A stretch of 64,000 bases of DNA, taken from assembly GCA_017886205.1 (NCBI GenBank), contig JAFNEO010000008.1, positions 1 to 64,000 of the forward strand. The letters are read 5' to 3'. The notes beneath the pieces were generated by a model. It did no database searches. It worked only from the letters and a program-made list of their open reading frames with translations, and was not told where the DNA came from. The position numbers and the translations under genes were made by a program. Source of the stretch: Candidatus Aminicenantota bacterium (lineage in GTDB: Bacteria > Acidobacteriota > Aminicenantia > Aminicenantales > UBA8522). Below are positions 1-64,000 of this stretch, piece after piece. The number at the start of each line of letters is the position of its first letter. Positions within the stretch are counted from its first letter, which is position 1.

Positions 1-2
1 TC

Positions 3-326
3 GGCGGCGTCCTCGGTGGAGTCGTGGGTGAGGTCGAAGCCCCGGTCAGGGCCATCGGAGAGATCAAGCCGCCCCGACTCCTCAAGAAGGTCGAGCCCAC
101 GTATCCCGAAATCGCCCGCCAGGCTCGTGTCGAAGGCGTCGTCATCGTCGAGGCCACGACCGATATCTACGGACGGGTGCAGAACGTCAAGGTCCTGCGC
201 TCCATTCCCCTGCTCGACCAGGCGGCCATCGACGCCGTCCGGCAATGGGTCTATGAGCCGATGATCATCAACGGCCGGCCTCGGGGGGTCATCTTCACCG
301 TTACGGTGAGATTCCAGCTCAAGTAG
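3..326 (+). CDS. TonB family protein, C-terminal domain (5' truncated by window edge)
   Basis: Frame open from window start (GGVLGGVVGEV...), then PPRLLKKVEPTYPEIARQARVEGVVIVEATTDIYGRV...AAIDAVRQWVYEP typical of TonB_C; followed by exbB/exbD. Confidence 0.9.
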   Translation, partial: GGVLGGVVGEVEAPVRAIGEIKPPRLLKKVEPTYPEIARQARVEGVVIVEATTDIYGRVQNVKVLRSIPLLDQAAIDAVRQWVYEPMIINGRPRGVIFTVTVRFQLK

Positions 327-370
327 AAAAGCTAGAATATGGCTTTCGATATTAAAAGGAGGTATTGAAC

Positions 371-1045
371 ATGCAATTCGGTCTGATCGAAATGTGGCAG
401 GCCATGGGTCCTGTAGCCAAAGGTGTTACCTTCTTGCTCATCGCCCTCTCCATCATCTCGCTCTATCTTTTCGTCGAGAGACAACTCGTTTTCCGCAGGG
501 CCCGTAGCAAGTCCAAGCAGCTCGCCCCGAAGCTGGCGGACTTGCTGAAGAAGGGACAGGTCAAGGAAGCCTTGACTCTTTCCACCAAGAAAGAGAACAA
601 GGGAAGCCACCTAGCCCGCGTAACCGCGGCCGGCATCCAGGAGTTCCTGGAAGGGAAAGAGGCCAACCTCTCCATAGAAGAGCAGATTGGGACCGCCCAG
701 AGAGGCTGCGAGCGCGCCTCGACGATCTTCAACCAGGAGCTGAAGAGAGGGTTGAGCACGCTGGCCACGATCGCCACCTCCGCCCCCTTCATCGGCCTGT
801 TCGGAACCATCTCCGGAATCATCAACGCGTTCCGCGGCATGGCTCTGACGGGATCGGGTGGAATCGGCGCCGTGGCGTCCGGTATCGCCGAGGCCCTGGT
901 CACCACAGCGTTCGGGATCGGTGTCGCCATCATCGCCCTGTGGTGCTATAACTCTTTGAACACGAAAATCGAAGTCTACGACGCCGAGATGTCCAACACC
1001 AGCTCCCAGATCGTCGACTTCTTCATCCGCAAGCAAGTCGGGTAA
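371..1045 (+). CDS. exbB: MotA/TolQ/ExbB proton channel family protein
   Basis: TolQ/ExbB-like sequence (LATIATSAPFIGLFGTISGIINAFRGMA, GIAEALVTTAFGIGVAIIA); ATG at 371 preferred over TTG at 365; AGGAGG upstream. Confidence 0.92.
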   Translation: MQFGLIEMWQAMGPVAKGVTFLLIALSIISLYLFVERQLVFRRARSKSKQLAPKLADLLKKGQVKEALTLSTKKENKGSHLARVTAAGIQEFLEGKEANLSIEEQIGTAQRGCERASTIFNQELKRGLSTLATIATSAPFIGLFGTISGIINAFRGMALTGSGGIGAVASGIAEALVTTAFGIGVAIIALWCYNSLNTKIEVYDAEMSNTSSQIVDFFIRKQVG

Positions 1046-1108
1046 GCCGCACTGAGAGCGAATGTCGTCCGAGCCGGACCATCCCGGCTCGGGAAGAGAG
1101 GCAGATAA

Positions 1109-1528
1109 ATGTCAATTTTAATCCGCGGCGAAGAAAAGGTCAAATCCGAACCCAACGTCGTCCCCCTGTGCGACGTCCTGCTCGTCCTGTTGATCATCTT
1201 CATGGTGGTAACGCCGCTCGTCCAGAAAGGCGTGGATGTCAGGCTCCCAGCGGCCCTGAACACGATCGCAATGCCCGATAATCCCGAGGTCGTCCTGGCC
1301 ATGCGCAGAGACGGCACGATGTACGTCAACCAGGACAAGGCCACGATGGATAACCTCCAGACGCTGCTCGAAGAGGCCTTCCTGACGGCCAGCGAGAAGA
1401 AACTGTATCTCAAAGCGGACCAAGAACTCGAGTACGGAAAGATCGTGGACGTCATCCAGGTGGTCAAGGATGCCGGCATCGAGATCATAGGCATCATCAC
1501 CGAGGTCAAGACCGAAAAAGGCGGGTAA
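1109..1528 (+). CDS. exbD: ExbD/TolR biopolymer transport protein
   Basis: NVVPLCDVLLVLLIIFMVVTPLVQKGVDVRLP. Confidence 0.93.
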   Translation: MSILIRGEEKVKSEPNVVPLCDVLLVLLIIFMVVTPLVQKGVDVRLPAALNTIAMPDNPEVVLAMRRDGTMYVNQDKATMDNLQTLLEEAFLTASEKKLYLKADQELEYGKIVDVIQVVKDAGIEIIGIITEVKTEKGG

Positions 1529-1567
1529 CCTGCTCGAAGTTGAGTGCTGATTTCGAACCATTGACCC

Positions 1568-1616
1568 GAGGCGAGAGGACGAATTTTCAGTTGTCTTCTC
1601 GCCTCGCGGCTTTTTT
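1568..1616 (+). terminator. Rho-independent terminator after exbD
   Basis: GAGGCGAGAGGAC ... GTCTTCTCGCCTC (12 of 13 pairs) followed by GCGGCTTTTTT. Confidence 0.85.
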
Positions 1617-1655
1617 CAGAACCCCATCCCAAGCCTTAACATCATCGGTGCACAA

Positions 1656-2627
1656 ATGGAAAGGCCGATGAGACCGAAGGTTCTGGTCACCAGGAAACTG
1701 CTCCCCGACGCTTTGGCCTATCTGGAGGAGTATGCCCTGGTCGAAGGGGGCAGGGAGACCGGAGGTTTGACCCGGAAAGAACTCAAGCAAAAAATCCGGG
1801 ACAAGGACGGTCTTTTCTGTCTTCTTGTCGACCGGATCGACCGGGAGGTCATCTCCGCCGGGCAGAGGCTCACTATCATCGCCAATTGCGCCGTCGGGTT
1901 CGACAACATCGATGTCCAGTATGCCCGGGAGAGAGGGATCCTCGTGACCAACACGCCGGGAGTCCTGACCGAAGCGACCGCCGACCTGACCTGGGCCCTC
2001 ATCCTGGCCGTAGCCCGCAAAATCCCTCAAGCCGATCGGTTTGCCAAGGAAAATCGCTTCACCGGCTGGGAGCTCGACCTCTTCCTCGGCCGGGAGGTCA
2101 CCGGCCGGCGGCTGGGGATCATCGGACTGGGAAGGATCGGGAAGGCCGTCGCCGAGCGGGCGCAGGCCTTCAAAATGGAGGTTGTCTATCATGACCCCCA
2201 CCGGCTGGCCGATGAGGAAGAGCGCGACCGCGGAATGACCTATCTGCCTCTCGACGAACTCCTCTCCTCCGCGGACATCGTTACCATCCATGCCTCTCTG
2301 AATCCGCAAACCCACCATCTTCTTTCGGCGGCAAAGCTCAAGCTCATGAAGAAAACCGCCATCCTCGTCAATGTCGCCCGTGGGCCGATCGTCGATGAAG
2401 CGGCCCTGGCAAAGGCACTGGCCAAAGGAGATCTTTGGGGAGCGGGCCTGGATGTCTACGAGAGAGAGCCGGACATCGAGGAGCGGCTTTTCCGCCTGGA
2501 CAACGTCGTCCTCCTCCCCCACATCGGCAGCGCGACCTATGAGACGCGGTCACGCATGGCCATGGCGGCGGCCCGGAATCTCGTCCAAGGGCTCCGGGGC
2601 GAGCGCCCGGACAACCTCATCACCTAG
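1656..2627 (+). CDS. D-2-hydroxyacid dehydrogenase (glyoxylate/glycerate type)
   Basis: GRRLGIIGLGRIGKAVAERAQAF NAD-binding motif; NVARGPIVDEAAL; LPHIGSATYETRSRM. Confidence 0.92.
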   Translation: MERPMRPKVLVTRKLLPDALAYLEEYALVEGGRETGGLTRKELKQKIRDKDGLFCLLVDRIDREVISAGQRLTIIANCAVGFDNIDVQYARERGILVTNTPGVLTEATADLTWALILAVARKIPQADRFAKENRFTGWELDLFLGREVTGRRLGIIGLGRIGKAVAERAQAFKMEVVYHDPHRLADEEERDRGMTYLPLDELLSSADIVTIHASLNPQTHHLLSAAKLKLMKKTAILVNVARGPIVDEAALAKALAKGDLWGAGLDVYEREPDIEERLFRLDNVVLLPHIGSATYETRSRMAMAAARNLVQGLRGERPDNLIT

Positions 2628-3489
2628 GTTTGCGGCGGGGCTTGACGGCCTTGCGCAGCGGCTCGTTCATGCTGCCGGTGCGGTAGCCCTCGAGGTCCAG
2701 AGTGATATAGGCATAGCCGAGCTTCTTGAGTCCGGCGATCACTTTAGCCCGGGACTTTTCGTCCATGAGCTTTCTGAACTCCCCGGTCCTGACCTCGAGC
2801 CGGGCGATCTCTCCGTGGTGCCGGACTCTAACCTGGGTGAAGCCGAGACTCCTGACGACGTCTTCGGCCCGGCCGATTTTGAGCAGCATCCGGCGCTCGA
2901 TCGCGGTATAGTACGGAAACCGGGAAGCCAGGCAGGCCAGCGACGGCTTGTCCCAAGTGGGAAGGCCCATCCCTTTAGAGAGAAGCCTGATTTCCCTTTT
3001 GGTCAATCTGGCCTCGCGCAACGGCGAGCGAACTCCGAGCTCCCGGCCGGCCTTGGCGCCGGGACGATAGTCGTCCCGGTCGTCATGGTTCGACCCGTCG
3101 AGCACATGGGGAATGGACCTGGCCGAGGCCATCTCCCTAAGGCGGGAAAAGAGCTCCTGTTTGCAGTGATAGCAGCGCAGGGGGGAGTTTTCAGCGAACT
3201 TGGGGTTATCGATCTCCTCGGTCTTGATAAGGAGATGCTTGACCCCGAGCTCCCGGGCCATCCTGGCGGCGGTCCGGACCTCTCTCTCCGGATAGGTCTC
3301 GGAGCGGGCGATAACGGCCAGCACGTTTTCTCCGAGCTCTTCGGAGGCCACCTTGAGCAGGAAGGTGCTGTCCACGCCCCCCGAGAACGCGACCAGGACC
3401 TTCCCCATCCGGCGGAGGATGCCGCGGAGTCTGTCTTCCTTCCTTGTCGTCGAGATCGCAATCCGGTTCTTTCCTGCCATCTCTCTCAC
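2620..3489 (-). CDS. larE: ATP-dependent sacrificial sulfur transferase LarE-like
   Basis: PP-loop VAFSGGVDSTFLLKVA; PLRCYHCKQELFSRL; DGSNHDDRDDYRPG; CLASRFPY. Confidence 0.88.
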   Translation of the reverse strand: MREMAGKNRIAISTTRKEDRLRGILRRMGKVLVAFSGGVDSTFLLKVASEELGENVLAVIARSETYPEREVRTAARMARELGVKHLLIKTEEIDNPKFAENSPLRCYHCKQELFSRLREMASARSIPHVLDGSNHDDRDDYRPGAKAGRELGVRSPLREARLTKREIRLLSKGMGLPTWDKPSLACLASRFPYYTAIERRMLLKIGRAEDVVRSLGFTQVRVRHHGEIARLEVRTGEFRKLMDEKSRAKVIAGLKKLGYAYITLDLEGYRTGSMNEPLRKAVKPRRKPR

Positions 3490-4586
3490 TTTATCTGCCT
3501 CTCTTTGCCCTGCGCCATTTTTTTCACTTCCCGGATGATCTCGGGAATGATCCTTCTCTCCTCAATCCGGCGAACCAGACGGCCCTTCTTGAATAGGATT
3601 CCCACGCCCCGGCCGCAGGCGACCCCGATATCCGCCTCCCGCGCTTCCCCCGGCCCGTTGACCATGCAGCCCATCAGCGCCACCTTCAAAGGGGCGCGAA
3701 TGGCGGCCAGCCGCTTCTCGACCTCGGGGACGATCTTCATCATGTCCACTTCGGCCCGGCCGCAGATCGGACAAGAAACGATGTTGACACCTCTGGAGCG
3801 AAGGCCAAGACTCTCGAGAATGAGATAGGCTGCCCGGACCTCCTCCTCGGGCGGTGCGGTCAGGGACACGCGGACCGTGTCGGCCAGCCCCTCGCTCAAG
3901 AGGATACCCAGTCCGACGGCCGATTTCACGGTCCCGGAGAACAGGCTTCCGGCCTCGGTGATCCCGGCATGAAAGGGATAGTCCACCTTTTCGGCGAGGA
4001 GTCTGTAGGCGGCGACAGTCCGGCCGACATCCGAGGCTTTCAAGGACACTTTGATCAGGTCGAAGCCAAGGTCCTCGAGCAAACGAATGTGGCCCAGAGC
4101 GCTCTCCACCATCGCCTCGGGGGAGGCCTCCCCATACTTGGCCAGGAGGTTTTTTTCCAGCGACCCGGAATTCACGCCGATCCGGATGGGTACTCTCTGC
4201 TGCCGGCAGGCCCTGACGACCTCCCGCACCTTCTCCTTCGAGCCGATCGTCCCGGGATTCAGCCGCAGTCCGTCGACCCCCGCCCGGAGTGCCGCCAGAG
4301 CTAACCTGTGATCGAAATGGATATCGGCGATGACCGGAATCGTGATGCGCTTCCGGATGGCCTTCAAGGCTTCGGCCGACCGTTCATCGGGCACGGCCAG
4401 GCGGACGATCTCACAGCCCGCTCTCTCCAGCCGCTTGACCTGTGCTACCGTCCGGCCGACCTGATCGGTCAGGGTCTTGGTCATCGACTGGACGACAACC
4501 GGAGCCCCTCCCCCGATTGGCACACTGCCAACCATAATCCGCTTCGTGCTCCGCCTTGGATAAGCGAGAACAGCCCTATTTACCAC
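3486..4586 (-). CDS. ispG: 4-hydroxy-3-methylbut-2-en-1-yl diphosphate synthase
   Basis: VGSVPIGGGAPVVVQSMTKT, IADIHFDHRLAL, NIVSCPICGR, LMGCMVNGPGEAREADIGVA. Confidence 0.96.
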   Translation of the reverse strand: MVNRAVLAYPRRSTKRIMVGSVPIGGGAPVVVQSMTKTLTDQVGRTVAQVKRLERAGCEIVRLAVPDERSAEALKAIRKRITIPVIADIHFDHRLALAALRAGVDGLRLNPGTIGSKEKVREVVRACRQQRVPIRIGVNSGSLEKNLLAKYGEASPEAMVESALGHIRLLEDLGFDLIKVSLKASDVGRTVAAYRLLAEKVDYPFHAGITEAGSLFSGTVKSAVGLGILLSEGLADTVRVSLTAPPEEEVRAAYLILESLGLRSRGVNIVSCPICGRAEVDMMKIVPEVEKRLAAIRAPLKVALMGCMVNGPGEAREADIGVACGRGVGILFKKGRLVRRIEERRIIPEIIREVKKMAQGKERQIK

Positions 4587-5920
4587 GGAATGAGGCTCTC
4601 CCAGCCGTTAGGCATCCTCTTGACGATATCGTTGAGGAGGATGAAGACGATGAGGAAGATGAAGATCACAAATCCCACCTGCATCCAGATCTGCCGGATC
4701 TTGGGGCTGAGATCGCGCCGGAACAAGGCCTCGAGGGCCAGGACAAAGATCTGGCCGCCGTCGAAGACCGGGATCGGGAAAAGGTTGATGACGCCCAGTT
4801 GGAGGCTGATGAGCCCGATCCAGCTCAGCAGGGCCAGGAATCCCATCTTCCAGAAAGCATAGGAGAGGCTGGCGATCTCCAGCGGCCCGCCGAGCTGCTG
4901 AGTCGAAGCACGCCGGAGGATCAGGTCCTTGAGGAAGCGGATTATCAAGAACGTATTCTTGGCGTTGTCCCTCACGCTCTGGACGACGGCTCCGATAAGT
5001 CCGTATTTTTTCTCCACCGACTGGGCCTCGGTATAGGCGCCGATCTTCCCGATCTTGCCCTCGAGCCGCGGCGTGACACGGAAATGGAGGATCTCCCCCT
5101 TCCGGTTCACCACGAACTCCAGCTCACGGTTGGGGTTCTTTTCCAGGAACTCGATGAACTGGTAGAGATAGATCGGCCGGCCGTTGACGGAGAGGATGAT
5201 ATCGCCCTGCTGCAGTCCCGCCTTCTCGGCCGGGGAGCCCGGTTTGACCATCCGGATCTGTGTCAGAAACTTCCCCGTGAAGCCGGCATACCCCAGGGCA
5301 TAGCGGGTCCTCTTTTCCGTTCGGAGTTGAATCTCCTTGGCCTCGCCTCCCCTGCGGAAATCCACGGCGATCAGCCGGTCCGGTTTGCGGCCTACGGCCA
5401 ACTCAACGTCGCTCCAGTTCCGGACCTGTTCGTTATCCACGCTGAGAATCTCGTCGTCGAGCCGGAACCCCGCTTTCTCCGCGGGCGAGCCGGGCTCGAT
5501 ATAGCCGATGACCGGCGTCTCGTCCTGGTAGGCCGGGACGGTAACCCCGACCATGTTGATGACCGTGAAAATAAGGACGGCCAGAAAGATGTTCATCACC
5601 GAACCCATGACCATTACCAGGAACCGTTCCCAGCGAGTCTTGGCCAAGAAGTGGTCGGGGGGCAGGCTCACCTTCCCCCCTTCCGAGAAAAGTTCCCCTT
5701 CACCCAGGAACTTAACATATCCGCCCATGGGGATCAGGCTGACCCGGTAGTCGGTCTCCTTTCCGCGGATGCCGAAGAGCCGCTTGCCGTAGCCGAACGA
5801 GAAGGTCTCCACGCGGATGCCGACCAGCTTGGCGGTAAAGAAATGGCCGAACTCATGGATGAAGACGAGGACTCCGAAGACGACCAGGAAGGAGAAGATC
5901 GTGCCGAACAATGTGCCCAT
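4580..5920 (-). CDS. rseP: Site-2 protease RseP family zinc metalloprotease with PDZ domains
   Basis: HEFGHFFTAKLVGIRVETFSFGYG; two PDZ-like segments (PGSPAEKAG); GVINLFPIPVFDGG. Confidence 0.95.
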   Translation of the reverse strand: MGTLFGTIFSFLVVFGVLVFIHEFGHFFTAKLVGIRVETFSFGYGKRLFGIRGKETDYRVSLIPMGGYVKFLGEGELFSEGGKVSLPPDHFLAKTRWERFLVMVMGSVMNIFLAVLIFTVINMVGVTVPAYQDETPVIGYIEPGSPAEKAGFRLDDEILSVDNEQVRNWSDVELAVGRKPDRLIAVDFRRGGEAKEIQLRTEKRTRYALGYAGFTGKFLTQIRMVKPGSPAEKAGLQQGDIILSVNGRPIYLYQFIEFLEKNPNRELEFVVNRKGEILHFRVTPRLEGKIGKIGAYTEAQSVEKKYGLIGAVVQSVRDNAKNTFLIIRFLKDLILRRASTQQLGGPLEIASLSYAFWKMGFLALLSWIGLISLQLGVINLFPIPVFDGGQIFVLALEALFRRDLSPKIRQIWMQVGFVIFIFLIVFILLNDIVKRMPNGWESLIPW

Positions 5921-5922
5921 AT

Positions 5923-7080
5923 CTAATACCTTTGCTTGAGGAGATTATCGGTCTGCGCCCGGGTCTCCCGGTCGATGACGAAGACTGCTTCCAGCGTACC
6001 CGCCTCGCTAACCCGGTGCCGCTCCATGACCTCGCCGACGACGGCTGAGATATCGGCAAACCCGATCCGGCGCCTAAGGAAGGCCTCAACCGCCACTTCA
6101 TTGGCGGCGTTGAGCGTGACGGGCAGACTCTTCCCGGTCTCCAGAGCCCGCCTGGCGAAAGCGATGAGCGGGTAGCGCTCCTCCTCCACCTCGAAGAACT
6201 CGAGCGACCGGACCCGGCTCAACTCGAGGGATGACAACCCCGAATTCCGCCTTTCCGGATAGGTCAGAGCGTACTGGATCGGGATTCGCATATCGGTGAC
6301 GCTCAGCTGGGCGAGTGTGGACCCGTCGCGCATCTCGACCAGGGAATGGACGATGCTCTGGGGATGGATGAGAATATCAAGTTGAGACGGTTTCAAGCCG
6401 AAAAGCCAGCGCGCCTCGATGAGCTCCAGCCCCTTGTTCATCAGCGTTGCCGAGTCGATGGTCACCTTCCGGCCCATCTTCCAGCGCGGGTGGGCGAGCG
6501 CCTCCTCGACCGTCTTGTCCTTGATCTCGGCGAGAGGCGTCCGGAAAAAGGGGCCGCCCGAGGCGGTTAGGATCGCCTTCCGGACGTCCTCCTGCCGCTC
6601 TTTGGCCAGGCATTGGAAGATGCCGCTATGCTCGCTGTCCACGGGAATGATCTCGGCCCCGGAGGAAGCCGCCCGGGACTTTAGGATGGCGCCGGCCACG
6701 ACCATCGTTTCTTTGTTGGCCAGAGCGACCCGCACTCCCGTCTCGACGGCGGCGACGGTCGGCCGCAGCCCCTCAATGCCAGTGATGGCCGCGACCACGA
6801 TGTCGTTCTCCTCGAAGCGGGCGACCTCTTCCGCGCCCTCGGGTCCGTGGACCACGCGGATGGGGAGCCTTCCGAGATCAGCCCTGAGTCTGGCGGCCTC
6901 GGCCTGTGTCCTAAGGGAGACAATCTTCGGAGAAAACTTCCTGACCTGCTCGTGAAGGAGAGAAATGTTGGACCCTGCGGCCAGGCCGACAACGGCGAAC
7001 TCATCGGCCATCCGGCCCACGATCTCGAGGGTGTTGGTACCAATGGAGCCAGTCGAACCCAAAATGGCAATCTTCTTCAT
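5923..7080 (-). CDS. dxr: 1-deoxy-D-xylulose-5-phosphate reductoisomerase
   Basis: IAILGSTGSIGTNTLEIV; VALANKETMVVAG; VDSEHSGIFQCL; TASGGPF; KVTIDSATLMNKGLELIEA. Confidence 0.97.
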   Translation of the reverse strand: MKKIAILGSTGSIGTNTLEIVGRMADEFAVVGLAAGSNISLLHEQVRKFSPKIVSLRTQAEAARLRADLGRLPIRVVHGPEGAEEVARFEENDIVVAAITGIEGLRPTVAAVETGVRVALANKETMVVAGAILKSRAASSGAEIIPVDSEHSGIFQCLAKERQEDVRKAILTASGGPFFRTPLAEIKDKTVEEALAHPRWKMGRKVTIDSATLMNKGLELIEARWLFGLKPSQLDILIHPQSIVHSLVEMRDGSTLAQLSVTDMRIPIQYALTYPERRNSGLSSLELSRVRSLEFFEVEEERYPLIAFARRALETGKSLPVTLNAANEVAVEAFLRRRIGFADISAVVGEVMERHRVSEAGTLEAVFVIDRETRAQTDNLLKQRY

Positions 7081-7886
7081 TTCCAGAAAAGCTTGATGAA
7101 GTAATAGAAAAAGGGGGCCGCCAAAAGGAAGCTGTCGATCCGGTCGAGAAACCCACCGTGGCCGGGGAGGAAGTTGGAAGAATCCTTAACTCCGACCGCC
7201 CTCTTGAACAGGGACTCGAGCGGGTCGCTGACTTGGGCAGCCGCATGGACCAGGGCACCGCAGACCAGCGCCGTCCCGAGTCCGATGTCCCTGAGCAGGA
7301 GCTGCCGGGCGACCAGGGCGCCCAGGACGCTGAAGGCGATTCCGCCCACGCTCCCCTCCCAGGTTTTGTGGGGGCTGGCCAGCGGGGTCATCTTGTGCCG
7401 TCCGAAGAGCTTGCCGAAGAAATAGGCCCCTGTGTCCCCGAGGAAGATGACGGCGCAGAGAAAATAAAAAGCATAGACTCCCCTCTCGAGCGCGATCAGA
7501 TAGATATAGTTCATCGGAAAGCTGATATAGAACGCTCCGAAAAAGGTCACGGCGATGGACTGAGTGTAGTACGGAAGCTGCTCGACGCGCTGGAAAGAGA
7601 CGACGAAAAATACCGCCGTCAAGAGGAAAGCCGCAAAGAGCGCGGCATCGAGGGGAAAAGAGGCCCGGAAGAAAAAAGAAAAGCTGATGATGAGGGCGAT
7701 AACGAGACCGAGCGGGACCTGAGGTTGAAGCCTCTTCTTCCGCGCCAGACCGAAAAACTCGAGGAGCGCAGCCAGGATGAACACCTGGAGGACGATGAAA
7801 AGGAGGAGCGGCGAACCATACTGGATCGCCAGAAAGAGAGGGACCAGGAGCAGGACGGCGGTGCGCAGGCGTTTGAGGAGATTCAT
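7077..7886 (-). CDS. cdsA: Phosphatidate cytidylyltransferase
   Basis: Multi-TM protein with LGDTGAYFFGKLFGRHKMTPLASPHKTWEGSVGGIAFSVLGA and SDPLESLFKRAVGVKDSSNFLPGHGGFLDRIDS. Confidence 0.95.
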   Translation of the reverse strand: MNLLKRLRTAVLLLVPLFLAIQYGSPLLLFIVLQVFILAALLEFFGLARKKRLQPQVPLGLVIALIISFSFFFRASFPLDAALFAAFLLTAVFFVVSFQRVEQLPYYTQSIAVTFFGAFYISFPMNYIYLIALERGVYAFYFLCAVIFLGDTGAYFFGKLFGRHKMTPLASPHKTWEGSVGGIAFSVLGALVARQLLLRDIGLGTALVCGALVHAAAQVSDPLESLFKRAVGVKDSSNFLPGHGGFLDRIDSFLLAAPFFYYFIKLFWK

Positions 7887-7916
7887 GGGACGAGGCCGGC
7901 AGACGCCGCAGGCGGG

Positions 7917-8738
7917 CTAGGCGCCCTCGGACGGGCGGGCATGGACGGCGCCGAACCTCCTTTCTCTTTTTTGGAAGTCGACCAAAGCCTGGAGGAAGTC
8001 CCGCCGCCGGAAATCCGGCCAGAAGACAGGCGTGATCCAGATCTCGGAATAGGCGATCTGCCAGAGCAGGAAATTGGAAATCCTAAGCTCGCCGCTCGTC
8101 CGGATGAGGAGGTCGGGGTCGGGGATCCCGGCCGTGTAGAGGCGCCGGGCAAAGGCCTCCTCGTCCAGGCGGGCCGAATCCAAGTCTCCATCCTGCAAGA
8201 TTTTCTTCACGGCGTCGACGATCTCTGTCCGGCCGCTGTAGTTGAGGGCCAGGACGATGGTCAGCCGGTCGAAGGTCCGGGTAAGGGTTTCCACCCTCTC
8301 CAGCTCTTTTTCGGTGGACTCGGGAATCTCTTCTCTCCGGCCGATGACCAGGACACGGATTTTATTTTTTATCATGTCTTTATCCTGCTTCCGGAGGTAG
8401 TCCTCGAGCAGTCTCCAGAGCAGGGCGACCTCCTTCTTGGGTCTCTTCCAATTTTCCCGCGAAAAAGCGTAGAGGGTCAGGAACTTGATGCCCAGCCGGG
8501 CGCAGGATTCGACGACTTCCTTGACCGCTTTGGCTCCAGCCCGGTGACCCTCGATCCGCGGCCTTCGCCGCTTCTCCGCCCAGCGGCCATTGCCGTCCAT
8601 GATCACGGCCACGTGCCGCGGGATCCGGGAGAAGTCCAGCTGCCGGACGAGTTTTTCCTCTTCGCTCCCGGGAGAAATGAAGCCTTTGAGGTCGATTTCC
8701 ACGGATTCATTATAAGGGCTACCCCCTCCAATTGTCAA
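7917..8738 (-). CDS. uppS: Isoprenyl (undecaprenyl) diphosphate synthase
   Basis: HVAVIMDGNGRWAEKRRRPRIEGHRAGAKAV; LTLYAFSRENWKRP; PDLLIRTSGELRISNFLLWQIAYSE. Confidence 0.96.
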   Translation of the reverse strand: MTIGGGSPYNESVEIDLKGFISPGSEEEKLVRQLDFSRIPRHVAVIMDGNGRWAEKRRRPRIEGHRAGAKAVKEVVESCARLGIKFLTLYAFSRENWKRPKKEVALLWRLLEDYLRKQDKDMIKNKIRVLVIGRREEIPESTEKELERVETLTRTFDRLTIVLALNYSGRTEIVDAVKKILQDGDLDSARLDEEAFARRLYTAGIPDPDLLIRTSGELRISNFLLWQIAYSEIWITPVFWPDFRRRDFLQALVDFQKRERRFGAVHARPSEGA

Positions 8739-8760
8739 AGTAGGCTCGGGGGAGCAAGGA

Positions 8761-8806
8761 GGGCCCGCTCAGTCGTCCACGGACTTCCTCATCCATACCC
8801 TTCGCC
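8761..8806 (-). repeat. Dispersed intergenic repeat, copy A
   Basis: GGGCCCGCTCAGTCGTCCACGGACTTCCTCATCCATACCCTTCGCC; near-identical inverse copy at about 19180-19227. Confidence 0.85.
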
Positions 8807-8812
8807 GACCTT

Positions 8813-8909
8813 GGCCAAACCGCCTGCCTTATTCAGGCCCCTCGTAATTCCATAAGAGGGGTTGGGGAGATTAATATGATACACATGAAGTCTTGAGGGC
8901 GGTTTGGCC
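8813..8909. repeat. Inverted repeat in the uppS-hypC intergenic region
   Basis: GGCCAAACCGCC (8813-8824) and GGCGGTTTGGCC (8898-8909), perfect 12-bp complement. Confidence 0.75.
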
Positions 8910-9013
8910 CCTGGGTATAAGCCCGCTCCGCTGCCCAACTAAAGTTGTGCGGGAGCTAGACCAAAAGGGGTCGATCTGGTAATCTAGAAATACACAATGG
9001 AGACAAGCTTTAA

Positions 9014-9241
9014 ATGTGTTTAGGAATTCCCGCCAAGGTGACCCGAATAGATGCTTCCAAGCAGGGGAAGGTCGATTACCTGGGTACCAAGGTTAAGGTC
9101 GACTTTTCTCTGTTGGAGGACATTCGGCCGGGCGATTGGGTTATCGTCCATGCCGGGTTCGCCATCACCAGACTCGACGAAGAGGAAGCCCAGGAAACCT
9201 TGAGCCTCCTCCGCGAAATCCTCCAAGCCCAAGGAGAATGA
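9014..9241 (+). CDS. hypC: Hydrogenase assembly chaperone HypC
   Basis: MCLGIPAKVTRID start motif; VDYLGTKVKVDFSLLEDIRPGDWVIVHAGFAI. Confidence 0.95.
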   Translation: MCLGIPAKVTRIDASKQGKVDYLGTKVKVDFSLLEDIRPGDWVIVHAGFAITRLDEEEAQETLSLLREILQAQGE

Positions 9242-9244
9242 GAG

Positions 9245-10366
9245 TTGCCGGGCCCGATGAAAGAGCTCCGTGACGGGTCCATCACCCACGCTCTTCTCGG
9301 CAGGATCGGAAGCAAGACTTCCGGCCTGGAACAGCCGGTGCGGATCATGGAGGTCTGCGGCACCCACACCATGACCATACATCGCTACGGCCTGAAAACC
9401 CTGCTCGAGGAGGCCGGGGTGGATATGGTTTCCGGTCCGGGCTGTCCGGTCTGTATCACGCCCAACGAGGTCCACGAAGCCTGCATCGACCTGGTTACGA
9501 AAAGAGAAAGCTTAATCCTGGCTTCGTTCGGAGATATGACCAGGGTTCCGACGGGAAAGGGATCGCTGCAGACAGCCATTCCGGCACCCTCCTCCCGGGT
9601 CAAGATCGTCTATTCTCCTGAAGAAGCACTGGCCTTGGCCAAGGCAAACCCGGCCAAGGAGGTGGTCTTTTTCGGCGTCGGGTTCGAGACCACTATCCCG
9701 GGGATCGCCTTGACCGTAAAAAGGGCCGCCGACGAAGGAGTGCCGAATTTTTCGACGCTTTCCGCACTCTGGCTTATCCCGCCCGCGCTGCGGGCCATCC
9801 TTCAGGCTGGAGAAACCGCTATCTCCGGTTTCCTCTATCCCGGACACGTCAGCGCCATCATCGGCCTGGAACCCTACCGGTTCATTGCCGAGGAATACGG
9901 TGTGCCGGGAGCCGTCGCCGGGTTCGAGCCCAACGACATCCTCCTTGGGGTCAGCGCCATCCTGGACCAGATAGCGGAGGGACGGCCGGGTGTCCATCTC
10001 GAATACGGACGCGTGGTCAACCCGCGCGGGAACCCGCTGGCCCAGGCGGTGATGGCAGAGATGCTCGAGCTCCGGGATGCTTTCTGGAGAGGCCTGGGCC
10101 GCATTCCTCGGAGCGGTCTCGGCCTTAAAGAACGATACGGAGCCTATGACGCCCGCGTCAAACTTGCCCTGAGCATAAGGGAGGGTTCGGAGGACCTTCC
10201 AGGTTGCCGCTGCGGCGAAGTTCTGCGCGGCCTGATCTCGCCTCCCCAATGTCCTCTTTTCGGCAAGAGGTGCGGACCGGATTCACCATTTGGGCCCTGC
10301 ATGGTTTCTTTCGAAGGCGCCTGCTTTATTTATCACAAGTACGACCGCACGAGGGGAAGTGAGTAG
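9245..10366 (+). CDS. hypD: Hydrogenase formation protein HypD
   Basis: IMEVCGTHTMTIHRYGLKTLL; GPGCPVCITP; FFGVGFETTIPG; PGHVSAIIG; C-terminal Cys cluster. Confidence 0.96.
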   Translation: MPGPMKELRDGSITHALLGRIGSKTSGLEQPVRIMEVCGTHTMTIHRYGLKTLLEEAGVDMVSGPGCPVCITPNEVHEACIDLVTKRESLILASFGDMTRVPTGKGSLQTAIPAPSSRVKIVYSPEEALALAKANPAKEVVFFGVGFETTIPGIALTVKRAADEGVPNFSTLSALWLIPPALRAILQAGETAISGFLYPGHVSAIIGLEPYRFIAEEYGVPGAVAGFEPNDILLGVSAILDQIAEGRPGVHLEYGRVVNPRGNPLAQAVMAEMLELRDAFWRGLGRIPRSGLGLKERYGAYDARVKLALSIREGSEDLPGCRCGEVLRGLISPPQCPLFGKRCGPDSPFGPCMVSFEGACFIYHKYDRTRGSE

Positions 10367-10367
10367 G

Positions 10368-11369
10368 ATGGCGACGACTGAGGAAAAGGCGGTCAGCCTC
10401 GAGCTCGGGAGCGGCGGGAAGCGGATGCGGGATTTCATCGCCCGCCACATCGTCCCCGCGTTCCGCAACCCATTTCTCGACGACCTCGGCGATGCCAGCC
10501 ATCTGCCCATGGGTGTCGCCTTCACCACGGACAGCTATGTTGTCGATCCCATCTTTTTTCCCGGAGGGGATATCGGCACCCTGGCCGTCAACGGGACGGT
10601 CAACGACCTGGTGGTTTCGGGCGCGGTGCCCCGTTTTCTTTCCCTCGCCCTCATCCTCGAGGAAGGACTGCCCTGGGTGGACCTAAGCAGGATCCTGAGG
10701 TCGATCAAGCGGGCGGCCTCAAGAGCGGATGTCCTGGTGGCCGGCGGAGACACCAAGGTCGTCCGCCGCGGCCAGGCCGACAAGATCTACGTCAACACCT
10801 CCGGCGTCGGGCTGACGGTGGCCCGGCCCAGGACTTCTCTCATCCGTCCGGGCGACCGGATCATCTTGACCGGTACGCTGGGCGAGCACAGCCTGGCCGT
10901 CATGCTGGCGCGGGAAGAGTTCGGGCTCGAGTCCCGGGTCCGGAGCGACTGCGCTCCCCTGACCTATCTCCTTCCGCTCTGGGAGAGGGGGGCGCTCTGG
11001 ATGCGCGACATCACCCGGGGTGGGTTGGCCACCATCCTTTCCGAACTGGCTGAAAAGATCCCCCATGCGCTGCTCATCGAGGAAGAAAAAATCCCCCTGT
11101 CGCTCGCCGTGCGGGGAGCGAGCGAGCTGCTGGGCATCGACCCGCTTTATCTGGCCTGCGAGGGCCGGGCCGTCATCGTGGCACCTCAGAAGAAAGCCGG
11201 CGCGATGCTCAGCGAGATCCGGAAGAGCCCCTTGGGTAGACGGGCGGCCATCATCGGGCGGGTGGATGACCGGATCGGACGGCCGGGCGAACTCCTCCTC
11301 GCCACGATGACGGGAGGGCTGCGACTCCTGGAGCCGCTGACCTCGGAACTTCTGCCCCGCATCTGTTGA
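10368..11369 (+). CDS. hypE: Hydrogenase maturation carbamoyl dehydratase HypE
   Basis: ELGSGGKRMRDFI; FTTDSYVVDPIFFPGGDIGTLAVNGTVNDLVVSGA; ATG at 10368 after an RBS-like GTAGG preferred over the ORF-track start. Confidence 0.94.
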   Translation: MATTEEKAVSLELGSGGKRMRDFIARHIVPAFRNPFLDDLGDASHLPMGVAFTTDSYVVDPIFFPGGDIGTLAVNGTVNDLVVSGAVPRFLSLALILEEGLPWVDLSRILRSIKRAASRADVLVAGGDTKVVRRGQADKIYVNTSGVGLTVARPRTSLIRPGDRIILTGTLGEHSLAVMLAREEFGLESRVRSDCAPLTYLLPLWERGALWMRDITRGGLATILSELAEKIPHALLIEEEKIPLSLAVRGASELLGIDPLYLACEGRAVIVAPQKKAGAMLSEIRKSPLGRRAAIIGRVDDRIGRPGELLLATMTGGLRLLEPLTSELLPRIC

Positions 11370-13435
11370 TCGAAGCCATGGCTGAGAACGGACGATGGAA
11401 AAAGAGTTTCCCGTTGATCTGTCTTCTCGTCTCCTGGCTGTTCTGGCCCGGCTGCTCATCGGACCGGAAAACCGAAGGCCCAGCCGGGGCAGACGACTAT
11501 GCGGCAAAAATCAAGAGCCCGACCACTGGGCTTCGCGCCTATGAAGCCGGGGCCAACGAAGTGGACCTGCGCCTCAAGAACTCAGGAAAACAAGAATGGT
11601 CATCTCAGGCCAAGAATCCGTGTCTCGTCTCCTATCACCTCCTCGATGAAACTGGGGAGGTCCTGAAGTTCGATAACGCCAGGACCGTCCTTCCTCACAT
11701 CGTCCGGCCGGGTGAGGAAATCTCCGTTGCCGTCCGGGTCAAAGCCCCTTTAAACAGAGGGAGCTACCGCCTCGAGTTCGACCTTGTGCGCGAAGGCCTG
11801 GCCTGGTTCAAGGACTCCGGCAGCCCGACCCTCATCATTCCGCTCCAGGTGGAAGAAAAGAATTGGCCCGAAGAGACGAAGATCGAGTCGAGCGTCCCCG
11901 AGTTCATGGAGCTCCAGAAGCTCATCCGGCTCACGCTCGACAACGACGTGGTCGAGTTCAAGGGCAGAACCGGCAAGATCAGCGGGTTCACGGCCGGCGC
12001 CGGCTACCCGCAGGTCTGGCTCCGCGACGCGGCCACGATCATTCCGGCTTCGCGCTTTTTTTATCCGGACGCTTTCCTTGTTTCCTGGCTCGAGGAGCAC
12101 CTGTCCTTCCAGAAGCCCGACGGCGGCTTGGAAGACTGGATCGACGCCCGCGGCCGCTCAGACAAGAACACCGTCGAGACGGACCAGGAGGCGAGCGCAG
12201 TCCATTCGGCCTACCAGGTATTCCTCCTCAAGGGGAGGGGATGGCTCGAAAAAAAGGTCGGCGGCGAGGCGATCATCAACCGTCTCGAAAAGGCCATTGA
12301 ATTCCTTTTCGAAAACCGGTTCGATCGGGAACGCGGGCTCATCACCGGCGCCCACACCGCCGACTGGGGGGATGTTGATCCGGAGGATGTCGATCAGAGG
12401 GCCATCTACGTGGATGAAAAGACGCGCTGGACGGCCGACATCTACGATCAGAGCATGTGTTATGAATCCTGCCGGGAACTGGCCGCCATGTTCTCGGCGC
12501 TCGGAATCCAGGAGAGGGTCAACTTGTGGCTGCGAAAGGCGGCCGCCCTCCGCGAAGCCGCCGACCGACATCTGTGGCAGGAGGACAAAGAGTTCTACAG
12601 GGTTCACATCCACCTCGACCCTTTTCCTCACGACTTCGACGAGGATGGAATGTTTGCCATGGGCGGTAATGCCCAGGCGATCATCTCGGGTTTGGCCGAC
12701 TCCGGGAAGGCAGGACAAATCATCCAGGCCGCCCTCGAACGTCAGGATCAGTTCCGTATCTCCTCTATCTCCGGGTCGCTCCTCCCTCCTTACCCGGCCG
12801 GATTCTTTAAACATCCGGCGATGGACGAACCTTACGAGTACCAGAACGGCGGACAGTGGGACTGGTTTGGCGGCCGGCTGGTCCTGGCCATGTTCGAGAA
12901 CGGGTTCAGCGCTCAAGCCCGGGAGAAGCTGATCGAGATCGCCCGCAAAGACGTCCGGAACGGCGGACTGTTCGAGTGGGATACGAAGGAGGGTGCCGGC
13001 CGAGGAAGCGACGACTATGCCGGAAGCGCCGGCAGCCTGGCCCGGGCCCTGTTCGAAGGCTACTTCGGGTTCAAGCTGGGTGAAAAGAGCCTCGATCTTG
13101 AGCTCAAGCTCGGGGAGGACGAGGGCCGAGTCCACATCCGGCTTCCCTCGTCAGGGCTAACCGCGGCTTACGACTATCGGCCGGTCAAGAGCGAGGGCAA
13201 GATCTTCCTCCGGTATGAGAGCAGCTTTCCCGGTCAGGGAGAAGTACGAGTGCTTGTCCCCTGGGCATTTTTTGGCGCAGCCGATCGAGAGACCGGAAAG
13301 AAGATGCTGGAGGTGCGGCGGGATGGCGCGGCGTTCCCCTTCCGATGGATGAGCCGGAATCAGGATGACTTCATCGTTGTGGACACCGATCTCAGAAAGC
13401 ACAGCCTCGAGATAGGATTAAGGGATACGCAATAG
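11366..13435 (+). CDS. Lipoprotein with N-terminal Ig-like region and (alpha/alpha)6-barrel glycosidase-like domain
   Basis: Lipobox-like LFWPGC; QVWLRDAATIIPASRFF; EYQNGGQWDWFGGRLVLAMFE. Confidence 0.65.
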   Translation: MIEAMAENGRWKKSFPLICLLVSWLFWPGCSSDRKTEGPAGADDYAAKIKSPTTGLRAYEAGANEVDLRLKNSGKQEWSSQAKNPCLVSYHLLDETGEVLKFDNARTVLPHIVRPGEEISVAVRVKAPLNRGSYRLEFDLVREGLAWFKDSGSPTLIIPLQVEEKNWPEETKIESSVPEFMELQKLIRLTLDNDVVEFKGRTGKISGFTAGAGYPQVWLRDAATIIPASRFFYPDAFLVSWLEEHLSFQKPDGGLEDWIDARGRSDKNTVETDQEASAVHSAYQVFLLKGRGWLEKKVGGEAIINRLEKAIEFLFENRFDRERGLITGAHTADWGDVDPEDVDQRAIYVDEKTRWTADIYDQSMCYESCRELAAMFSALGIQERVNLWLRKAAALREAADRHLWQEDKEFYRVHIHLDPFPHDFDEDGMFAMGGNAQAIISGLADSGKAGQIIQAALERQDQFRISSISGSLLPPYPAGFFKHPAMDEPYEYQNGGQWDWFGGRLVLAMFENGFSAQAREKLIEIARKDVRNGGLFEWDTKEGAGRGSDDYAGSAGSLARALFEGYFGFKLGEKSLDLELKLGEDEGRVHIRLPSSGLTAAYDYRPVKSEGKIFLRYESSFPGQGEVRVLVPWAFFGAADRETGKKMLEVRRDGAAFPFRWMSRNQDDFIVVDTDLRKHSLEIGLRDTQ

Positions 13436-13438
13436 AAG

Positions 13439-14743
13439 CTATTTGCGGCCGATCGAATAATACTCAAACCCCAACTTCCGCAGCGCCGCCGGGGCGAAGA
13501 TATTCCGACCGTCGATGATGATCGGGTTGGCCATCGTCCCTTTTATCTTATCGAGTTCGAGACCGGCAAACTCCTCCCACTCGGTCAAGAGCAGGAGGGC
13601 GTTCGTCCCCTCGGCGGCCAGATAAGGCGAGGCAAAGTATTCAAGGCGTCCCGGCTCGGGAGAAAAGACCAGTTTCATGTTGTCTGTCGCCTGGGGATCG
13701 TAGAGCCGCAGCCGGGCCCCCTCGCGGACGAGTTCCCGGATGATGTTGATGCTGGGCGCTTCGCGGATATCATCCGTCTCCGGCTTGAAGGCTAGCCCGA
13801 GGATGGCGATCCGTTTATCCTTGAGGATCCAGAGGGCCTGTTTGACCTTTTCTATGACGAGCCGGACCCGGTCGAAGTTGATCCGGTCCGCTTCCTTGAG
13901 CAGGCTCATGTCAACGCCCAAGTCTTCTCCGATTTTGACCAAGGCCTTGATGTCCTTGGGAAAGCAGGAACCGCCGTAGCCGATCCCCGCCTTTAAAAAG
14001 CGGCCGCCGATGCGCGGGTCGAGCCCCATGCCTTCGGCTACCTGCTCCACATTGGCGTCGGTTTTCTCGCAGATGTTTGAGATCAGGTTGATGTAGGAGA
14101 TTTTCAGCGCCAGGAACGAGTTGGAGGCATGTTTGATCAGCTCGGCTGTGTCGATGTTGGTGACGACCAGGCGGTCCTTGAACCGGCCGTAGATACCGCA
14201 AAGGATATCCCTGGCCCGGTCCGTCTCCACGCCGACGATGATGCGGTCGGGGTGGAGGAAGTCCGAGACCGCCGACCCCTCTCTCAAGAACTCGGGGTTG
14301 GAGGCGATGTCGAAGGCGGTGTCCGTTTTTTTATGGAGACCGATGGTCCGCTTGATCCAGTGCGATGTCTTGACCGGGACGGTGCTCTTCTCCACGACGA
14401 GCTTGTAGCGGTCGAGATTGTCGGCGATCAAGCGGGAAACCTCTTCGATCTGGGACATGTCGGCGCTTCCGTCGGCATGCTGGGGTGTCCCCACGCAGAC
14501 GAAGATGACATCGGCATCCCGGATGACCGGGTTCAGTTCAGCACTGAAGGAGAGCCGTCCTTTTTGGATGTTCGCGGCGAGAAGCTCGTCGAGACCGGGC
14601 TCGTAGATCGGGACTACGCCTGACAAGATCCGGCCGATCTTCTCGCCGTCCTTGTCCGCGCCGATAACCCGGTGGCCGAGCTCGGCCAGGCCGGCAGCCG
14701 TCACCATGCCCACATAGCCGGTTCCGATGACCGCAATTTTCAT
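13439..14743 (-). CDS. UDP-glucose/GDP-mannose 6-dehydrogenase family protein
   Basis: MKIAVIGTGYVGMVTAAGLAELGH; FLKAGIGYGGSCFPKDIKAL; LGLAFKPETDDIREAPS. Confidence 0.95.
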   Translation of the reverse strand: MKIAVIGTGYVGMVTAAGLAELGHRVIGADKDGEKIGRILSGVVPIYEPGLDELLAANIQKGRLSFSAELNPVIRDADVIFVCVGTPQHADGSADMSQIEEVSRLIADNLDRYKLVVEKSTVPVKTSHWIKRTIGLHKKTDTAFDIASNPEFLREGSAVSDFLHPDRIIVGVETDRARDILCGIYGRFKDRLVVTNIDTAELIKHASNSFLALKISYINLISNICEKTDANVEQVAEGMGLDPRIGGRFLKAGIGYGGSCFPKDIKALVKIGEDLGVDMSLLKEADRINFDRVRLVIEKVKQALWILKDKRIAILGLAFKPETDDIREAPSINIIRELVREGARLRLYDPQATDNMKLVFSPEPGRLEYFASPYLAAEGTNALLLLTEWEEFAGLELDKIKGTMANPIIIDGRNIFAPAALRKLGFEYYSIGRK

Positions 14744-14756
14744 ATCTCCCCTCCTC

Positions 14757-16076
14757 TCAGGCCTTGATTACGTTTTTTCTCTTTTTTTTGATAGCGTTCC
14801 GGGTGTCCACGACGAGCGGGGCGTTGCGGACGATCCAGTCGTAGTCATACACCGAATGGTCGGTGGAGATGATGACGGCCTCGCTGGTCCGGAGTCTCCT
14901 TGCTGTCAACTCTACGGAGCGCAGGTCGAGGCCGGGGTATTCTCTATGCCCGGCGGAGTGCGGGACATAAGGGTCGTTGTAGGCTACCCGAGCGCCTTTC
15001 TCCTTTAACACGCTGATGATCTTGAGGGCCGGCGATTCGCGCGCATCGTCGATGTCCTTTTTGTAAGCGAGCCCGAGGACAAGGATCCGGGCGTTGCGGA
15101 TGGACTTCCCGCCCCGGTTCAAGGCTTCGATAGTCTTGTTGACGACGTAATACGGCATGTGCCTGTTGATCTCGCCGGCCAGTTCGATGAACTTGGTCGA
15201 ATAGTCGACCTCCTTCGCTTTATAGGTGAGATAAAAGGGGTCGACGGGGATGCAGTGACCGCCGTACCCGGGTCCGGGATAGAAAGGCATGTAGCCGAAG
15301 GGCTTGGAGGAAGCGGCCTGGATGACCTCCCAGATATCGATGCCCATGCGTTCGAAGATGATCTTGAGCTCGTTGACCAGGGCGATGTTGACCGACCGGA
15401 AGATGTTCTCCAGGAGCTTGACGGCCTCGGCGACCCGGGTCGAGGAGACCGGCACGGTGCGGATGACGACTTGGTCGTAGAGAAGCCGGGCCAGCCGCCG
15501 ACAGTTCGGGGTCAGCCCGCCGATCACCTTGGGGATCGTCTCTGTGGAGTAGGACCTGTTGCCGGGGTCCTCTCGCTCCGGAGAAAAGGCAAGGAAAAAA
15601 TCCCGGCCCGGACGAAGCCCGCTCTCGGCCAAGATGGGCAGCATCTCTTCGTCCGTTGTCCCGGGGTAGGTCGTGCTCTCGAGAATGACGAGCTGACCTT
15701 TTCTCAGATACTTGGCGATAACCCGCGTGGTCTCGAGGACATAGGAGAGGTCGGGGTTTTTGTGGGCATCGATGGGCGTGGGCACGCAGATGATGATGAC
15801 GTCCACCTTGCGCAGCCCGGCAAAATCTCCGCTCGCCCGGAAGGCCCTTTTTTCCAGGAACGCCCGGAGCTCCCTAGCCGAGATATGGCGGATATAGCTC
15901 CGTCCCTTGTTCAAGGAGTTGACTTTCTTCGGGTCGATATCAAACCCGGTCACCCGGAAGCCTTTGGTGAGGAAAAGCTTGACAAGAGGGAGGCCCACGT
16001 AACCGAGCCCGATGACTCCGATGCGAGCCTGCTTGCTGCGGATTTTCCTCTCGAGAACGGGATACTCTTGACTCAT
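14757..16076 (-). CDS. Nucleotide sugar dehydrogenase (WbpA/UDP-GlcNAc dehydrogenase-like)
   Basis: IGVIGLGYVGLPLVKLFLTKGFRVTGFDID; PGPGYGGHCIPVDPFYL; LGLAYKKDIDDARESPALKI. Confidence 0.93.
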   Translation of the reverse strand: MSQEYPVLERKIRSKQARIGVIGLGYVGLPLVKLFLTKGFRVTGFDIDPKKVNSLNKGRSYIRHISARELRAFLEKRAFRASGDFAGLRKVDVIIICVPTPIDAHKNPDLSYVLETTRVIAKYLRKGQLVILESTTYPGTTDEEMLPILAESGLRPGRDFFLAFSPEREDPGNRSYSTETIPKVIGGLTPNCRRLARLLYDQVVIRTVPVSSTRVAEAVKLLENIFRSVNIALVNELKIIFERMGIDIWEVIQAASSKPFGYMPFYPGPGYGGHCIPVDPFYLTYKAKEVDYSTKFIELAGEINRHMPYYVVNKTIEALNRGGKSIRNARILVLGLAYKKDIDDARESPALKIISVLKEKGARVAYNDPYVPHSAGHREYPGLDLRSVELTARRLRTSEAVIISTDHSVYDYDWIVRNAPLVVDTRNAIKKKRKNVIKA

Positions 16077-16077
16077 C

Positions 16078-17016
16078 CTATCTCCTTTCCCTGTACCACC
16101 CCGCCGTCTTCTTCAGCCCCTGTTTGAACCCGACCAGCGGCTCAAACCCCAGAAGCCTTCTGGCTTTCCCTATGTCGGCGAAGGAGTGAAGGATGTCGCC
16201 CGGCCGGGGATCTGTATAAAGAGGCTTGACGGAGCCACCTATCAGCTCACTGATCTCATGGACTAGGGTGTTGACCGTGGTCCTCTCCCCGCAGCCGATG
16301 TTGAAGACCCCGCCCAGGGCTTCGTCCGGCGCCTCGACCGCCCCGAGGTTGGCTTCTACCGCATCAGCCACAAAAATGAAATCTCTGGACTGCTCGCCGT
16401 CGCCAAAAATTTGGGGTCTCTCTTCCGATAAGATCTTGTTTATGAAAAGGGGGATAACTGAGGCGTATGCCGAAAAGGGATCTTGGCGAGGGCCAAAAAC
16501 ATTAAAGTAACGAAGGCACACGGTTTCGAGTCCATAGAGTTGATAGAAAAGCTGGCAATACTTTTCTCCGATAAGCTTGCTGAGAGCATAAGGCGATAGA
16601 GGGACTCCCTCGTTTCCCTCTGTGAGGGGAAAAGCCTGACTATCTCCATAGACCGCGGCTGAGGAAGCGAAGATGAATCTTTTGACCTTGGCCTCATGGG
16701 AGGCCAAAAGGAGATTGGCCGTGCCGTTGATATTGATATCATGATTTAGGAGTGGATCAGAGATCGAACGGGGTACCGATGTCAAAGCGGCCTGGTGGAG
16801 AACAAAATCAACACCCCGGAGGGCCCTCTGGCAGGTCTCCAGTTCGCGGATGTCTCCCTCGATAAGCTCGATGAAGTTCCGGAACGGCGTCAGGTTCTCC
16901 CGCTTCCCGGTGACAAAGTTATCGAGCACCATGACTCTCTCTCCACGCCGGACCAGCTCTTCGGCGATGTGAGAGCCGATGAAACCGGCGCCCCCCGTAA
17001 CAAGATAAGTCTTCAC
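16078..17016 (-). CDS. NAD-dependent epimerase/dehydratase (nucleotide-sugar 4-epimerase-like)
   Basis: YLVTGGAGFIGSHIAEELVRRGERVMVLDNF; YALSKLIGEKYCQLFYQLYGLETVCLRYFNVFGPRQDP. Confidence 0.94.
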   Translation of the reverse strand: MKTYLVTGGAGFIGSHIAEELVRRGERVMVLDNFVTGKRENLTPFRNFIELIEGDIRELETCQRALRGVDFVLHQAALTSVPRSISDPLLNHDININGTANLLLASHEAKVKRFIFASSAAVYGDSQAFPLTEGNEGVPLSPYALSKLIGEKYCQLFYQLYGLETVCLRYFNVFGPRQDPFSAYASVIPLFINKILSEERPQIFGDGEQSRDFIFVADAVEANLGAVEAPDEALGGVFNIGCGERTTVNTLVHEISELIGGSVKPLYTDPRPGDILHSFADIGKARRLLGFEPLVGFKQGLKKTAGWYRERR

Positions 17017-17585
17017 GATCGGCCTGCCTTTAGATGAGATTTAAGATATCCCAGCTCCTCCAGCCTCCTCAGGACGGTGCCGACGCTCTCCTCGAGCGTG
17101 TCTTTATCCGTCTGCAGGAGGATCTCGGGGTTCTCGGGCTCCTCATAAGGGTCGGAAACGCCGGTGAACTCCTTGATCTCCCCTTTCATGGCTTTCTTGT
17201 ACATGCCCTTGACGTCCCGGCGCATGCACTCCTCGAGCGAGCACTTGGCATAGACCTCGATAAAGTCGCCGATCTCCTGCCGCGAGCGGGCCCGGACCTC
17301 ACGGTAGGGAGAGATGAACGAGGTCAGCACGGCGACACCGTTCCGGGTCAGGAGCTTGGCCACAAAGGTGACCCGGCGGATGTTCTCGTTGCGGTCTTCA
17401 CGGGAGAAACCCAGGTCGCGGGTCAGGTCCTGGCGGACGATGTCCCCGTCCAGCCGCTCGACCCGCATCCCTTTCCCCCGCAGGATTTCGGCGACCTTGT
17501 CGGCCACCGCCGATTTTCCTGAACAGGGCAAACCCGTGAACCACAGGGTGAAGCCTTTCTGGCTGCGATCTTTCTTCTCAACCAT
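17013..17585 (-). CDS. cysC: Adenylylsulfate kinase
   Basis: FTLWFTGLPCSGKSAVADKV P-loop; DGDIVRQDLTRDLGFSREDRNENIRRV; FTGVSDPYEEPENPEI. Confidence 0.94.
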   Translation of the reverse strand: MVEKKDRSQKGFTLWFTGLPCSGKSAVADKVAEILRGKGMRVERLDGDIVRQDLTRDLGFSREDRNENIRRVTFVAKLLTRNGVAVLTSFISPYREVRARSRQEIGDFIEVYAKCSLEECMRRDVKGMYKKAMKGEIKEFTGVSDPYEEPENPEILLQTDKDTLEESVGTVLRRLEELGYLKSHLKAGRS

Positions 17586-17626
17586 CCGTACTCGTCTCCT
17601 ATCTCTGATCTTGCCTTCTCCGGCCT

Positions 17627-18775
17627 TTACTCGTTGAAAGGGTTCTCAAACTGCATGATGACCTTGGCCACCTCGGGCCGCATCAGCTCCGGTGGGGGGA
17701 TCTGGCCTTTGACCAGAAGGTCTCGAATCTTGGTTCCGCTGAACTGGATCTGTTCGGACGGAGGATGGGGGCAGATCTTCTCGTTCACCACCGACTGGCA
17801 TTTTTTGCAGAAGTAGAACGCCCGGAAGAAGAGGGGCGCGATCCCCAGGTCGGGGAACTCCTCAAAGATCTCCTGAGCGGCGTAGGGGTGGTAGTAGGTC
17901 CCGACGCCGGCATGGTCCCGCCCGATGATGATGTGAGTGCAGCCGAAATTTTTCCGGACGACAGCGTGGTGGATGGCCTCCCGGGGACCGGCGTAGCGCA
18001 TCTCCATCTGTAGGATGGCCATGACGGCCCTTTCCTTAAGGTAGTAGTGCTTGATCAACTCATCGTAGGAGGCCAGGATGACCTCGTCCTTGAAATCGCC
18101 CTTTTTCTTACGGCCGATGACCGGGTTGACGAAAACGCCGTCGGTGAAGGTCAGGGCCGTCTTCTGCACGTATTCGTGGCCGATATGGGGAGTGTTCCGG
18201 GTTTGGAAGGCGACGATCGTCTTCCAGCCCTTTTCCTTGAACAGAATCCGCGTCTCCTTGGGGCTGAGCTTGTAGCGGTCAAACGGCGTCGGCGAGATCT
18301 CAAGAAGGTCCAGGGGGCCGGCCAGAAGGACATCCTTCATCCCCGCGACCTTGGCCACTCCGGGATGAGCCCGGTCCATGGTCAAAAAGACCTTCTCGGC
18401 CAGCTCGTCCTTGTTGTATTTAAACTTTTCTTCCAGATGGAGGACGGCCACCGGACGGCCGCTCTCACTCACCAGGAGAATATCCTTTCCTTCCTTGAAC
18501 CGCGCGGCCTCCTCTGGTCCGGCATCCAGGACGATGGGGATTGTCCAGGGGAGGTCGTTCGGAAGGCGCATCTCGTTCAGGACGTTCCGGACATCGGCCT
18601 TCCCCATGAACCCCTCAAGGGGAGAGAAGACACCGGTGGCGATGTTTTCGACGTCGGAGACCGACTCATCGCTGATTATTAGCTTGGGGAGCGCTCTTGA
18701 CGCAGCCAGGACGTCTTTTCTGCATTCTCCGTGCAGGACCCTGTCAACCAGCTTTCCGCCATGGGGTGGGATCAT
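17627..18775 (-). CDS. sat: Sulfate adenylyltransferase
   Basis: FSPLEGFM; VAFQTRNTPHIGHEYVQK; IIIGRDHAGVGTYYHPYAAQ; FSGTKIRDLL. Confidence 0.95.
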   Translation of the reverse strand: MIPPHGGKLVDRVLHGECRKDVLAASRALPKLIISDESVSDVENIATGVFSPLEGFMGKADVRNVLNEMRLPNDLPWTIPIVLDAGPEEAARFKEGKDILLVSESGRPVAVLHLEEKFKYNKDELAEKVFLTMDRAHPGVAKVAGMKDVLLAGPLDLLEISPTPFDRYKLSPKETRILFKEKGWKTIVAFQTRNTPHIGHEYVQKTALTFTDGVFVNPVIGRKKKGDFKDEVILASYDELIKHYYLKERAVMAILQMEMRYAGPREAIHHAVVRKNFGCTHIIIGRDHAGVGTYYHPYAAQEIFEEFPDLGIAPLFFRAFYFCKKCQSVVNEKICPHPPSEQIQFSGTKIRDLLVKGQIPPPELMRPEVAKVIMQFENPFNE

Positions 18776-18820
18776 GTGTTCCTCCGGGTTCGCAGCTCGG
18801 GATGGAGCGAAATTCGGCCT

Positions 18821-19036
18821 TCAGTCGATATAACCAAGAGCCTTCAGTCTTTCCTTGACCTTTTCCTCGTCCTCTTTGCTGAAGGCCTCCCCCGTTTTCT
18901 CTGCCTGGGAGAGTTTCTCCCGCAGCACCTTAGCGACGTAGCTCGACACGGACGCTACGTCCGTCCCCTTGATCGCCTCTTCGATCTTCTTGTAGAGGGA
19001 CGCGGGGATGGATACGGTCATCGACTCTTTTTCCAT
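18821..19036 (-). CDS. Small ribbon-helix-helix-like protein
   Basis: 71 aa: MTVSIPASLYKKIEEAIKGTDVASVSSYVAKVLREKL, RHH-like; plausible RBS. Confidence 0.65.
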   Translation of the reverse strand: MEKESMTVSIPASLYKKIEEAIKGTDVASVSSYVAKVLREKLSQAEKTGEAFSKEDEEKVKERLKALGYID

Positions 19037-19179
19037 GGTGTTTCCTCTTCAGGCGGGAGGGCGTTTGGCGGCCCTCCCGGCCCTCATGACCTAAAAATAG
19101 AACAAATATATATATGAATTGCCGTTTTTTTTCAAGCTCTATCCCTCGAGGCCCCGCGGGGAAGCCGCTCTTTTGTCGA

Positions 19180-19332
19180 TTAAGGCGAAGGGTGTGGGTG
19201 AGGAAGTCCGTGGACGACTGAGCGGGCACGGTTTCTCGACTGAAAGGAGAGAAGAGCGAAGGAGGATGCGAAGCGAGTTTCCTCGCTGGGGAAACGAGCG
19301 GGCTGACGAATCCCATATCCGAGCCTCGGCTT
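19180..19332 (+). repeat. Dispersed intergenic repeat, copy B (longer form)
   Basis: GGCGAAGGGTGTGGGTGAGGAAGTCCGTGGACGACTGAGCGGGC is the inverse of the 8761-8806 copy; continues into GCGAAGCGAGTTTCCTCGCTGGGGAAACGAGC hairpin. Confidence 0.8.
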
Positions 19333-19401
19333 GACAATTCCCGGCTTTTGAGGTTTAGTATGAATAACATATGACCGAAAATCCTTCCCCTGCATCTTGA
19401 T

Positions 19402-20358
19402 ATGGAAAAAATCACCCACCCCTATGTCCGGAAAAGCGTCTTCTCGGGCGTCCTCGACCGGAACCTCCGCAAGCTGGAGGGCCGGCTCGGCGTCGACCTC
19501 TCCATCCGCGGAGACAGCCTGATTGTTGATGGCCCTCCCAAAAAGGTCGAGTTTGCCAAGCTCTATTTCGAGAAGATGAGCGAGCTTGAGGACCGGGGAT
19601 GTTCTCTCAGGGAAGAGGACTTCCACATCGCCCTCGACCTTCTCGAGGGCGGCAACTCCCAGGCCCTGGAGTCCTACTTCCCGGCCGAGGCCATCTGCCT
19701 CTCCCGGAAATCCGTCAACCCCAAGAGCCTCAACCAGCAGGAATACATCCAGGCTATCCGCGGGTTCGACCTGGTCTTCGGCATCGGCCCGGCCGGTACC
19801 GGCAAAACCTACCTGGCCATGGCCATGGCCCTGACCTTCCTCCAGGAAAAACAGGTCAACCGCATCATCCTCACCCGGCCGGCCGTCGAAGCCGGCGAGA
19901 AGCTCGGCTTCCTGCCGGGTGACCTTTACCAGAAGATCAACCCCTACCTCCGCCCCCTTTACGACGCTCTCTTCGACCTCACCCAGACCGATCAGGCCAA
20001 CCGCCTGATCGAGCGTGGTATCATCGAGATCGCGCCGCTCGCCTTCATGAGGGGACGGACCCTCAACGACTCCTACATCATTCTCGATGAGGCCCAGAAC
20101 ACCACCCGGGAGCAGATGAAAATGCTGCTCACCAGGGCCGGCTTCGGTTCCAAAGTCGTGGTCACGGCCGACATCACCCAGATCGACCTCCCCCAACCCA
20201 AGAGGTCGGGCGTCCTGGAGGCGCTTCGGATCCTCGCCTCGATCCCCGAGGTCGCCTTCATTCACTTTAACGAGAAGGACGTGGTCCGGCATCCCCTAGT
20301 CCAGAAGATCATCAAGGCTTACGACCGGGCCGAGCCGAAGCCAATCAAAGACCGATGA
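19402..20358 (+). CDS. phoH: PhoH family ATPase
   Basis: FGIGPAGTGKTYLAMAMAL; LTRPAVEAGEKLGFLPGDLYQKINPYLRPLYDAL; ILDEAQNTTREQMKMLLTR. Confidence 0.96.
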   Translation: MEKITHPYVRKSVFSGVLDRNLRKLEGRLGVDLSIRGDSLIVDGPPKKVEFAKLYFEKMSELEDRGCSLREEDFHIALDLLEGGNSQALESYFPAEAICLSRKSVNPKSLNQQEYIQAIRGFDLVFGIGPAGTGKTYLAMAMALTFLQEKQVNRIILTRPAVEAGEKLGFLPGDLYQKINPYLRPLYDALFDLTQTDQANRLIERGIIEIAPLAFMRGRTLNDSYIILDEAQNTTREQMKMLLTRAGFGSKVVVTADITQIDLPQPKRSGVLEALRILASIPEVAFIHFNEKDVVRHPLVQKIIKAYDRAEPKPIKDR

Positions 20359-22721
20359 ATTTCATTTCGTTCCGGCGGCTGAAGCTGTTTAAAGGACCTT
20401 CTTCGCGCCATAAGAACGGCGACCAAGAAACGCCGGCTAAGAAGGAGAAGAGGAATTTCTGGCGACGGCTTTTCCAGAGCCCGTTTTTTTACTTGATCGT
20501 CTTCGTCTTCGTGCTCTCCTATCTCCTCTCTTATGTGCCCCCCCGCTCTCTGCCCAAGCCCGAGGAAGGCGAGATCGCCTCGACCGACCTCATCTCTCCA
20601 CTCGACCTCAACATCGAGGATACAGAAACGACGGCCAAGAGAAGGGCCGAGGCCGAGGAAGCCGTGCTTCCCGTTTATACGTTGGATAAGAACTCCTTCT
20701 TGGACATCGAGGAGAGGATTCGTCAGCTCTTCGAGTTCGGAAGGGAGTGGCTCAAGAACGCGACCGCTCCGGCCAGGACGCTCGAGCTCCAGAAGGCGGT
20801 CGCCGAGAAATTCGACCTCGAGATCCCGGTCCAGGAGCTGGATTCTCTGATCAAGTCGAATTTCTCCCCGGAGGTCCAGGAGACATTGATCAGCCTGATC
20901 GGGAAGGTCTCTTCCCAGGGCATCATCGTCTCTAAAAACCTCTTCATCCGAAAGGAGCCGGAGAGGGGCTTGATCTTGATGCAGGGACCGGGCAGCGAGC
21001 GGCCGATCCGGGTGGACGAAGTCCTGGACCTAACGGAAGGCCGGGAACGGTTCGCCTCGGATGTCGAAAAGCTCGAGATCTCCTCCCGCAACAAGCGGCT
21101 CCTCGTCGGTCTGGCTGAAGTGCTGCTTAGGCCCAACGTCAGTTTCAACAGAGCGGAGACGGAGGCCAGGAGAGAACGGGCCCGGGCGCGGGTGGAGACC
21201 GTCTTTTTCCGGCTAAAGAAGGGAAAAGTCATCCTCCGCAAAGGGGATGAAGCGACGGCCGAAGACCTCAAGTGGATCTCGATCATCAACGAGAACCTCA
21301 GGGAGGCGCGCGACTGGATCGTCCATCTCGCCGGGACGTTCCTGCTGTTCGCGCTGTTCTTCGTCACGGTCTGGTACTACCTGAAATCCCTGCTCAAGTT
21401 CCGGGCCGCCCTGAACATCTACCTGATGATGGGCGTGATCCTCATCTTGGGGCTCCTCGCCTACAAGCTGTCTTCGCTGCTTGCTACCCTCTTCAGCCAG
21501 TTCGCCCGGCTACCCGTATTGACCGATGTCGATGTCTACAGGTTCGCCTTTCCCTACCAGTTCGGCGTCATCATCTTCGCTTTCCTGACCACCAACACGG
21601 TCACCTTGATCTTCGCCATCCTCAACAGCCTGCTGGTCGGGTATCTGTTCCAGGGCCATTTCCAGTTCATGCTCTACTCTTTCATCGGCGGGCTGGCCGC
21701 TGTCTACGGCATACGGTACTACGAGAGACAAAGGCGCACCTCGGCCCTCCGCTCCGGCCTGTTTGTGGTCGCCCCGATCAACGTCTTCCTGATCATCACC
21801 CTGGAGCTCATCCAAGAGAAGATCGGCGGCCTGGATGCGATCGCCGCCGAGGCCATCATGGGCCTGCTGGGAGGGGCGCTGAGCGCTGCCCTCGCCTTCG
21901 TCCTACTTCCCGTCTTCGAAAACGTCTTCGGGTTCGTCACCCAAACCAAGCTCCTCGAACTCACCAACTCGGACCTGCCGGTCTTCCGGCAGATGGCCAT
22001 GGAGGCACCCGGCTCCTACCATCATTCGCTCGTCGTCTCCACGCTGGCCGAGAAGGCGGCCGAGGAGATCGGCCTGGACACGATGCTGGTCAAGGCTGGA
22101 GCGCTCTACCACGACATCGGGAAGGTGAAACGGCCAGAGTACTTCATCGAGAACATCAGCCGGAATCCCGACCTCCACAAGGACATGACCCCGAGCCTCA
22201 GCTCGCTGGTCATTATCAACCATGTCAAGGAAGGGGCCGAGGTCGCCAAGAAGCTGAAGCTCCCCAAGAAAATCAAAGAGATCATCGAGCAGCATCACGG
22301 GAGCTCGCTGGTCCGTTATTTTTTCCACAAGGCCAAGGAGGTCTATGACCCGGAGATGCAGAAGATCGAGGAAGAGAACTACCGCTACCCGGGGCCGCCG
22401 CCCCAGGGCAAGGAGGCCGCCCTGATCATGCTGGCTGACTCGGTCGAGGCCGCCTCGCGAAGCATCAAATCGCCCTCGCGGGAAAACCTGAAACGCCTGA
22501 TCATCGAGATCTTCGAGAACTACCTCCAGGACGGCCAGCTCGACGACTGCGACTTTTCGCTCCGGGAGCTCCGGGCTATCGCCGTCTCCTTCCACGCGAC
22601 TCTTTACACCATCTACCATCCCCGGATCCAGTATCCGGGGTTTGACTTCGAGATGAAAAAAAAGAAAAAGCCGGCCAACGAGAAGAAAACCAATGATCGA
22701 GGTCCTGAACCTCCAGCGTAG
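20355..22721 (+). CDS. 7TM-HD family phosphohydrolase (PgpH-like)
   Basis: N-terminal extracellular region, 7 TM segments, HD motif (APGSYHHSLVVSTLAEKAAEEIG...ALYHDIGKVKRPEYF). Confidence 0.94.
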   Translation: MNFISFRRLKLFKGPSSRHKNGDQETPAKKEKRNFWRRLFQSPFFYLIVFVFVLSYLLSYVPPRSLPKPEEGEIASTDLISPLDLNIEDTETTAKRRAEAEEAVLPVYTLDKNSFLDIEERIRQLFEFGREWLKNATAPARTLELQKAVAEKFDLEIPVQELDSLIKSNFSPEVQETLISLIGKVSSQGIIVSKNLFIRKEPERGLILMQGPGSERPIRVDEVLDLTEGRERFASDVEKLEISSRNKRLLVGLAEVLLRPNVSFNRAETEARRERARARVETVFFRLKKGKVILRKGDEATAEDLKWISIINENLREARDWIVHLAGTFLLFALFFVTVWYYLKSLLKFRAALNIYLMMGVILILGLLAYKLSSLLATLFSQFARLPVLTDVDVYRFAFPYQFGVIIFAFLTTNTVTLIFAILNSLLVGYLFQGHFQFMLYSFIGGLAAVYGIRYYERQRRTSALRSGLFVVAPINVFLIITLELIQEKIGGLDAIAAEAIMGLLGGALSAALAFVLLPVFENVFGFVTQTKLLELTNSDLPVFRQMAMEAPGSYHHSLVVSTLAEKAAEEIGLDTMLVKAGALYHDIGKVKRPEYFIENISRNPDLHKDMTPSLSSLVIINHVKEGAEVAKKLKLPKKIKEIIEQHHGSSLVRYFFHKAKEVYDPEMQKIEEENYRYPGPPPQGKEAALIMLADSVEAASRSIKSPSRENLKRLIIEIFENYLQDGQLDDCDFSLRELRAIAVSFHATLYTIYHPRIQYPGFDFEMKKKKKPANEKKTNDRGPEPPA

Positions 22722-23109
22722 GTACTGGGTCAACCGCAGAAAGTTCATCCGGGTTCTCGCCCGGCTGGCCGAGAAACACGGTCTGGATGATCCTGAAGTC
22801 ACCCTGGCCTTCGTGGAGACACGGACGATCACCAGGCTCAACCGGAAGTTTCTGAAGAGGGACGGGCCGACCGACGTCCTCAGCTTCCCCGGTCTGGGGA
22901 AGGCAGGGCACGGGAAACCCCATCTCGGCGACATCATCATCTCGGTGCCGCAAGCCTTCAGGCAGAGCTTCGCCGAGGAACACGGGCTGGAGACGGAGCT
23001 CCTGGACCTCACCGTCCACGGATTCCTGCACCTCCTCGGACTCGACCACGGGAAGGGAATCGAGGAGGAGGAGGTCCGGGTGCGGGAGGCCTTGGAGGAG
23101 GGAGTATAG
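22693..23109 (+). CDS. ybeY: Endoribonuclease YbeY
   Basis: LNRKFLKRDGPTDVLSFP; HGFLHLLGLDH; position between pgpH and corC/era. Confidence 0.93.
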   Translation: MIEVLNLQRRYWVNRRKFIRVLARLAEKHGLDDPEVTLAFVETRTITRLNRKFLKRDGPTDVLSFPGLGKAGHGKPHLGDIIISVPQAFRQSFAEEHGLETELLDLTVHGFLHLLGLDHGKGIEEEEVRVREALEEGV

Positions 23110-23113
23110 GCGA

Positions 23114-24364
23114 ATGACGGCGGGCTTCTGGTCGTGGGCCGGTCTGGCCTTGCTTTTCCTGATCGCCTTTTTGCTCTCCCTTTTTCACGCTTCCCTCAGC
23201 ACCTTTTCCAAGATCTCACTGAGCCGGTTCCTCGAGGACAAGGAGAAAGAGTTCAGGGAAAAAACCCTCGATCTCTACGACGAGACCAGGATCGCGGTGG
23301 AGAGCCTGCGCGTCATATTTATCATCGCGTTCCTGATCGACCTTTCGCGGCCGGTTCCGCGCATGACGCATTGGCCGGTCTGGCTCTTCCTGGGATCGTT
23401 GGCCGTCTTCTTCGTTTTTTTCGACTACCTGCCGCGGCTTATGAACTCCTTGAACAAGAAGGGCGTCATCGGGTTTTTCCTCCCCAGCTTCAGGCTCGTC
23501 CACTGGATCGCCTCGCCGCTGATTCTTCTGCTCCGAAAGCTCGAGGCCAAGCAGATTGAAGATGAGATCCACGAGGCCTCGGAGGAGGAGATCGAGACGT
23601 TCATCGACGAGGCCACCGAGGAGGGCATCATCGAGGAGCACGAGGGCGCCCTCCTCAGGAGTGTCGTCGAGTTCGGTGACACCCTGGTCAGGGAGATTAT
23701 GACCCCGCGGGTGAAGATGGTATGCATTAGGAAGGACGCCACTTTTGGGGCGCTGCGGGAGCTTATGCAGGCCGAGAAATACTCGCGCATCCCCGTCTAC
23801 AAGGACCGAATCGACAACATCGAGGGTGTGGTGATCGCCAAAGACCTCCTCGCCTATGCCGCTGACGCGCACCAAGGACTGCCCATCGAGCCGATCATCC
23901 GGCCGGCCTATTTCGTGCCGGAATCGATGAAAGTCGCCCAACTTCTCAAGGAGTTCAAGAAGCGGATGCAGAAGATAGCCCTGGTGGTCGATGAACACGG
24001 CGGCGTCGCCGGCCTCGTGACCATGGAGGACCTGGTCGAGGAGATCGTCGGTGAAATCCAGGATGAATTTGACCAGGACGAGGAGGCCCCTATCACGGAG
24101 TTGGGACCGGGAGAATACATCTTCTCAGGCGACGTGAGTGTGGACGAAGTTGAGAAGAGGTTTGACAAAGACGTGGCCGAGGACGACTTCATCACCGTGA
24201 GCGGCCTCATCGGCCACCATCTCGGGCGGCTGCCCAAGCGAGGGGAGACCTTTGAGATCAAGGGTGTTTCGTTCGAGATCCTGGATGTGGACCAGAAGAG
24301 GATTAAAAAGGTGAGGGTCGGGCCAGCCGCAGGAGCGGAAGCCGGCGAGGATAACAAGACATGA
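23114..24364 (+). CDS. CBS-domain hemolysin/CorC family protein
   Basis: DUF21-like N-terminus; EIMTPRVKMVCI; DRIDNIEGVVIAKDLL; VVDEHGGVAGLVTMEDLVEEIVGEIQDE. Confidence 0.94.
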   Translation: MTAGFWSWAGLALLFLIAFLLSLFHASLSTFSKISLSRFLEDKEKEFREKTLDLYDETRIAVESLRVIFIIAFLIDLSRPVPRMTHWPVWLFLGSLAVFFVFFDYLPRLMNSLNKKGVIGFFLPSFRLVHWIASPLILLLRKLEAKQIEDEIHEASEEEIETFIDEATEEGIIEEHEGALLRSVVEFGDTLVREIMTPRVKMVCIRKDATFGALRELMQAEKYSRIPVYKDRIDNIEGVVIAKDLLAYAADAHQGLPIEPIIRPAYFVPESMKVAQLLKEFKKRMQKIALVVDEHGGVAGLVTMEDLVEEIVGEIQDEFDQDEEAPITELGPGEYIFSGDVSVDEVEKRFDKDVAEDDFITVSGLIGHHLGRLPKRGETFEIKGVSFEILDVDQKRIKKVRVGPAAGAEAGEDNKT

Positions 24365-25395
24365 AAGTCGGGTATGTGGCCCTCATCGGGCGGCCGAATG
24401 TCGGGAAATCAACGCTGCTCAATGCGCTGCTTGGGCAGAAGATCGCCATCATCTCCGACAAGCCGCAGACCACACGGATCAGCATCCTGGGGATAAAGAC
24501 GACAGGGGCCGGACAGATTATTTTCATCGACAATCCCGGCATCCACAAGCCGCTCCACACCCTGAACAAGCGGATGATGAATTTCGTCTATTCGGCGCTG
24601 GAGACGGCCGACGTGCTGTGCCTGCTCATCGACGCCACCGAGAAGTACGGGCACGGGGACGAGTTCGTCATCGAGACGCTGCGGAAGGTCACTACTCCCC
24701 TCTTCCTCCTCATCAACAAGGTCGATATCGTCCGCAAGGACACGATCCTGCCGATCATCGATAAATACAAGGACCTGCTGCCGTTCAAGGAGATCATCCC
24801 CATCTCGGCGCTCAAGGGGACGAACCTGGACGTGCTGGAGAAAAGGATCTACGACTTCCTGCCCGAGGCGGAGAAGCTCTACGACGACGGGACCATCACC
24901 GACCAAACGCTCCGCTTCCGGCTGGCCGAGATCATCCGCGAAAAGCTCCTCAAGCGCGTCAAGGTGGAACTGCCGTTCGTTACTGCGGTGCTCATCGACT
25001 CGATGGAGGAGCGGGGGGATGAGGGAGGCGACGATTTTTCTGTCTCCGATGATGCTCAAGAGAGCCCGGAGACAAGAACGCCTATTATTGGCGAGAATCA
25101 TCAGGTGCTGGAATCATCATCGCCCCCCAAAAGCCATGAACTTCGAAAGCCAAAAGAGAAAATTCAGAGAACGAAAGTGACATACATCCGCGCTTCGATC
25201 TTCGTCGAGAAGGACACCCAGAGGGGTATCATCATCGGGCGGAACGGCCGGGTGATCAAGGAGATCGGGATTGAGGCTCGGCGCGAGATCGAGAAGATCC
25301 TGGAGTCCACGGTTTATCTTGACCTGAAGGTCAAGGTGAGTAAGAGATGGCGCGACTCTGCTGCCGTCCTCGACCTCATCGAAGGCCAGCGCTAA
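24361..25395 (+). CDS. era: GTPase Era with a low-complexity insertion before the KH-domain core
   Basis: ALIGRPNVGKSTLLNALLGQKIAIISDKPQTTR; NKVD; IRASIFVEKDTQRGIIIGRNGRVIKEIG. Confidence 0.95.
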   Translation: MKVGYVALIGRPNVGKSTLLNALLGQKIAIISDKPQTTRISILGIKTTGAGQIIFIDNPGIHKPLHTLNKRMMNFVYSALETADVLCLLIDATEKYGHGDEFVIETLRKVTTPLFLLINKVDIVRKDTILPIIDKYKDLLPFKEIIPISALKGTNLDVLEKRIYDFLPEAEKLYDDGTITDQTLRFRLAEIIREKLLKRVKVELPFVTAVLIDSMEERGDEGGDDFSVSDDAQESPETRTPIIGENHQVLESSSPPKSHELRKPKEKIQRTKVTYIRASIFVEKDTQRGIIIGRNGRVIKEIGIEARREIEKILESTVYLDLKVKVSKRWRDSAAVLDLIEGQR

Positions 25396-25481
25396 TCCAG
25401 ACTCCGTCATTGAAGTTCCTAGACCCCGTCATTGCGAGCGCAGCGAAGCAATCTCATCGTCAATAATTTCTCGGAAATTCT

Positions 25482-25521
25482 GTGACATGTTCCAAATTCT
25501 CTTGAATTTGGTACGTGTCAC
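25482..25521. repeat. Near-perfect intergenic hairpin
   Basis: GTGACATGTTCCAAATTC-TCTT-GAATTTGGTACGTGTCAC; about 17 of 18 positions can pair, 4-nt loop. Confidence 0.85.
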
Positions 25522-25634
25522 CTGAATTTCTCCAGGCTTCCTCCTGTCCTCTAACGGGAGAGGATCGAGGTGAGGGGGTTCGTATTGACAGTTCCTCCCG
25601 GTGATGGCAAAATGACCTCACCTTTTGACCGGCG

Positions 25635-25708
25635 GTGAGTGTAGCTCAACTGGTTAGAGCAGCGGACTGTGGATCCGCAGGTTGGGGGTTCGAGACCCCT
25701 CACTCACC
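25635..25708 (+). tRNA. tRNA-His (GTG anticodon)
   Basis: Acceptor GTGAGTG/CACTCAC, TAGCTCAACTGGTTAGAGC D-arm, anticodon loop CTGTGGA, T-loop TTCGAGA, discriminator C with G at -1 typical of tRNA-His. Confidence 0.95.
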
Positions 25709-25749
25709 CTGCCCCTTTTCCTGGCAATTCAAGAGGACCGCATCTCTCC

Positions 25750-26934
25750 TCACCAACGAACCGAGGTCCCGGGTTGCGATTTGCCGGATGGCATCTTGAA
25801 TGGTTTCGATAGCTTGATCACGCGTTCAACCTTCGGATACCAACCTTGCGATGCGAACTCATTCCCGTGGAGATAGCACTGCGCTATCACTTCATCGCTG
25901 CCCTCGGTGAATGTCAGCAGCCAGCTCCTCGGGACGCCGGTTCCCGGCGGGGTATGATATTTGGTTAAGGCCGCCACGTTGATAAACGTCGTGCCCCAGC
26001 GCCGCTCGACGTGCGATTTCCCGCCATAGGTGTCGTCGGGGGCCGTGTGTGTGTGCGCCCCGAGCCATAAATCGATGCGCGTTGGAGCCGCCGCCAAATA
26101 GTTTTCGAACGCGCCCGAATCCGGTTTGCTGTCCACCCAATATAGGTATGACGCGCCCTGCGGCGTACCCCGCGGAAAATAGCCGTGATATCCGGATTTC
26201 CACGCGCCCTTTTCATCGCGCTGCATTCCCTCCCATTCGCCAGACGCGGTCGTGGTATCTTTGAGCATATAATGATGTGCGCTGATGATGATGTATGAGC
26301 GATTCTCCTCGACCACGCGCTTCCACCAGCGGAAGGTCTCACCACTCACTACACCGCCAGGATTTCCACCGAGCGTGCCGCGACCTATTTTCTGCGTCGG
26401 TTCATTGATGTCGCTCATCATTAAAAAGAAAAGGTTTCCGGCCCGAAACGAGTAGCGTTCCCATGTCCCTTCGATAGGAAACGGCCGCTTCATCGGGTCC
26501 ACATGAGAAAACTCCGTGTGTTCGCCCGCCGGATCCACCCATTTGCGCCACCACCAAGCCTGCGATTCATCGAGACCGCTCCGGTCGTGATTGCCACACA
26601 AGTCGTAGACTTGCTCACGGCGATGCTTCTTCAGTATGCCGAACTGCCGAACAATCTCTTCCCCTTCCGGGTCTTTCGGCGTGCCTTGCCCGCCGGACAT
26701 ATCTCCCAAATCCAGCGCGATGTCCCAATCGAAACCGGCTGCGGATTCTGACTGCCGAAGCGCTTCCGCAAGGCTTTCTCGGCCTTGTTTCTTATCAGTC
26801 CCCACGTGAGCATCTGCGAAGACCCACACCCGTAACTTCCTTGGCGCCTCGCCGGGCATGCTGACGAGTTCGAGGACTGCAAAGACGATCAACGAGAGGA
26901 GAAGTCGCAGACGCGCTCGCACCGGATCCTCCAA
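25750..26934 (-). CDS. Calcineurin-like metallophosphoesterase
   Basis: RVWVFADAHVGTDKKQ; DLGDMSGGQG; LCGNHDRSGLDE; IISAHHYM; WLGAHTH. Confidence 0.88.
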   Translation of the reverse strand: MEDPVRARLRLLLSLIVFAVLELVSMPGEAPRKLRVWVFADAHVGTDKKQGRESLAEALRQSESAAGFDWDIALDLGDMSGGQGTPKDPEGEEIVRQFGILKKHRREQVYDLCGNHDRSGLDESQAWWWRKWVDPAGEHTEFSHVDPMKRPFPIEGTWERYSFRAGNLFFLMMSDINEPTQKIGRGTLGGNPGGVVSGETFRWWKRVVEENRSYIIISAHHYMLKDTTTASGEWEGMQRDEKGAWKSGYHGYFPRGTPQGASYLYWVDSKPDSGAFENYLAAAPTRIDLWLGAHTHTAPDDTYGGKSHVERRWGTTFINVAALTKYHTPPGTGVPRSWLLTFTEGSDEVIAQCYLHGNEFASQGWYPKVERVIKLSKPFKMPSGKSQPGTSVRW

Positions 26935-26988
26935 TAATCAGATCTTCATATAGACGTCGAATGATCGTTCAAGCGCTGATTTTGCCTC

Positions 26989-27389
26989 ATCCCATCGTTA
27001 GGGATGATAAATCGCGAACAGACAAGATGTCAAATTGAGCTCAATGAGAAAGGCGCCGACCCCGGCCTGCCCGAAGTGGAGGATGCCAGGAAGAGGCTGG
27101 CGGGACTGAAAGACTAAGCAACGGGCTGAAGAGATCTAATCTGATCAGAGATGCTGTTATGTCTGAGAAAGGTTCTAAGATCGTATATTAGCCCACCCTG
27201 CCTATTTTCTTATTAAGACTCCCCTAGCATAAGCATCTTGCCAAGTCCCCAATTTTGGATGATTTTCAACAATTTTTCCACTTCAGGGCAAATCAAAGCA
27301 GAGATATCTTTTGAATTCTTTGCTCCTGAGATCCCATTCACAATTTGACATCGGATCCTGTTCAGATTTATCATTCCTAACGATGGGAT
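26989..27389. mobile_element. Possible non-autonomous element: 49-bp imperfect inverted repeats flanking repeat copy 1
   Basis: Left arm 26989-27037 and right arm 27341-27389 are complementary (first 12 nt perfect, last 25 nt with one mismatch, middle diverged). Confidence 0.5.
27046..27202 (+). repeat. Cassette-like intergenic repeat, copy 1 (with TPR-protein tail ..EKGADPGLPEVEDARKRLAGLKD-stop)
   Basis: Shares GCTGAAG..CTAATCTGATCAGAGATGCTGTTATGTCTGAGAAA...TATTAGCCCACCCTGCC with four other copies. Confidence 0.85.
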
Positions 27390-27444
27390 AGGGGTAAAAA
27401 AGAAAATCGTTTTTATCTCATCTACCTTAGAAAAGGAGGTTTTC

Positions 27445-27984
27445 ATGAAAAAGATTCGGGGGAAGAGTTTTTTTGTCGGGGTTGCCATTTTGGCTGTCTG
27501 TGCAACGTTTTTAGCATTACAGCCAACCCCAACCAAGGTTCGAGTAGGGACGTTTGATTCCCGGGCTGTGGCCATAGCTTACGCTCGATCCGCTCTGGCT
27601 GCCTCGGTCAGGAAGGAATGGGAGGATAAATACGAAAAAGCTAAGGCCGAGAAAAACGAGGCGGTGATTAAGGAATGCGAAGCCTGGGGCCCCAATCATC
27701 ATCGATTACAGATGCTCCAAGCTTTTAGCATCGCCTCGGTTGCTGATATCCTTGAAAAGGTCAAAGATCAGCTGCCCAAGGCGGCCCAAGAGGCCGGTGT
27801 TGATATCTTGGCGAGCAAATGGGAACTTGCCTACCAGAACCCATCCCTAGAGGTTGTCGATGTGACATCACATTTAGTGAAGATATTCAATCCCGACGAA
27901 CGAACACTCAAGATACTCGAGGATTTGTCAAAGCAGCCTCCAATTCCATTATACGAAGCGCTGCAAATGAAGGAAGATGAGTAG
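27445..27984 (+). CDS. Hypothetical secreted/periplasmic protein
   Basis: AAGGAGG RBS then ATG; N-terminal signal-like segment; no family recognised confidently. Confidence 0.7.
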   Translation: MKKIRGKSFFVGVAILAVCATFLALQPTPTKVRVGTFDSRAVAIAYARSALAASVRKEWEDKYEKAKAEKNEAVIKECEAWGPNHHRLQMLQAFSIASVADILEKVKDQLPKAAQEAGVDILASKWELAYQNPSLEVVDVTSHLVKIFNPDERTLKILEDLSKQPPIPLYEALQMKEDE

Positions 27985-28130
27985 GAGGTAATACCGGCTT
28001 CCCCGAAGCTGAGGACGCCGGGAAGAGGCTGTCGAGCTGAAGAATTAAGCAATCGACTGAAGAGACTTAATCTGAGCAGCGATGCTGTTATGCCTGAGAA
28101 AAGTTCGAAAATTGGACGTTAGCCCACCCC
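27984..28130 (+). repeat. Cassette-like intergenic repeat, copy 2
   Basis: ..GACTGAAGAGACTTAATCTGAGCAGCGATGCTGTTATGCCTGAGAAAAGTTCGAAAATTGGACGTTAGCCCACCCC; degraded TPR tail upstream. Confidence 0.9.
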
Positions 28131-28293
28131 ACTCTTATTTCGCCGTTTTCCCCTGATTTTCTCCCAAATGGGACTCGTCTTCCTTTAAGCACCTTTAGCC
28201 GACGGGTGGACAAACCAGATAAATTCATCACCCCATCCAAGGATACCGACAGAGATACCCCCGCGGAAATATACGATCACGGTGAAACAAGCA

Positions 28294-29826
28294 CTAATTT
28301 ATACGCTCTGTTGGGCTCAGTTTAGTCCTAATTAATTTCATCGTAAAACCCATCACCGTATCCACTCCCTTTTTTGCATCTTCCTCCGACTGAACCACTT
28401 CATAGTCAGGAATAATCCCTCTCGCTGTGCTGGGGTCACCATTCGGCCGTATGCATAAAGTCGTGGAGCCCCCGGCCAAGACATTAATGTGCGGAAGAAA
28501 AAACCAGCATTGCTGACCATCATTTGACATGCTTTGTCCAGTTTCAGTCCCTATTATTTTCCCGATTCGATAGTCTTTTATCAGTCCGACAAAACAGTTT
28601 CCAGCCGAATAAACGTTATGGTTTGATAGAACATAGACATTTCCTTTATATCTTATCGAGTCGGGTTTAGGATCCAGTGCCTTATTTTCACATTCATAAT
28701 ATGTTCCATATGCGTGCTCTTCCTGACAATCCCCCAGACAATTCGCTGCCTTCCTCATTTTAGGATTTTTTCTATCCTCGGGATAAAGAAACAGGTAAGA
28801 GAAGTCTTCCAGAATCTTGCTTTTTTTATAGTAAAACTTTGAATAAGCCTTGAAAGGCAGAGGGTACAAGTATTTTATTATTTCGATGCCATAATCATCC
28901 CCACCGCCGGGATTATCTCTTACGTCAATGATCAAGTTCTTTATAGATTTGTTTCTTAATTGAAGGAAAACAGATTCAAGAAAAGCGTAATATTTTGCCT
29001 CATCTTTTATTACGAAGTCCCTGAAATTCAATAAACTCGTCCTTGGATCAATTTGATTATATTCATATTGTTCCTTTCCCTTTTTCACTTCTTGATTCTG
29101 ACTCTTTTATTTCAGGTCCATTAACTCAATAGAAGTTAACCCATCGAGGGTATATACAGCATCTTTCATTTTTATTTTAAAAGGTCCCTTGAAATCATTA
29201 ATCCACCATAGTTCAATCGGGAAACTGTCTTGAATATCCATCAGTTTTGAATATTTCGTTGCACCTTCGGCATATCTGTACAAATTATCAATAATGGTTT
29301 TCGATGTTGCGTCATTAATAGCAATTATCTCGTCCCCGACCGGGATTCTCGTTTGTGAGTAGTTTTTTGCAATCCAGAGCCGGTTATCCTCAATCTTGAC
29401 ATCAAGAGGAAGATATTTTCCGTTGATTTTGTCATACAACGCTTTTTCCTCGAAAATCTTCCAAGGGATAAAAACGAGTGTGTGGCTAAGCCGCAAATCG
29501 TTGACTACAGGCACAAATCGCAACATAACCTCGCGTCTGGTTAGGGGGCGGTTGATTCCGTCTTTTAATGTTTTAATCTCTTTATAAAATGCGTCCTTTG
29601 ATAGATTGATATATGGGTTTACTCCAATTTCTTCAATTGTTCTAACAAACAAATCGATGTCCGCACGCAATAATTCCGCGGGAATTTTCAAATCAACCTT
29701 GTTTTCGTCGTACCGTTGATATATTTCTAAAAGTACATCATTATAATTTCTGAACCGAACATCCTGTGCTCCTGCCATCTGAACGCAGAACATCAAGATT
29801 ATGAACAGATTGATCTTTCGTTTCAT
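28294..29826 (-). pseudogene. S41-type peptidase gene interrupted by a single in-frame TAA (two ORFs in the same frame)
   Basis: 29826-29107 ends ..IELMDLK-TAA and the frame continues KSQNQEVKKGKEQYEYNQID.. into 28294-29088, which holds NLIIDVRDNPGGGDDYG and SAGNCFVGLIKDYRIGKIIGTETGQ. Confidence 0.85.
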
Positions 29827-30050
29827 AAGGTAATCCCTTTCTCATTGAAGATCTCAAGCTCGGTTCTCTAATCTTACTACGATCAAATTAAAAGAAGGGT
29901 TTATTTCTCAGTCGAAATGGACCAGACAGACCTGTTTGGCCGATACTCTCCAGGCATGGCGAAGGAAAGTCGGGCCAAAACGCCTCCTGTAAAAATAGGA
30001 CCGCCATCCCAATCATTAAGCGGTCGTCTGGTGACACCCCCCGCTTAAAT

Positions 30051-30274
30051 CGGTCTAGGAAGAAGCTGGTGGGGCTGAAGGACTAGGCAACAGACTGAAG
30101 GGATTGAATCTGATCAGCGATGCTGTTATGCCTGAGAAAAGTACGAAGTTCGTATATTAGCCCACCCTGCCCTTTTTTCCTTTTTTTATTCAGCCAGTTC
30201 GCTTATGTCATGCTTTTAGCCTGACTCATCTAGACTGAGCCGTTTTTAGCGTTTTTGTCCACACCGTGTCCACA
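30051..30274 (+). repeat. Cassette-like intergenic repeat, copy 3 plus conserved about 100-nt downstream extension
   Basis: GACTGAAGGGATTGAATCTGATCAGCGATGCTGTTATGCCTGAGAAAAGTACGAAGTTCGTATATTAGCCCACCCTGCC; extension shares GAGCCGTTTTTAGCGTTTTTGTCCACACCGTGTCCAC with copy 4. Confidence 0.88.
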
Positions 30275-30354
30275 GGGGAAGAGGTCTATTTTAAGTTGAC
30301 TATCCTCCCCATTCATTGCTAATCTCTAGCCATACCCGATAAAAGGGAAGATAA

Positions 30355-32862
30355 GTGGCCGTCAAGTGCCCGAAATGTCATTCTGAGAATGCTGAGACCA
30401 AGCAGTTCTGTGCCGATTGTGGGACAAAACTAATCTCCCTTAAGGGAAGTGAAGTCACAGCAACTTTGGAGACACCAAGGGAAGAACTTCCCCGTGGAAC
30501 CATATTTGCCAACCGATACGAGATCATCGAAGAGTTGGGAAAAGGGGGGATGGGCAGAGTTTACAGGGCTTTTGATAAGCAACTCGAGGAAGAGGTCGCC
30601 ATTAAGTTCCTCAAGCCGGAGATCGCCTCTGATAAAAAAAACCTTGACCGTTTCAAGAATGAGATCAAGCTTGCCAGGAAGATCATCCACAGAAACGTCT
30701 GCCGGATGCATGACCTTCATGAAGAAAAGGATTCGTTCTTTATCACGATGGAGTATGTGGCTGGGGAAGACTTGAAGAGTCAGCTGCGGAGGATGGGCCA
30801 GGTTCCAGTTGGAAAGGCTGTTTTTATCGCTCAACAGATCGCAGAGGGGCTGGCCGAGGCTCACAAGTTGGGAATCATCCACAGGGATCTCAAGCCCCAC
30901 AACGTGATGATCGACAAAGAGGGGAATGCTCGGATCATGGACTTCGGAATTTCCCGTTCTCTAGGTAGCCGGGAGCTCACCGGAGAGGGAGTGATCATTG
31001 GGACTCCTGACTATATGAGTCCTGAGCAGGCTGAAGGCAAGGAAGCGGATGCCCGTTCAGATATCTATTCCCTGGGCGTGATTCTTTATGAAATGGTAAC
31101 AGGGAGAGTGCCTTTTGAAGGCGAGGCTGCTCTCTCGATAGCCATGAAGCACAAGACGGAAGTACCTCGAGATCCAAAACTGGTTAATGCCCAAGTCCCC
31201 GAAGACTTGAGCCGAGTGGTTCTGAAATGCCTGGAGAAGGATAAGGAAAAAAGATATCAAAGTGCGGACGAGCTTTATTTGGAGCTCGGAAAAATTGAGA
31301 AGGGTATCCCCGCCACAGAACGGGTTCTGACCGGAAGAAAGCCTTTCACCTCAAAAGAGATCACGGTCAAATTCAGCCTGAAGAAGCTTCTCGTCCCCAG
31401 TCTTGTTACAGTAGCTCTTATCGTTATAGCCATGATTATCCTTTGGCGGGTTATTCCCCAAAAAGCAGCCACTTCAGCCAGATCAGCCAAGCATTCCATC
31501 GCCGTACTGCCTTTTGAGGATTTAAGCCAAGCCAAAAGCTACGAATCTCTATGCGATGGAATTTCGGAAACGCTCATCAACGCCCTGACCAATATCGAAG
31601 GCCTTTGGGTTCCGGCCAGAACCTCGGCCTTTTTCTTCAAGGGGAAAACCCAGGACGTCCGTGAGATCGGCCAGAAGCTCGGTGTCGAAAATGTGCTTGA
31701 TGGGAGCGTTCAGGCGGCCGGGGACAATCTCCGGGTTACAGCCCGAATCAGCAATACCCAGGACGGCCGCCAAGTCTGGTCGGAGATATACAATCGAAAA
31801 ATGGCCGACATATTTGCCATTCAGGACGACATTGCCAAAGCCATAGTCACGGTGTTGAAGATTAAGCTACTGGGTGACAAGGGCGGGCCTCTCGTCAAGA
31901 ATTATACCGAGAATCTTCAAGCTTATAACCTGTATCTGCAGGGTCGCTATTTCTGGAAAAAAAGGACAGCAGAAGACATAAAGAAGGCTATGGATTACTT
32001 CAATCAGGCTGTTGCATTGGACCCCAAGTATACCTTGGCCTATGTGGGGCTAGCAGATTGCTATCTCCTTCTTGCCCAATATGGAAGGTCTCCAATAAAG
32101 GATGTTTTGCCAAAAGCCAGGACAGCTGTTTTAAAGGCGTTGGAAATTGATGAGACACTCGCTGAAGCTCATACCTCGCTGGCTATGATTATGAAAACAG
32201 ATTGGGATTGGGAAAATGCGGAAAAAGAGTTCAAGCGAGCTATTGAGCTCAACCCCAATTATACAACTGCTCATCAGTGGTATAACATTCTCCTTAAAAA
32301 TATGGGTCGATTGGATGAAGCCACGATCGAAATCAAACAGGCTTTGGAACTTGATCCCCTCTCACTTATTATAAATGTGAATTTGGGAGTCCTGTCATAT
32401 CTAAAGCGAGAATATGACAAAGCCATACAACAGCATCTCAAGACGCTTGAACTCGACCAGAATTTTGCCCAAGGGCGACTTAGGCTTGGGGAGTGTTATC
32501 GGCAAAGAGGGATGTTGAAGGAGGCGATCACTGAGTTTCAAAAGGCCAGAACGCTTTTTGGAAATAGCCCTTATGGATTAGGAGAGCTTGGAAATGTCTA
32601 TGCGTTAGCAGGAAAAACAGATGAGGCAATAGACGTGCTCACAAATCTCGAAGAGCTATTAAAGCAAGGATATTCTGTTAACTATGACATTGCATATATT
32701 CACTTCGGCCTAGGCGATAGGGATAAGGCATTTGAATATTTGGAAAGGGCTTATGAGGAAAAAGAAAACGGGATGGAATCGCTTAAAGTCGATCCAAGTT
32801 TAGATAACCTTCGCTCTGACCCTCGTTACAAGTCTCTTATCAAAAGAATGAATCTGGAATGA
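30355..32862 (+). CDS. Serine/threonine protein kinase with N-terminal zinc ribbon, TM segment and C-terminal TPR repeats
   Basis: CPKCHSENAETKQFCADCGTKL; GKGGMGRVYRAFD; IIHRDLKPHNVMID; DFGISRS; GTPDYMSPEQ; TPR region. Confidence 0.93.
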   Translation: MAVKCPKCHSENAETKQFCADCGTKLISLKGSEVTATLETPREELPRGTIFANRYEIIEELGKGGMGRVYRAFDKQLEEEVAIKFLKPEIASDKKNLDRFKNEIKLARKIIHRNVCRMHDLHEEKDSFFITMEYVAGEDLKSQLRRMGQVPVGKAVFIAQQIAEGLAEAHKLGIIHRDLKPHNVMIDKEGNARIMDFGISRSLGSRELTGEGVIIGTPDYMSPEQAEGKEADARSDIYSLGVILYEMVTGRVPFEGEAALSIAMKHKTEVPRDPKLVNAQVPEDLSRVVLKCLEKDKEKRYQSADELYLELGKIEKGIPATERVLTGRKPFTSKEITVKFSLKKLLVPSLVTVALIVIAMIILWRVIPQKAATSARSAKHSIAVLPFEDLSQAKSYESLCDGISETLINALTNIEGLWVPARTSAFFFKGKTQDVREIGQKLGVENVLDGSVQAAGDNLRVTARISNTQDGRQVWSEIYNRKMADIFAIQDDIAKAIVTVLKIKLLGDKGGPLVKNYTENLQAYNLYLQGRYFWKKRTAEDIKKAMDYFNQAVALDPKYTLAYVGLADCYLLLAQYGRSPIKDVLPKARTAVLKALEIDETLAEAHTSLAMIMKTDWDWENAEKEFKRAIELNPNYTTAHQWYNILLKNMGRLDEATIEIKQALELDPLSLIINVNLGVLSYLKREYDKAIQQHLKTLELDQNFAQGRLRLGECYRQRGMLKEAITEFQKARTLFGNSPYGLGELGNVYALAGKTDEAIDVLTNLEELLKQGYSVNYDIAYIHFGLGDRDKAFEYLERAYEEKENGMESLKVDPSLDNLRSDPRYKSLIKRMNLE

Positions 32863-32905
32863 TTCCAATAACAACCATGGGAGCTGTTAATTGTACCTCG
32901 CGTCT

Positions 32906-33166
32906 GAAAAAGCGCCAACCCCGGCCTGCCCGAAGTTGAGGATGCCAGGAAGAGGCTGGCTGGGCTGAAGGGTTAAGCAACAGACTTAAGACATTGAATC
33001 TGATAAGCGATACTGTGATGCCTGAGAAAAGTTCGAAAATTGGACATTAGCCCACCCTGCCTTATTTTTTCCTTTGTTAGCCAGTCACTTCCCTTATATC
33101 ATGCTTCTGCCCTGGGCAATTTAGGCTGAGCCGTTATTAGCGTTTTTGTTCACACCTTGTCCACAC
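32906..33166 (+). repeat. Cassette-like intergenic repeat, copy 4 (TPR tail ..KSANPGLPEVEDARKRLAGLKG-stop) plus downstream extension
   Basis: GACATTGAATCTGATAAGCGATACTGTGATGCCTGAGAAAAGTTCGAAAATTGGACATTAGCCCACCCTGCC; extension as in copy 3. Confidence 0.9.
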
Positions 33167-33242
33167 GGGTCTGAGTCCTCGTTCTCGTTGAATCGTGCTT
33201 GCCCAAGTGTTATAAGGGAAAGCGGCTTAGCTTGAGGGAAAT

Positions 33243-34205
33243 ATGAATCAAGAGGTAAACATGAACAATAATCTAAAAATCTTAATTCTGAGCTTGTTCA
33301 TGGTATTTCTCCTTGTGGGATGTGCCAAAAAAGGAGCTAAAACATCCAAAGGAACCTCTCAACAGGAAGGAACTTCAGGGGTTGTATCCGTGGAGGGTGC
33401 TGAACTTCACTATGTCATAGAAGGAAAAGGAATTCCATGGATTGGTCTCGGTCATTCAGAGAGCCAACGCCGAATATTGTCTCAGGAGTTGAGAAATCAT
33501 TTCAAGTTTGTTTTTATGGACCTAAGGCATGATACTCGGTCCAATTCTTCATTAGAGATATCCAGAATAACGCTGGATACATATCTTGATGACATTGATA
33601 AAGTCCGTAGAACTCTGGGCCTTGATGTGGCTGCTGTATTTGGACATTCCCATCACGCATTTATGGCAATCGAATATGCACGAAAGTATCCTACAAAAAT
33701 ATCTCATCTCATTATAACAGGCTGCAAACCAAGAACTGCATGGGGTGCAGGTGATGAATTTTGGGAAACAGATGCATCAGATGAAAGAAAGATGGTCTTT
33801 AACCAGAACTGGGAAAAAATTCCAAGAGATGAACTGAATCAGATGTCTCCAAAAGAAAGGCAAGTGACTACATATGTGGCCATGACACCAAAACTATTGT
33901 ATGATCCGAGAGGTGATTTATCATATATTGTCAATGCCTATGATAATAACAGGGATGTATTTCTTCATTTACAAAATTCCATTCTAAAGGATTATGACAT
34001 TATTGAAGGGCCTACAATTTCAACACCGGTATTCCTAGCACTTGGCCGATACGATTATGTATCTCCTTACATACTCTGGGATGATAGAAAAGACGTATTG
34101 CCGAACCTCTCCTACAATCTCTTCGAGAAAAGCGGTCATTTTCCAATGGTTGAGGAACAGGAGTTGTTCGATAAGAAGCTGATTGAATGGATTAAGAGTC
34201 ATTAG
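33243..34205 (+). CDS. Alpha/beta hydrolase lipoprotein
   Basis: Lipobox-like LVGCAKKG; VFGHSHHAFMAIEYARKYP nucleophile-elbow region; SGHFPMVEEQELF. Confidence 0.8.
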   Translation: MNQEVNMNNNLKILILSLFMVFLLVGCAKKGAKTSKGTSQQEGTSGVVSVEGAELHYVIEGKGIPWIGLGHSESQRRILSQELRNHFKFVFMDLRHDTRSNSSLEISRITLDTYLDDIDKVRRTLGLDVAAVFGHSHHAFMAIEYARKYPTKISHLIITGCKPRTAWGAGDEFWETDASDERKMVFNQNWEKIPRDELNQMSPKERQVTTYVAMTPKLLYDPRGDLSYIVNAYDNNRDVFLHLQNSILKDYDIIEGPTISTPVFLALGRYDYVSPYILWDDRKDVLPNLSYNLFEKSGHFPMVEEQELFDKKLIEWIKSH

Positions 34206-34224
34206 TCAAAGAATCTACTTAGGA

Positions 34225-34319
34225 GTGGAAGGGCTAACCAAAAGTCTGAAGACATTGAATCTGGTAGGCAATGCTTGTCGACCTGAGGAAAGTTCGAAAA
34301 TTGGACGTTAGCCCACCCC
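34225..34319 (+). repeat. Cassette-like intergenic repeat, copy 5 with complementary 8-bp ends
   Basis: GGGCTAAC (34231-34238) ... GTTAGCCC (34307-34314); interior shares GTCTGAAGACATTGAATCTG and GAAAGTTCGAAAATTGGACGTTAGCCCACC with other copies. Confidence 0.88.
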
Positions 34320-34355
34320 ATCTATCACCCTATTAATCGGCAATGCCTAATGGCA

Positions 34356-34616
34356 CTACCGCCGATAGACCTCTCTCCGATGTCCGATCTTGAATACCTC
34401 CACGGTTCTGCCGTCATCATCGATAGAATAAACAATCCTGTAGTTCCCCTGCCTGATCCGGTACCGTTCCTGCGCCGAGAGCTTCTCGCAGCCGAAAGGC
34501 CTAGGGTTTTCCTCGAGCGACCGGATGCGCTCGATGATCCTTAGCAATTCCTTTTTGGGGATCCGGCTCAGTTCGTCGGCCGCCGTCTTCTTGACAAGGA
34601 CGCTATATCTTGCCAC
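34356..34616 (-). CDS. RelE/ParE family toxin
   Basis: YSVLVKKTAADELSRIPKKELLRIIERIRSLEENPRPFGCEKLSAQERYRIRQGNYRIVYSID. Confidence 0.9.
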   Translation of the reverse strand: MARYSVLVKKTAADELSRIPKKELLRIIERIRSLEENPRPFGCEKLSAQERYRIRQGNYRIVYSIDDDGRTVEVFKIGHRREVYRR

Positions 34617-34836
34617 TGCGTTTGAGGGATTTCAGGACGTCCTCAAAAGCCATAAGCGGTTCAGAAGCTCTCTTTTCAAAAGCCTCGAGGTCTGCGGCAT
34701 CCTCGAGAAGCGCGTGTTTTACCGCGGAGTTAATAAGGTCGGAAACGGAATATTCCGTTTCGGCCGATTTGACGCGGAGCGCTCGATGGTAGTCTGGCTT
34801 AAGATAAACGGTCACTCGCTTGTTTGGCCTGTTCAT
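34603..34836 (-). CDS. Ribbon-helix-helix antitoxin
   Basis: KRVTVYLKPDYHRALRVKSAETEYSVSDLINSAVKHAL; overlaps toxin start. Confidence 0.85.
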   Translation of the reverse strand: MNRPNKRVTVYLKPDYHRALRVKSAETEYSVSDLINSAVKHALLEDAADLEAFEKRASEPLMAFEDVLKSLKRSGKI

Positions 34837-34854
34837 GATCGACCTCGCGATCGC

Positions 34855-34883
34855 ATTATAGCGCTATAGCGTCATAGCGTCAA
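34855..34883 (-). promoter_or_regulatory. Sigma70-like promoter of the TA operon overlapped by three 8-bp direct repeats
   Basis: Minus strand TTGACG - 17 nt - TATAAT; plus strand ATAGCGCT-ATAGCGTC-ATAGCGTC at 34858-34881. Confidence 0.75.
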
Positions 34884-34978
34884 GATGCTTTAGATAGAAT
34901 CGTCGAGAACAGAGGCATGCTTGAACATAGCCCTAGAAATCGGTTTATCCCGACTGGATCAGGCGCCGCTGCCAGGGA

Positions 34979-35281
34979 TCAATAAAACAGCAGGGATTCC
35001 TCGAGGGTGCCTTCGTCATCGCGGAAGATCATCTTGGCGCCTTCCTTGGTCCCCATCTTGTCTTCCTGGTAGATGACCGTGAGGTGGAGGTCTTTTTCTT
35101 TCTCGAAATATTCCCTGGCCTTGGCCGTCGCTTCCTCGAGCGTGCTGTAGCCCTTATCGTCCTGGAGGATGAGGGTGGTTTCGTCTTCCCAGCCGCCCTT
35201 GGATTTATGACCCTCGATACAGAACTTGCCCTTCATCTTGACCTTCCTCAGTGAAAAATCGCAGCTGAAACAACTGTCCAT
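34979..35281 (-). CDS. Hypothetical protein
   Basis: 100-aa ORF, coherent sequence; no recognised domain. Confidence 0.55.
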   Translation of the reverse strand: MDSCFSCDFSLRKVKMKGKFCIEGHKSKGGWEDETTLILQDDKGYSTLEEATAKAREYFEKEKDLHLTVIYQEDKMGTKEGAKMIFRDDEGTLEESLLFY

Positions 35282-35410
35282 CTTTTTTTCCGTGAGTCTC
35301 CCCTATTTTAAGAAAAACGGCTCCAAAAGTAAAAGGCTTTTTTGCTGAGATTCTTTCCGCCTCTGCTTCGTCTTATAGCTTTGAAAATTCATTCCTTATG
35401 AGGAGGAAAC

Positions 35411-35692
35411 ATGAACAAGAAGATTTCGCCGGAAGAGTTCGTCCGCCTGGCTATCCAGAAATTGCGGAGCGACCCCTACAAGGGAATCCATTCCGTCTAC
35501 AGTGGGTTCAACGAGGCCTTTAAGAAATATTTCGTCGGCCAGGACCCGGTCGAGTTCACTAACAGCCTGTCCGAGGACGGGAAGATCGTGATCCGGCCCA
35601 TGAAGGGCGGAGTGGTCCTGTACTTGCCCGAGGAAGCCCCCCAGGTCAAATCCCGTGGCGATGAAGCCCTCAAAAAGATGGGGCTGATCTAG
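35411..35692 (+). CDS. Hypothetical protein
   Basis: 93-aa ORF with AGGAGG RBS just upstream; no recognised domain. Confidence 0.6.
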   Translation: MNKKISPEEFVRLAIQKLRSDPYKGIHSVYSGFNEAFKKYFVGQDPVEFTNSLSEDGKIVIRPMKGGVVLYLPEEAPQVKSRGDEALKKMGLI

Positions 35693-35828
35693 CGCCGCTC
35701 ACCCTCTCCCCGACCCTCTCCCGATGCCCAGCAGGGCGTCTCTAACGCTATCTCGTATCTCTGCATATTGTCATTTCATATTTCGAGAGACTGGGATATA
35801 TTTTAGAGACATTGCGCGGGAGGAGAAC

Positions 35829-38210
35829 ATGAAACGTCGCCAGGTCCTACAATTCCTTCCCCTTTCTGTTGCGTCACTGAGGCTTCTGGGACGAGAGCCG
35901 GTTTCACCGTTATCGAAACCGGACCTGGAAAAAGCCGCTGAGATCCCCGCCGCCCAAACCAGTCGCCCCATGAATGGCCCGCTCCTCGCCCAGCTCAGAC
36001 CTCACAACGGCGCCCCGACCCTCTTCCTCAATGGCCGTCCCACCTTCCCCGGGATCTATTGGGTATCCGGACCCGAACCCGACCGCTGGGATTTCACCGG
36101 GCAGGCCCGGCGCGACGCCGACGCCGGAATCCACATCTACGCTTTCGATGTCGGCAAAGGCCGCGAGTGGATCGGGCCGGCGACCGACCCCGCCCACCCC
36201 TTTGATTTCTCATCCGTCAAGGCTCGCTTCAGCCGCATCCTCGAAGCCGACCCGCAGGCCCTCTTCCACCTCCGCATCTATCTGGAGACCGGGCACGGCG
36301 ACTGGTGGGAAAAAACCTATCCCGAAGAATGCGAGGTCACATCCGAGGGGAAACGGAACGGCATGTCCTTCGCCTCAAGGGTTTGGCAGGATCAAGTCAA
36401 GGAGTTTTTGCGGGCCTACGCCGACCACTTCCGCCGTATCGGCCTCTCCGACCGCGTCCTCGCCTACCAAGTTGGGACCGGCCACACCGGGGAGTGGGTC
36501 AAGGGCGAATCCTCGATGTACTGGCCATGCGGCGACTATAGCGAGCCGATGCGCCGGCACTTCCGTGCCTGGCTTCGCGCCAAGTACAAAGACAGCGTCA
36601 AATCGCTTCAATCGGCCTGGGCCAAGCCGTCCGCGACCTTTGATTCCGCCGAGGTCCCGAGCGCCGAAGCGCAGCTCAACGCCAAACGCTATACTTTCCG
36701 CGACCCGATCGAGGAGCAGGATGTCATCGACTATTACCAGTGCCTGGCCGAGCTCTGTGCCGACTGCCTGATCGACTTCTGCAAGACGGCCAAGGAAGCG
36801 ACCGACGGCACCAAGCTGGCCGGCGCTTTCTACGGCTATCTCCTCGATCTCGCCTGGAACGGCGGGTTCTTCCGGGAGCGGCCGGACAGCGACTATTCCA
36901 CCTGCCAGCGCTCGGGTCATCTCGGCCTGGGCAAAGTGCTCCGCTCCCCCCACGTGGATTTCCTCGTGAGCCCCTACAGCTACGGCTTCCGCGGCATCGG
37001 CGGGGACGGGCCAAGCATGCTGCCCTCGGAGTCGGTCAGGCTCCACGGCAAGCTCTGCCTCATCGAGGATGACACACGCACTCACGCCGACCCCCAGGGC
37101 CAGAACTACGGTCAGGCTGCAAACCTGTCTGAGAGCGTCGCGATCCTGCGCCGCAACTTCGCGGGCGTCGTCGCCCGCGGCCAAGGCATCTGGTGGGCCA
37201 CCTGGAAGGTGGACACCGCCAAAGAGCCGGCCTTTCTACCGCTCCTCAAGGCCTTCGAGAGTCTGGGGACTTTCGCGCTCTCGCTCGACCGCAAACCGGC
37301 TTCGGAGGTCGCCGTTTTTATCGATGACGAGAGCTTCTTCTACCAGTCTGTCAAGAACAGCCTCGATATCCCCCTCATTTTTCAGCAGCGGCTCTGGGGC
37401 CTGCCGCGGATCGGCGCTCCCTTCGACGTCTACCTCCTCGGGGACTTGCTTGAAGGGAACCTGCCTGCATACAAACTTTGTATATTTTTAAACGTCTTCC
37501 GCCTGGACGAGAAGCGGCGGGCGGCGCTCAAGAAAGCGATCCGGCGCGATAAACGCACTTTCCTCTGGATCTACGCTCCTGGATTGATCAACGATGACCT
37601 CTCACTCGAAAACATGAGCGACCTCACCGGCTTCAGGTTCGGGATGGGCGAGCAGCCATGGGGCCCGCTCGTCCACATCGCTGATTTCGGCCACCCTATT
37701 ACTAAGGCCCTCGACCAGGACCTTTTCTGGGGGACGAACGCCAAGCTTGCTCCCCTTTTCCATGTTGATGACACCGAAGCGCATGTCCTGGGCCAGGTCG
37801 TCTATTCCCAAGGCAACTGCAAGCCGGGGTTTGCGGTCAAGACTTTCCCGGAGTGGACCTCGGTCTATTCGGCGGCGCCCAACCTCCCGGCTTCTGTCCT
37901 CCGCGGCATCGCCCGCTTCGCCCGCGTCCATATCTATAGCGATGCCGGAGACGTCCTCTATGCTTCGCGCCAGCTTCTCGGCGTGCACACGATCGGTGGC
38001 GGAAACCGCACGTTCAAGCTGCCTCGGCCCGCCGAACTCGTCCACGACCTCTTCGAAAACAAGACCGTGGCAAGAAACACGGCGGAGTTCGAGATCACAT
38101 TGCCACGGGCCTCGACCTCTCTTTTCTATACCGGTGACGCTAAAATGCTGACAACCCTGAAGAAGTCTGCAGCCGTGCTTTTTTTAACGAAGGCGAGGGA
38201 GGGTCCCTGA
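35829..38210 (+). CDS. Beta-galactosidase-like (GH42-type) glycoside hydrolase
   Basis: N-terminal export-signal-like MKRRQVLQFLPLSVASLRLL; TIM-barrel-like sequence (HLRIYLETGHGDWW, AYQVGTGHTGEW); ATG at 35829 after AGGAGAAC. Confidence 0.65.
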   Translation: MKRRQVLQFLPLSVASLRLLGREPVSPLSKPDLEKAAEIPAAQTSRPMNGPLLAQLRPHNGAPTLFLNGRPTFPGIYWVSGPEPDRWDFTGQARRDADAGIHIYAFDVGKGREWIGPATDPAHPFDFSSVKARFSRILEADPQALFHLRIYLETGHGDWWEKTYPEECEVTSEGKRNGMSFASRVWQDQVKEFLRAYADHFRRIGLSDRVLAYQVGTGHTGEWVKGESSMYWPCGDYSEPMRRHFRAWLRAKYKDSVKSLQSAWAKPSATFDSAEVPSAEAQLNAKRYTFRDPIEEQDVIDYYQCLAELCADCLIDFCKTAKEATDGTKLAGAFYGYLLDLAWNGGFFRERPDSDYSTCQRSGHLGLGKVLRSPHVDFLVSPYSYGFRGIGGDGPSMLPSESVRLHGKLCLIEDDTRTHADPQGQNYGQAANLSESVAILRRNFAGVVARGQGIWWATWKVDTAKEPAFLPLLKAFESLGTFALSLDRKPASEVAVFIDDESFFYQSVKNSLDIPLIFQQRLWGLPRIGAPFDVYLLGDLLEGNLPAYKLCIFLNVFRLDEKRRAALKKAIRRDKRTFLWIYAPGLINDDLSLENMSDLTGFRFGMGEQPWGPLVHIADFGHPITKALDQDLFWGTNAKLAPLFHVDDTEAHVLGQVVYSQGNCKPGFAVKTFPEWTSVYSAAPNLPASVLRGIARFARVHIYSDAGDVLYASRQLLGVHTIGGGNRTFKLPRPAELVHDLFENKTVARNTAEFEITLPRASTSLFYTGDAKMLTTLKKSAAVLFLTKAREGP

Positions 38211-38214
38211 CGAA

Positions 38215-38345
38215 AGCCCTCCGCAGCGCAGCGGGCAGGGATCTCCTCCGGAGGAGGAGAGAGCGGAGCGAGGACAGGGGAGCGAATTTTCCTCGCCGGG
38301 GAAAATTCGCGTCTTTCGCAGGGACTCTCCCGAGCCTCTCTTGAG
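38215..38345 (+). repeat. Related intergenic repeat with 11-bp hairpin
   Basis: GCGAATTTTCC-TCGCCGG-GGAAAATTCGC (38282-38310); flanks resemble the 19180-19332 repeat. Confidence 0.65.
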
Positions 38346-38395
38346 AATCGCCGCGGATTTAGTATAATCTCCGCCTTGAAAGTCGGTCTCCATCG

Positions 38396-39463
38396 ATGCT
38401 GCCTAAAATCCTGAAAATGGTCGGGCGGGTCCTCCTGAGCCTTCTTATTCTGTTGATCCTGGGCGGCCTGGCCGCCACCGGCTATCTCTTCTTCACTCGG
38501 CCGCACACGCTGCAGTTCAAGGACGCCGACGGCCGCACTATCCCCGAGAGCATCGCCGTGCTCGAGGAGATCGAGCTCGGCGGCTGCCGGCAATGGATCC
38601 TCATCCGCGGCCGCGATATCAACAATCCCTTTCTCCTATTCCTCCACGGAGGTCCGGGCATGCCGGCGATGTACCTGGCCCACGCTTTCCAGCGGGAACT
38701 GGAGAAAGACTTCATCGTCGTCCACTGGGACCGCAGGGGCGCCGGGAAATCATACAGCAAGACCGTACTGGCTGACTCCTTGACGGATGCCCAGCTCCTG
38801 ACGGACGCCCTCGAACTCATCAGCTATCTCAAGAACCGGTTCGATATGCCCAAGGTCTACCTCGTCGGCCACTCCTGGGGCACGCGGTTGGGCATGCATC
38901 TGATCAAGAAAGCACCCCAGCATTTCTACGCTTATATCGGGATAGGCCAGCTGGCTTTCGCGAGCGAGATCCCGGCCATCCAGGACCGGTTTATCCGCCG
39001 GGAGGCCAATAGGGCGGGCAACCGGAAGGCCCTCCGGGAGCTGGCACTCAAGGGCCGGAGCGTCCATGAGAAGTGGGTTTTCAAGTTCGGCGGCGAGCTC
39101 TACGGAGCGACGAGCTTTTGGCCTCTCCTCTGGACGGGCCTCCGCGCGCCCGAATATACCCTCTCCGATGCCCTCAACATCAGTAAAGGCGTGAGCCTGT
39201 ACAACCGTCACTTCCGCTCGACGGAGTTTCCCGGCGACTTGGCCGAAGAGGTCCTATTCGTCCGCGTCCCCGTCTATTTTTTCATCGGCCGGCATGACTA
39301 CTGCGTCCCTTTTGAGCTCAGCGCGCGCTACTTTGAGAAGCTCCGCGCGCCGCTCAAAAGGACGGTCTGGTTCGAACACTCGGCCCACTTCCCCTTCTTC
39401 GAGGAGCCGCTCAAGTTCGCCCAGGAGATGCAGAAGGTCCTCGACGAAACCTGCAGGGATTAG
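38396..39463 (+). CDS. Alpha/beta hydrolase (proline iminopeptidase-like)
   Basis: FLHGGPGMPAMYLAHAFQRELEKDFIVVHWDRRGAGKS; LVGHSWGTRLGMHL. Confidence 0.9.
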   Translation: MLPKILKMVGRVLLSLLILLILGGLAATGYLFFTRPHTLQFKDADGRTIPESIAVLEEIELGGCRQWILIRGRDINNPFLLFLHGGPGMPAMYLAHAFQRELEKDFIVVHWDRRGAGKSYSKTVLADSLTDAQLLTDALELISYLKNRFDMPKVYLVGHSWGTRLGMHLIKKAPQHFYAYIGIGQLAFASEIPAIQDRFIRREANRAGNRKALRELALKGRSVHEKWVFKFGGELYGATSFWPLLWTGLRAPEYTLSDALNISKGVSLYNRHFRSTEFPGDLAEEVLFVRVPVYFFIGRHDYCVPFELSARYFEKLRAPLKRTVWFEHSAHFPFFEEPLKFAQEMQKVLDETCRD

Positions 39464-40382
39464 CCGGGGCGGGGATGGAGGGACCGTCCCCCGGTCCCTT
39501 AGCGGGCGGCAGTTCTTCCCGGCGGGAGCGGCGGGCCGAGATGAACATCCACATCGAAGTGTAGAGGACGACCCCCACGACGACCCACTTAAGGACGGTC
39601 AGAGGCAGGGACTTGACGACAAACGCGGCCAGGAATACGCCCAGGACGCCGAAAATGGTCAGGGCGATGGCCGCCTTGCGGTCGTACGCCCGCTCCTTGA
39701 CGAACCGGGTGCTGCCGGCAGCCATGAGCATGGCCGTGGCCGTCATCATGATCGGGAAGGCGACCCGGGGGTGCATGCCGAGAGAATAGACTGTGGCCAT
39801 GCAGGGAGCGTAGAATCCGATCCCGATGGTCTGCAGGGCCCCGAAGATGAAGCTCACGACCACGGCGATGCCGAGCTTTGCGCCGGTCAACCCGATCGCC
39901 TCTCCCCCGAGCGGGAGCCACTTGAGAAGGCCCGCCAGGATCATCCCGGCGACGATGAGGAGGCCAAAGCCCATCCCGAGCTGGATCTTGCGGCGCGACA
40001 TCCGGGCGACGACACCGGCCCCGAGCACAGCCCCAGCCGGCGCGGCCACCGACATCGAGGCCAGGGTCAGGGCCTCGACCTTGACCGCCGTCATGAAGAT
40101 AAAGGCCTGGGTCACGGTGGGGATGGTGTTGCCTACGTTCATCGTCCCGGGGATGATCCTGTCATCGACGTACTTGAAGAACTTGAAGATCGCCGTCTGC
40201 TGGGCGAAGCTGCCGATTCCCAGTGTATCAAAAAAGTTGGTGATGAACCCCGTGCCGAAGAGGCCGGCCCAAGGCTTGGTCGAAAATTCCTTGGTATGTC
40301 TGACGACGTCGGGGAGGTAGAAAAAACCGAAAAAGGCCGTCATCAGTCCGAGCACGGTTTTCAGGATGATGGTCATGGCCAT
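39411..40382 (-). CDS. Sulfite exporter TauE/SafE-type membrane protein
   Basis: Multi-TM TSUP-like sequence (GLFGTGFITNFFDTLGIGSFA; VLGAGVVARMSRRKIQLGMG); 3' end overlaps the convergent hydrolase gene. Confidence 0.8.
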   Translation of the reverse strand: MAMTIILKTVLGLMTAFFGFFYLPDVVRHTKEFSTKPWAGLFGTGFITNFFDTLGIGSFAQQTAIFKFFKYVDDRIIPGTMNVGNTIPTVTQAFIFMTAVKVEALTLASMSVAAPAGAVLGAGVVARMSRRKIQLGMGFGLLIVAGMILAGLLKWLPLGGEAIGLTGAKLGIAVVVSFIFGALQTIGIGFYAPCMATVYSLGMHPRVAFPIMMTATAMLMAAGSTRFVKERAYDRKAAIALTIFGVLGVFLAAFVVKSLPLTVLKWVVVGVVLYTSMWMFISARRSRREELPPAKGPGDGPSIPAPANPCRFRRGPSASPGRT

Positions 40383-40450
40383 CCATGCTAACGGAAGGCC
40401 ATGGCTGCGTCAAGCAAGAAAACAGCGGTTAATGATACCCCTTCGCAGGC

Positions 40451-41305
40451 CTAGATGAGCCTATCGATCCGCTTGCTCACGTCGGCGGCGAAGCGGTTGA
40501 TGTATCGGCAGACGAACTCCTTGATATCCAAAGACGGGTCGGAAACGAGAGTGGTCAGGTCCATGGCGAAGATCATCGAGGAAGCCACATCGACGCCGTG
40601 CGTGGCGTAGTAGGTGGCATGGGCCCGGCGCCGGCCGATCGTGGCCATGTCATAGCCTTTCCCGCCGGCCACCTGGGAGTCAAAGACACTGACCAACGAA
40701 GTGGCCAGGTTCTGGTGCTCGGAGACATCGAGTCCGACCTTGTCCTCGTCCAGCATCCAGTCGAGGTCGCGCCAGACTTCGCAGCCGTAAACCGTCTCCG
40801 GCCGCAGCTCGGCCGGGAGCTCCCGGATGGCCCGGATGGTCCTGAGCCCTACCGCCACGTGAGTATCGTGCTTATCGGCAGGATTATGAGTGTAGACGAT
40901 TCTGGGCCGGGCCAGGGTGATCAGATCTTTGATGTCATCCCTCGGACGGGAATCCTTGGCGTCTTTAACCTCGGAGCTGCTGTAGTTGAGGAAGGCGACG
41001 CCGGTGTATTCGCCGACCAGGGCGGCCTTTTTCTGTTCCTTTTTACGGACGACCTTCATCTCTTCATCGGTGTACCGCTTATAGAGGCCGGCGCGCGGGC
41101 TTCCGGCGCCGTCTGTAGCGATCACGCCGAAGAAACAGTCTTCGTCGCTGGCGAAGCATTTCAGGATGCCGTGGTAGGCCATGATCTCGAGGTCGTCGGG
41201 ATGCGCGGCCACTCCCAGGTGCGACGTACGCGTAATGACTCCGGGGACGGGCGAACCGTCCGGGATAAAAATCTCGTTTCCCTTTTTTCTGAGTGTTAGC
41301 TCCAT
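40451..41305 (-). CDS. PIG-L family deacetylase
   Basis: LGVAAHPDDLEIMAYHGI; RPRIVYTHNPADKHDTHVAVG. Confidence 0.9.
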   Translation of the reverse strand: MELTLRKKGNEIFIPDGSPVPGVITRTSHLGVAAHPDDLEIMAYHGILKCFASDEDCFFGVIATDGAGSPRAGLYKRYTDEEMKVVRKKEQKKAALVGEYTGVAFLNYSSSEVKDAKDSRPRDDIKDLITLARPRIVYTHNPADKHDTHVAVGLRTIRAIRELPAELRPETVYGCEVWRDLDWMLDEDKVGLDVSEHQNLATSLVSVFDSQVAGGKGYDMATIGRRRAHATYYATHGVDVASSMIFAMDLTTLVSDPSLDIKEFVCRYINRFAADVSKRIDRLI

Positions 41306-41327
41306 GTTTCTCTCGCTTATCGCAAAT

Positions 41328-42734
41328 TCATTTCCGTTCCACGACGGGCAGGCTGGCGGCGGCCACGGCCTGACCGACGCGACGGCTTTCCTCGTCGGGA
41401 AGATGGAGGGACAACCGCCCTGCCAAGTCGGGGAACTCCGCCTCCATGACTTCGCGGGCTTTCTCCAGGATGATCGGCCCGGCCTCCCCCGATGTCACCC
41501 GGCCGAGGATCAGGGCATGGCCGATGTCGTAGTAATCCGCATAATGGCCGATCCCATAGCCAAGGTAGCAGCCGATCGTCTCGAAGATGAGCCGGGCGCG
41601 TTCGTCGCCTCTATGGAGCAAATCCTGGACGGCCTTGAGCTTGTCCACGGCAGCCAGGTCTTCGGCCAGCTCGATCCCGGCCTTTCCGGCGAGACGGAAC
41701 ACGGCCTGCTGGGAGAAATACTGGACGCCGCAGCCGGCGTCTCCAGACCATTCGTCCACGGGCGCGGCCGGGTTCAGGTCGACCGGAGCAAAGGCCAGCT
41801 CGTTGAGCCAGCCGGTGATGTTGCCCTTGTCGTTGACGTATCCGCCCGCCTGGCTCGACCCCAGGGCGACCCCCAGGACGCGGTTGGCGTTGAGCGACAT
41901 GGACCCGGCCAAGGCCGTGACTTCGCCGTCGTTGACCACCTCGAACGGCACCTTCCACTCCTTACGCATCCGCAGGAACATCGGCTTGATTTTCTTCCGG
42001 AACTCGGCCCGCGGGATGCCACGAAAAAGGGAAGCGACCATGGCCCGGTTATCGAGGTAGATCCCGGCCGCGCTCCCGCCGATGGCGTCGACGCGGGGAA
42101 GATGGGAGGCAGCCTGGTGAAGCCCGGACATGACTTGGTGATAATGGTAGAGCGGGTTGCTCTGGTTGCGCGGGTCCCAGGGGACCTCCTCGCTGAAGAC
42201 GGTCTCGCCCTCGACGACGGCGCTGACCTTTCGATCGCTGGCCCCGAGGTCGAACCCGATCCGGCAGCCGTCGAGGTGCCTACCCAGGGGCCGCGTCTTC
42301 TCCAGGGCCGGAGGAACGGAGTCGGCGGCCGTCACCTCCACGGTGAACTTCTTGTCGTAGGCGGTGGACATCAGGTCGGCGTCGAACGCGCGCTCGCCTT
42401 GGCGCGAGTAAGCTTTCCGGACATATTCTCCGATGCCAGCGGGGCCACCGACAAACACCTTATGGCCGCCCCACATCCAGAGGAGCGACTTGACCAGGCG
42501 TTCGGCGTGGCGGAGGCCAGCCCCGAATAGCGAGTGTTCCGATGGGAACACTGTTGTCTGGTAGCGGGAGATCGAGCCGTCCGCCCTCTCCAGTCCGACA
42601 ACCAGGGGAACGCTCCGGCCGTCGGCCGCGGCCGCATCCCGGTAAGCCTTGTTCCAGAGCACGGCCGGGACGAGGTCGGGATGGAGCGGAGGGACGATCT
42701 TCGGCCTGACAGCCTCATCGATCACGGTCTTCAT
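41328..42734 (-). CDS. ROK-family-like sugar kinase
   Basis: RIGFDLGASDRKVSAVVEGETVFSEEVPW; VNDGEVTALAGSMSLNANRVLGVALGSSQAGGYV. Confidence 0.75.
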   Translation of the reverse strand: MKTVIDEAVRPKIVPPLHPDLVPAVLWNKAYRDAAAADGRSVPLVVGLERADGSISRYQTTVFPSEHSLFGAGLRHAERLVKSLLWMWGGHKVFVGGPAGIGEYVRKAYSRQGERAFDADLMSTAYDKKFTVEVTAADSVPPALEKTRPLGRHLDGCRIGFDLGASDRKVSAVVEGETVFSEEVPWDPRNQSNPLYHYHQVMSGLHQAASHLPRVDAIGGSAAGIYLDNRAMVASLFRGIPRAEFRKKIKPMFLRMRKEWKVPFEVVNDGEVTALAGSMSLNANRVLGVALGSSQAGGYVNDKGNITGWLNELAFAPVDLNPAAPVDEWSGDAGCGVQYFSQQAVFRLAGKAGIELAEDLAAVDKLKAVQDLLHRGDERARLIFETIGCYLGYGIGHYADYYDIGHALILGRVTSGEAGPIILEKAREVMEAEFPDLAGRLSLHLPDEESRRVGQAVAAASLPVVERK

Positions 42735-42820
42735 AAACTCTCCATATTCTCTACGGATTCACTGTTTCAATAAGAAAGAGCTCCACGGGCTTGACCGCCT
42801 GAGCTCAGCAACAGATTATA

Positions 42821-43576
42821 TCAGAAAAGTATCTCGCAGGGCAGGCCGCGTTTGGCCGCTTCCCGCGCGATCCTCCTCGCCTGTTCGCGGAAAAAATGGT
42901 CGGTGGCCGACTCGGATAGGCCGAGCTTACGGTAGAGGCCGATAACCGTGTCCAGATAGTTCATCCGGTCGACCAGGACCTTGTCCACTCTGCCGGCGAG
43001 GGCGGAGATGAGCCCCTCCGGCCCTCCGGGAAGAAGGGGCCCGACAAAGGCGAATGTCCTGATTCCGCGAGAGTGGATTTTTTCAAGCGCGGCGATCCTC
43101 TCGCCGACCGGAGAGGCGCCGGGTTCGAACATTTGGGCGATCCTTTCGTCGTCCGTGGTCAGAGTCATGCCGACTTCGACTTCCTCGAACCGCTCGATGA
43201 TGTCCAGGTCGCGTAGGATCAGAGTCATCTTCGTCTGGATGTTGACCGGGAACCGGGCCTCGGCCAGGATGGTCAGGCACTGCCGCGTCAGCCGGTATTT
43301 CTCTTCGAGCGGCTGGTAGGGATCGCAGACCGAGGAGAGCCAGACCGTCCCTCTCTTCGCCCGGACGACCTGCTTGCGTAGGAGGTCGGGGGCGTTGACC
43401 TTGACATCGACGAACGCACCCCAGGGCTCGCTGTGTCCGGAATAGCGCCTCATGAATAGCCGGGCATAGCAGTAGCGGCAATTCACCTGACAGCCAGTGT
43501 AGGGGTTAAGACAGTAGTCATGGATCTTGGATTTGTTGAGGATGCTTTTGGCCTGGACCTCCCGGATGTTGATCAT
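42821..43576 (-). CDS. Radical SAM protein (spore photoproduct lyase-like family)
   Basis: NPYTGCQVNCRYCYARLFMRRY with Cx3Cx2C motif; SSVCDPYQPLEEKYRLTRQCL. Confidence 0.88.
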   Translation of the reverse strand: MINIREVQAKSILNKSKIHDYCLNPYTGCQVNCRYCYARLFMRRYSGHSEPWGAFVDVKVNAPDLLRKQVVRAKRGTVWLSSVCDPYQPLEEKYRLTRQCLTILAEARFPVNIQTKMTLILRDLDIIERFEEVEVGMTLTTDDERIAQMFEPGASPVGERIAALEKIHSRGIRTFAFVGPLLPGGPEGLISALAGRVDKVLVDRMNYLDTVIGLYRKLGLSESATDHFFREQARRIAREAAKRGLPCEILF

Positions 43577-43590
43577 CGGCCGCGCCCCCG

Positions 43591-44796
43591 CTAGTATGTG
43601 CCGAACTCGTCGGCAACCTCGGCCAAGATTTGCACGTTTTCTCTGGGCGTGAACGGGGCGATCGAGCAGGCCGTGCTCAAGATGTATCCTCCACCCGGCT
43701 TACCGACTTCCAGCCTGAACTTGGCGTCCTGCCGTACTTTCTCGACCTTCGCGCTGAGGAGGACGTGGACGGGGTCGATGTTGCCTTTGATGAACGCCCG
43801 GTCGCCGACCCGGCGCTTGGCGTCCGCAAGCTCGACATTGCCGAGCGGCGGTGGGTCCAGGCATTCGATACCGAAGAAGCCGGCTTCGACCATCATCTCC
43901 AGCCGGTCATCAACCGCTCCGCAAGTGTGGATGTAGGCCGGAATGCCCTTCTCGCGCACGGCCCTGGCGATCCGCGTCTCATATGGCATGATGAAATCCC
44001 TGTAGGACTGCGGCGAGATGAAACCGGAGCCGGCATACGGGGACGACACTTTGACCGCGTCCACCCGGTGGGCGACCAGACCGCAAGCCAGCCGGACAAC
44101 CCCTTCCGTGTAGCGCTCGAGGACTTCCTTTGCCCGGTCCGGATCATCGAGCAAGCCGATCAGCGCCTGGGTGTGCCCGAAAAGGCGTAGGTAGTAGTCA
44201 AACGGCGACGTGACTTCGCCGTGGACCGAGTACTCGGCTCCAGCCTTAGCAACGATCAGGTCGATGCTGTCGAAGCGGTGCTCCGGATCGATGGGGAAGT
44301 CGAGCCCTTGGGAGACGGGGATAAAATCAACCTCTTCGGGGATGGACCTCGGGTCGAAATCACAGAGGGACGGGACGGCTCTCTCGACGGCTGCACAATG
44401 CCGCGGTAGATCGTCGGCAGGGAACACCGTCCTGTCTCCGTTCTTCCAATGAACGACCTCGCCGGCGGCCTCCTTTTCCACTCGGGCGATTCTCTTCTCC
44501 CAGTCGGGCAAATGTCCGTGGAGGCTGACCAGGATGCCGTCGAAGCGATAGGATTTTCTCAAGACCAGCAGCCCTTCGGCGAAGACTTCGACCGAGTTCC
44601 AGAAGGCCGCCGCAGAATGCCCGGTTTGGAGGAGCATGTGGCCGATGCCCATCTGGCACATCACGGGCACGCGGTCAGGTATGCCCGCGCCCATGGCCAG
44701 CCGCATTCTCTCTCTCGAGGTCACAGCTCTTTGAAAATATGCCCGCCGCTCACCATTGTCAAGAAAACCTGGGGATTCAGAGCTATCCGCCCTCAT
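43591..44796 (-). CDS. Uroporphyrinogen decarboxylase (MtaA-like) family protein
   Basis: SRERMRLAMGAGIPDRVPV; YIHTCGAVDDRLEMMVEAGFFGIECLDP. Confidence 0.85.
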   Translation of the reverse strand: MRADSSESPGFLDNGERRAYFQRAVTSRERMRLAMGAGIPDRVPVMCQMGIGHMLLQTGHSAAAFWNSVEVFAEGLLVLRKSYRFDGILVSLHGHLPDWEKRIARVEKEAAGEVVHWKNGDRTVFPADDLPRHCAAVERAVPSLCDFDPRSIPEEVDFIPVSQGLDFPIDPEHRFDSIDLIVAKAGAEYSVHGEVTSPFDYYLRLFGHTQALIGLLDDPDRAKEVLERYTEGVVRLACGLVAHRVDAVKVSSPYAGSGFISPQSYRDFIMPYETRIARAVREKGIPAYIHTCGAVDDRLEMMVEAGFFGIECLDPPPLGNVELADAKRRVGDRAFIKGNIDPVHVLLSAKVEKVRQDAKFRLEVGKPGGGYILSTACSIAPFTPRENVQILAEVADEFGTY

Positions 44797-44943
44797 GAGG
44801 AAACAATTTCATCCACCAAATCACCCCAAAGGGTGATTGACCCCTCTTTTCCTCCCCTCCACAATGATGCCGTCAACCGCAAGGCATGCGTTTCGGCACG
44901 GTGAGGCCGAAATGGATAAAACAGAGCGGCTTTAGGAAGACCG

Positions 44944-46764
44944 ATGAAAGACAAAAAGATCTTGGTCGTGGATTTCGATGAGGAATCACTCATTGCCTTG
45001 TCCAACCTGGTTTTCGAGGAGGGATTCCAGGCCGTGACGGCCATGGACGGCCTCAGCGGCTACGAAAAGTTCAAGGCCGAGGACTTCGACCTGGTCATGA
45101 TCGAGCCGATGCTGCCCAAACTCCATGGTTTTGAGTTAATGAAGAGGATCAACCAGGATCCTATTAAAAAGACTCCGATCATCGTCGTGACCGGGATTTA
45201 CCGGGAGCCCTCCTGCAAGATGGAGGCTCTCACGGTCTACGGTGCCGCCGCCTATTTCACCAAGCCCTGGAACAAGGATGAACTCCGGTCCAAGATGCTC
45301 AACCTCCTGGTCAACGGCATGGAGGAAAAGGGAGTGAAGACGGAACCTCCGGCCAAGAAGCTTGATAGTCCTCCCCCGCCTCGGCTCAAGAGCTCGCTTC
45401 CCCCTCTCGCCGGTGAGTGGGACCATTTGAAACACCAGGCCGCCCCGCGAGAGCCCAAAGTGAGCAAGGGCCCCGTCGATATCGAGAGAGAGCTCCAGGC
45501 GGCAGTCTCCGGGCTGGCCGGGCCGGCTCGGAAAAAAGAATCCGTCAAGGATGTCTTCAAAGAGAAAAGAGAACTAAAAGGCGGCGTCGACGGGGACATC
45601 GAGGCCATGCTCAAGGGCGCCATCGGAGGGCTGGGCCTGGAAGATAAAAAGAAAAAGCCCGAGCCTGCGGTCCGACCGGCTCCTATCTTCAAGCCCGAGC
45701 CCAGGCTGGAAAAGTTAGAAAAGAAAGAGAAGATCCCCATCGCCAAGGAGATCAAAGAAAGGATCCCTCTCCAGGATAAGACAGGGAATAATATTCCCCA
45801 CTCCTCTGCGCGGGCGCCCATCTACGCCAAGAAAGAGCCGTTCGGCATCGACCAGACACTCATCGAGATCGACAAGATCCCCCTCGACATGGAAAAGGGC
45901 GCCCCGGAGCCGGAGAAGGCCGCGCCCGAAAAAAAGAAGGTTTTCTTCGACGAGTATGCCGCGCCGGCGAAGAAGAAACCGCCCCTGGCCCTGATCGGGG
46001 GCGTGGCAGCGGCCGTGCTGATCGTGGCCGGATCGACATTCATGGTCCTCAAGTCCAAGAAACCCAAAGAGGCGCCCCGCCAGATGGTTTCTTCCCTACA
46101 GCCTTCGCTGCCGAGCGAGTTCGCGCTCAGGCAGAACGAAATCCAGGCTTCCTCGGTGTCGAGGCAGGACGAGTCCAAGCCGGAGCCTAAGAAGCCGCCA
46201 TCTAAGCCCGCCGAACAGATGGATACGTCGGAAATCGTGAACCAGATCCAACCGGCCCTCCCGTCCGAGAATCAGCCGGTGGGTCTGAAGATACAACTCC
46301 CTTCGGAATCCGAGGCGACGACGCAGTCCACCGAACAAGCGACGCCCCCTAAGACAGAGACCTTGACCCCGACTGAGGCCCCTGCCCAAGCGCAGCCACA
46401 GTCTCAGGAGCCTTCGTCCGGCGAACCTGTTGTGGAAAAGTCCAAGCCCGGTGACCTAGTCCTTCTCGACAGAGTCTCAATCCCACCCACGCTCATAAAG
46501 AGGGTCGACCCGAAATATCCCCTGCAGGCATTTAATATGGGGATCAGCGGCACCTTGACCGTGAACGCTCTGATCAATGAAACCGGGGATGTCGTCCGCA
46601 CCGAGATACTCAAAGGGATCAAGGGCGGCTATGGGTTCGAGAAATCGGCCGAGACAGCCATCCGTCAATGGAAGTTCCGGCCCGCCGAGAAAGACGGTGT
46701 CCCGGTCCGGGTCTGGAAGCCGATTGACATCAATTTCAAAATGAGTCAAACGCCTAACCAATGA
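44944..46764 (+). CDS. Receiver-domain / TM / TonB C-terminal fusion protein with Glu at the phospho-acceptor position
   Basis: N-terminal KILVVDFDEESLIAL...DLVMIEPMLPKLHGFEL...PIIVVTG...YFTKPW; TM LALIGGVAAAVLIVAGSTFMVL; C-terminal RVDPKYPLQAFNMGISGTLTVNALINETGDV...AIRQWKFRPA. Confidence 0.9.
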   Translation: MKDKKILVVDFDEESLIALSNLVFEEGFQAVTAMDGLSGYEKFKAEDFDLVMIEPMLPKLHGFELMKRINQDPIKKTPIIVVTGIYREPSCKMEALTVYGAAAYFTKPWNKDELRSKMLNLLVNGMEEKGVKTEPPAKKLDSPPPPRLKSSLPPLAGEWDHLKHQAAPREPKVSKGPVDIERELQAAVSGLAGPARKKESVKDVFKEKRELKGGVDGDIEAMLKGAIGGLGLEDKKKKPEPAVRPAPIFKPEPRLEKLEKKEKIPIAKEIKERIPLQDKTGNNIPHSSARAPIYAKKEPFGIDQTLIEIDKIPLDMEKGAPEPEKAAPEKKKVFFDEYAAPAKKKPPLALIGGVAAAVLIVAGSTFMVLKSKKPKEAPRQMVSSLQPSLPSEFALRQNEIQASSVSRQDESKPEPKKPPSKPAEQMDTSEIVNQIQPALPSENQPVGLKIQLPSESEATTQSTEQATPPKTETLTPTEAPAQAQPQSQEPSSGEPVVEKSKPGDLVLLDRVSIPPTLIKRVDPKYPLQAFNMGISGTLTVNALINETGDVVRTEILKGIKGGYGFEKSAETAIRQWKFRPAEKDGVPVRVWKPIDINFKMSQTPNQ

Positions 46765-46787
46765 AATACCTTTAAAGGAGTGAAGGA

Positions 46788-47042
46788 ATGGCCCTCAGCA
46801 AGGAACAGGAAGACCTTTACAAGAAGACGATGCAGGAAGCCAAGCGGCAGCTCGAAGGGGTGGACGCGCTGATCGAGAAGGAACTCCAGAAAGTCAGAGA
46901 AAAACTGGCGGAGCTTCAGGATTCCAAGAAGTCCTTCCGGATGATCTACGAGGGAACGGCCAAGCTTCTGGGTATCGAGAGCGAGCTCGAGGACGAGGAC
47001 GAAAGCTCCGACGTCGCCTCTGCCGCCTCCACCAAGATGTAG
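46788..47042 (+). CDS. Small coiled-coil-like hypothetical protein
   Basis: 84 aa, helical charged sequence; AAGGAGTGAAGGAATG start context. Confidence 0.65.
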   Translation: MALSKEQEDLYKKTMQEAKRQLEGVDALIEKELQKVREKLAELQDSKKSFRMIYEGTAKLLGIESELEDEDESSDVASAASTKM

Positions 47043-47246
47043 GCCGGCTCCTTCCCTGCCCTCCCCCCGGAGTCCGGCACCGCCTCAAACCGGTTTTCGG
47101 GCGGGGAAAACCCCGCGGCTCACCTGCCGGACATCCTCCACCGAATAAAACGACAAGAACTTCTTCTCCCTCGAGACGAAGACGATCCACCCGTTTTTCC
47201 TAACGGTTTGAAGCCGATATAGGCGAAGCATTATAATGGTAATCCC

Positions 47247-49295
47247 ATGGAAGTCAAAGAGCACTTCTATGCCGACGATCCTCGCCGCGGCCCCGAGGAC
47301 GCCTGGACAACACTCCCGGGGGTGGACTATTTTTTTATCGGAAACGGGCTGATCCAGGCCGCGGTCCAGGTCTGCCCCGCAAACAGGGGGACGCCGGTCG
47401 GTCTCCTGATCATGGACCCGGAGCGTTTGGGGACCAAGTCACAGGCACTCTCGTTCGACCCTGTCTCCGGACTGGGTCCGACGATTCTCGAAGTTGAAGT
47501 CGGGGGATGGGTCCATTCCCCGAGGGCCGGCCGCGTCTGGGCGGCATGGGTGGAGAAGGAGGGGCTTCCGGCAGTCAAAGTCAAATGGCGGGACGGCGGG
47601 CTTTCCATCACCGAGACCTTTTATTGTCCTGATCCGGGAAAACCCCGATTGGCCCGCGCCATCACGGTCCGAAACCGCACAAAAGGCAGTCTACGGGTTA
47701 TCCTGCGGACGGGAGTTAGGGATTTAACGGCCGCGCGGCGCTCGGAGATTCCCGGAGGCAAGGAAAGGCCATTTTGTCTGGAATATCGTCTGGCCGGAAG
47801 GCTGGGCCGGCGGCGGGTCGAACTCGCCTGGTGTCCATTAACTAGAAGCTCCGCGGCCGCGCGCCACGTATGGGCCTTGGCCTCCCGATTCCGCTCGTCC
47901 TCTCCGCTGCTCGATCACTTCTATGCCGCCTCGCTCGTCCAGCTCCCGTCCAACATCGCCGCCTCGGGCAAGCTCGACGGCAGCATCTGGCAGTACAACC
48001 GCGAGTGGACCCGCGACCAGGCCATGGCCGCGATCGCCCTGACTCTCAGCGGCCGGTTCGAGTTGGCACGGACCATCCTCTTCCGCCTCTTCTCGCAGTT
48101 CGTCACCAGGGCCGGTGATGCCGTCGACTCGAGCCAACGCCGGCCGGCCGAGGAGTGCGAGCTCGACCAGAACGGGGCCCTCCTTTTCGCCCTGGAAACA
48201 TACACGCTATGGTCGCGAGACCACACCCTGTTGAAGAGATGCTGGCCAAAGGTCGCTGCCGCCGCCGAGTTCCCGTTGAAGACAAACTTTCGCCACTCTC
48301 CCTCCGGACTCCTGCATAACCGGCGCGAATTCTGGGAGCGGCACGCCGCCCACGGTATCGTGGACGGCATCGAACTCGCCCACCAGATCTGGGTCTCGAT
48401 GGGGCTGAGCGCGGCCTCCCGGATGGCCCTTTTCCTGAATAGAAAGGAAGAGTCCGATCACTGGGAGAAAGCGGCGGGAAAGCTCAAGAAGGCCATGCTC
48501 TCGGATGAGCGGTTCTCGCTTATCCATGACGGCGCATTTTTCAAGAGGCGAAATACGAACGGCGAGGTCGAGGAAGAGATCCATCCTCTCCCAGGCACCG
48601 GCTTGGCCGCCGCCGTTCCCCTCTTTTCCCCCGGCCGCCATCTCCTAAATCCCGACACCTCGACGGCGCTTCCGATAGCCTGGGAGTTCGTCCCTCCCCG
48701 CTGCCGGCTGGCTGCCAAGACGCTCCGTCGGATCGAAGAGCTCTGGAATCAGAGCTGGAGGGGCGGCGGGTACGGCCGTTATCATGTCACCTCCGAGCCC
48801 GACTCGCCGGGGCCGTGGCCATTCCCTTCGCTGTTTGTAGCCCGGGCTTATCTCGAAGCGGGCGATGACGCTCGCGTTTGGAGGGTACTCCGCTGGCTGG
48901 GAGGAGCGACGGGAGCAAGGGCGGGAAGCTGGTTCGAGTTCTACGGTCCCCGGCCGGTGCCTCCCTATCCCCAGGTTGGGATCGTTCCCTGGAATTGGGC
49001 GGAGACGATCATCCTTTTCATCCACCATCTCGCCGGCATCCGACCGGAGTGGAAGTCCCTCAGGGTAAGGCCGCGCCTTCTGGCTGGAGTGGACGGATAC
49101 GATGTCAATCTGCGAGTCAGGAACTGCCGGATCATCCTCCGGGTTAAACGGGCAGGGCGCGGCGTGAAACCAGGGTTCCTGGTGGACGGCAAATTCCTTC
49201 CCTACTCGGAGGATGGGCTGTTCCTGCCCTACCCCCGGAAAGACATCCGGATCACCGCTCGGCTCCCCCTTCGGCCAAAAAAGAGAGCACGCTAA
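47247..49295 (+). CDS. (Alpha/alpha)6-barrel glycoside hydrolase-like protein
   Basis: SNIAASGKLDGSIWQYNREWTRDQAMAAIALTLSGRFELARTIL; C-terminal VGIVPWNWAETIILFIHHLAGIRPEWKSLRVRP. Confidence 0.75.
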   Translation: MEVKEHFYADDPRRGPEDAWTTLPGVDYFFIGNGLIQAAVQVCPANRGTPVGLLIMDPERLGTKSQALSFDPVSGLGPTILEVEVGGWVHSPRAGRVWAAWVEKEGLPAVKVKWRDGGLSITETFYCPDPGKPRLARAITVRNRTKGSLRVILRTGVRDLTAARRSEIPGGKERPFCLEYRLAGRLGRRRVELAWCPLTRSSAAARHVWALASRFRSSSPLLDHFYAASLVQLPSNIAASGKLDGSIWQYNREWTRDQAMAAIALTLSGRFELARTILFRLFSQFVTRAGDAVDSSQRRPAEECELDQNGALLFALETYTLWSRDHTLLKRCWPKVAAAAEFPLKTNFRHSPSGLLHNRREFWERHAAHGIVDGIELAHQIWVSMGLSAASRMALFLNRKEESDHWEKAAGKLKKAMLSDERFSLIHDGAFFKRRNTNGEVEEEIHPLPGTGLAAAVPLFSPGRHLLNPDTSTALPIAWEFVPPRCRLAAKTLRRIEELWNQSWRGGGYGRYHVTSEPDSPGPWPFPSLFVARAYLEAGDDARVWRVLRWLGGATGARAGSWFEFYGPRPVPPYPQVGIVPWNWAETIILFIHHLAGIRPEWKSLRVRPRLLAGVDGYDVNLRVRNCRIILRVKRAGRGVKPGFLVDGKFLPYSEDGLFLPYPRKDIRITARLPLRPKKRAR

Positions 49296-49307
49296 GGAGA
49301 AAACCCG

Positions 49308-51809
49308 ATGACGCGCAAGACAATCCATCTCGTCTGCAACGCCCATCTCGACCCCGTCTGGCTGTGGGATTGGGAGGAGGGCGCCGGCGAAGCCCTGTCC
49401 ACGTTCCGGTCTGCCGTCTCCCTCTGCGAGGAATTCCCCGAGTTCGTCTTCAACCATAACGAGGCGATCCTCTACCGGTGGGTTGAGGAATACGAGCCGG
49501 CGCTTTTCAAGCGGATCCAGCGTTTGGTTAAAGAGAAGAGATGGCACATCCTCGGCGGATGGTTTCTCCAGCCCGACTGCAACATGCCCTGCGGCGAATC
49601 CTTCGTCCGGCAGATCCTTGCGGGCAAGAGGTACTTCCGGGAGAAATTCGGCGTGGACGTCCGCACGGCCTCCAACCTCGACCCCTTTGGACACAGCCGG
49701 GGTCTGGTCCAGATCCTGGCCAAGTCGGGCCACGATTCCTATATATTTTGCCGGCCCGGGCGCAGCGATTGCCCCCTTCCCGCCGACGATTTTATCTGGG
49801 TCGGGTTCGACGGTTCCGAGGTCATGGCCTCGCTCGTCTCTGCCCATTACAACTCGGCCGGCGGCGGGGCAAAGAAGAAAGTCCTGGATTGGATCGCCGC
49901 CAACCCGGACCGCGAGCTGAGCCTCCTGCTCTGGGGAATCGGAGACCACGGTGGCGGCGCCTACAGGGTCGACCTGGTGGAGCTCAAGAAACTGATGGCT
50001 GAGCGGAAGGATTTCGAGATTCGGCATTCTCACCCGGAGGCCTATTTCAAGGAACTCGGCAAGAGGCGGTCATCGCTTCCCAAGCACGCCCGGGACATGA
50101 ACCCCTGGGCGGTCGGCTGTTACACGACCATGTCCCGAATCAAGCAGAAGCACCGGGCCCTGGAAAACGACCTGTTCCTGGCCGAAAAAATGGCCACTGC
50201 TGCCTCCTATCAAGGCCTGATGAAGTACCCCCAGGAAGAATTCAGTGCAGCCCATTATGACCTCGCCTTCAGCCAGTTCCACGACATCCTGCCCGGCTCG
50301 GCCATCCAGCCGGCCGAGGAATCGTCGATCCGAAGGTTGGACCACGGACTCGAGATCCTCTCCCGGATCAAGGCGCGGGCCTTTTTCGCCCTAGCCAACA
50401 GCGAGGCACCGCCGGCCCAAGGAGAAATCCCGGTATTCGCCTACAACCCGCACCCGTTCAAAGTCAAAGGCATCCTGTCCTGCGAATTTCAGCCCTACGA
50501 GATCAACTGGTCGGGCGGATACCAGTATCCTCAAATCTATGTGGATGGGCGGTCCCTTCCCTCCCAACCTGAAAAGGAGGCCAGCAACCTCAACGTCGAA
50601 TGGCGGAAAAAAGTTGTCTTTGCGGCCGATCTCGAACCCGGCCGGATCAACCGCTTCATCTGCCGGCTGGAAAGGCGGCCCCATAAGCCCGCTCCTCAGC
50701 TCAAAAAGGAGGGAAGTAAGGTCTGCCTCCAGACCGACGAGCTCGAGGTCCTCATCAACACCCAGACCGGCCTCCTCGACCGCTACCGAGTCGGCGGTCG
50801 CGACTTCCTGGCGGAGGGCGCTTTCGCTCCCTTGGTCATCAACGACAGCGCCGACCCTTGGGGGATGACCGTGAAAAGATTCCGGGACCTGACCGGCCGG
50901 TTCGAGCTGGCTGCGCCCGAAGAGGGAAGCCGGGCTTCCGGGATCACCGCCCAGCCGGCTGCGTCCGTCCGCGTCATCGAAGACGGCGCGGTCCGGGCGG
51001 TCGTCGAGTCGGTCCTGACCTACGGCCGATCCGTCATCTTCCAGAGGTACCTGCTTCCAAAGCAGGGCACCGAGATTGAAGTGGAGGTCAGGCTCCATTG
51101 GTGCGAAAAGGACAAGATGCTGAAACTCTCGGTCCCGACCCTTTTTCCCAAAGCCCGCACCATCGGGCAGACGGCCTACGGTATCGCCGAGCTCCCGGCC
51201 GACGGGAACGAGGCGGTCGCCCAGAAGTGGGTGGCCGCCGTCTCCGCCGAAGACGATGCCGCCCTCACAGTCATCAACGACTGCATCTACGGTTCAGATT
51301 TTCTCGCGGGCGAGCTGCGTCTCTCGCTTCTTCGTTCGGCCGCCTACTCAGCCGACCCGGTGCCCTCCGGCCCCATGGTCGCGCAAGACCGCTACGTGCC
51401 GCGGATCGACCAGGGCGAGAGGATGTTCCGCTTCTGGGTCAACGGAGGAGTCCAGTCCTCGCGCCTGACCGCGGTCGACCGGGAGGCGCTGGCCAAGAAC
51501 GAGAAGCCCTTTGTCCTGAGCTTCTTTCCCGCGGGTCGCGGAAAAAAGCCCCGGCCGTTTGTGGAGCTCAGCGGCGAAGCCGTCGAGATCACCGCGCTCA
51601 AGAAAGCGGAAGACGGGAAAAATCTCATCATCCGGCTCTTCGAACCCACGGGAAAAAAGTGCACGACGATCCTCTCGCTGCCCTGGGCGGCGGCCAGAAA
51701 GAAGATCAGCCTCTCCGCCTTCGAGATAAAGACGCTGTCCTTCAATCCCCGCACCAAAACTTTCCGCGAGCTCGATCTCCTGGAGAGTCCTCTGCGCGAG
51801 ACAAGATGA
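49308..51809 (+). CDS. GH38-type alpha-mannosidase
   Basis: IHLVCNAHLDPVWLWDWEEGAGEALSTFRSAVSLCEEFPEFVFNHNEAILYRWVEE; DPFGHSRGLVQILAKSG; SQFHDILPGSAI. Confidence 0.93.
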   Translation: MTRKTIHLVCNAHLDPVWLWDWEEGAGEALSTFRSAVSLCEEFPEFVFNHNEAILYRWVEEYEPALFKRIQRLVKEKRWHILGGWFLQPDCNMPCGESFVRQILAGKRYFREKFGVDVRTASNLDPFGHSRGLVQILAKSGHDSYIFCRPGRSDCPLPADDFIWVGFDGSEVMASLVSAHYNSAGGGAKKKVLDWIAANPDRELSLLLWGIGDHGGGAYRVDLVELKKLMAERKDFEIRHSHPEAYFKELGKRRSSLPKHARDMNPWAVGCYTTMSRIKQKHRALENDLFLAEKMATAASYQGLMKYPQEEFSAAHYDLAFSQFHDILPGSAIQPAEESSIRRLDHGLEILSRIKARAFFALANSEAPPAQGEIPVFAYNPHPFKVKGILSCEFQPYEINWSGGYQYPQIYVDGRSLPSQPEKEASNLNVEWRKKVVFAADLEPGRINRFICRLERRPHKPAPQLKKEGSKVCLQTDELEVLINTQTGLLDRYRVGGRDFLAEGAFAPLVINDSADPWGMTVKRFRDLTGRFELAAPEEGSRASGITAQPAASVRVIEDGAVRAVVESVLTYGRSVIFQRYLLPKQGTEIEVEVRLHWCEKDKMLKLSVPTLFPKARTIGQTAYGIAELPADGNEAVAQKWVAAVSAEDDAALTVINDCIYGSDFLAGELRLSLLRSAAYSADPVPSGPMVAQDRYVPRIDQGERMFRFWVNGGVQSSRLTAVDREALAKNEKPFVLSFFPAGRGKKPRPFVELSGEAVEITALKKAEDGKNLIIRLFEPTGKKCTTILSLPWAAARKKISLSAFEIKTLSFNPRTKTFRELDLLESPLRETR

Positions 51810-52924
51810 ACTCCAAGGAACGCGTTCTGGCAGCGCTCGAGGGACGGATTCCAGACCGCGTGCCCTGGGGCGAGTTCGCGGTCGATTTCGATACCGTGGA
51901 GAGGATCATCGGCCACGAGACCTACTTCCGGGCCAAGGCCAGGTCTCAGATCGCTTTCTGGGAGGGCCGGCATGATGAGGTGGCCGAGAGCTACCGCCGT
52001 GACCACATCGAGCTCCACCGCCGGCTCGAGCTCGATATCGTCACCTTCCCGATGGCCACCTGGGAAATCCCGCCGCGGAGGATCGACGGCTCCACCTGGG
52101 AAGACAGGTACGGCCGGGTTTTCAAGTATTCTGCGCTGACCGAAGACATCACCTGCGTCCGTGACCCGGCCAATGAGGCCAAGAAATTCACCCTGGCTGA
52201 CTTCCGCCGGGAGCCGGCCGTGCCCGAGCGCGACTCCCGTTCCTGGGCGGTCGTCGATGCCGTGGTGCGCGAGTACAAAGACAAGAAGTTCATCTGCGGG
52301 CCTTCGGGTGGGATCGTCGGCCTGGTGCTTCCGGGCGGCCTGGAGAAGGCCTCGTTCGCCCTCGTCGAGGAACCGGAACTCATCGACGCGGCGACCGCCC
52401 GGGCGCGTCGCGAGCAGGACCTCGCCGACCCGGTCCTCATCCATCCGGACTCCGATGCCGTCCTCCTCGCCCACGATTTCGGCCACAAGACCGGCCCCTT
52501 CATCGGCCCGGAGATGTTCCGGAGGCATTTCCTGGAGGCAAACAAGGCCCGGGTGCGCCGCCTCCACCGGGACTTCGAGAAAAAGGTCATCCTGCACAGC
52601 TGCGGCAACGTCAACTCTTACCTGGACTTCTTCGTCGAGATCGGTATCGACGGCTACCAATCCATCCAGCAAACCGCCGGGATGGATATCTGCGGGCTGA
52701 AAAGAAGCCATGGCGCAAGGTTTACCCTCTGGGGAGGCGTCTCCCTGGAGAACCTGGTTGCCGGGACGCCCGATGAGGTGCGGCGGGATGTCAGTCGGGC
52801 TATGGCCTGCGCTAAAGAGGGCGGCCGCTTCATCCTGGGGACAAGCCACAGCATCGCGGTCGGCAGCCGCTACGACAACGTCATGGCGATGATCGATGAG
52901 TACCATAGGCTGGCTGACTACTGA
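51806..52924 (+). CDS. Uroporphyrinogen decarboxylase-like protein
   Basis: MNSKERVLAALEGRIPDRVPWGEFAVD; HSCGNVNSYLDFFVEIGIDGYQSIQQTAGMDI; ATG at 51806 overlaps upstream stop. Confidence 0.88.
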   Translation: MNSKERVLAALEGRIPDRVPWGEFAVDFDTVERIIGHETYFRAKARSQIAFWEGRHDEVAESYRRDHIELHRRLELDIVTFPMATWEIPPRRIDGSTWEDRYGRVFKYSALTEDITCVRDPANEAKKFTLADFRREPAVPERDSRSWAVVDAVVREYKDKKFICGPSGGIVGLVLPGGLEKASFALVEEPELIDAATARARREQDLADPVLIHPDSDAVLLAHDFGHKTGPFIGPEMFRRHFLEANKARVRRLHRDFEKKVILHSCGNVNSYLDFFVEIGIDGYQSIQQTAGMDICGLKRSHGARFTLWGGVSLENLVAGTPDEVRRDVSRAMACAKEGGRFILGTSHSIAVGSRYDNVMAMIDEYHRLADY

Positions 52925-52930
52925 GTCGTG

Positions 52931-54139
52931 ATGGAAAAACCGGTATCCATAGTCCTAGTCGGAATCGGAGGCATGGGAGCGGCCTACCTCGCCGCCCTTC
53001 TGGAGAACAAAGAGCAGCGAGACTTCCGTCTCGTCGGGACGGTCGATCCCCAGCCTCGGAGATGCCCGCAGCTGGCCGAGCTCCGGGCGCTGGACATCCC
53101 CGTCTTCGAACGACTGGAGGAATTCTATGCGCGGCACCGGGCCGACCTGGCCATCATCGCCTCGCCGATCCATTTCCACTGCGGCCAATCCTGCCTGGCC
53201 CTTTCGCGGGAAAGCTCTGTGCTCTGCGAAAAGCCGGCTGCCGGGACGGTCCAAGAGGTCCTCCGGATGAGGGAAGCCGAAAGAGCGGCCGGGAGATGGG
53301 TTGCCGTCGGGTTTCAGTGGTCTTTCAGCACGGCCATCCAGGCTCTGAAGAACGACCTCCGCGCCGGGATGTACGGACGGCCACGCCGCCTCAAGTGCCT
53401 CTACCTCTGGCCGAGGAACGAAGCCTATTACAGAAGAAACGACTGGGCCGGAAAACTCAAAGACCCGGAAGGCCGTTGGATCCTAGACAGCCCGGCCAAC
53501 AACGCCATGGCCCACGACCTCCACAACATGTTCTATGTCCTCGGTCGAGAGAGAGAGACCGCCGCCCGGCCGGTCCGGGTCGAGGCCGAGCTCTATCGCG
53601 CTCACGAGATCGAGAACTTCGACTCGGCCGCCCTGCGCTGCCATACCCGGGACGGAGTGGAGATTCTGTTCTATGTCTCCCACGCTGCCTCCGTCGACAC
53701 CGGCCCGGTTTTTTCGTATGAATTTGAGGGGGGTGAGATCAGAGCGGCGGGAAGGGATACGGAAATCAGAGGCTTTCTCCCGGCCGGCAAGAAAAGCTAC
53801 GGCACTCCCGACAGAGAGCCGCTCCGGAAAATGTGGGAGGCGATCGATTCAGCGGACGGCCGAACCCTCCCCGCCTGCGGGCTCGAAGCGGCCTTGGGGC
53901 AGACTCTGACCGTGAACGGCGCCCAGGATTCCAGGCCTGAGATCCAAGATTTCCCGAAGGAGATCATCGTATCGCGGGGAGAGCCGGGAAGCCGGGAAGT
54001 CACTGTGGCCGGGCTGACCGAGGTGTTCGACGAATGCTACCGAAAAAATGCGCTCCCCTCCGAGCTCGGCGTTTCCTGGAGCCGGAAGGGACGGGTGGTT
54101 TCGCTCGCTGATTACGTTTATTTCCCTGGCGGGTCATGA
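52931..54139 (+). CDS. Gfo/Idh/MocA family oxidoreductase
   Basis: VSIVLVGIGGMGAAYLAALLEN; LAIIASPIHFHCGQSCLALSRESSVLCEKPAAGT. Confidence 0.9.
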   Translation: MEKPVSIVLVGIGGMGAAYLAALLENKEQRDFRLVGTVDPQPRRCPQLAELRALDIPVFERLEEFYARHRADLAIIASPIHFHCGQSCLALSRESSVLCEKPAAGTVQEVLRMREAERAAGRWVAVGFQWSFSTAIQALKNDLRAGMYGRPRRLKCLYLWPRNEAYYRRNDWAGKLKDPEGRWILDSPANNAMAHDLHNMFYVLGRERETAARPVRVEAELYRAHEIENFDSAALRCHTRDGVEILFYVSHAASVDTGPVFSYEFEGGEIRAAGRDTEIRGFLPAGKKSYGTPDREPLRKMWEAIDSADGRTLPACGLEAALGQTLTVNGAQDSRPEIQDFPKEIIVSRGEPGSREVTVAGLTEVFDECYRKNALPSELGVSWSRKGRVVSLADYVYFPGGS

Positions 54140-55168
54140 TCCCCGTTTTTTGCCGGCGAGTTGGCCGCAGGCCGCCCGGATGTCTCCGCCTTTCGAGCGG
54201 CGAACCGTAGCCCCCACCCCCAGGCTTTCCAGGGTCTGAAGAAAGGCCTCCTGTCGAGGCCCGGGCGAAGGCCTAAACCCTGGACCGCAGCCCGGGCTGT
54301 AGGGGATAAGGTTGACCTTAGCCCGGAGCTTCCTGGCTAGGGACGCCAGCCGGCGAGCATCGGTGGCTGTGTCATTGAGGCCGGAAATCAGAATGTATTC
54401 GATGGTTATCATCCGCCCCGTCGTTCTAGCGTAATGGGCGGCGGCCTTGATCACCGCCGCCAGCGGGTACTTGCGGTTGACGGGCAGCAGCCGGGAGCGG
54501 AGTTCGTCGGTTGTGGCGTGGAGCGAAAGCGAGAGGCTGACCTGGAGCCCCAAGCCTTCCAGTTTCTCGATCGCCGGGACGATCCCAACCGTGGAGATGG
54601 TGATGCGGCGGGCGGCGATGCCCATTCCCTCCGGCGCGTTCATAATGCGGACCGTTCGGACGAGGTTGTCGAGGTTGTCGAGCGGCTCCCCCATGCCCAT
54701 GAAGACGAAGTTGGTCAGGCGGACATCAAGCTTGTCCCGCAGGAAGAGAATCTGGCCGAGCATCTCCGAGGGGACGAGGTTCCTCTCAAACCCGCCCGCG
54801 CCGCTGGCGCAGAAGACGCAGGCGAACTTGCAGCCGACTTGGGTCGAGAGGCAGAGCGTCCTGCGGCTGCCGGATGGGATGAGAACGGTCTCGATGAGCT
54901 GACCGTCGGTCAGACGGAAAAGGAATTTCTCCGTCCCGTCCTCTGACCGGAGTTGCTCGGCGAGTTCGAGAACGCCCAGCCGAAATGTGTCCTCGAGCCG
55001 CTGCCTCAGGCCCTTGGGCAGGTCGGTCATGGCGGAGAATGAATCCGCGCCTTTTTGATAGAGCCATTCAAAGACCTGCTTCGCCCGGTAGGCCGGCTCC
55101 CCCCAGCCATCGAACTCCGCCCGGAGCTCGGCAAATATAAGGTTTCCTATATCCGTGACAGGACCCAT
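54134..55168 (-). CDS. rlmN: 23S rRNA (adenine2503-C2)-methyltransferase
   Basis: LCLSTQVGCKFACVFCASGAGGFERNL; NFVFMGMGEPLDNLDNLVRTVRIM; VSLSLHATTDELRSRLLPVNRKYPL. Confidence 0.95.
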   Translation of the reverse strand: MGPVTDIGNLIFAELRAEFDGWGEPAYRAKQVFEWLYQKGADSFSAMTDLPKGLRQRLEDTFRLGVLELAEQLRSEDGTEKFLFRLTDGQLIETVLIPSGSRRTLCLSTQVGCKFACVFCASGAGGFERNLVPSEMLGQILFLRDKLDVRLTNFVFMGMGEPLDNLDNLVRTVRIMNAPEGMGIAARRITISTVGIVPAIEKLEGLGLQVSLSLSLHATTDELRSRLLPVNRKYPLAAVIKAAAHYARTTGRMITIEYILISGLNDTATDARRLASLARKLRAKVNLIPYSPGCGPGFRPSPGPRQEAFLQTLESLGVGATVRRSKGGDIRAACGQLAGKKRGS

Positions 55169-55174
55169 CTCAAC

Positions 55175-57280
55175 TTACCTTATCGTGACCATGACCCAGA
55201 GCAGCAAGATGATCACCCCCACAAGCACCCAGGTCCCCCCAAACCCGAGAATGTCTGCCCGGCCGGGTTTCATGACCTCCCAATTCGACCGCGGCCAGAG
55301 CTTGCGTCTCACGAATTTTTCCGGATGGGCCCGGGCCGCTTCGACGGCCCTGTCATCCTCCACCGGATTCGGCTGCACGGGCGTGTGGACCTTGGCAAAA
55401 AAGCTGTCCAGGTCGGACTTCGGCAGCGGCCTGGTCAGCCAGCTCAAGAGAAAGAGCAGGACAAATGGAAAAAGCGCGTCGAAGAAAAAACGGGTCGCGA
55501 CCAGCTGGGCCTTGGTGAACCGGACGAAATCGATGCCCAGCCAACTCAACACCCAGATCTCGGCTTCGAACCGGCCGATGCCGATCTTGGGCGAGTCCGG
55601 GTCCTCGGGGCGAACCCGGACCACTTTCTCGTAAAACACGGCGGCCGGTTCGATCGCGTGGGGCTTCTCGATCTTTTCGCCGGTCGCCCGGGCCCGGCCG
55701 GCGTCCACGTCCTCCTGGAGAGCCTCAGTCACGATCCGGACGACCCGGGGTCTGGTTTCCTGGAGAAACGCAGGGTTTGACCTGGCCCATTCCCAACTCT
55801 GGAAAACGTTGGGAATGACGGCGTAGATGCCGAAGCAGACGAAGATCTGGATGATGACTGCCCATCGCGTCAGGCGCCGCCAGATAAACCCCAGCCAGAT
55901 AGAAGCGCCGAACACGGCGGGCATGGAGATGAAGTACTTGAAAAGGTCAAGGAGGTTGCCGACGAAAAGGGCAGCCCCGATCCCGCCCGCCAGGGTGAAG
56001 GCGATGACGATGCGCCCGACTCGGAGAAGATGCCGTTCCGACCGGGGAGAGACGAAAGGTTGGTAAAGGTTGCGGATGAAGAGGGCGGAATAGGTGACGG
56101 AAGCGGCGGAGAGTGTGGACATGTTGGCTGCCAGGATCCCAGCCAACATCAGCCCCACGGCGCCCGGGAAGAGAAGATGCAGGGTCATGTACCCCCAGAT
56201 CAAGTCCGGGTCGTGGAGCTGGCCTTTAAAGAGCCCTAACGCCAGCAGCCCCGCCAGCGCCCAGAAGATCATCAGGAAGCGCTTGAAGAACATGCCGGCG
56301 ATCATCCCGAAGCGGGCGGCATTCTCATTCCTGGCCGCGCTGGCCGTCTGCATCATCGGGGCCGAGGCGATGATCGACACCAGGTTGGCCAGGACCATGG
56401 CCAGGATGGTGTACCAGGCATATTCGCTCGTCGTCACCGACCCGAAGAGGTTGAACATGAAATCGGGCACCCGGGCATGGAGCCCGGCGAACCCACCGAT
56501 CTTGCTTAGCCCGATCGGGATCAGCATGACCGAGAAGATGGCGATCAGGAATCCCTGGATGACGTCGGTAAAGGCGGCGGCGATGAACCCGCCCATCATC
56601 GTATAGACGGCCACGATGACACCATAGACAAGATAAACAACAAGCGGATCGATATAGGAGATGAACGAACGGAGCTCGCCCTTCTTGAAGCGGTCGTTGA
56701 GCTCGTCGTACCGGGCCTTCTCTGTGTCGGTGAGGCTCAGGTCGAGCTTCTGTTTGAGGGCCTGGTATTCCCGGAACATCTCGACGCTCCGCGTTTCCGA
56801 GGCCATATACAACTCGGCCGGTTTCGGGGTCAGGGCCTCGATCGTCTTCCCGGCCACCATGAACCCGACGCCGCCGCCGACGACGGCCATGACCAGCGTA
56901 AAGACGGCAAAGGAAGCGCCGAGGAACTTGCTGCGGAAGCGCTCAGTGTAGAAATCGCCGAGGGTGACCTGGCGGGCCCGACGGTAGAAAGCGCTGGTGA
57001 ACCAATAGAAGGGCGTCAGGAAAAGGACCAGATACTGGATCCACATCCCTCCGATCCCCTGGCGGTAGACCTCCCGGGCCACCGCCACGGCCTGGTCGGC
57101 GTTGGTGGCATGGCCGAAGTTCAGGAAGAACTGGTAAAACTTGCCCAGTCGTCGGCCCGCGATGAAGAAATCGTTGGTGTCCTTGGTGCGGCGCTGGGAA
57201 CGGCGGCCCAGCCAGAGGATGACGGCCAGATAAAGAAGAATGATCCCGACATCCAGGACGTTCAGTCCGAAGATCCGCAT
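55175..57280 (-). CDS. Sodium:solute symporter family protein
   Basis: LYLAVILWLGRRSQRRTKDTNDFFIAGRRLGKFYQFFLNFGHATNADQAVAVAREVYRQGIGGMW; multiple TM segments. Confidence 0.9.
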   Translation of the reverse strand: MRIFGLNVLDVGIILLYLAVILWLGRRSQRRTKDTNDFFIAGRRLGKFYQFFLNFGHATNADQAVAVAREVYRQGIGGMWIQYLVLFLTPFYWFTSAFYRRARQVTLGDFYTERFRSKFLGASFAVFTLVMAVVGGGVGFMVAGKTIEALTPKPAELYMASETRSVEMFREYQALKQKLDLSLTDTEKARYDELNDRFKKGELRSFISYIDPLVVYLVYGVIVAVYTMMGGFIAAAFTDVIQGFLIAIFSVMLIPIGLSKIGGFAGLHARVPDFMFNLFGSVTTSEYAWYTILAMVLANLVSIIASAPMMQTASAARNENAARFGMIAGMFFKRFLMIFWALAGLLALGLFKGQLHDPDLIWGYMTLHLLFPGAVGLMLAGILAANMSTLSAASVTYSALFIRNLYQPFVSPRSERHLLRVGRIVIAFTLAGGIGAALFVGNLLDLFKYFISMPAVFGASIWLGFIWRRLTRWAVIIQIFVCFGIYAVIPNVFQSWEWARSNPAFLQETRPRVVRIVTEALQEDVDAGRARATGEKIEKPHAIEPAAVFYEKVVRVRPEDPDSPKIGIGRFEAEIWVLSWLGIDFVRFTKAQLVATRFFFDALFPFVLLFLLSWLTRPLPKSDLDSFFAKVHTPVQPNPVEDDRAVEAARAHPEKFVRRKLWPRSNWEVMKPGRADILGFGGTWVLVGVIILLLWVMVTIR

Positions 57281-57395
57281 AGCTCACCGACCGGACTTAT
57301 TAAAACCATTTCCGGCAAATCTAGTCAACAAGATAGTATCGTGTTTGTTTGACGGCTGTGTCCGTGTTTGCTATAAAGCTAAGCTTATCACGCCC

Positions 57396-58310
57396 ATGAC
57401 CGGATTATTTGAAATGCTGCAGAACTCGCCCCTCCGCGGGGAGATTCTGTCTGTGGGCGCGGCCTTAACCTGGGCCGTCGCCGTCCTTCTCTTCCGGGTC
57501 AGCGGACGGACCGTGCATCCGATCGGCCTGAACCTCTTCAAGAGCATCCTCTCCGTCGTCCTGCTCGTCCTTACCATGCTCCTTCTCGGCGAGTCCCTCC
57601 TGCCGAAAACGGCCTGGCAGGACTATGCGCTGCTCGGCCTGAGCGGTTTCCTCGGCGTCACCCTGTCCGATACCTTCTTCTTTCAGTGCCTCAACCTCCT
57701 CGGGGCGAGCCTGACGGCAGTGATCGATTGCCTTTACAGCCCTTTTGTCATCCTCTTTTCCTTTCTTTTCATCGGCGAACGCCTGAATGTCCGACAGCTT
57801 CTCGGCGTAACTCTAATCCTCTCCGCGCTGGTCCTGATTTCCCGTAGCAAGGAAAAGGGCCTTCCGCCCCGGAAGAACCTCCTCCTGGGGATTGGCCTGG
57901 GGACTTTGGCTATGGTTACGCTGGCGACGAGCATCGTCATGATCAAGCCGCTGCTGGCCCGTTCTCCCGTCCTCTGGGCGACTCTTTGGCGGATGGCGGC
58001 GGGCGGAACCGCCCTTCTGATCTTCCTCCCGTTTCACCCACGGCGACGGCTGATCTCCCGGCCGCTTTTCTCGCCGGCCAACTGGCGGTCGATGGTCCCG
58101 GGAACGTTCCTGGGGGCCTACATCGCCCTGGTCGCCTGGATAGCGGGGATGAAGTACACGCTGGCTTCGGTCGCCGCTCCTCTCAATCAGCTCAACTCGA
58201 TCTTCATCTTCGTCCTGGCGGCGATCTTTCTCAAGGAAAGGGTGACGAAGGGGAAGATGGCGGCCGTGGCGCTGGCCACTCTCGGCGCTTTCCTGGTCAG
58301 CTGGGCATGA
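57396..58310 (+). CDS. EamA/DMT family transporter
   Basis: About 10 TM segments in two EamA-like halves (GEILSVGAALTWAVAVLLFRVSGR; SVAAPLNQLNSIFIFVLAAIFLKERV); ATG at 57396 chosen over the ORF-track start. Confidence 0.88.
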   Translation: MTGLFEMLQNSPLRGEILSVGAALTWAVAVLLFRVSGRTVHPIGLNLFKSILSVVLLVLTMLLLGESLLPKTAWQDYALLGLSGFLGVTLSDTFFFQCLNLLGASLTAVIDCLYSPFVILFSFLFIGERLNVRQLLGVTLILSALVLISRSKEKGLPPRKNLLLGIGLGTLAMVTLATSIVMIKPLLARSPVLWATLWRMAAGGTALLIFLPFHPRRRLISRPLFSPANWRSMVPGTFLGAYIALVAWIAGMKYTLASVAAPLNQLNSIFIFVLAAIFLKERVTKGKMAAVALATLGAFLVSWA

Positions 58311-59295
58311 AGGCCTTCTCGAAATATCGGCAGGAATCCCGGATCGTCTTTTCGATCGGGATGTATTCATGGGAGAAATCCCGGCGGCTTTTTTCGTTGG
58401 AGTAAAACGTCGTCCAGCCGCTGAGCCGTCCGTAAGCATAGGTGAGCAGAGGTTTTTTCCGGGTGAGATGGCTCACCAGTTCCAGAGATAGACCGGCCGC
58501 GGCAAGCAACGGCGCCGGCACGGGAAAAGGATAAACCCGCCGCCGCGCGTGCTTCCCGATCAGCCTCAAGACTTCCGGATAACGGAGGTTGGCGCCGACG
58601 AGGAGGTATTTCTCCCCGGCCCGGCCGCGCTCAAGTCCCTTCATGATAATGGCCGTAACATCGCGGACATCCACCACTGCGAGGCCGCCCCTGAACGAGC
58701 CGAACATCCGGCCGCCATAGACCCGGGCATAGAGCTGGTTGTGAGGGGTCTCCAGGACAGGGTCTCCGGGGCCCATGATAGAAGCGGGATTAAAAATGAT
58801 GGCGTTGAGCCCTTTCATCCGGGCGGCTTCCTCTACAATCTTCTGCCCGAAATACTTGGAGGTCATATAATGAAAATACGGCGGCCAGTTGAACGGCGTC
58901 GTTTCATCGATCAATTCTCCCCTCTTCTTGAAACCGATCGTGCCGATCGAGGAGACATGGATCAGCCTGCGGACCTGGGCGCCGAGGCAGGCCTCCACAA
59001 CGGCCCTTACTCCATCCCGGTTGATCCTCAGCAGCCGATCAAAATCACGCCTCATGTAGGAGATGAGGCCGGCCAGATGGATGACGTGGGTCTGGCCTTG
59101 CGCGGCTTCAAGAACTCGCTTCTCGTCGGTGATGTCCCCGTAGACGATCCGGACCTTCTCGACTTTCCAGCTCTCCGGGATGCGGTCCCCGGGGAGGACA
59201 TAGGTTGAGACTGAATCCGGACCGAAATTCCTGACCAGCTCGGGAACGAGCACGGAGCCGACAAAACCTGTCGCTCCGGTGACGAGGATCCTCAT
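58297..59295 (-). CDS. NAD-dependent epimerase/dehydratase (extended SDR) 1
   Basis: MRILVTGATGFVGSVLVPELVRNFG; YMTSKYFGQKIVEEA. Confidence 0.9.
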   Translation of the reverse strand: MRILVTGATGFVGSVLVPELVRNFGPDSVSTYVLPGDRIPESWKVEKVRIVYGDITDEKRVLEAAQGQTHVIHLAGLISYMRRDFDRLLRINRDGVRAVVEACLGAQVRRLIHVSSIGTIGFKKRGELIDETTPFNWPPYFHYMTSKYFGQKIVEEAARMKGLNAIIFNPASIMGPGDPVLETPHNQLYARVYGGRMFGSFRGGLAVVDVRDVTAIIMKGLERGRAGEKYLLVGANLRYPEVLRLIGKHARRRVYPFPVPAPLLAAAGLSLELVSHLTRKKPLLTYAYGRLSGWTTFYSNEKSRRDFSHEYIPIEKTIRDSCRYFEKAFMPS

Positions 59296-59936
59296 CCCCT
59301 GGAGTTCGTCCGATAATTGCGGTAATAGATGAAAGTGTCGGTGGATATCCCGGTCAGGGCATGGAGGAAGATCGTATAAATGAAGGACCCCGTAAAATAG
59401 GCGACAAGTCCGAAAACGAAACCACCGGCCAGGGAAGCGAAGATCTCCGACTGCGGGTGCCCGGCATGATGCAGGGTTGAGATGATCGTCTGGAGGGCCA
59501 GGGCCGGGATAAGGCCGATGGCCGGGATCATGGGGAAGAACAGAATCCCCCTATAGAGGAATTCCCAAGCCACGTAATACAGAAGGAGGTAGGCAGCCTC
59601 GAAGGCGATGAAGCTCCTGGGGCTCCGGCAGGCCGTCTTGGAAAAGGGGTAGAAGCGGCCGAGCTCGGCGTCCCGGGAGCCGATCAACCCCGACAGGACG
59701 GCGAGGGGAGCGCCCACGGCGGCGATACCCAGCCCCCTCCGCCAATTCCCCAGAGAAAGCCCGGCCTCCTTCAAAAAGAGGAGCGCGTCCGGCGAGAAAA
59801 GAAAAATGATCAGGATGGGGATGACGAGGAAGAGGCAGAAGACGGCTGCGAAATAGGCCAGGAAAGCCCGGAGATCATCCCACTTCTGGACGAGCCGCCG
59901 GTAATGGAAAAAGGAGAACAGCAGGGCAAAGGCCAC
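59292..59936 (-). CDS. CPBP-family intramembrane protease-like protein
   Basis: VAWEFLYRGILFF (ExxxR-type motif), ISTLHHAGHPQSEIFASLAGGFVFGLVAYFTGSFIYTIFLHAL. Confidence 0.75.
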   Translation of the reverse strand: MAFALLFSFFHYRRLVQKWDDLRAFLAYFAAVFCLFLVIPILIIFLFSPDALLFLKEAGLSLGNWRRGLGIAAVGAPLAVLSGLIGSRDAELGRFYPFSKTACRSPRSFIAFEAAYLLLYYVAWEFLYRGILFFPMIPAIGLIPALALQTIISTLHHAGHPQSEIFASLAGGFVFGLVAYFTGSFIYTIFLHALTGISTDTFIYYRNYRTNSRG

Positions 59937-59965
59937 CGCCAGATAGATCCACAGGACCGATTGGA

Positions 59966-60988
59966 CTATTTGATATATCCTTTCTTCCGCTCTTCTAAGT
60001 ACCAGTCGACAATGGCCTGGATCTGCTTCTCGGTATCATTGTCGGGGCGATACCCGAGCTCGGCGACCGTCCGGGAGATATCATAAGTCGTCTCGGTCGT
60101 TATCCTCCGGATCCGGTAGCGATTCAACTCCGGGTGGAAACCGGGAGAGAGTTTCTTCCAAAGCTCCTGGCCGGAAGCGGCGAGCCTGGCGAACAAGACA
60201 GGGACATAAAGCCGCTGCTTCTTCCCGATCCCCCGCTGGAGCCCGGAGAAAAATTCGCGCCAGCTGGGGACGATCCCATTGGTCACTGTATAAGCCTTGC
60301 CCACGGCCTGATCGTTCTCCAAGGCCAGCTCTACGGCCTGACAGAGGTTTCCGATATAGCAGTACGCAAAACGGTGCCGGCCGCGGCCGACGATCACCGG
60401 GACACCTCTCTCGGCGCTCCTGAGAATCTTGTCGCAGGTCGTCCGATCATTGGGGCCGTAGGTGTCTCCCGGACGGAGGATGACCACGGGCAGACCGGCG
60501 CTTTTCGCCTTTTCCAGGAGATAGGCTTCGGTCTTTTTCTTGGCCCGGGCGTAGGGCATGAAGTCCGCTGGCCGGCCCGGATTCTCCTCGGACAGGTTCG
60601 TTCCGAGATAGCCGAGGGTTAGGGTAGACGAGATATAGACAATCCGCCTGGGTCGGGTTCCCTTATCCAAGATTTTCTGGATGAGGTTGACCGTCATGCC
60701 ATAGACCCCGGCTTCGCACTCGGCCTCGGAGGCCTGGTCCGAGACGACCGAAGCGGAGTGGACAACGTAATCGAGGCCCTCCGGGAGATCGAAGCTCTGC
60801 GGGTCGTAAAGATCCCCATAAATGACCTTGACGGGGAGTCCCTCCAGGAAATGGAGGTCGGAGGTCCTCCGCACGAGCCCATAGACTTCATGCCCCTTGG
60901 CCAGGAAGCAGCCGCATAGATTGGAGCCGATGAACCCGTTGGCCCCGGTGATGAAGATTTTTTCTTTCAAGGGTGGATTGGCCGCCAT
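59966..60988 (-). CDS. NAD-dependent epimerase/dehydratase (extended SDR) 2
   Basis: IFITGANGFIGSNLCGCFLAKGHEVYGLVRR; YARAKKKTEAYLLEKAK. Confidence 0.9.
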   Translation of the reverse strand: MAANPPLKEKIFITGANGFIGSNLCGCFLAKGHEVYGLVRRTSDLHFLEGLPVKVIYGDLYDPQSFDLPEGLDYVVHSASVVSDQASEAECEAGVYGMTVNLIQKILDKGTRPRRIVYISSTLTLGYLGTNLSEENPGRPADFMPYARAKKKTEAYLLEKAKSAGLPVVILRPGDTYGPNDRTTCDKILRSAERGVPVIVGRGRHRFAYCYIGNLCQAVELALENDQAVGKAYTVTNGIVPSWREFFSGLQRGIGKKQRLYVPVLFARLAASGQELWKKLSPGFHPELNRYRIRRITTETTYDISRTVAELGYRPDNDTEKQIQAIVDWYLEERKKGYIK

Positions 60989-60992
60989 GCGA

Positions 60993-61955
60993 TCAGGATC
61001 TTAATGTAAACCGATTCCAGGCTTTTATCAAGACGGGCCCCAGGGCCATCGTCAAAAAAGCGGCGGCGATGCCGACTACGACATCGAAGACGTAGTGGAA
61101 GCGGCCGTAGACCGTAGAGACATAGAGGGACAGGATGACGGGCGCGAGGATGAAGAACGCCGGCCGGGAATAGCGGTAGGCCGTCCACCACATGATCGTC
61201 GCCGCGGCGCAGTGAATGCTGGGGATCGTCCCTCCCGGCGTATGGATGCGGCCTCGGATGAACTCACTGGCGGCGGTGAAAAAATAGCCGCGAAGCGGCA
61301 CGGTGTGGAGGTCGCCGATGGCGCGCATCGGACCGGCCACCGGGAACATCATGAACCCGAGCGTGCAGAGGACTATGGCGAGGCCGATGTAGAACAGGTA
61401 GTCCTCGTTCTGCTCCTCCCCGTGCCGGCGGTAGATCAGAAGGCTGAGGATCGGATAGACGGGCACATAGAAGACATAGCAGAACATCATCCATTCGGTA
61501 AGCCAGGGGGTGATAATCCGTTGTATCCAGACAGTCGGCTGAACTCCCAAGATAGAAGCCTCGAGGTCGATGACCATCTGGTCGTGCCACTGGGGGAAGA
61601 AAATGAGCTGCAGCCGGAGGGAGGCGCTGTAGATATACAAGAGGATGAGCTGGACGGAGAGGGTGCGGAGGAGAAAACGGAGATGACGGCTCGCGGTTTT
61701 CTGGGCGATGAGGTTCGCGCCCAGGAATACGAGCACCGCCAGCCCGTTGGCCAGGATGAATCCCGGCCAGGAGCCCCGGATCCGAGAGGGAAAGAGGGGG
61801 GCCAACAGCGAATACAGGACTAGCGCGCCCAGGATGAGGACATCAGTGAGCTTGATCCTCAGCCCGAAAATGGTCCGTGACTCGATGGCCTTCATGAGAG
61901 CCGTCTTTCCTTTTTTTAGAGCCTGATTAATAGCGGAAGCAGGGGAAAAAGTCAA
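60993..61955 (-). CDS. PAP2/inositolphosphotransferase-like membrane protein
   Basis: Multi-TM; TPGGTIPSIHCAAATIMWWTAYRY and YGRFHYVFDVVVGIAAAFL resemble PAP2/Aur1-like motifs. Confidence 0.78.
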   Translation of the reverse strand: MTFSPASAINQALKKGKTALMKAIESRTIFGLRIKLTDVLILGALVLYSLLAPLFPSRIRGSWPGFILANGLAVLVFLGANLIAQKTASRHLRFLLRTLSVQLILLYIYSASLRLQLIFFPQWHDQMVIDLEASILGVQPTVWIQRIITPWLTEWMMFCYVFYVPVYPILSLLIYRRHGEEQNEDYLFYIGLAIVLCTLGFMMFPVAGPMRAIGDLHTVPLRGYFFTAASEFIRGRIHTPGGTIPSIHCAAATIMWWTAYRYSRPAFFILAPVILSLYVSTVYGRFHYVFDVVVGIAAAFLTMALGPVLIKAWNRFTLRS

Positions 61956-61966
61956 AGGCAGGGACT

Positions 61967-62947
61967 TTAAACCCCGCCATGTACTTTATACCAATCGATC
62001 GTTTCCCGGATGGCTTCCTTCAGGCCCGTCCGGGGCTCGAAGCCCAGCTCTCTCTTGATCCGAGAGCCGTCATAAATCCAGTAGTATTTCCGGGCCGCGA
62101 GAATGCTCGTTCGGGTCAGCCTCGGCTTCCGGCCGGTCAGACGCGCGACAGCCTCTGAGGCCGCAGCGGCCAGCCATTGGGCCTGATAGGGGATATTCAG
62201 GAGAATACGGCGTATACCGAGGGCTTCTTGAATGGCATCCGTTATGTCAGACCAGGCATAAGGCTTGGGATCGGCCAGGAAATAAGTGCGGCCGTCGGCT
62301 TCCGGTCGTTCCGCGGCAAGAATCAGGGCCTCGACGACGTCCCGGACATAGCAGAGGCTGGTCTGGGGCTCTCCCGTCCCGACCGCCGGCCTGATCCTTC
62401 TTTTGATCAACCGGATCCCCTCCTGGAGCTCTCTCTGACGGGGCCCGATGATATTGGGCGGCCGGATGATGACAAAGGGAAGCCTTCCCCCGGACTCATG
62501 GACAACCTCTTCGGCCGCCAGCTTGCTCCGGCCGTAGTCGGAAATTGGCCGGTTCGGGTCGTCCTCGGTCAGGGCCCTCCCCTTCTCCGAAGGACCGGCA
62601 GCGCTGATGGAGGAGACGTGGATGAATTTCTTCAGCCCCGGATTCCGTTCGAAACAGGCCTCAAGCAGGTTCCGCGTGCCGACGACATTGGCCTGGTAAT
62701 ATTCCTCCCATTTCAGAGCGCTGATGACGCCCGCAAGGTGAAAGACGCAGTCGGCACCTTCCACAGCGGGTCCGAGCGTCGGCTTGTCCCGGCAATCGCC
62801 CCTCACCAAACGCACATTGAGACGCTCGATCCAGCCCAGGCCGTGAGGCCTGCGGACAAGACAGCTGACCTCCCACCCCCTCCGGACCAGCTCCTCGGCC
62901 AGATGGCTGCCGATAAAACCGTTCGCGCCGGTGACTAGAGCTTTCAC
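61967..62947 (-). CDS. NAD-dependent epimerase/dehydratase (extended SDR) 3
   Basis: MKALVTGANGFIGSHLAEELVRRGWEVSCLVRRP; YGRSKLAAEEVV. Confidence 0.92.
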   Translation of the reverse strand: MKALVTGANGFIGSHLAEELVRRGWEVSCLVRRPHGLGWIERLNVRLVRGDCRDKPTLGPAVEGADCVFHLAGVISALKWEEYYQANVVGTRNLLEACFERNPGLKKFIHVSSISAAGPSEKGRALTEDDPNRPISDYGRSKLAAEEVVHESGGRLPFVIIRPPNIIGPRQRELQEGIRLIKRRIRPAVGTGEPQTSLCYVRDVVEALILAAERPEADGRTYFLADPKPYAWSDITDAIQEALGIRRILLNIPYQAQWLAAAASEAVARLTGRKPRLTRTSILAARKYYWIYDGSRIKRELGFEPRTGLKEAIRETIDWYKVHGGV

Positions 62948-63822
62948 TGCGTCGGAGCTTGAGCCAGTTTCAGGTCCACCCAGAAAGAGTATTGCTTGGG
63001 GCCCTGCGCGGTGCGGGCGAGCGACGGGCTCGAACCGGCGCTCTCATTCTCTGCCCGCTCGCCCCGGGCGTCCTCACCGGAAACCCGGGACTGATCGGGC
63101 ATTTCTCCTCTGCCCATCATGGCCGCCCTCATCTCCTTGGTCATCCCGCCCCATTCCAACCCCAACTTGACCGATTCCCCTGGTCCGCTCCCAACCCCTG
63201 CCGGATGAACGTCTCGCGAGGCCAAAGGAACGCGGAACTCATAGACCATGGAACCATCCTGCCCTCGGGATATCCGGAACACGGGCGGGTCCGCGTTTCC
63301 CTGGGTCTCGGGCGGAGGGATGGTGTCTCCCTTTTTGTTGACGGCGTCGGCTTCAAACAGGAAATACATGGGCTTGGCCTTGATCTCTGTTTTTTTCTCC
63401 TCGGTCAGAGCCTGCCCCTGTTTCTCGAGCATCCCGATCAGCTCGTCGGCGGTGGCGTTTTTCCTCAGGAAGCGGACTCCAAAGTCCTTTTGCTTTTTCC
63501 CCACCGGGCCAAAATAGAGCGTTATCCCCGTCATCTCGACGGAGCTCAGGTATCTCGGGTCTTTGAAAACCAGCAGCATATAAAGATTGGCGGCGTCGTT
63601 TCTTAAGGCAAAGTCAACGCTGAGGTTCTTTTGGGAGCTCATCACATCCTGACCCCACTCCACCGCCTGGCCGTCAACGCGGGGAGGCTCGTTGGCCCAC
63701 CGGCTTTCCACAACCGTATCCGCCGCCCAGGCGGCGGAGAGGAGACAAAACACAGCTGCCATCCAGGGAAAGGCGTTCCCAAAGATGCGAATTCTCATGT
63801 CGGCCTCCGTAAACGAAGTCAT
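62944..63822 (-). CDS. Secreted hypothetical protein, possibly DOMON/CBM9-like
   Basis: Signal-peptide-like N-terminus; ANEPPRVDGQAVEWGQDVMSSQKNLSVDFALRNDAANLYMLLVFKDPRYL. Confidence 0.6.
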   Translation of the reverse strand: MTSFTEADMRIRIFGNAFPWMAAVFCLLSAAWAADTVVESRWANEPPRVDGQAVEWGQDVMSSQKNLSVDFALRNDAANLYMLLVFKDPRYLSSVEMTGITLYFGPVGKKQKDFGVRFLRKNATADELIGMLEKQGQALTEEKKTEIKAKPMYFLFEADAVNKKGDTIPPPETQGNADPPVFRISRGQDGSMVYEFRVPLASRDVHPAGVGSGPGESVKLGLEWGGMTKEMRAAMMGRGEMPDQSRVSGEDARGERAENESAGSSPSLARTAQGPKQYSFWVDLKLAQAPTQ

Positions 63823-63888
63823 TATACCAGAATCAGCGGGACGAGAGAGAGTCGGGGGCGGGACCCTAAGGGGCGAGAAGGGAGCGAT

Positions 63889-64000
63889 CTACCGGGCGAG
63901 CAGCCGACCGACTTCCTCGACGGCACTGGCGGCATCGGGAGCATAACCCTGCGCCTTGATCTGGTCGGCATAGTCGCGGGTTAAAGGGGCGCCGCCGATG
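63889..64000 (-). CDS. C-terminus of a corrinoid (B12-binding) protein, truncated by window edge
   Basis: Reverse frame reads IGGAPLTRDYADQIKAQGYAPDAASAVEEVGRLLAR-stop, characteristic of methyltransferase corrinoid protein C-termini. Confidence 0.8.
   Translation of the reverse strand, partial: IGGAPLTRDYADQIKAQGYAPDAASAVEEVGRLLAR

Follow-up and report, generated by a model that had tools for sequence, protein, structure and literature searches.

Between 25.7 and 34.3 kb of the 64,000-nucleotide stretch analysed here (the window), behind a tRNA-His gene, lies a variable island in which a short sequence derived from the 3' end of a Ser/Thr kinase gene recurs behind unrelated genes. Comparison with related genomes suggests, with a confidence that we would place evenly in the balance, that genes carrying such a tail behind their stop codon may be exchangeable units of tRNA-anchored islands, the tail acting as a recombination border for an enzyme that we leave unspecified. 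Our evidence base is the sequence comparison of draft MAGs and a few chromosomes, with counts per genome taken from searches and from the stretches fetched; the window's own genome (G000) is 3.5 Mb in 58 contigs and 93% complete. The array and its parts are as follows:

25635-25709, + strand: tRNA-His (GTG), the anchor of the variable region (ARAGORN, cmscan)
25750-26934, - strand: metallophosphatase gene within the variable region (Pfam PF00149)
27046-27117, + strand: tail copy 1, EKGADPGLPEVEDARKRLAGLKD-stop
27118-27202, + strand: core copy 1
27445-27984, + strand: 179-aa gene without a Pfam match
27994-28041, + strand: tail copy 2, degraded, 10 nt past the stop of the 179-aa gene
28042-28131, + strand: core copy 2
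28294-29826, - strand: S41 peptidase in two frames, 28294-29088 and 29107-29826 (PF03572; PDZ_4 slightly below cut-off)
30057-30086, + strand: tail copy 3, degraded, final 29-30 nt only
30087-30171, + strand: core copy 3
30174-30278, + strand: kinase upstream-type repeat, first copy, ahead of the kinase; also found upstream of kinases on C7
30355-32862, + strand: 835-aa Ser/Thr kinase with zinc ribbon, Pkinase and TPRs (Pfam domains), its C-terminus unlike the tail
32908-32976, + strand: tail copy 4, KSANPGLPEVEDARKRLAGLKG-stop, starting 46 nt past the kinase stop (32862)
32977-33061, + strand: core copy 4
33065-33169, + strand: kinase upstream-type repeat, second copy, ahead of the hydrolase gene
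33243-34205, + strand: alpha/beta hydrolase gene (PF00561)
34223-34320, + strand: core copy 5, without a tail, 17 nt past the hydrolase stop

A repeat finder recovers the 163-nt unit of tail plus core in four window copies, at 60-83% to the reference, and a fifth copy that is core only (34223-34320). With E-values of 1e-35 to 1e-43 in the genome search, the recurrence of tail plus core goes far beyond chance. The kinase upstream-type repeat, normally found ahead of kinases on C7, follows core copies 3 and 4 in the window. A previous sequence-only reading of this DNA had described copies 1 and 4 as carrying the coding tail and its stop (EKGADPGLPEVEDARKRLAGLKD and KSANPGLPEVEDARKRLAGLKG) and copies 2 and 3 as degraded, and this is indeed what stands at these positions; the core-only fifth copy was not part of that observation. 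Two other repeats were seen in the same stretch. Inverted-repeat arms of the CCCATCGTTAGGGATGATAAATC type (window 26961-27047 and 27341-27399) flank tail/core copy 1 and are possibly those of a MITE, related arms being present in G002, in G003 and close to the 179-aa unit on C35; and a sequence of ~150 nt at window 38179-38344, a MITE- or REP-like repeat, has at least 15 dispersed copies on G000 contigs at 82-86% identity and also occurs in G001 and G002.

By alignment, the tail originates from a kinase gene. Copy 4 (32908-32976) corresponds to the final 22 codons of a Ser/Thr kinase-TPR family of ~1,050 aa, and the tail peptide has more than 30 matches in G000, of which about half terminate open frames of ~1,030-1,180 aa that contain, where scanned, a zinc ribbon, a Pkinase domain and TPRs; the remaining matches are orphans, with no kinase attached. 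The proposal that each repeat is the 3' end of a TPR gene plus its flank, set behind unrelated genes, thus holds up, as the tails match the C-termini of intact TPR kinases of G000, one of which continues into the same core. This one, the kinase at C32:12957-16109, ends in the copy-4 tail and is followed by a window-type core of ~90 nt and then by another kinase, so that tail plus core serve there as native spacing between tandem kinases. The window kinase at 30355-32862 had been read as ending differently, and it does. This can be refined, however, in that its N-terminal half is as in the tail donors and its C-terminal half alone differs; judged by these alignments, window kinase and tail donors are one superfamily. 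In a scan of named genomes, nearly all relatives with the tail were Candidatus Aminicenantes; a few matches come from records under the names Zixibacteria, Desulfobacteraceae or Acidobacteria, which could be misbinned. No tail relative was found among viral contigs, which leaves a viral carrier unsupported. In L133 and L183, orphans and the longer tail matches at the intact kinases there have in common a tail variant carrying a 12-nt insert (EVRTLT), suggestive of local copying or conversion.

Orphan tails comprising the last ~33 kinase codons, mostly non-coding, occur across Candidatus Aminicenantes, and the pattern repeats in 78 named loci and in further relatives from several families of the order. 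In the genomes compared, their placement and orientation are consistent. With genes called as longest open frames, the nearest upstream gene is on the same strand for 51 of 61 full-length orphans, on the opposite strand for 8 and lacking within 600 nt for 2 (binomial p ~1e-8 versus 0.5, and 3e-4 versus 0.65). The gap from the upstream stop to the orphan tail is about 20-30 nt (median near 20 when taken to the first kinase-derived base), and in G000 most orphans are located 10-123 nt past the stop of a same-strand gene, the genes ahead of them including three 827-839-aa kinases whose C-terminal half is different, as well as OmpA, DUF1579, cupin and other genes. That the tail is read in frame with the upstream gene by readthrough or frameshift was rejected, since the stop-to-tail spacings are hardly ever in frame. 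Orphan tails are under relaxed coding constraint: in a collection made partly via a protein pattern, and therefore biased towards well-kept tails, 14 of 60 have in-frame stops, and 49% of the differences between orphan and nearest kinase fall on third positions, versus 64% between kinases (p=2e-6). A complete loss of codon periodicity was likewise rejected, as a clean alignment shows it to be partly retained, inherited from the kinase, but relaxed.

Across the genomes compared, genes and tails are shared as units, and the genomic context switches at the tail. The 179-aa gene plus tail is present three times in G000 (window, C35 and C40); the three copies are alike through the tail and have different downstream flanks, running beyond it into the core, another flank class or the 3' half of a tRNA. 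Other homologous gene-plus-tail stretches also stop at the tail (L095 versus L119, -2553 to +99; L112 versus L124, up to +98; C35 versus C40, +105; C8 versus C35, +99). A block of tail, 301-aa gene and tail is common to two genera (L119 versus L251) that differ in the genes upstream of it, and a second cross-genus block (L203 versus L170/L242) extends from mid-tail as far as the following tail and includes a tRNA-Arg fragment and a gene for a 407-aa aldo/keto reductase; two shared blocks start around tail nucleotide 60, GAGGTTGAGGATGC, a candidate crossover position. For a DUF975-family gene, which has the tail right at its stop in L240 and is tail-less in L211, the junction is the stop codon itself. 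In pairs of related tails, one side only is common in 17 of 20 and both sides in 3, and one-sided sharing was found for 16 of 19 tails versus 13 of 37 tail-less gene ends of the same loci (Fisher p=0.0006), counts that are small and come from pairs that are partly redundant and not fully independent. An earlier suggestion of repeated recombination at the 3' end fits these data, in which gene-tail junctions are kept while flanks change at the tail. They lend support to probable recombination at the tail, and we infer that strand exchange would occur at the tail itself, by recombination instead of deletion.

Anchoring at tRNA genes and empty sites in relatives are likewise apparent from these alignments. 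Arrays start behind tRNA-His in the window, tRNA-Ala on C35 and tRNA-Thr on C7, all on the same strand. At the tRNA-His site G003 is nearly empty, with sequence matching window 34995 onward within ~0.9 kb of the tRNA, and G002 of the same genus has a different kinase. In G062 (L204) six genes and several tails form a 10.5-kb array that is flanked by the 5' half of a tRNA-Glu, broken off at the anticodon, and by an intact tRNA-Glu; G023 is without this array at tRNA-Glu. More broadly, 20 of 200 tails have tRNA-like sequence no more than 250 nt behind them, compared with 14 among 1383 control windows, the 5' part being missing in 12 of the 20; tRNA fragments are present behind tails on C7, C38 and C40 and in L170, L203, L206 and L175. 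No second tRNA-His fragment was found in the window, and no integrase is among the six window-array genes or the six L204 array genes. One family of tyrosine recombinases has tRNA 3' fragments directly behind (L271, L272, L280, L283 and others), with two members in G000 (C40 and C15) outside the window array, and one member, in L231, stands directly behind a tail. On G000 C40 (96806-96879 to ~112251), an intact tRNA-Arg(TCG), together with an integrase that has a matching tRNA 3' fragment behind it, is suggestive of an autonomous 15-kb tRNA island.

Decay by deletion would dispense with unit mobility: kinase bodies would have been lost between other genes, leaving their tails. We consider this possible but doubtful as a full account. 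Such a deletion is seen in L224, where the kinase has lost all that lies between the beginning of its kinase domain and a point 27 nt short of the tail, and the counterpart in L215 is intact; intact tandem kinases exist on C32 and C7, and the relaxed codon constraint of the orphans agrees with decay. However, instead of taking any length up to ~3 kb from a source gene of ~3,150 nt, remnants measure 60-239 nt in 73 of 99 cases and are shorter in 14. They stem from the 3' end only, except L224 and a few longer remnants, and not from all parts of the kinase gene. Short orphan pieces of the kinase interior or 5' part were nearly absent when the whole gene was the query, a search that could miss old interior pieces because interior paralog identity is only ~70%. 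Deletion also sits poorly with the three downstream flanks of the 179-aa unit in G000, and with orphans being closer to orphans of other genomes more often than to kinases of their own. Decayed tandem paralogs, one of the two origins offered by the sequence-only reading, therefore contribute, as L224 illustrates, but are insufficient alone, since little more than the final 60-240 nt is left of each kinase gene, and these remnants abut same-strand stops and form tail-gene-tail blocks that cross genera.

With a similar degree of doubt we regard homologous recombination, by RecA or strand annealing, between tails of ~100 nt and with no dedicated enzyme. The tails are long, often 80-90% or more alike and in the same orientation, crossovers between them would yield gene-plus-tail units with switched flanks, and the ragged left borders of orphans fit this process better than a precise recombinase. 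What it leaves unexplained is the first gain of a tail 10-40 nt past the stops of unrelated genes, and within-genome tail similarity is often below 80%, low for a 100-nt exchange. This reading, deletion and the exchange of units overlap, and our weights for the three are not meant to add up to a whole.

The core does not appear to be essential. It was absent from the 59 relatives searched and found only in G000, which makes it a local addition, and we rejected it as a conserved mobile unit because the tail is phylum-wide and the core is confined to G000. Nor did the picture of neutral tails beside a conserved core apply, as tails and cores diverge similarly in the window. The core was also rejected as an attC site or structured RNA: its seven copies have no consensus structure and fold near shuffled sequences or modestly better. 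A very unlikely alternative is that selection has kept the tail behind many genes for a function in the 3'UTR or as an RNA element, such as a terminator or an sRNA-like sequence. Its constant strand and stop-codon distance would suit such a role and the + strand could fold into a hairpin (-15.4 kcal/mol, z -1.8), but covariation is not above that of shuffles, for which reason the hairpin was rejected as a conserved structure; moreover there is no T-run and no Rfam match in the window, the borders are ragged, and the adjoining core lacks a consensus fold. Two further repeated sequences were encountered. Repeat family F1, of ~85 nt and with 35 copies in the fetched loci (e.g. L096:6474-6558, G000 C35:100656-100738 and L231:503-578), is oriented as all nearby tails, lies mostly behind gene ends and has some pairing support for three stems; it could be a further border element or an unrecognised RNA. 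A sequence of 265-480 nt (L204:11029-11511) recurs at 80-91% identity in many Aminicenantes genomes, with no Rfam match.

Finally, an artefact of metagenome assembly at repeats is scarcely credible: tails are repeats where MAG contigs break and near which they often end, with N-gaps just before tails in L217 and L226, so that some context switches could be assembly errors, but the window copies, 60-86% alike, are too divergent for collapse, the gene-tail junction recurs across assemblies (L095 versus L119) and three times in G000, and orphans are also present in whole-chromosome records (CP070750; L131 and L184).

Which known systems does the array resemble? With their unrelated single genes kept in one orientation, each with a recombination-type border behind the stop (a role that we infer), the tail arrays are like integron cassette arrays, and units are common to arrays of different genomes; same-orientation arrays with a tail (T) after each gene are seen in L170 (846-T-407-T-320-T-199), L146, L155 and L096. 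The core sites of attC are RYYYAAC and GTTRRRY (PMC3053210). None of 60 full-length orphan tails contained a pair of these motifs (one in the shuffled control), nor did any of the five window copies on either strand. The integron integrase model (IntI, TIGR02249) gave nothing above its 265-bit cut-off in G000, at 93% completeness, and was positive in 1 of 7 tail-bearing relatives (G023), being absent in G062, G063, G065, G061, G031 and G064. An integron identity was therefore rejected on account of the lack of IntI in G000 and of the attC motif in the 60 tails; unlike in integrons, the border of the tail units derives from the 3' end of a kinase gene and not from attC. The single positive, G023:C47:23556-24497, comes from an Aminicenantes MAG and looks like a genuine integron integrase (403 bits versus the 265 cut-off); its reading frame contains one TAA.

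In Rhs, CdiA and MafB loci, alternative C-terminal parts are displaced behind the active gene. The 820-850 aa kinases may offer a parallel in that they share their N-terminal half with the tail donors and have an alternative C-terminal part behind, yet here a short tail stands behind many unrelated genes, with no toxin/immunity module. Islands anchored at tRNA genes are known, including tandem arrays and sites centred on the anticodon (Islander type, PMC4383910). Like these, the islands described here begin at an intact tRNA and have empty sites in relatives, and displaced tRNA fragments accompany several of the arrays, though none was detected for the window's tRNA-His; the tRNA-Glu island of L204, which splits its tRNA at the anticodon, resembles the anticodon site class of that work, and L271, L272, L280 and L283 have an integrase beside a tRNA 3' fragment. 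In contrast to Islander-type islands, the window and L204 arrays are without an integrase, each unit ends in a kinase tail, and the window array has no detectable second tRNA-His fragment. The dusA islands, which use the 5' end of the gene, carry their own integrase and are large (PMC4482086), are comparable in that a conserved end of a coding gene borders mobile DNA, whereas in the present arrays single genes are bordered by a kinase 3' end that comes from a multi-copy family. We found no description of a kinase-tail border element in the literature searched; the array is cassette-like and situated in tRNA-anchored islands of a known type, and its border element is new within that literature.

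Under the exchange of gene-plus-tail units that we favour, a unit would consist of a gene, its stop codon, 10-50 nt and the tail (the last ~33 kinase-TPR codons), with all tails pointing in one direction. Units would be gained, lost and exchanged across Aminicenantes with borders at the tail, which may act as a shared site or homology patch through which new genes are joined to, or swapped at, a resident kinase's 3' end or that of a unit already in place; the agent at the tail could be a recombinase or RecA-type homology. The islands themselves would enter tRNA genes, most likely via the tRNA-targeting tyrosine integrases of the same genomes. Several observations weigh against this reading: the window array contains neither an integrase nor a second tRNA-His fragment, the left borders of orphans are ragged with no fixed crossover point provable, the tail hairpin does not covary beyond shuffles, and the context-switch counts are small, partly redundant and open to assembly error. 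A bolder version, which we think unlikely, is a cassette system distinct from integrons, made of single-gene units whose site would have evolved from the kinase-TPR coding 3' end; the units would be moved and arrayed at tRNA genes, with intact kinases as docking points.

To our knowledge, the origin of integron-type cassettes and sites, and of common recombination borders behind unrelated genes, is an open question. In the present case the source of the border can be seen: it is the terminal 33 codons of a kinase family with multiple copies. A single phylum contains intact donors alongside full and partial orphans as well as exchanged units, which allows the order of the steps to be worked out and put to the test. 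If true, the cassette reading would show one route by which a cassette recombination site arises. In these MAGs genes often have a kinase tail next to them, and such a tail might be mistaken for a pseudogene or a small gene. The kinase-rich tRNA hotspots would be places where genes are exchanged in a phylum that is largely uncultured.
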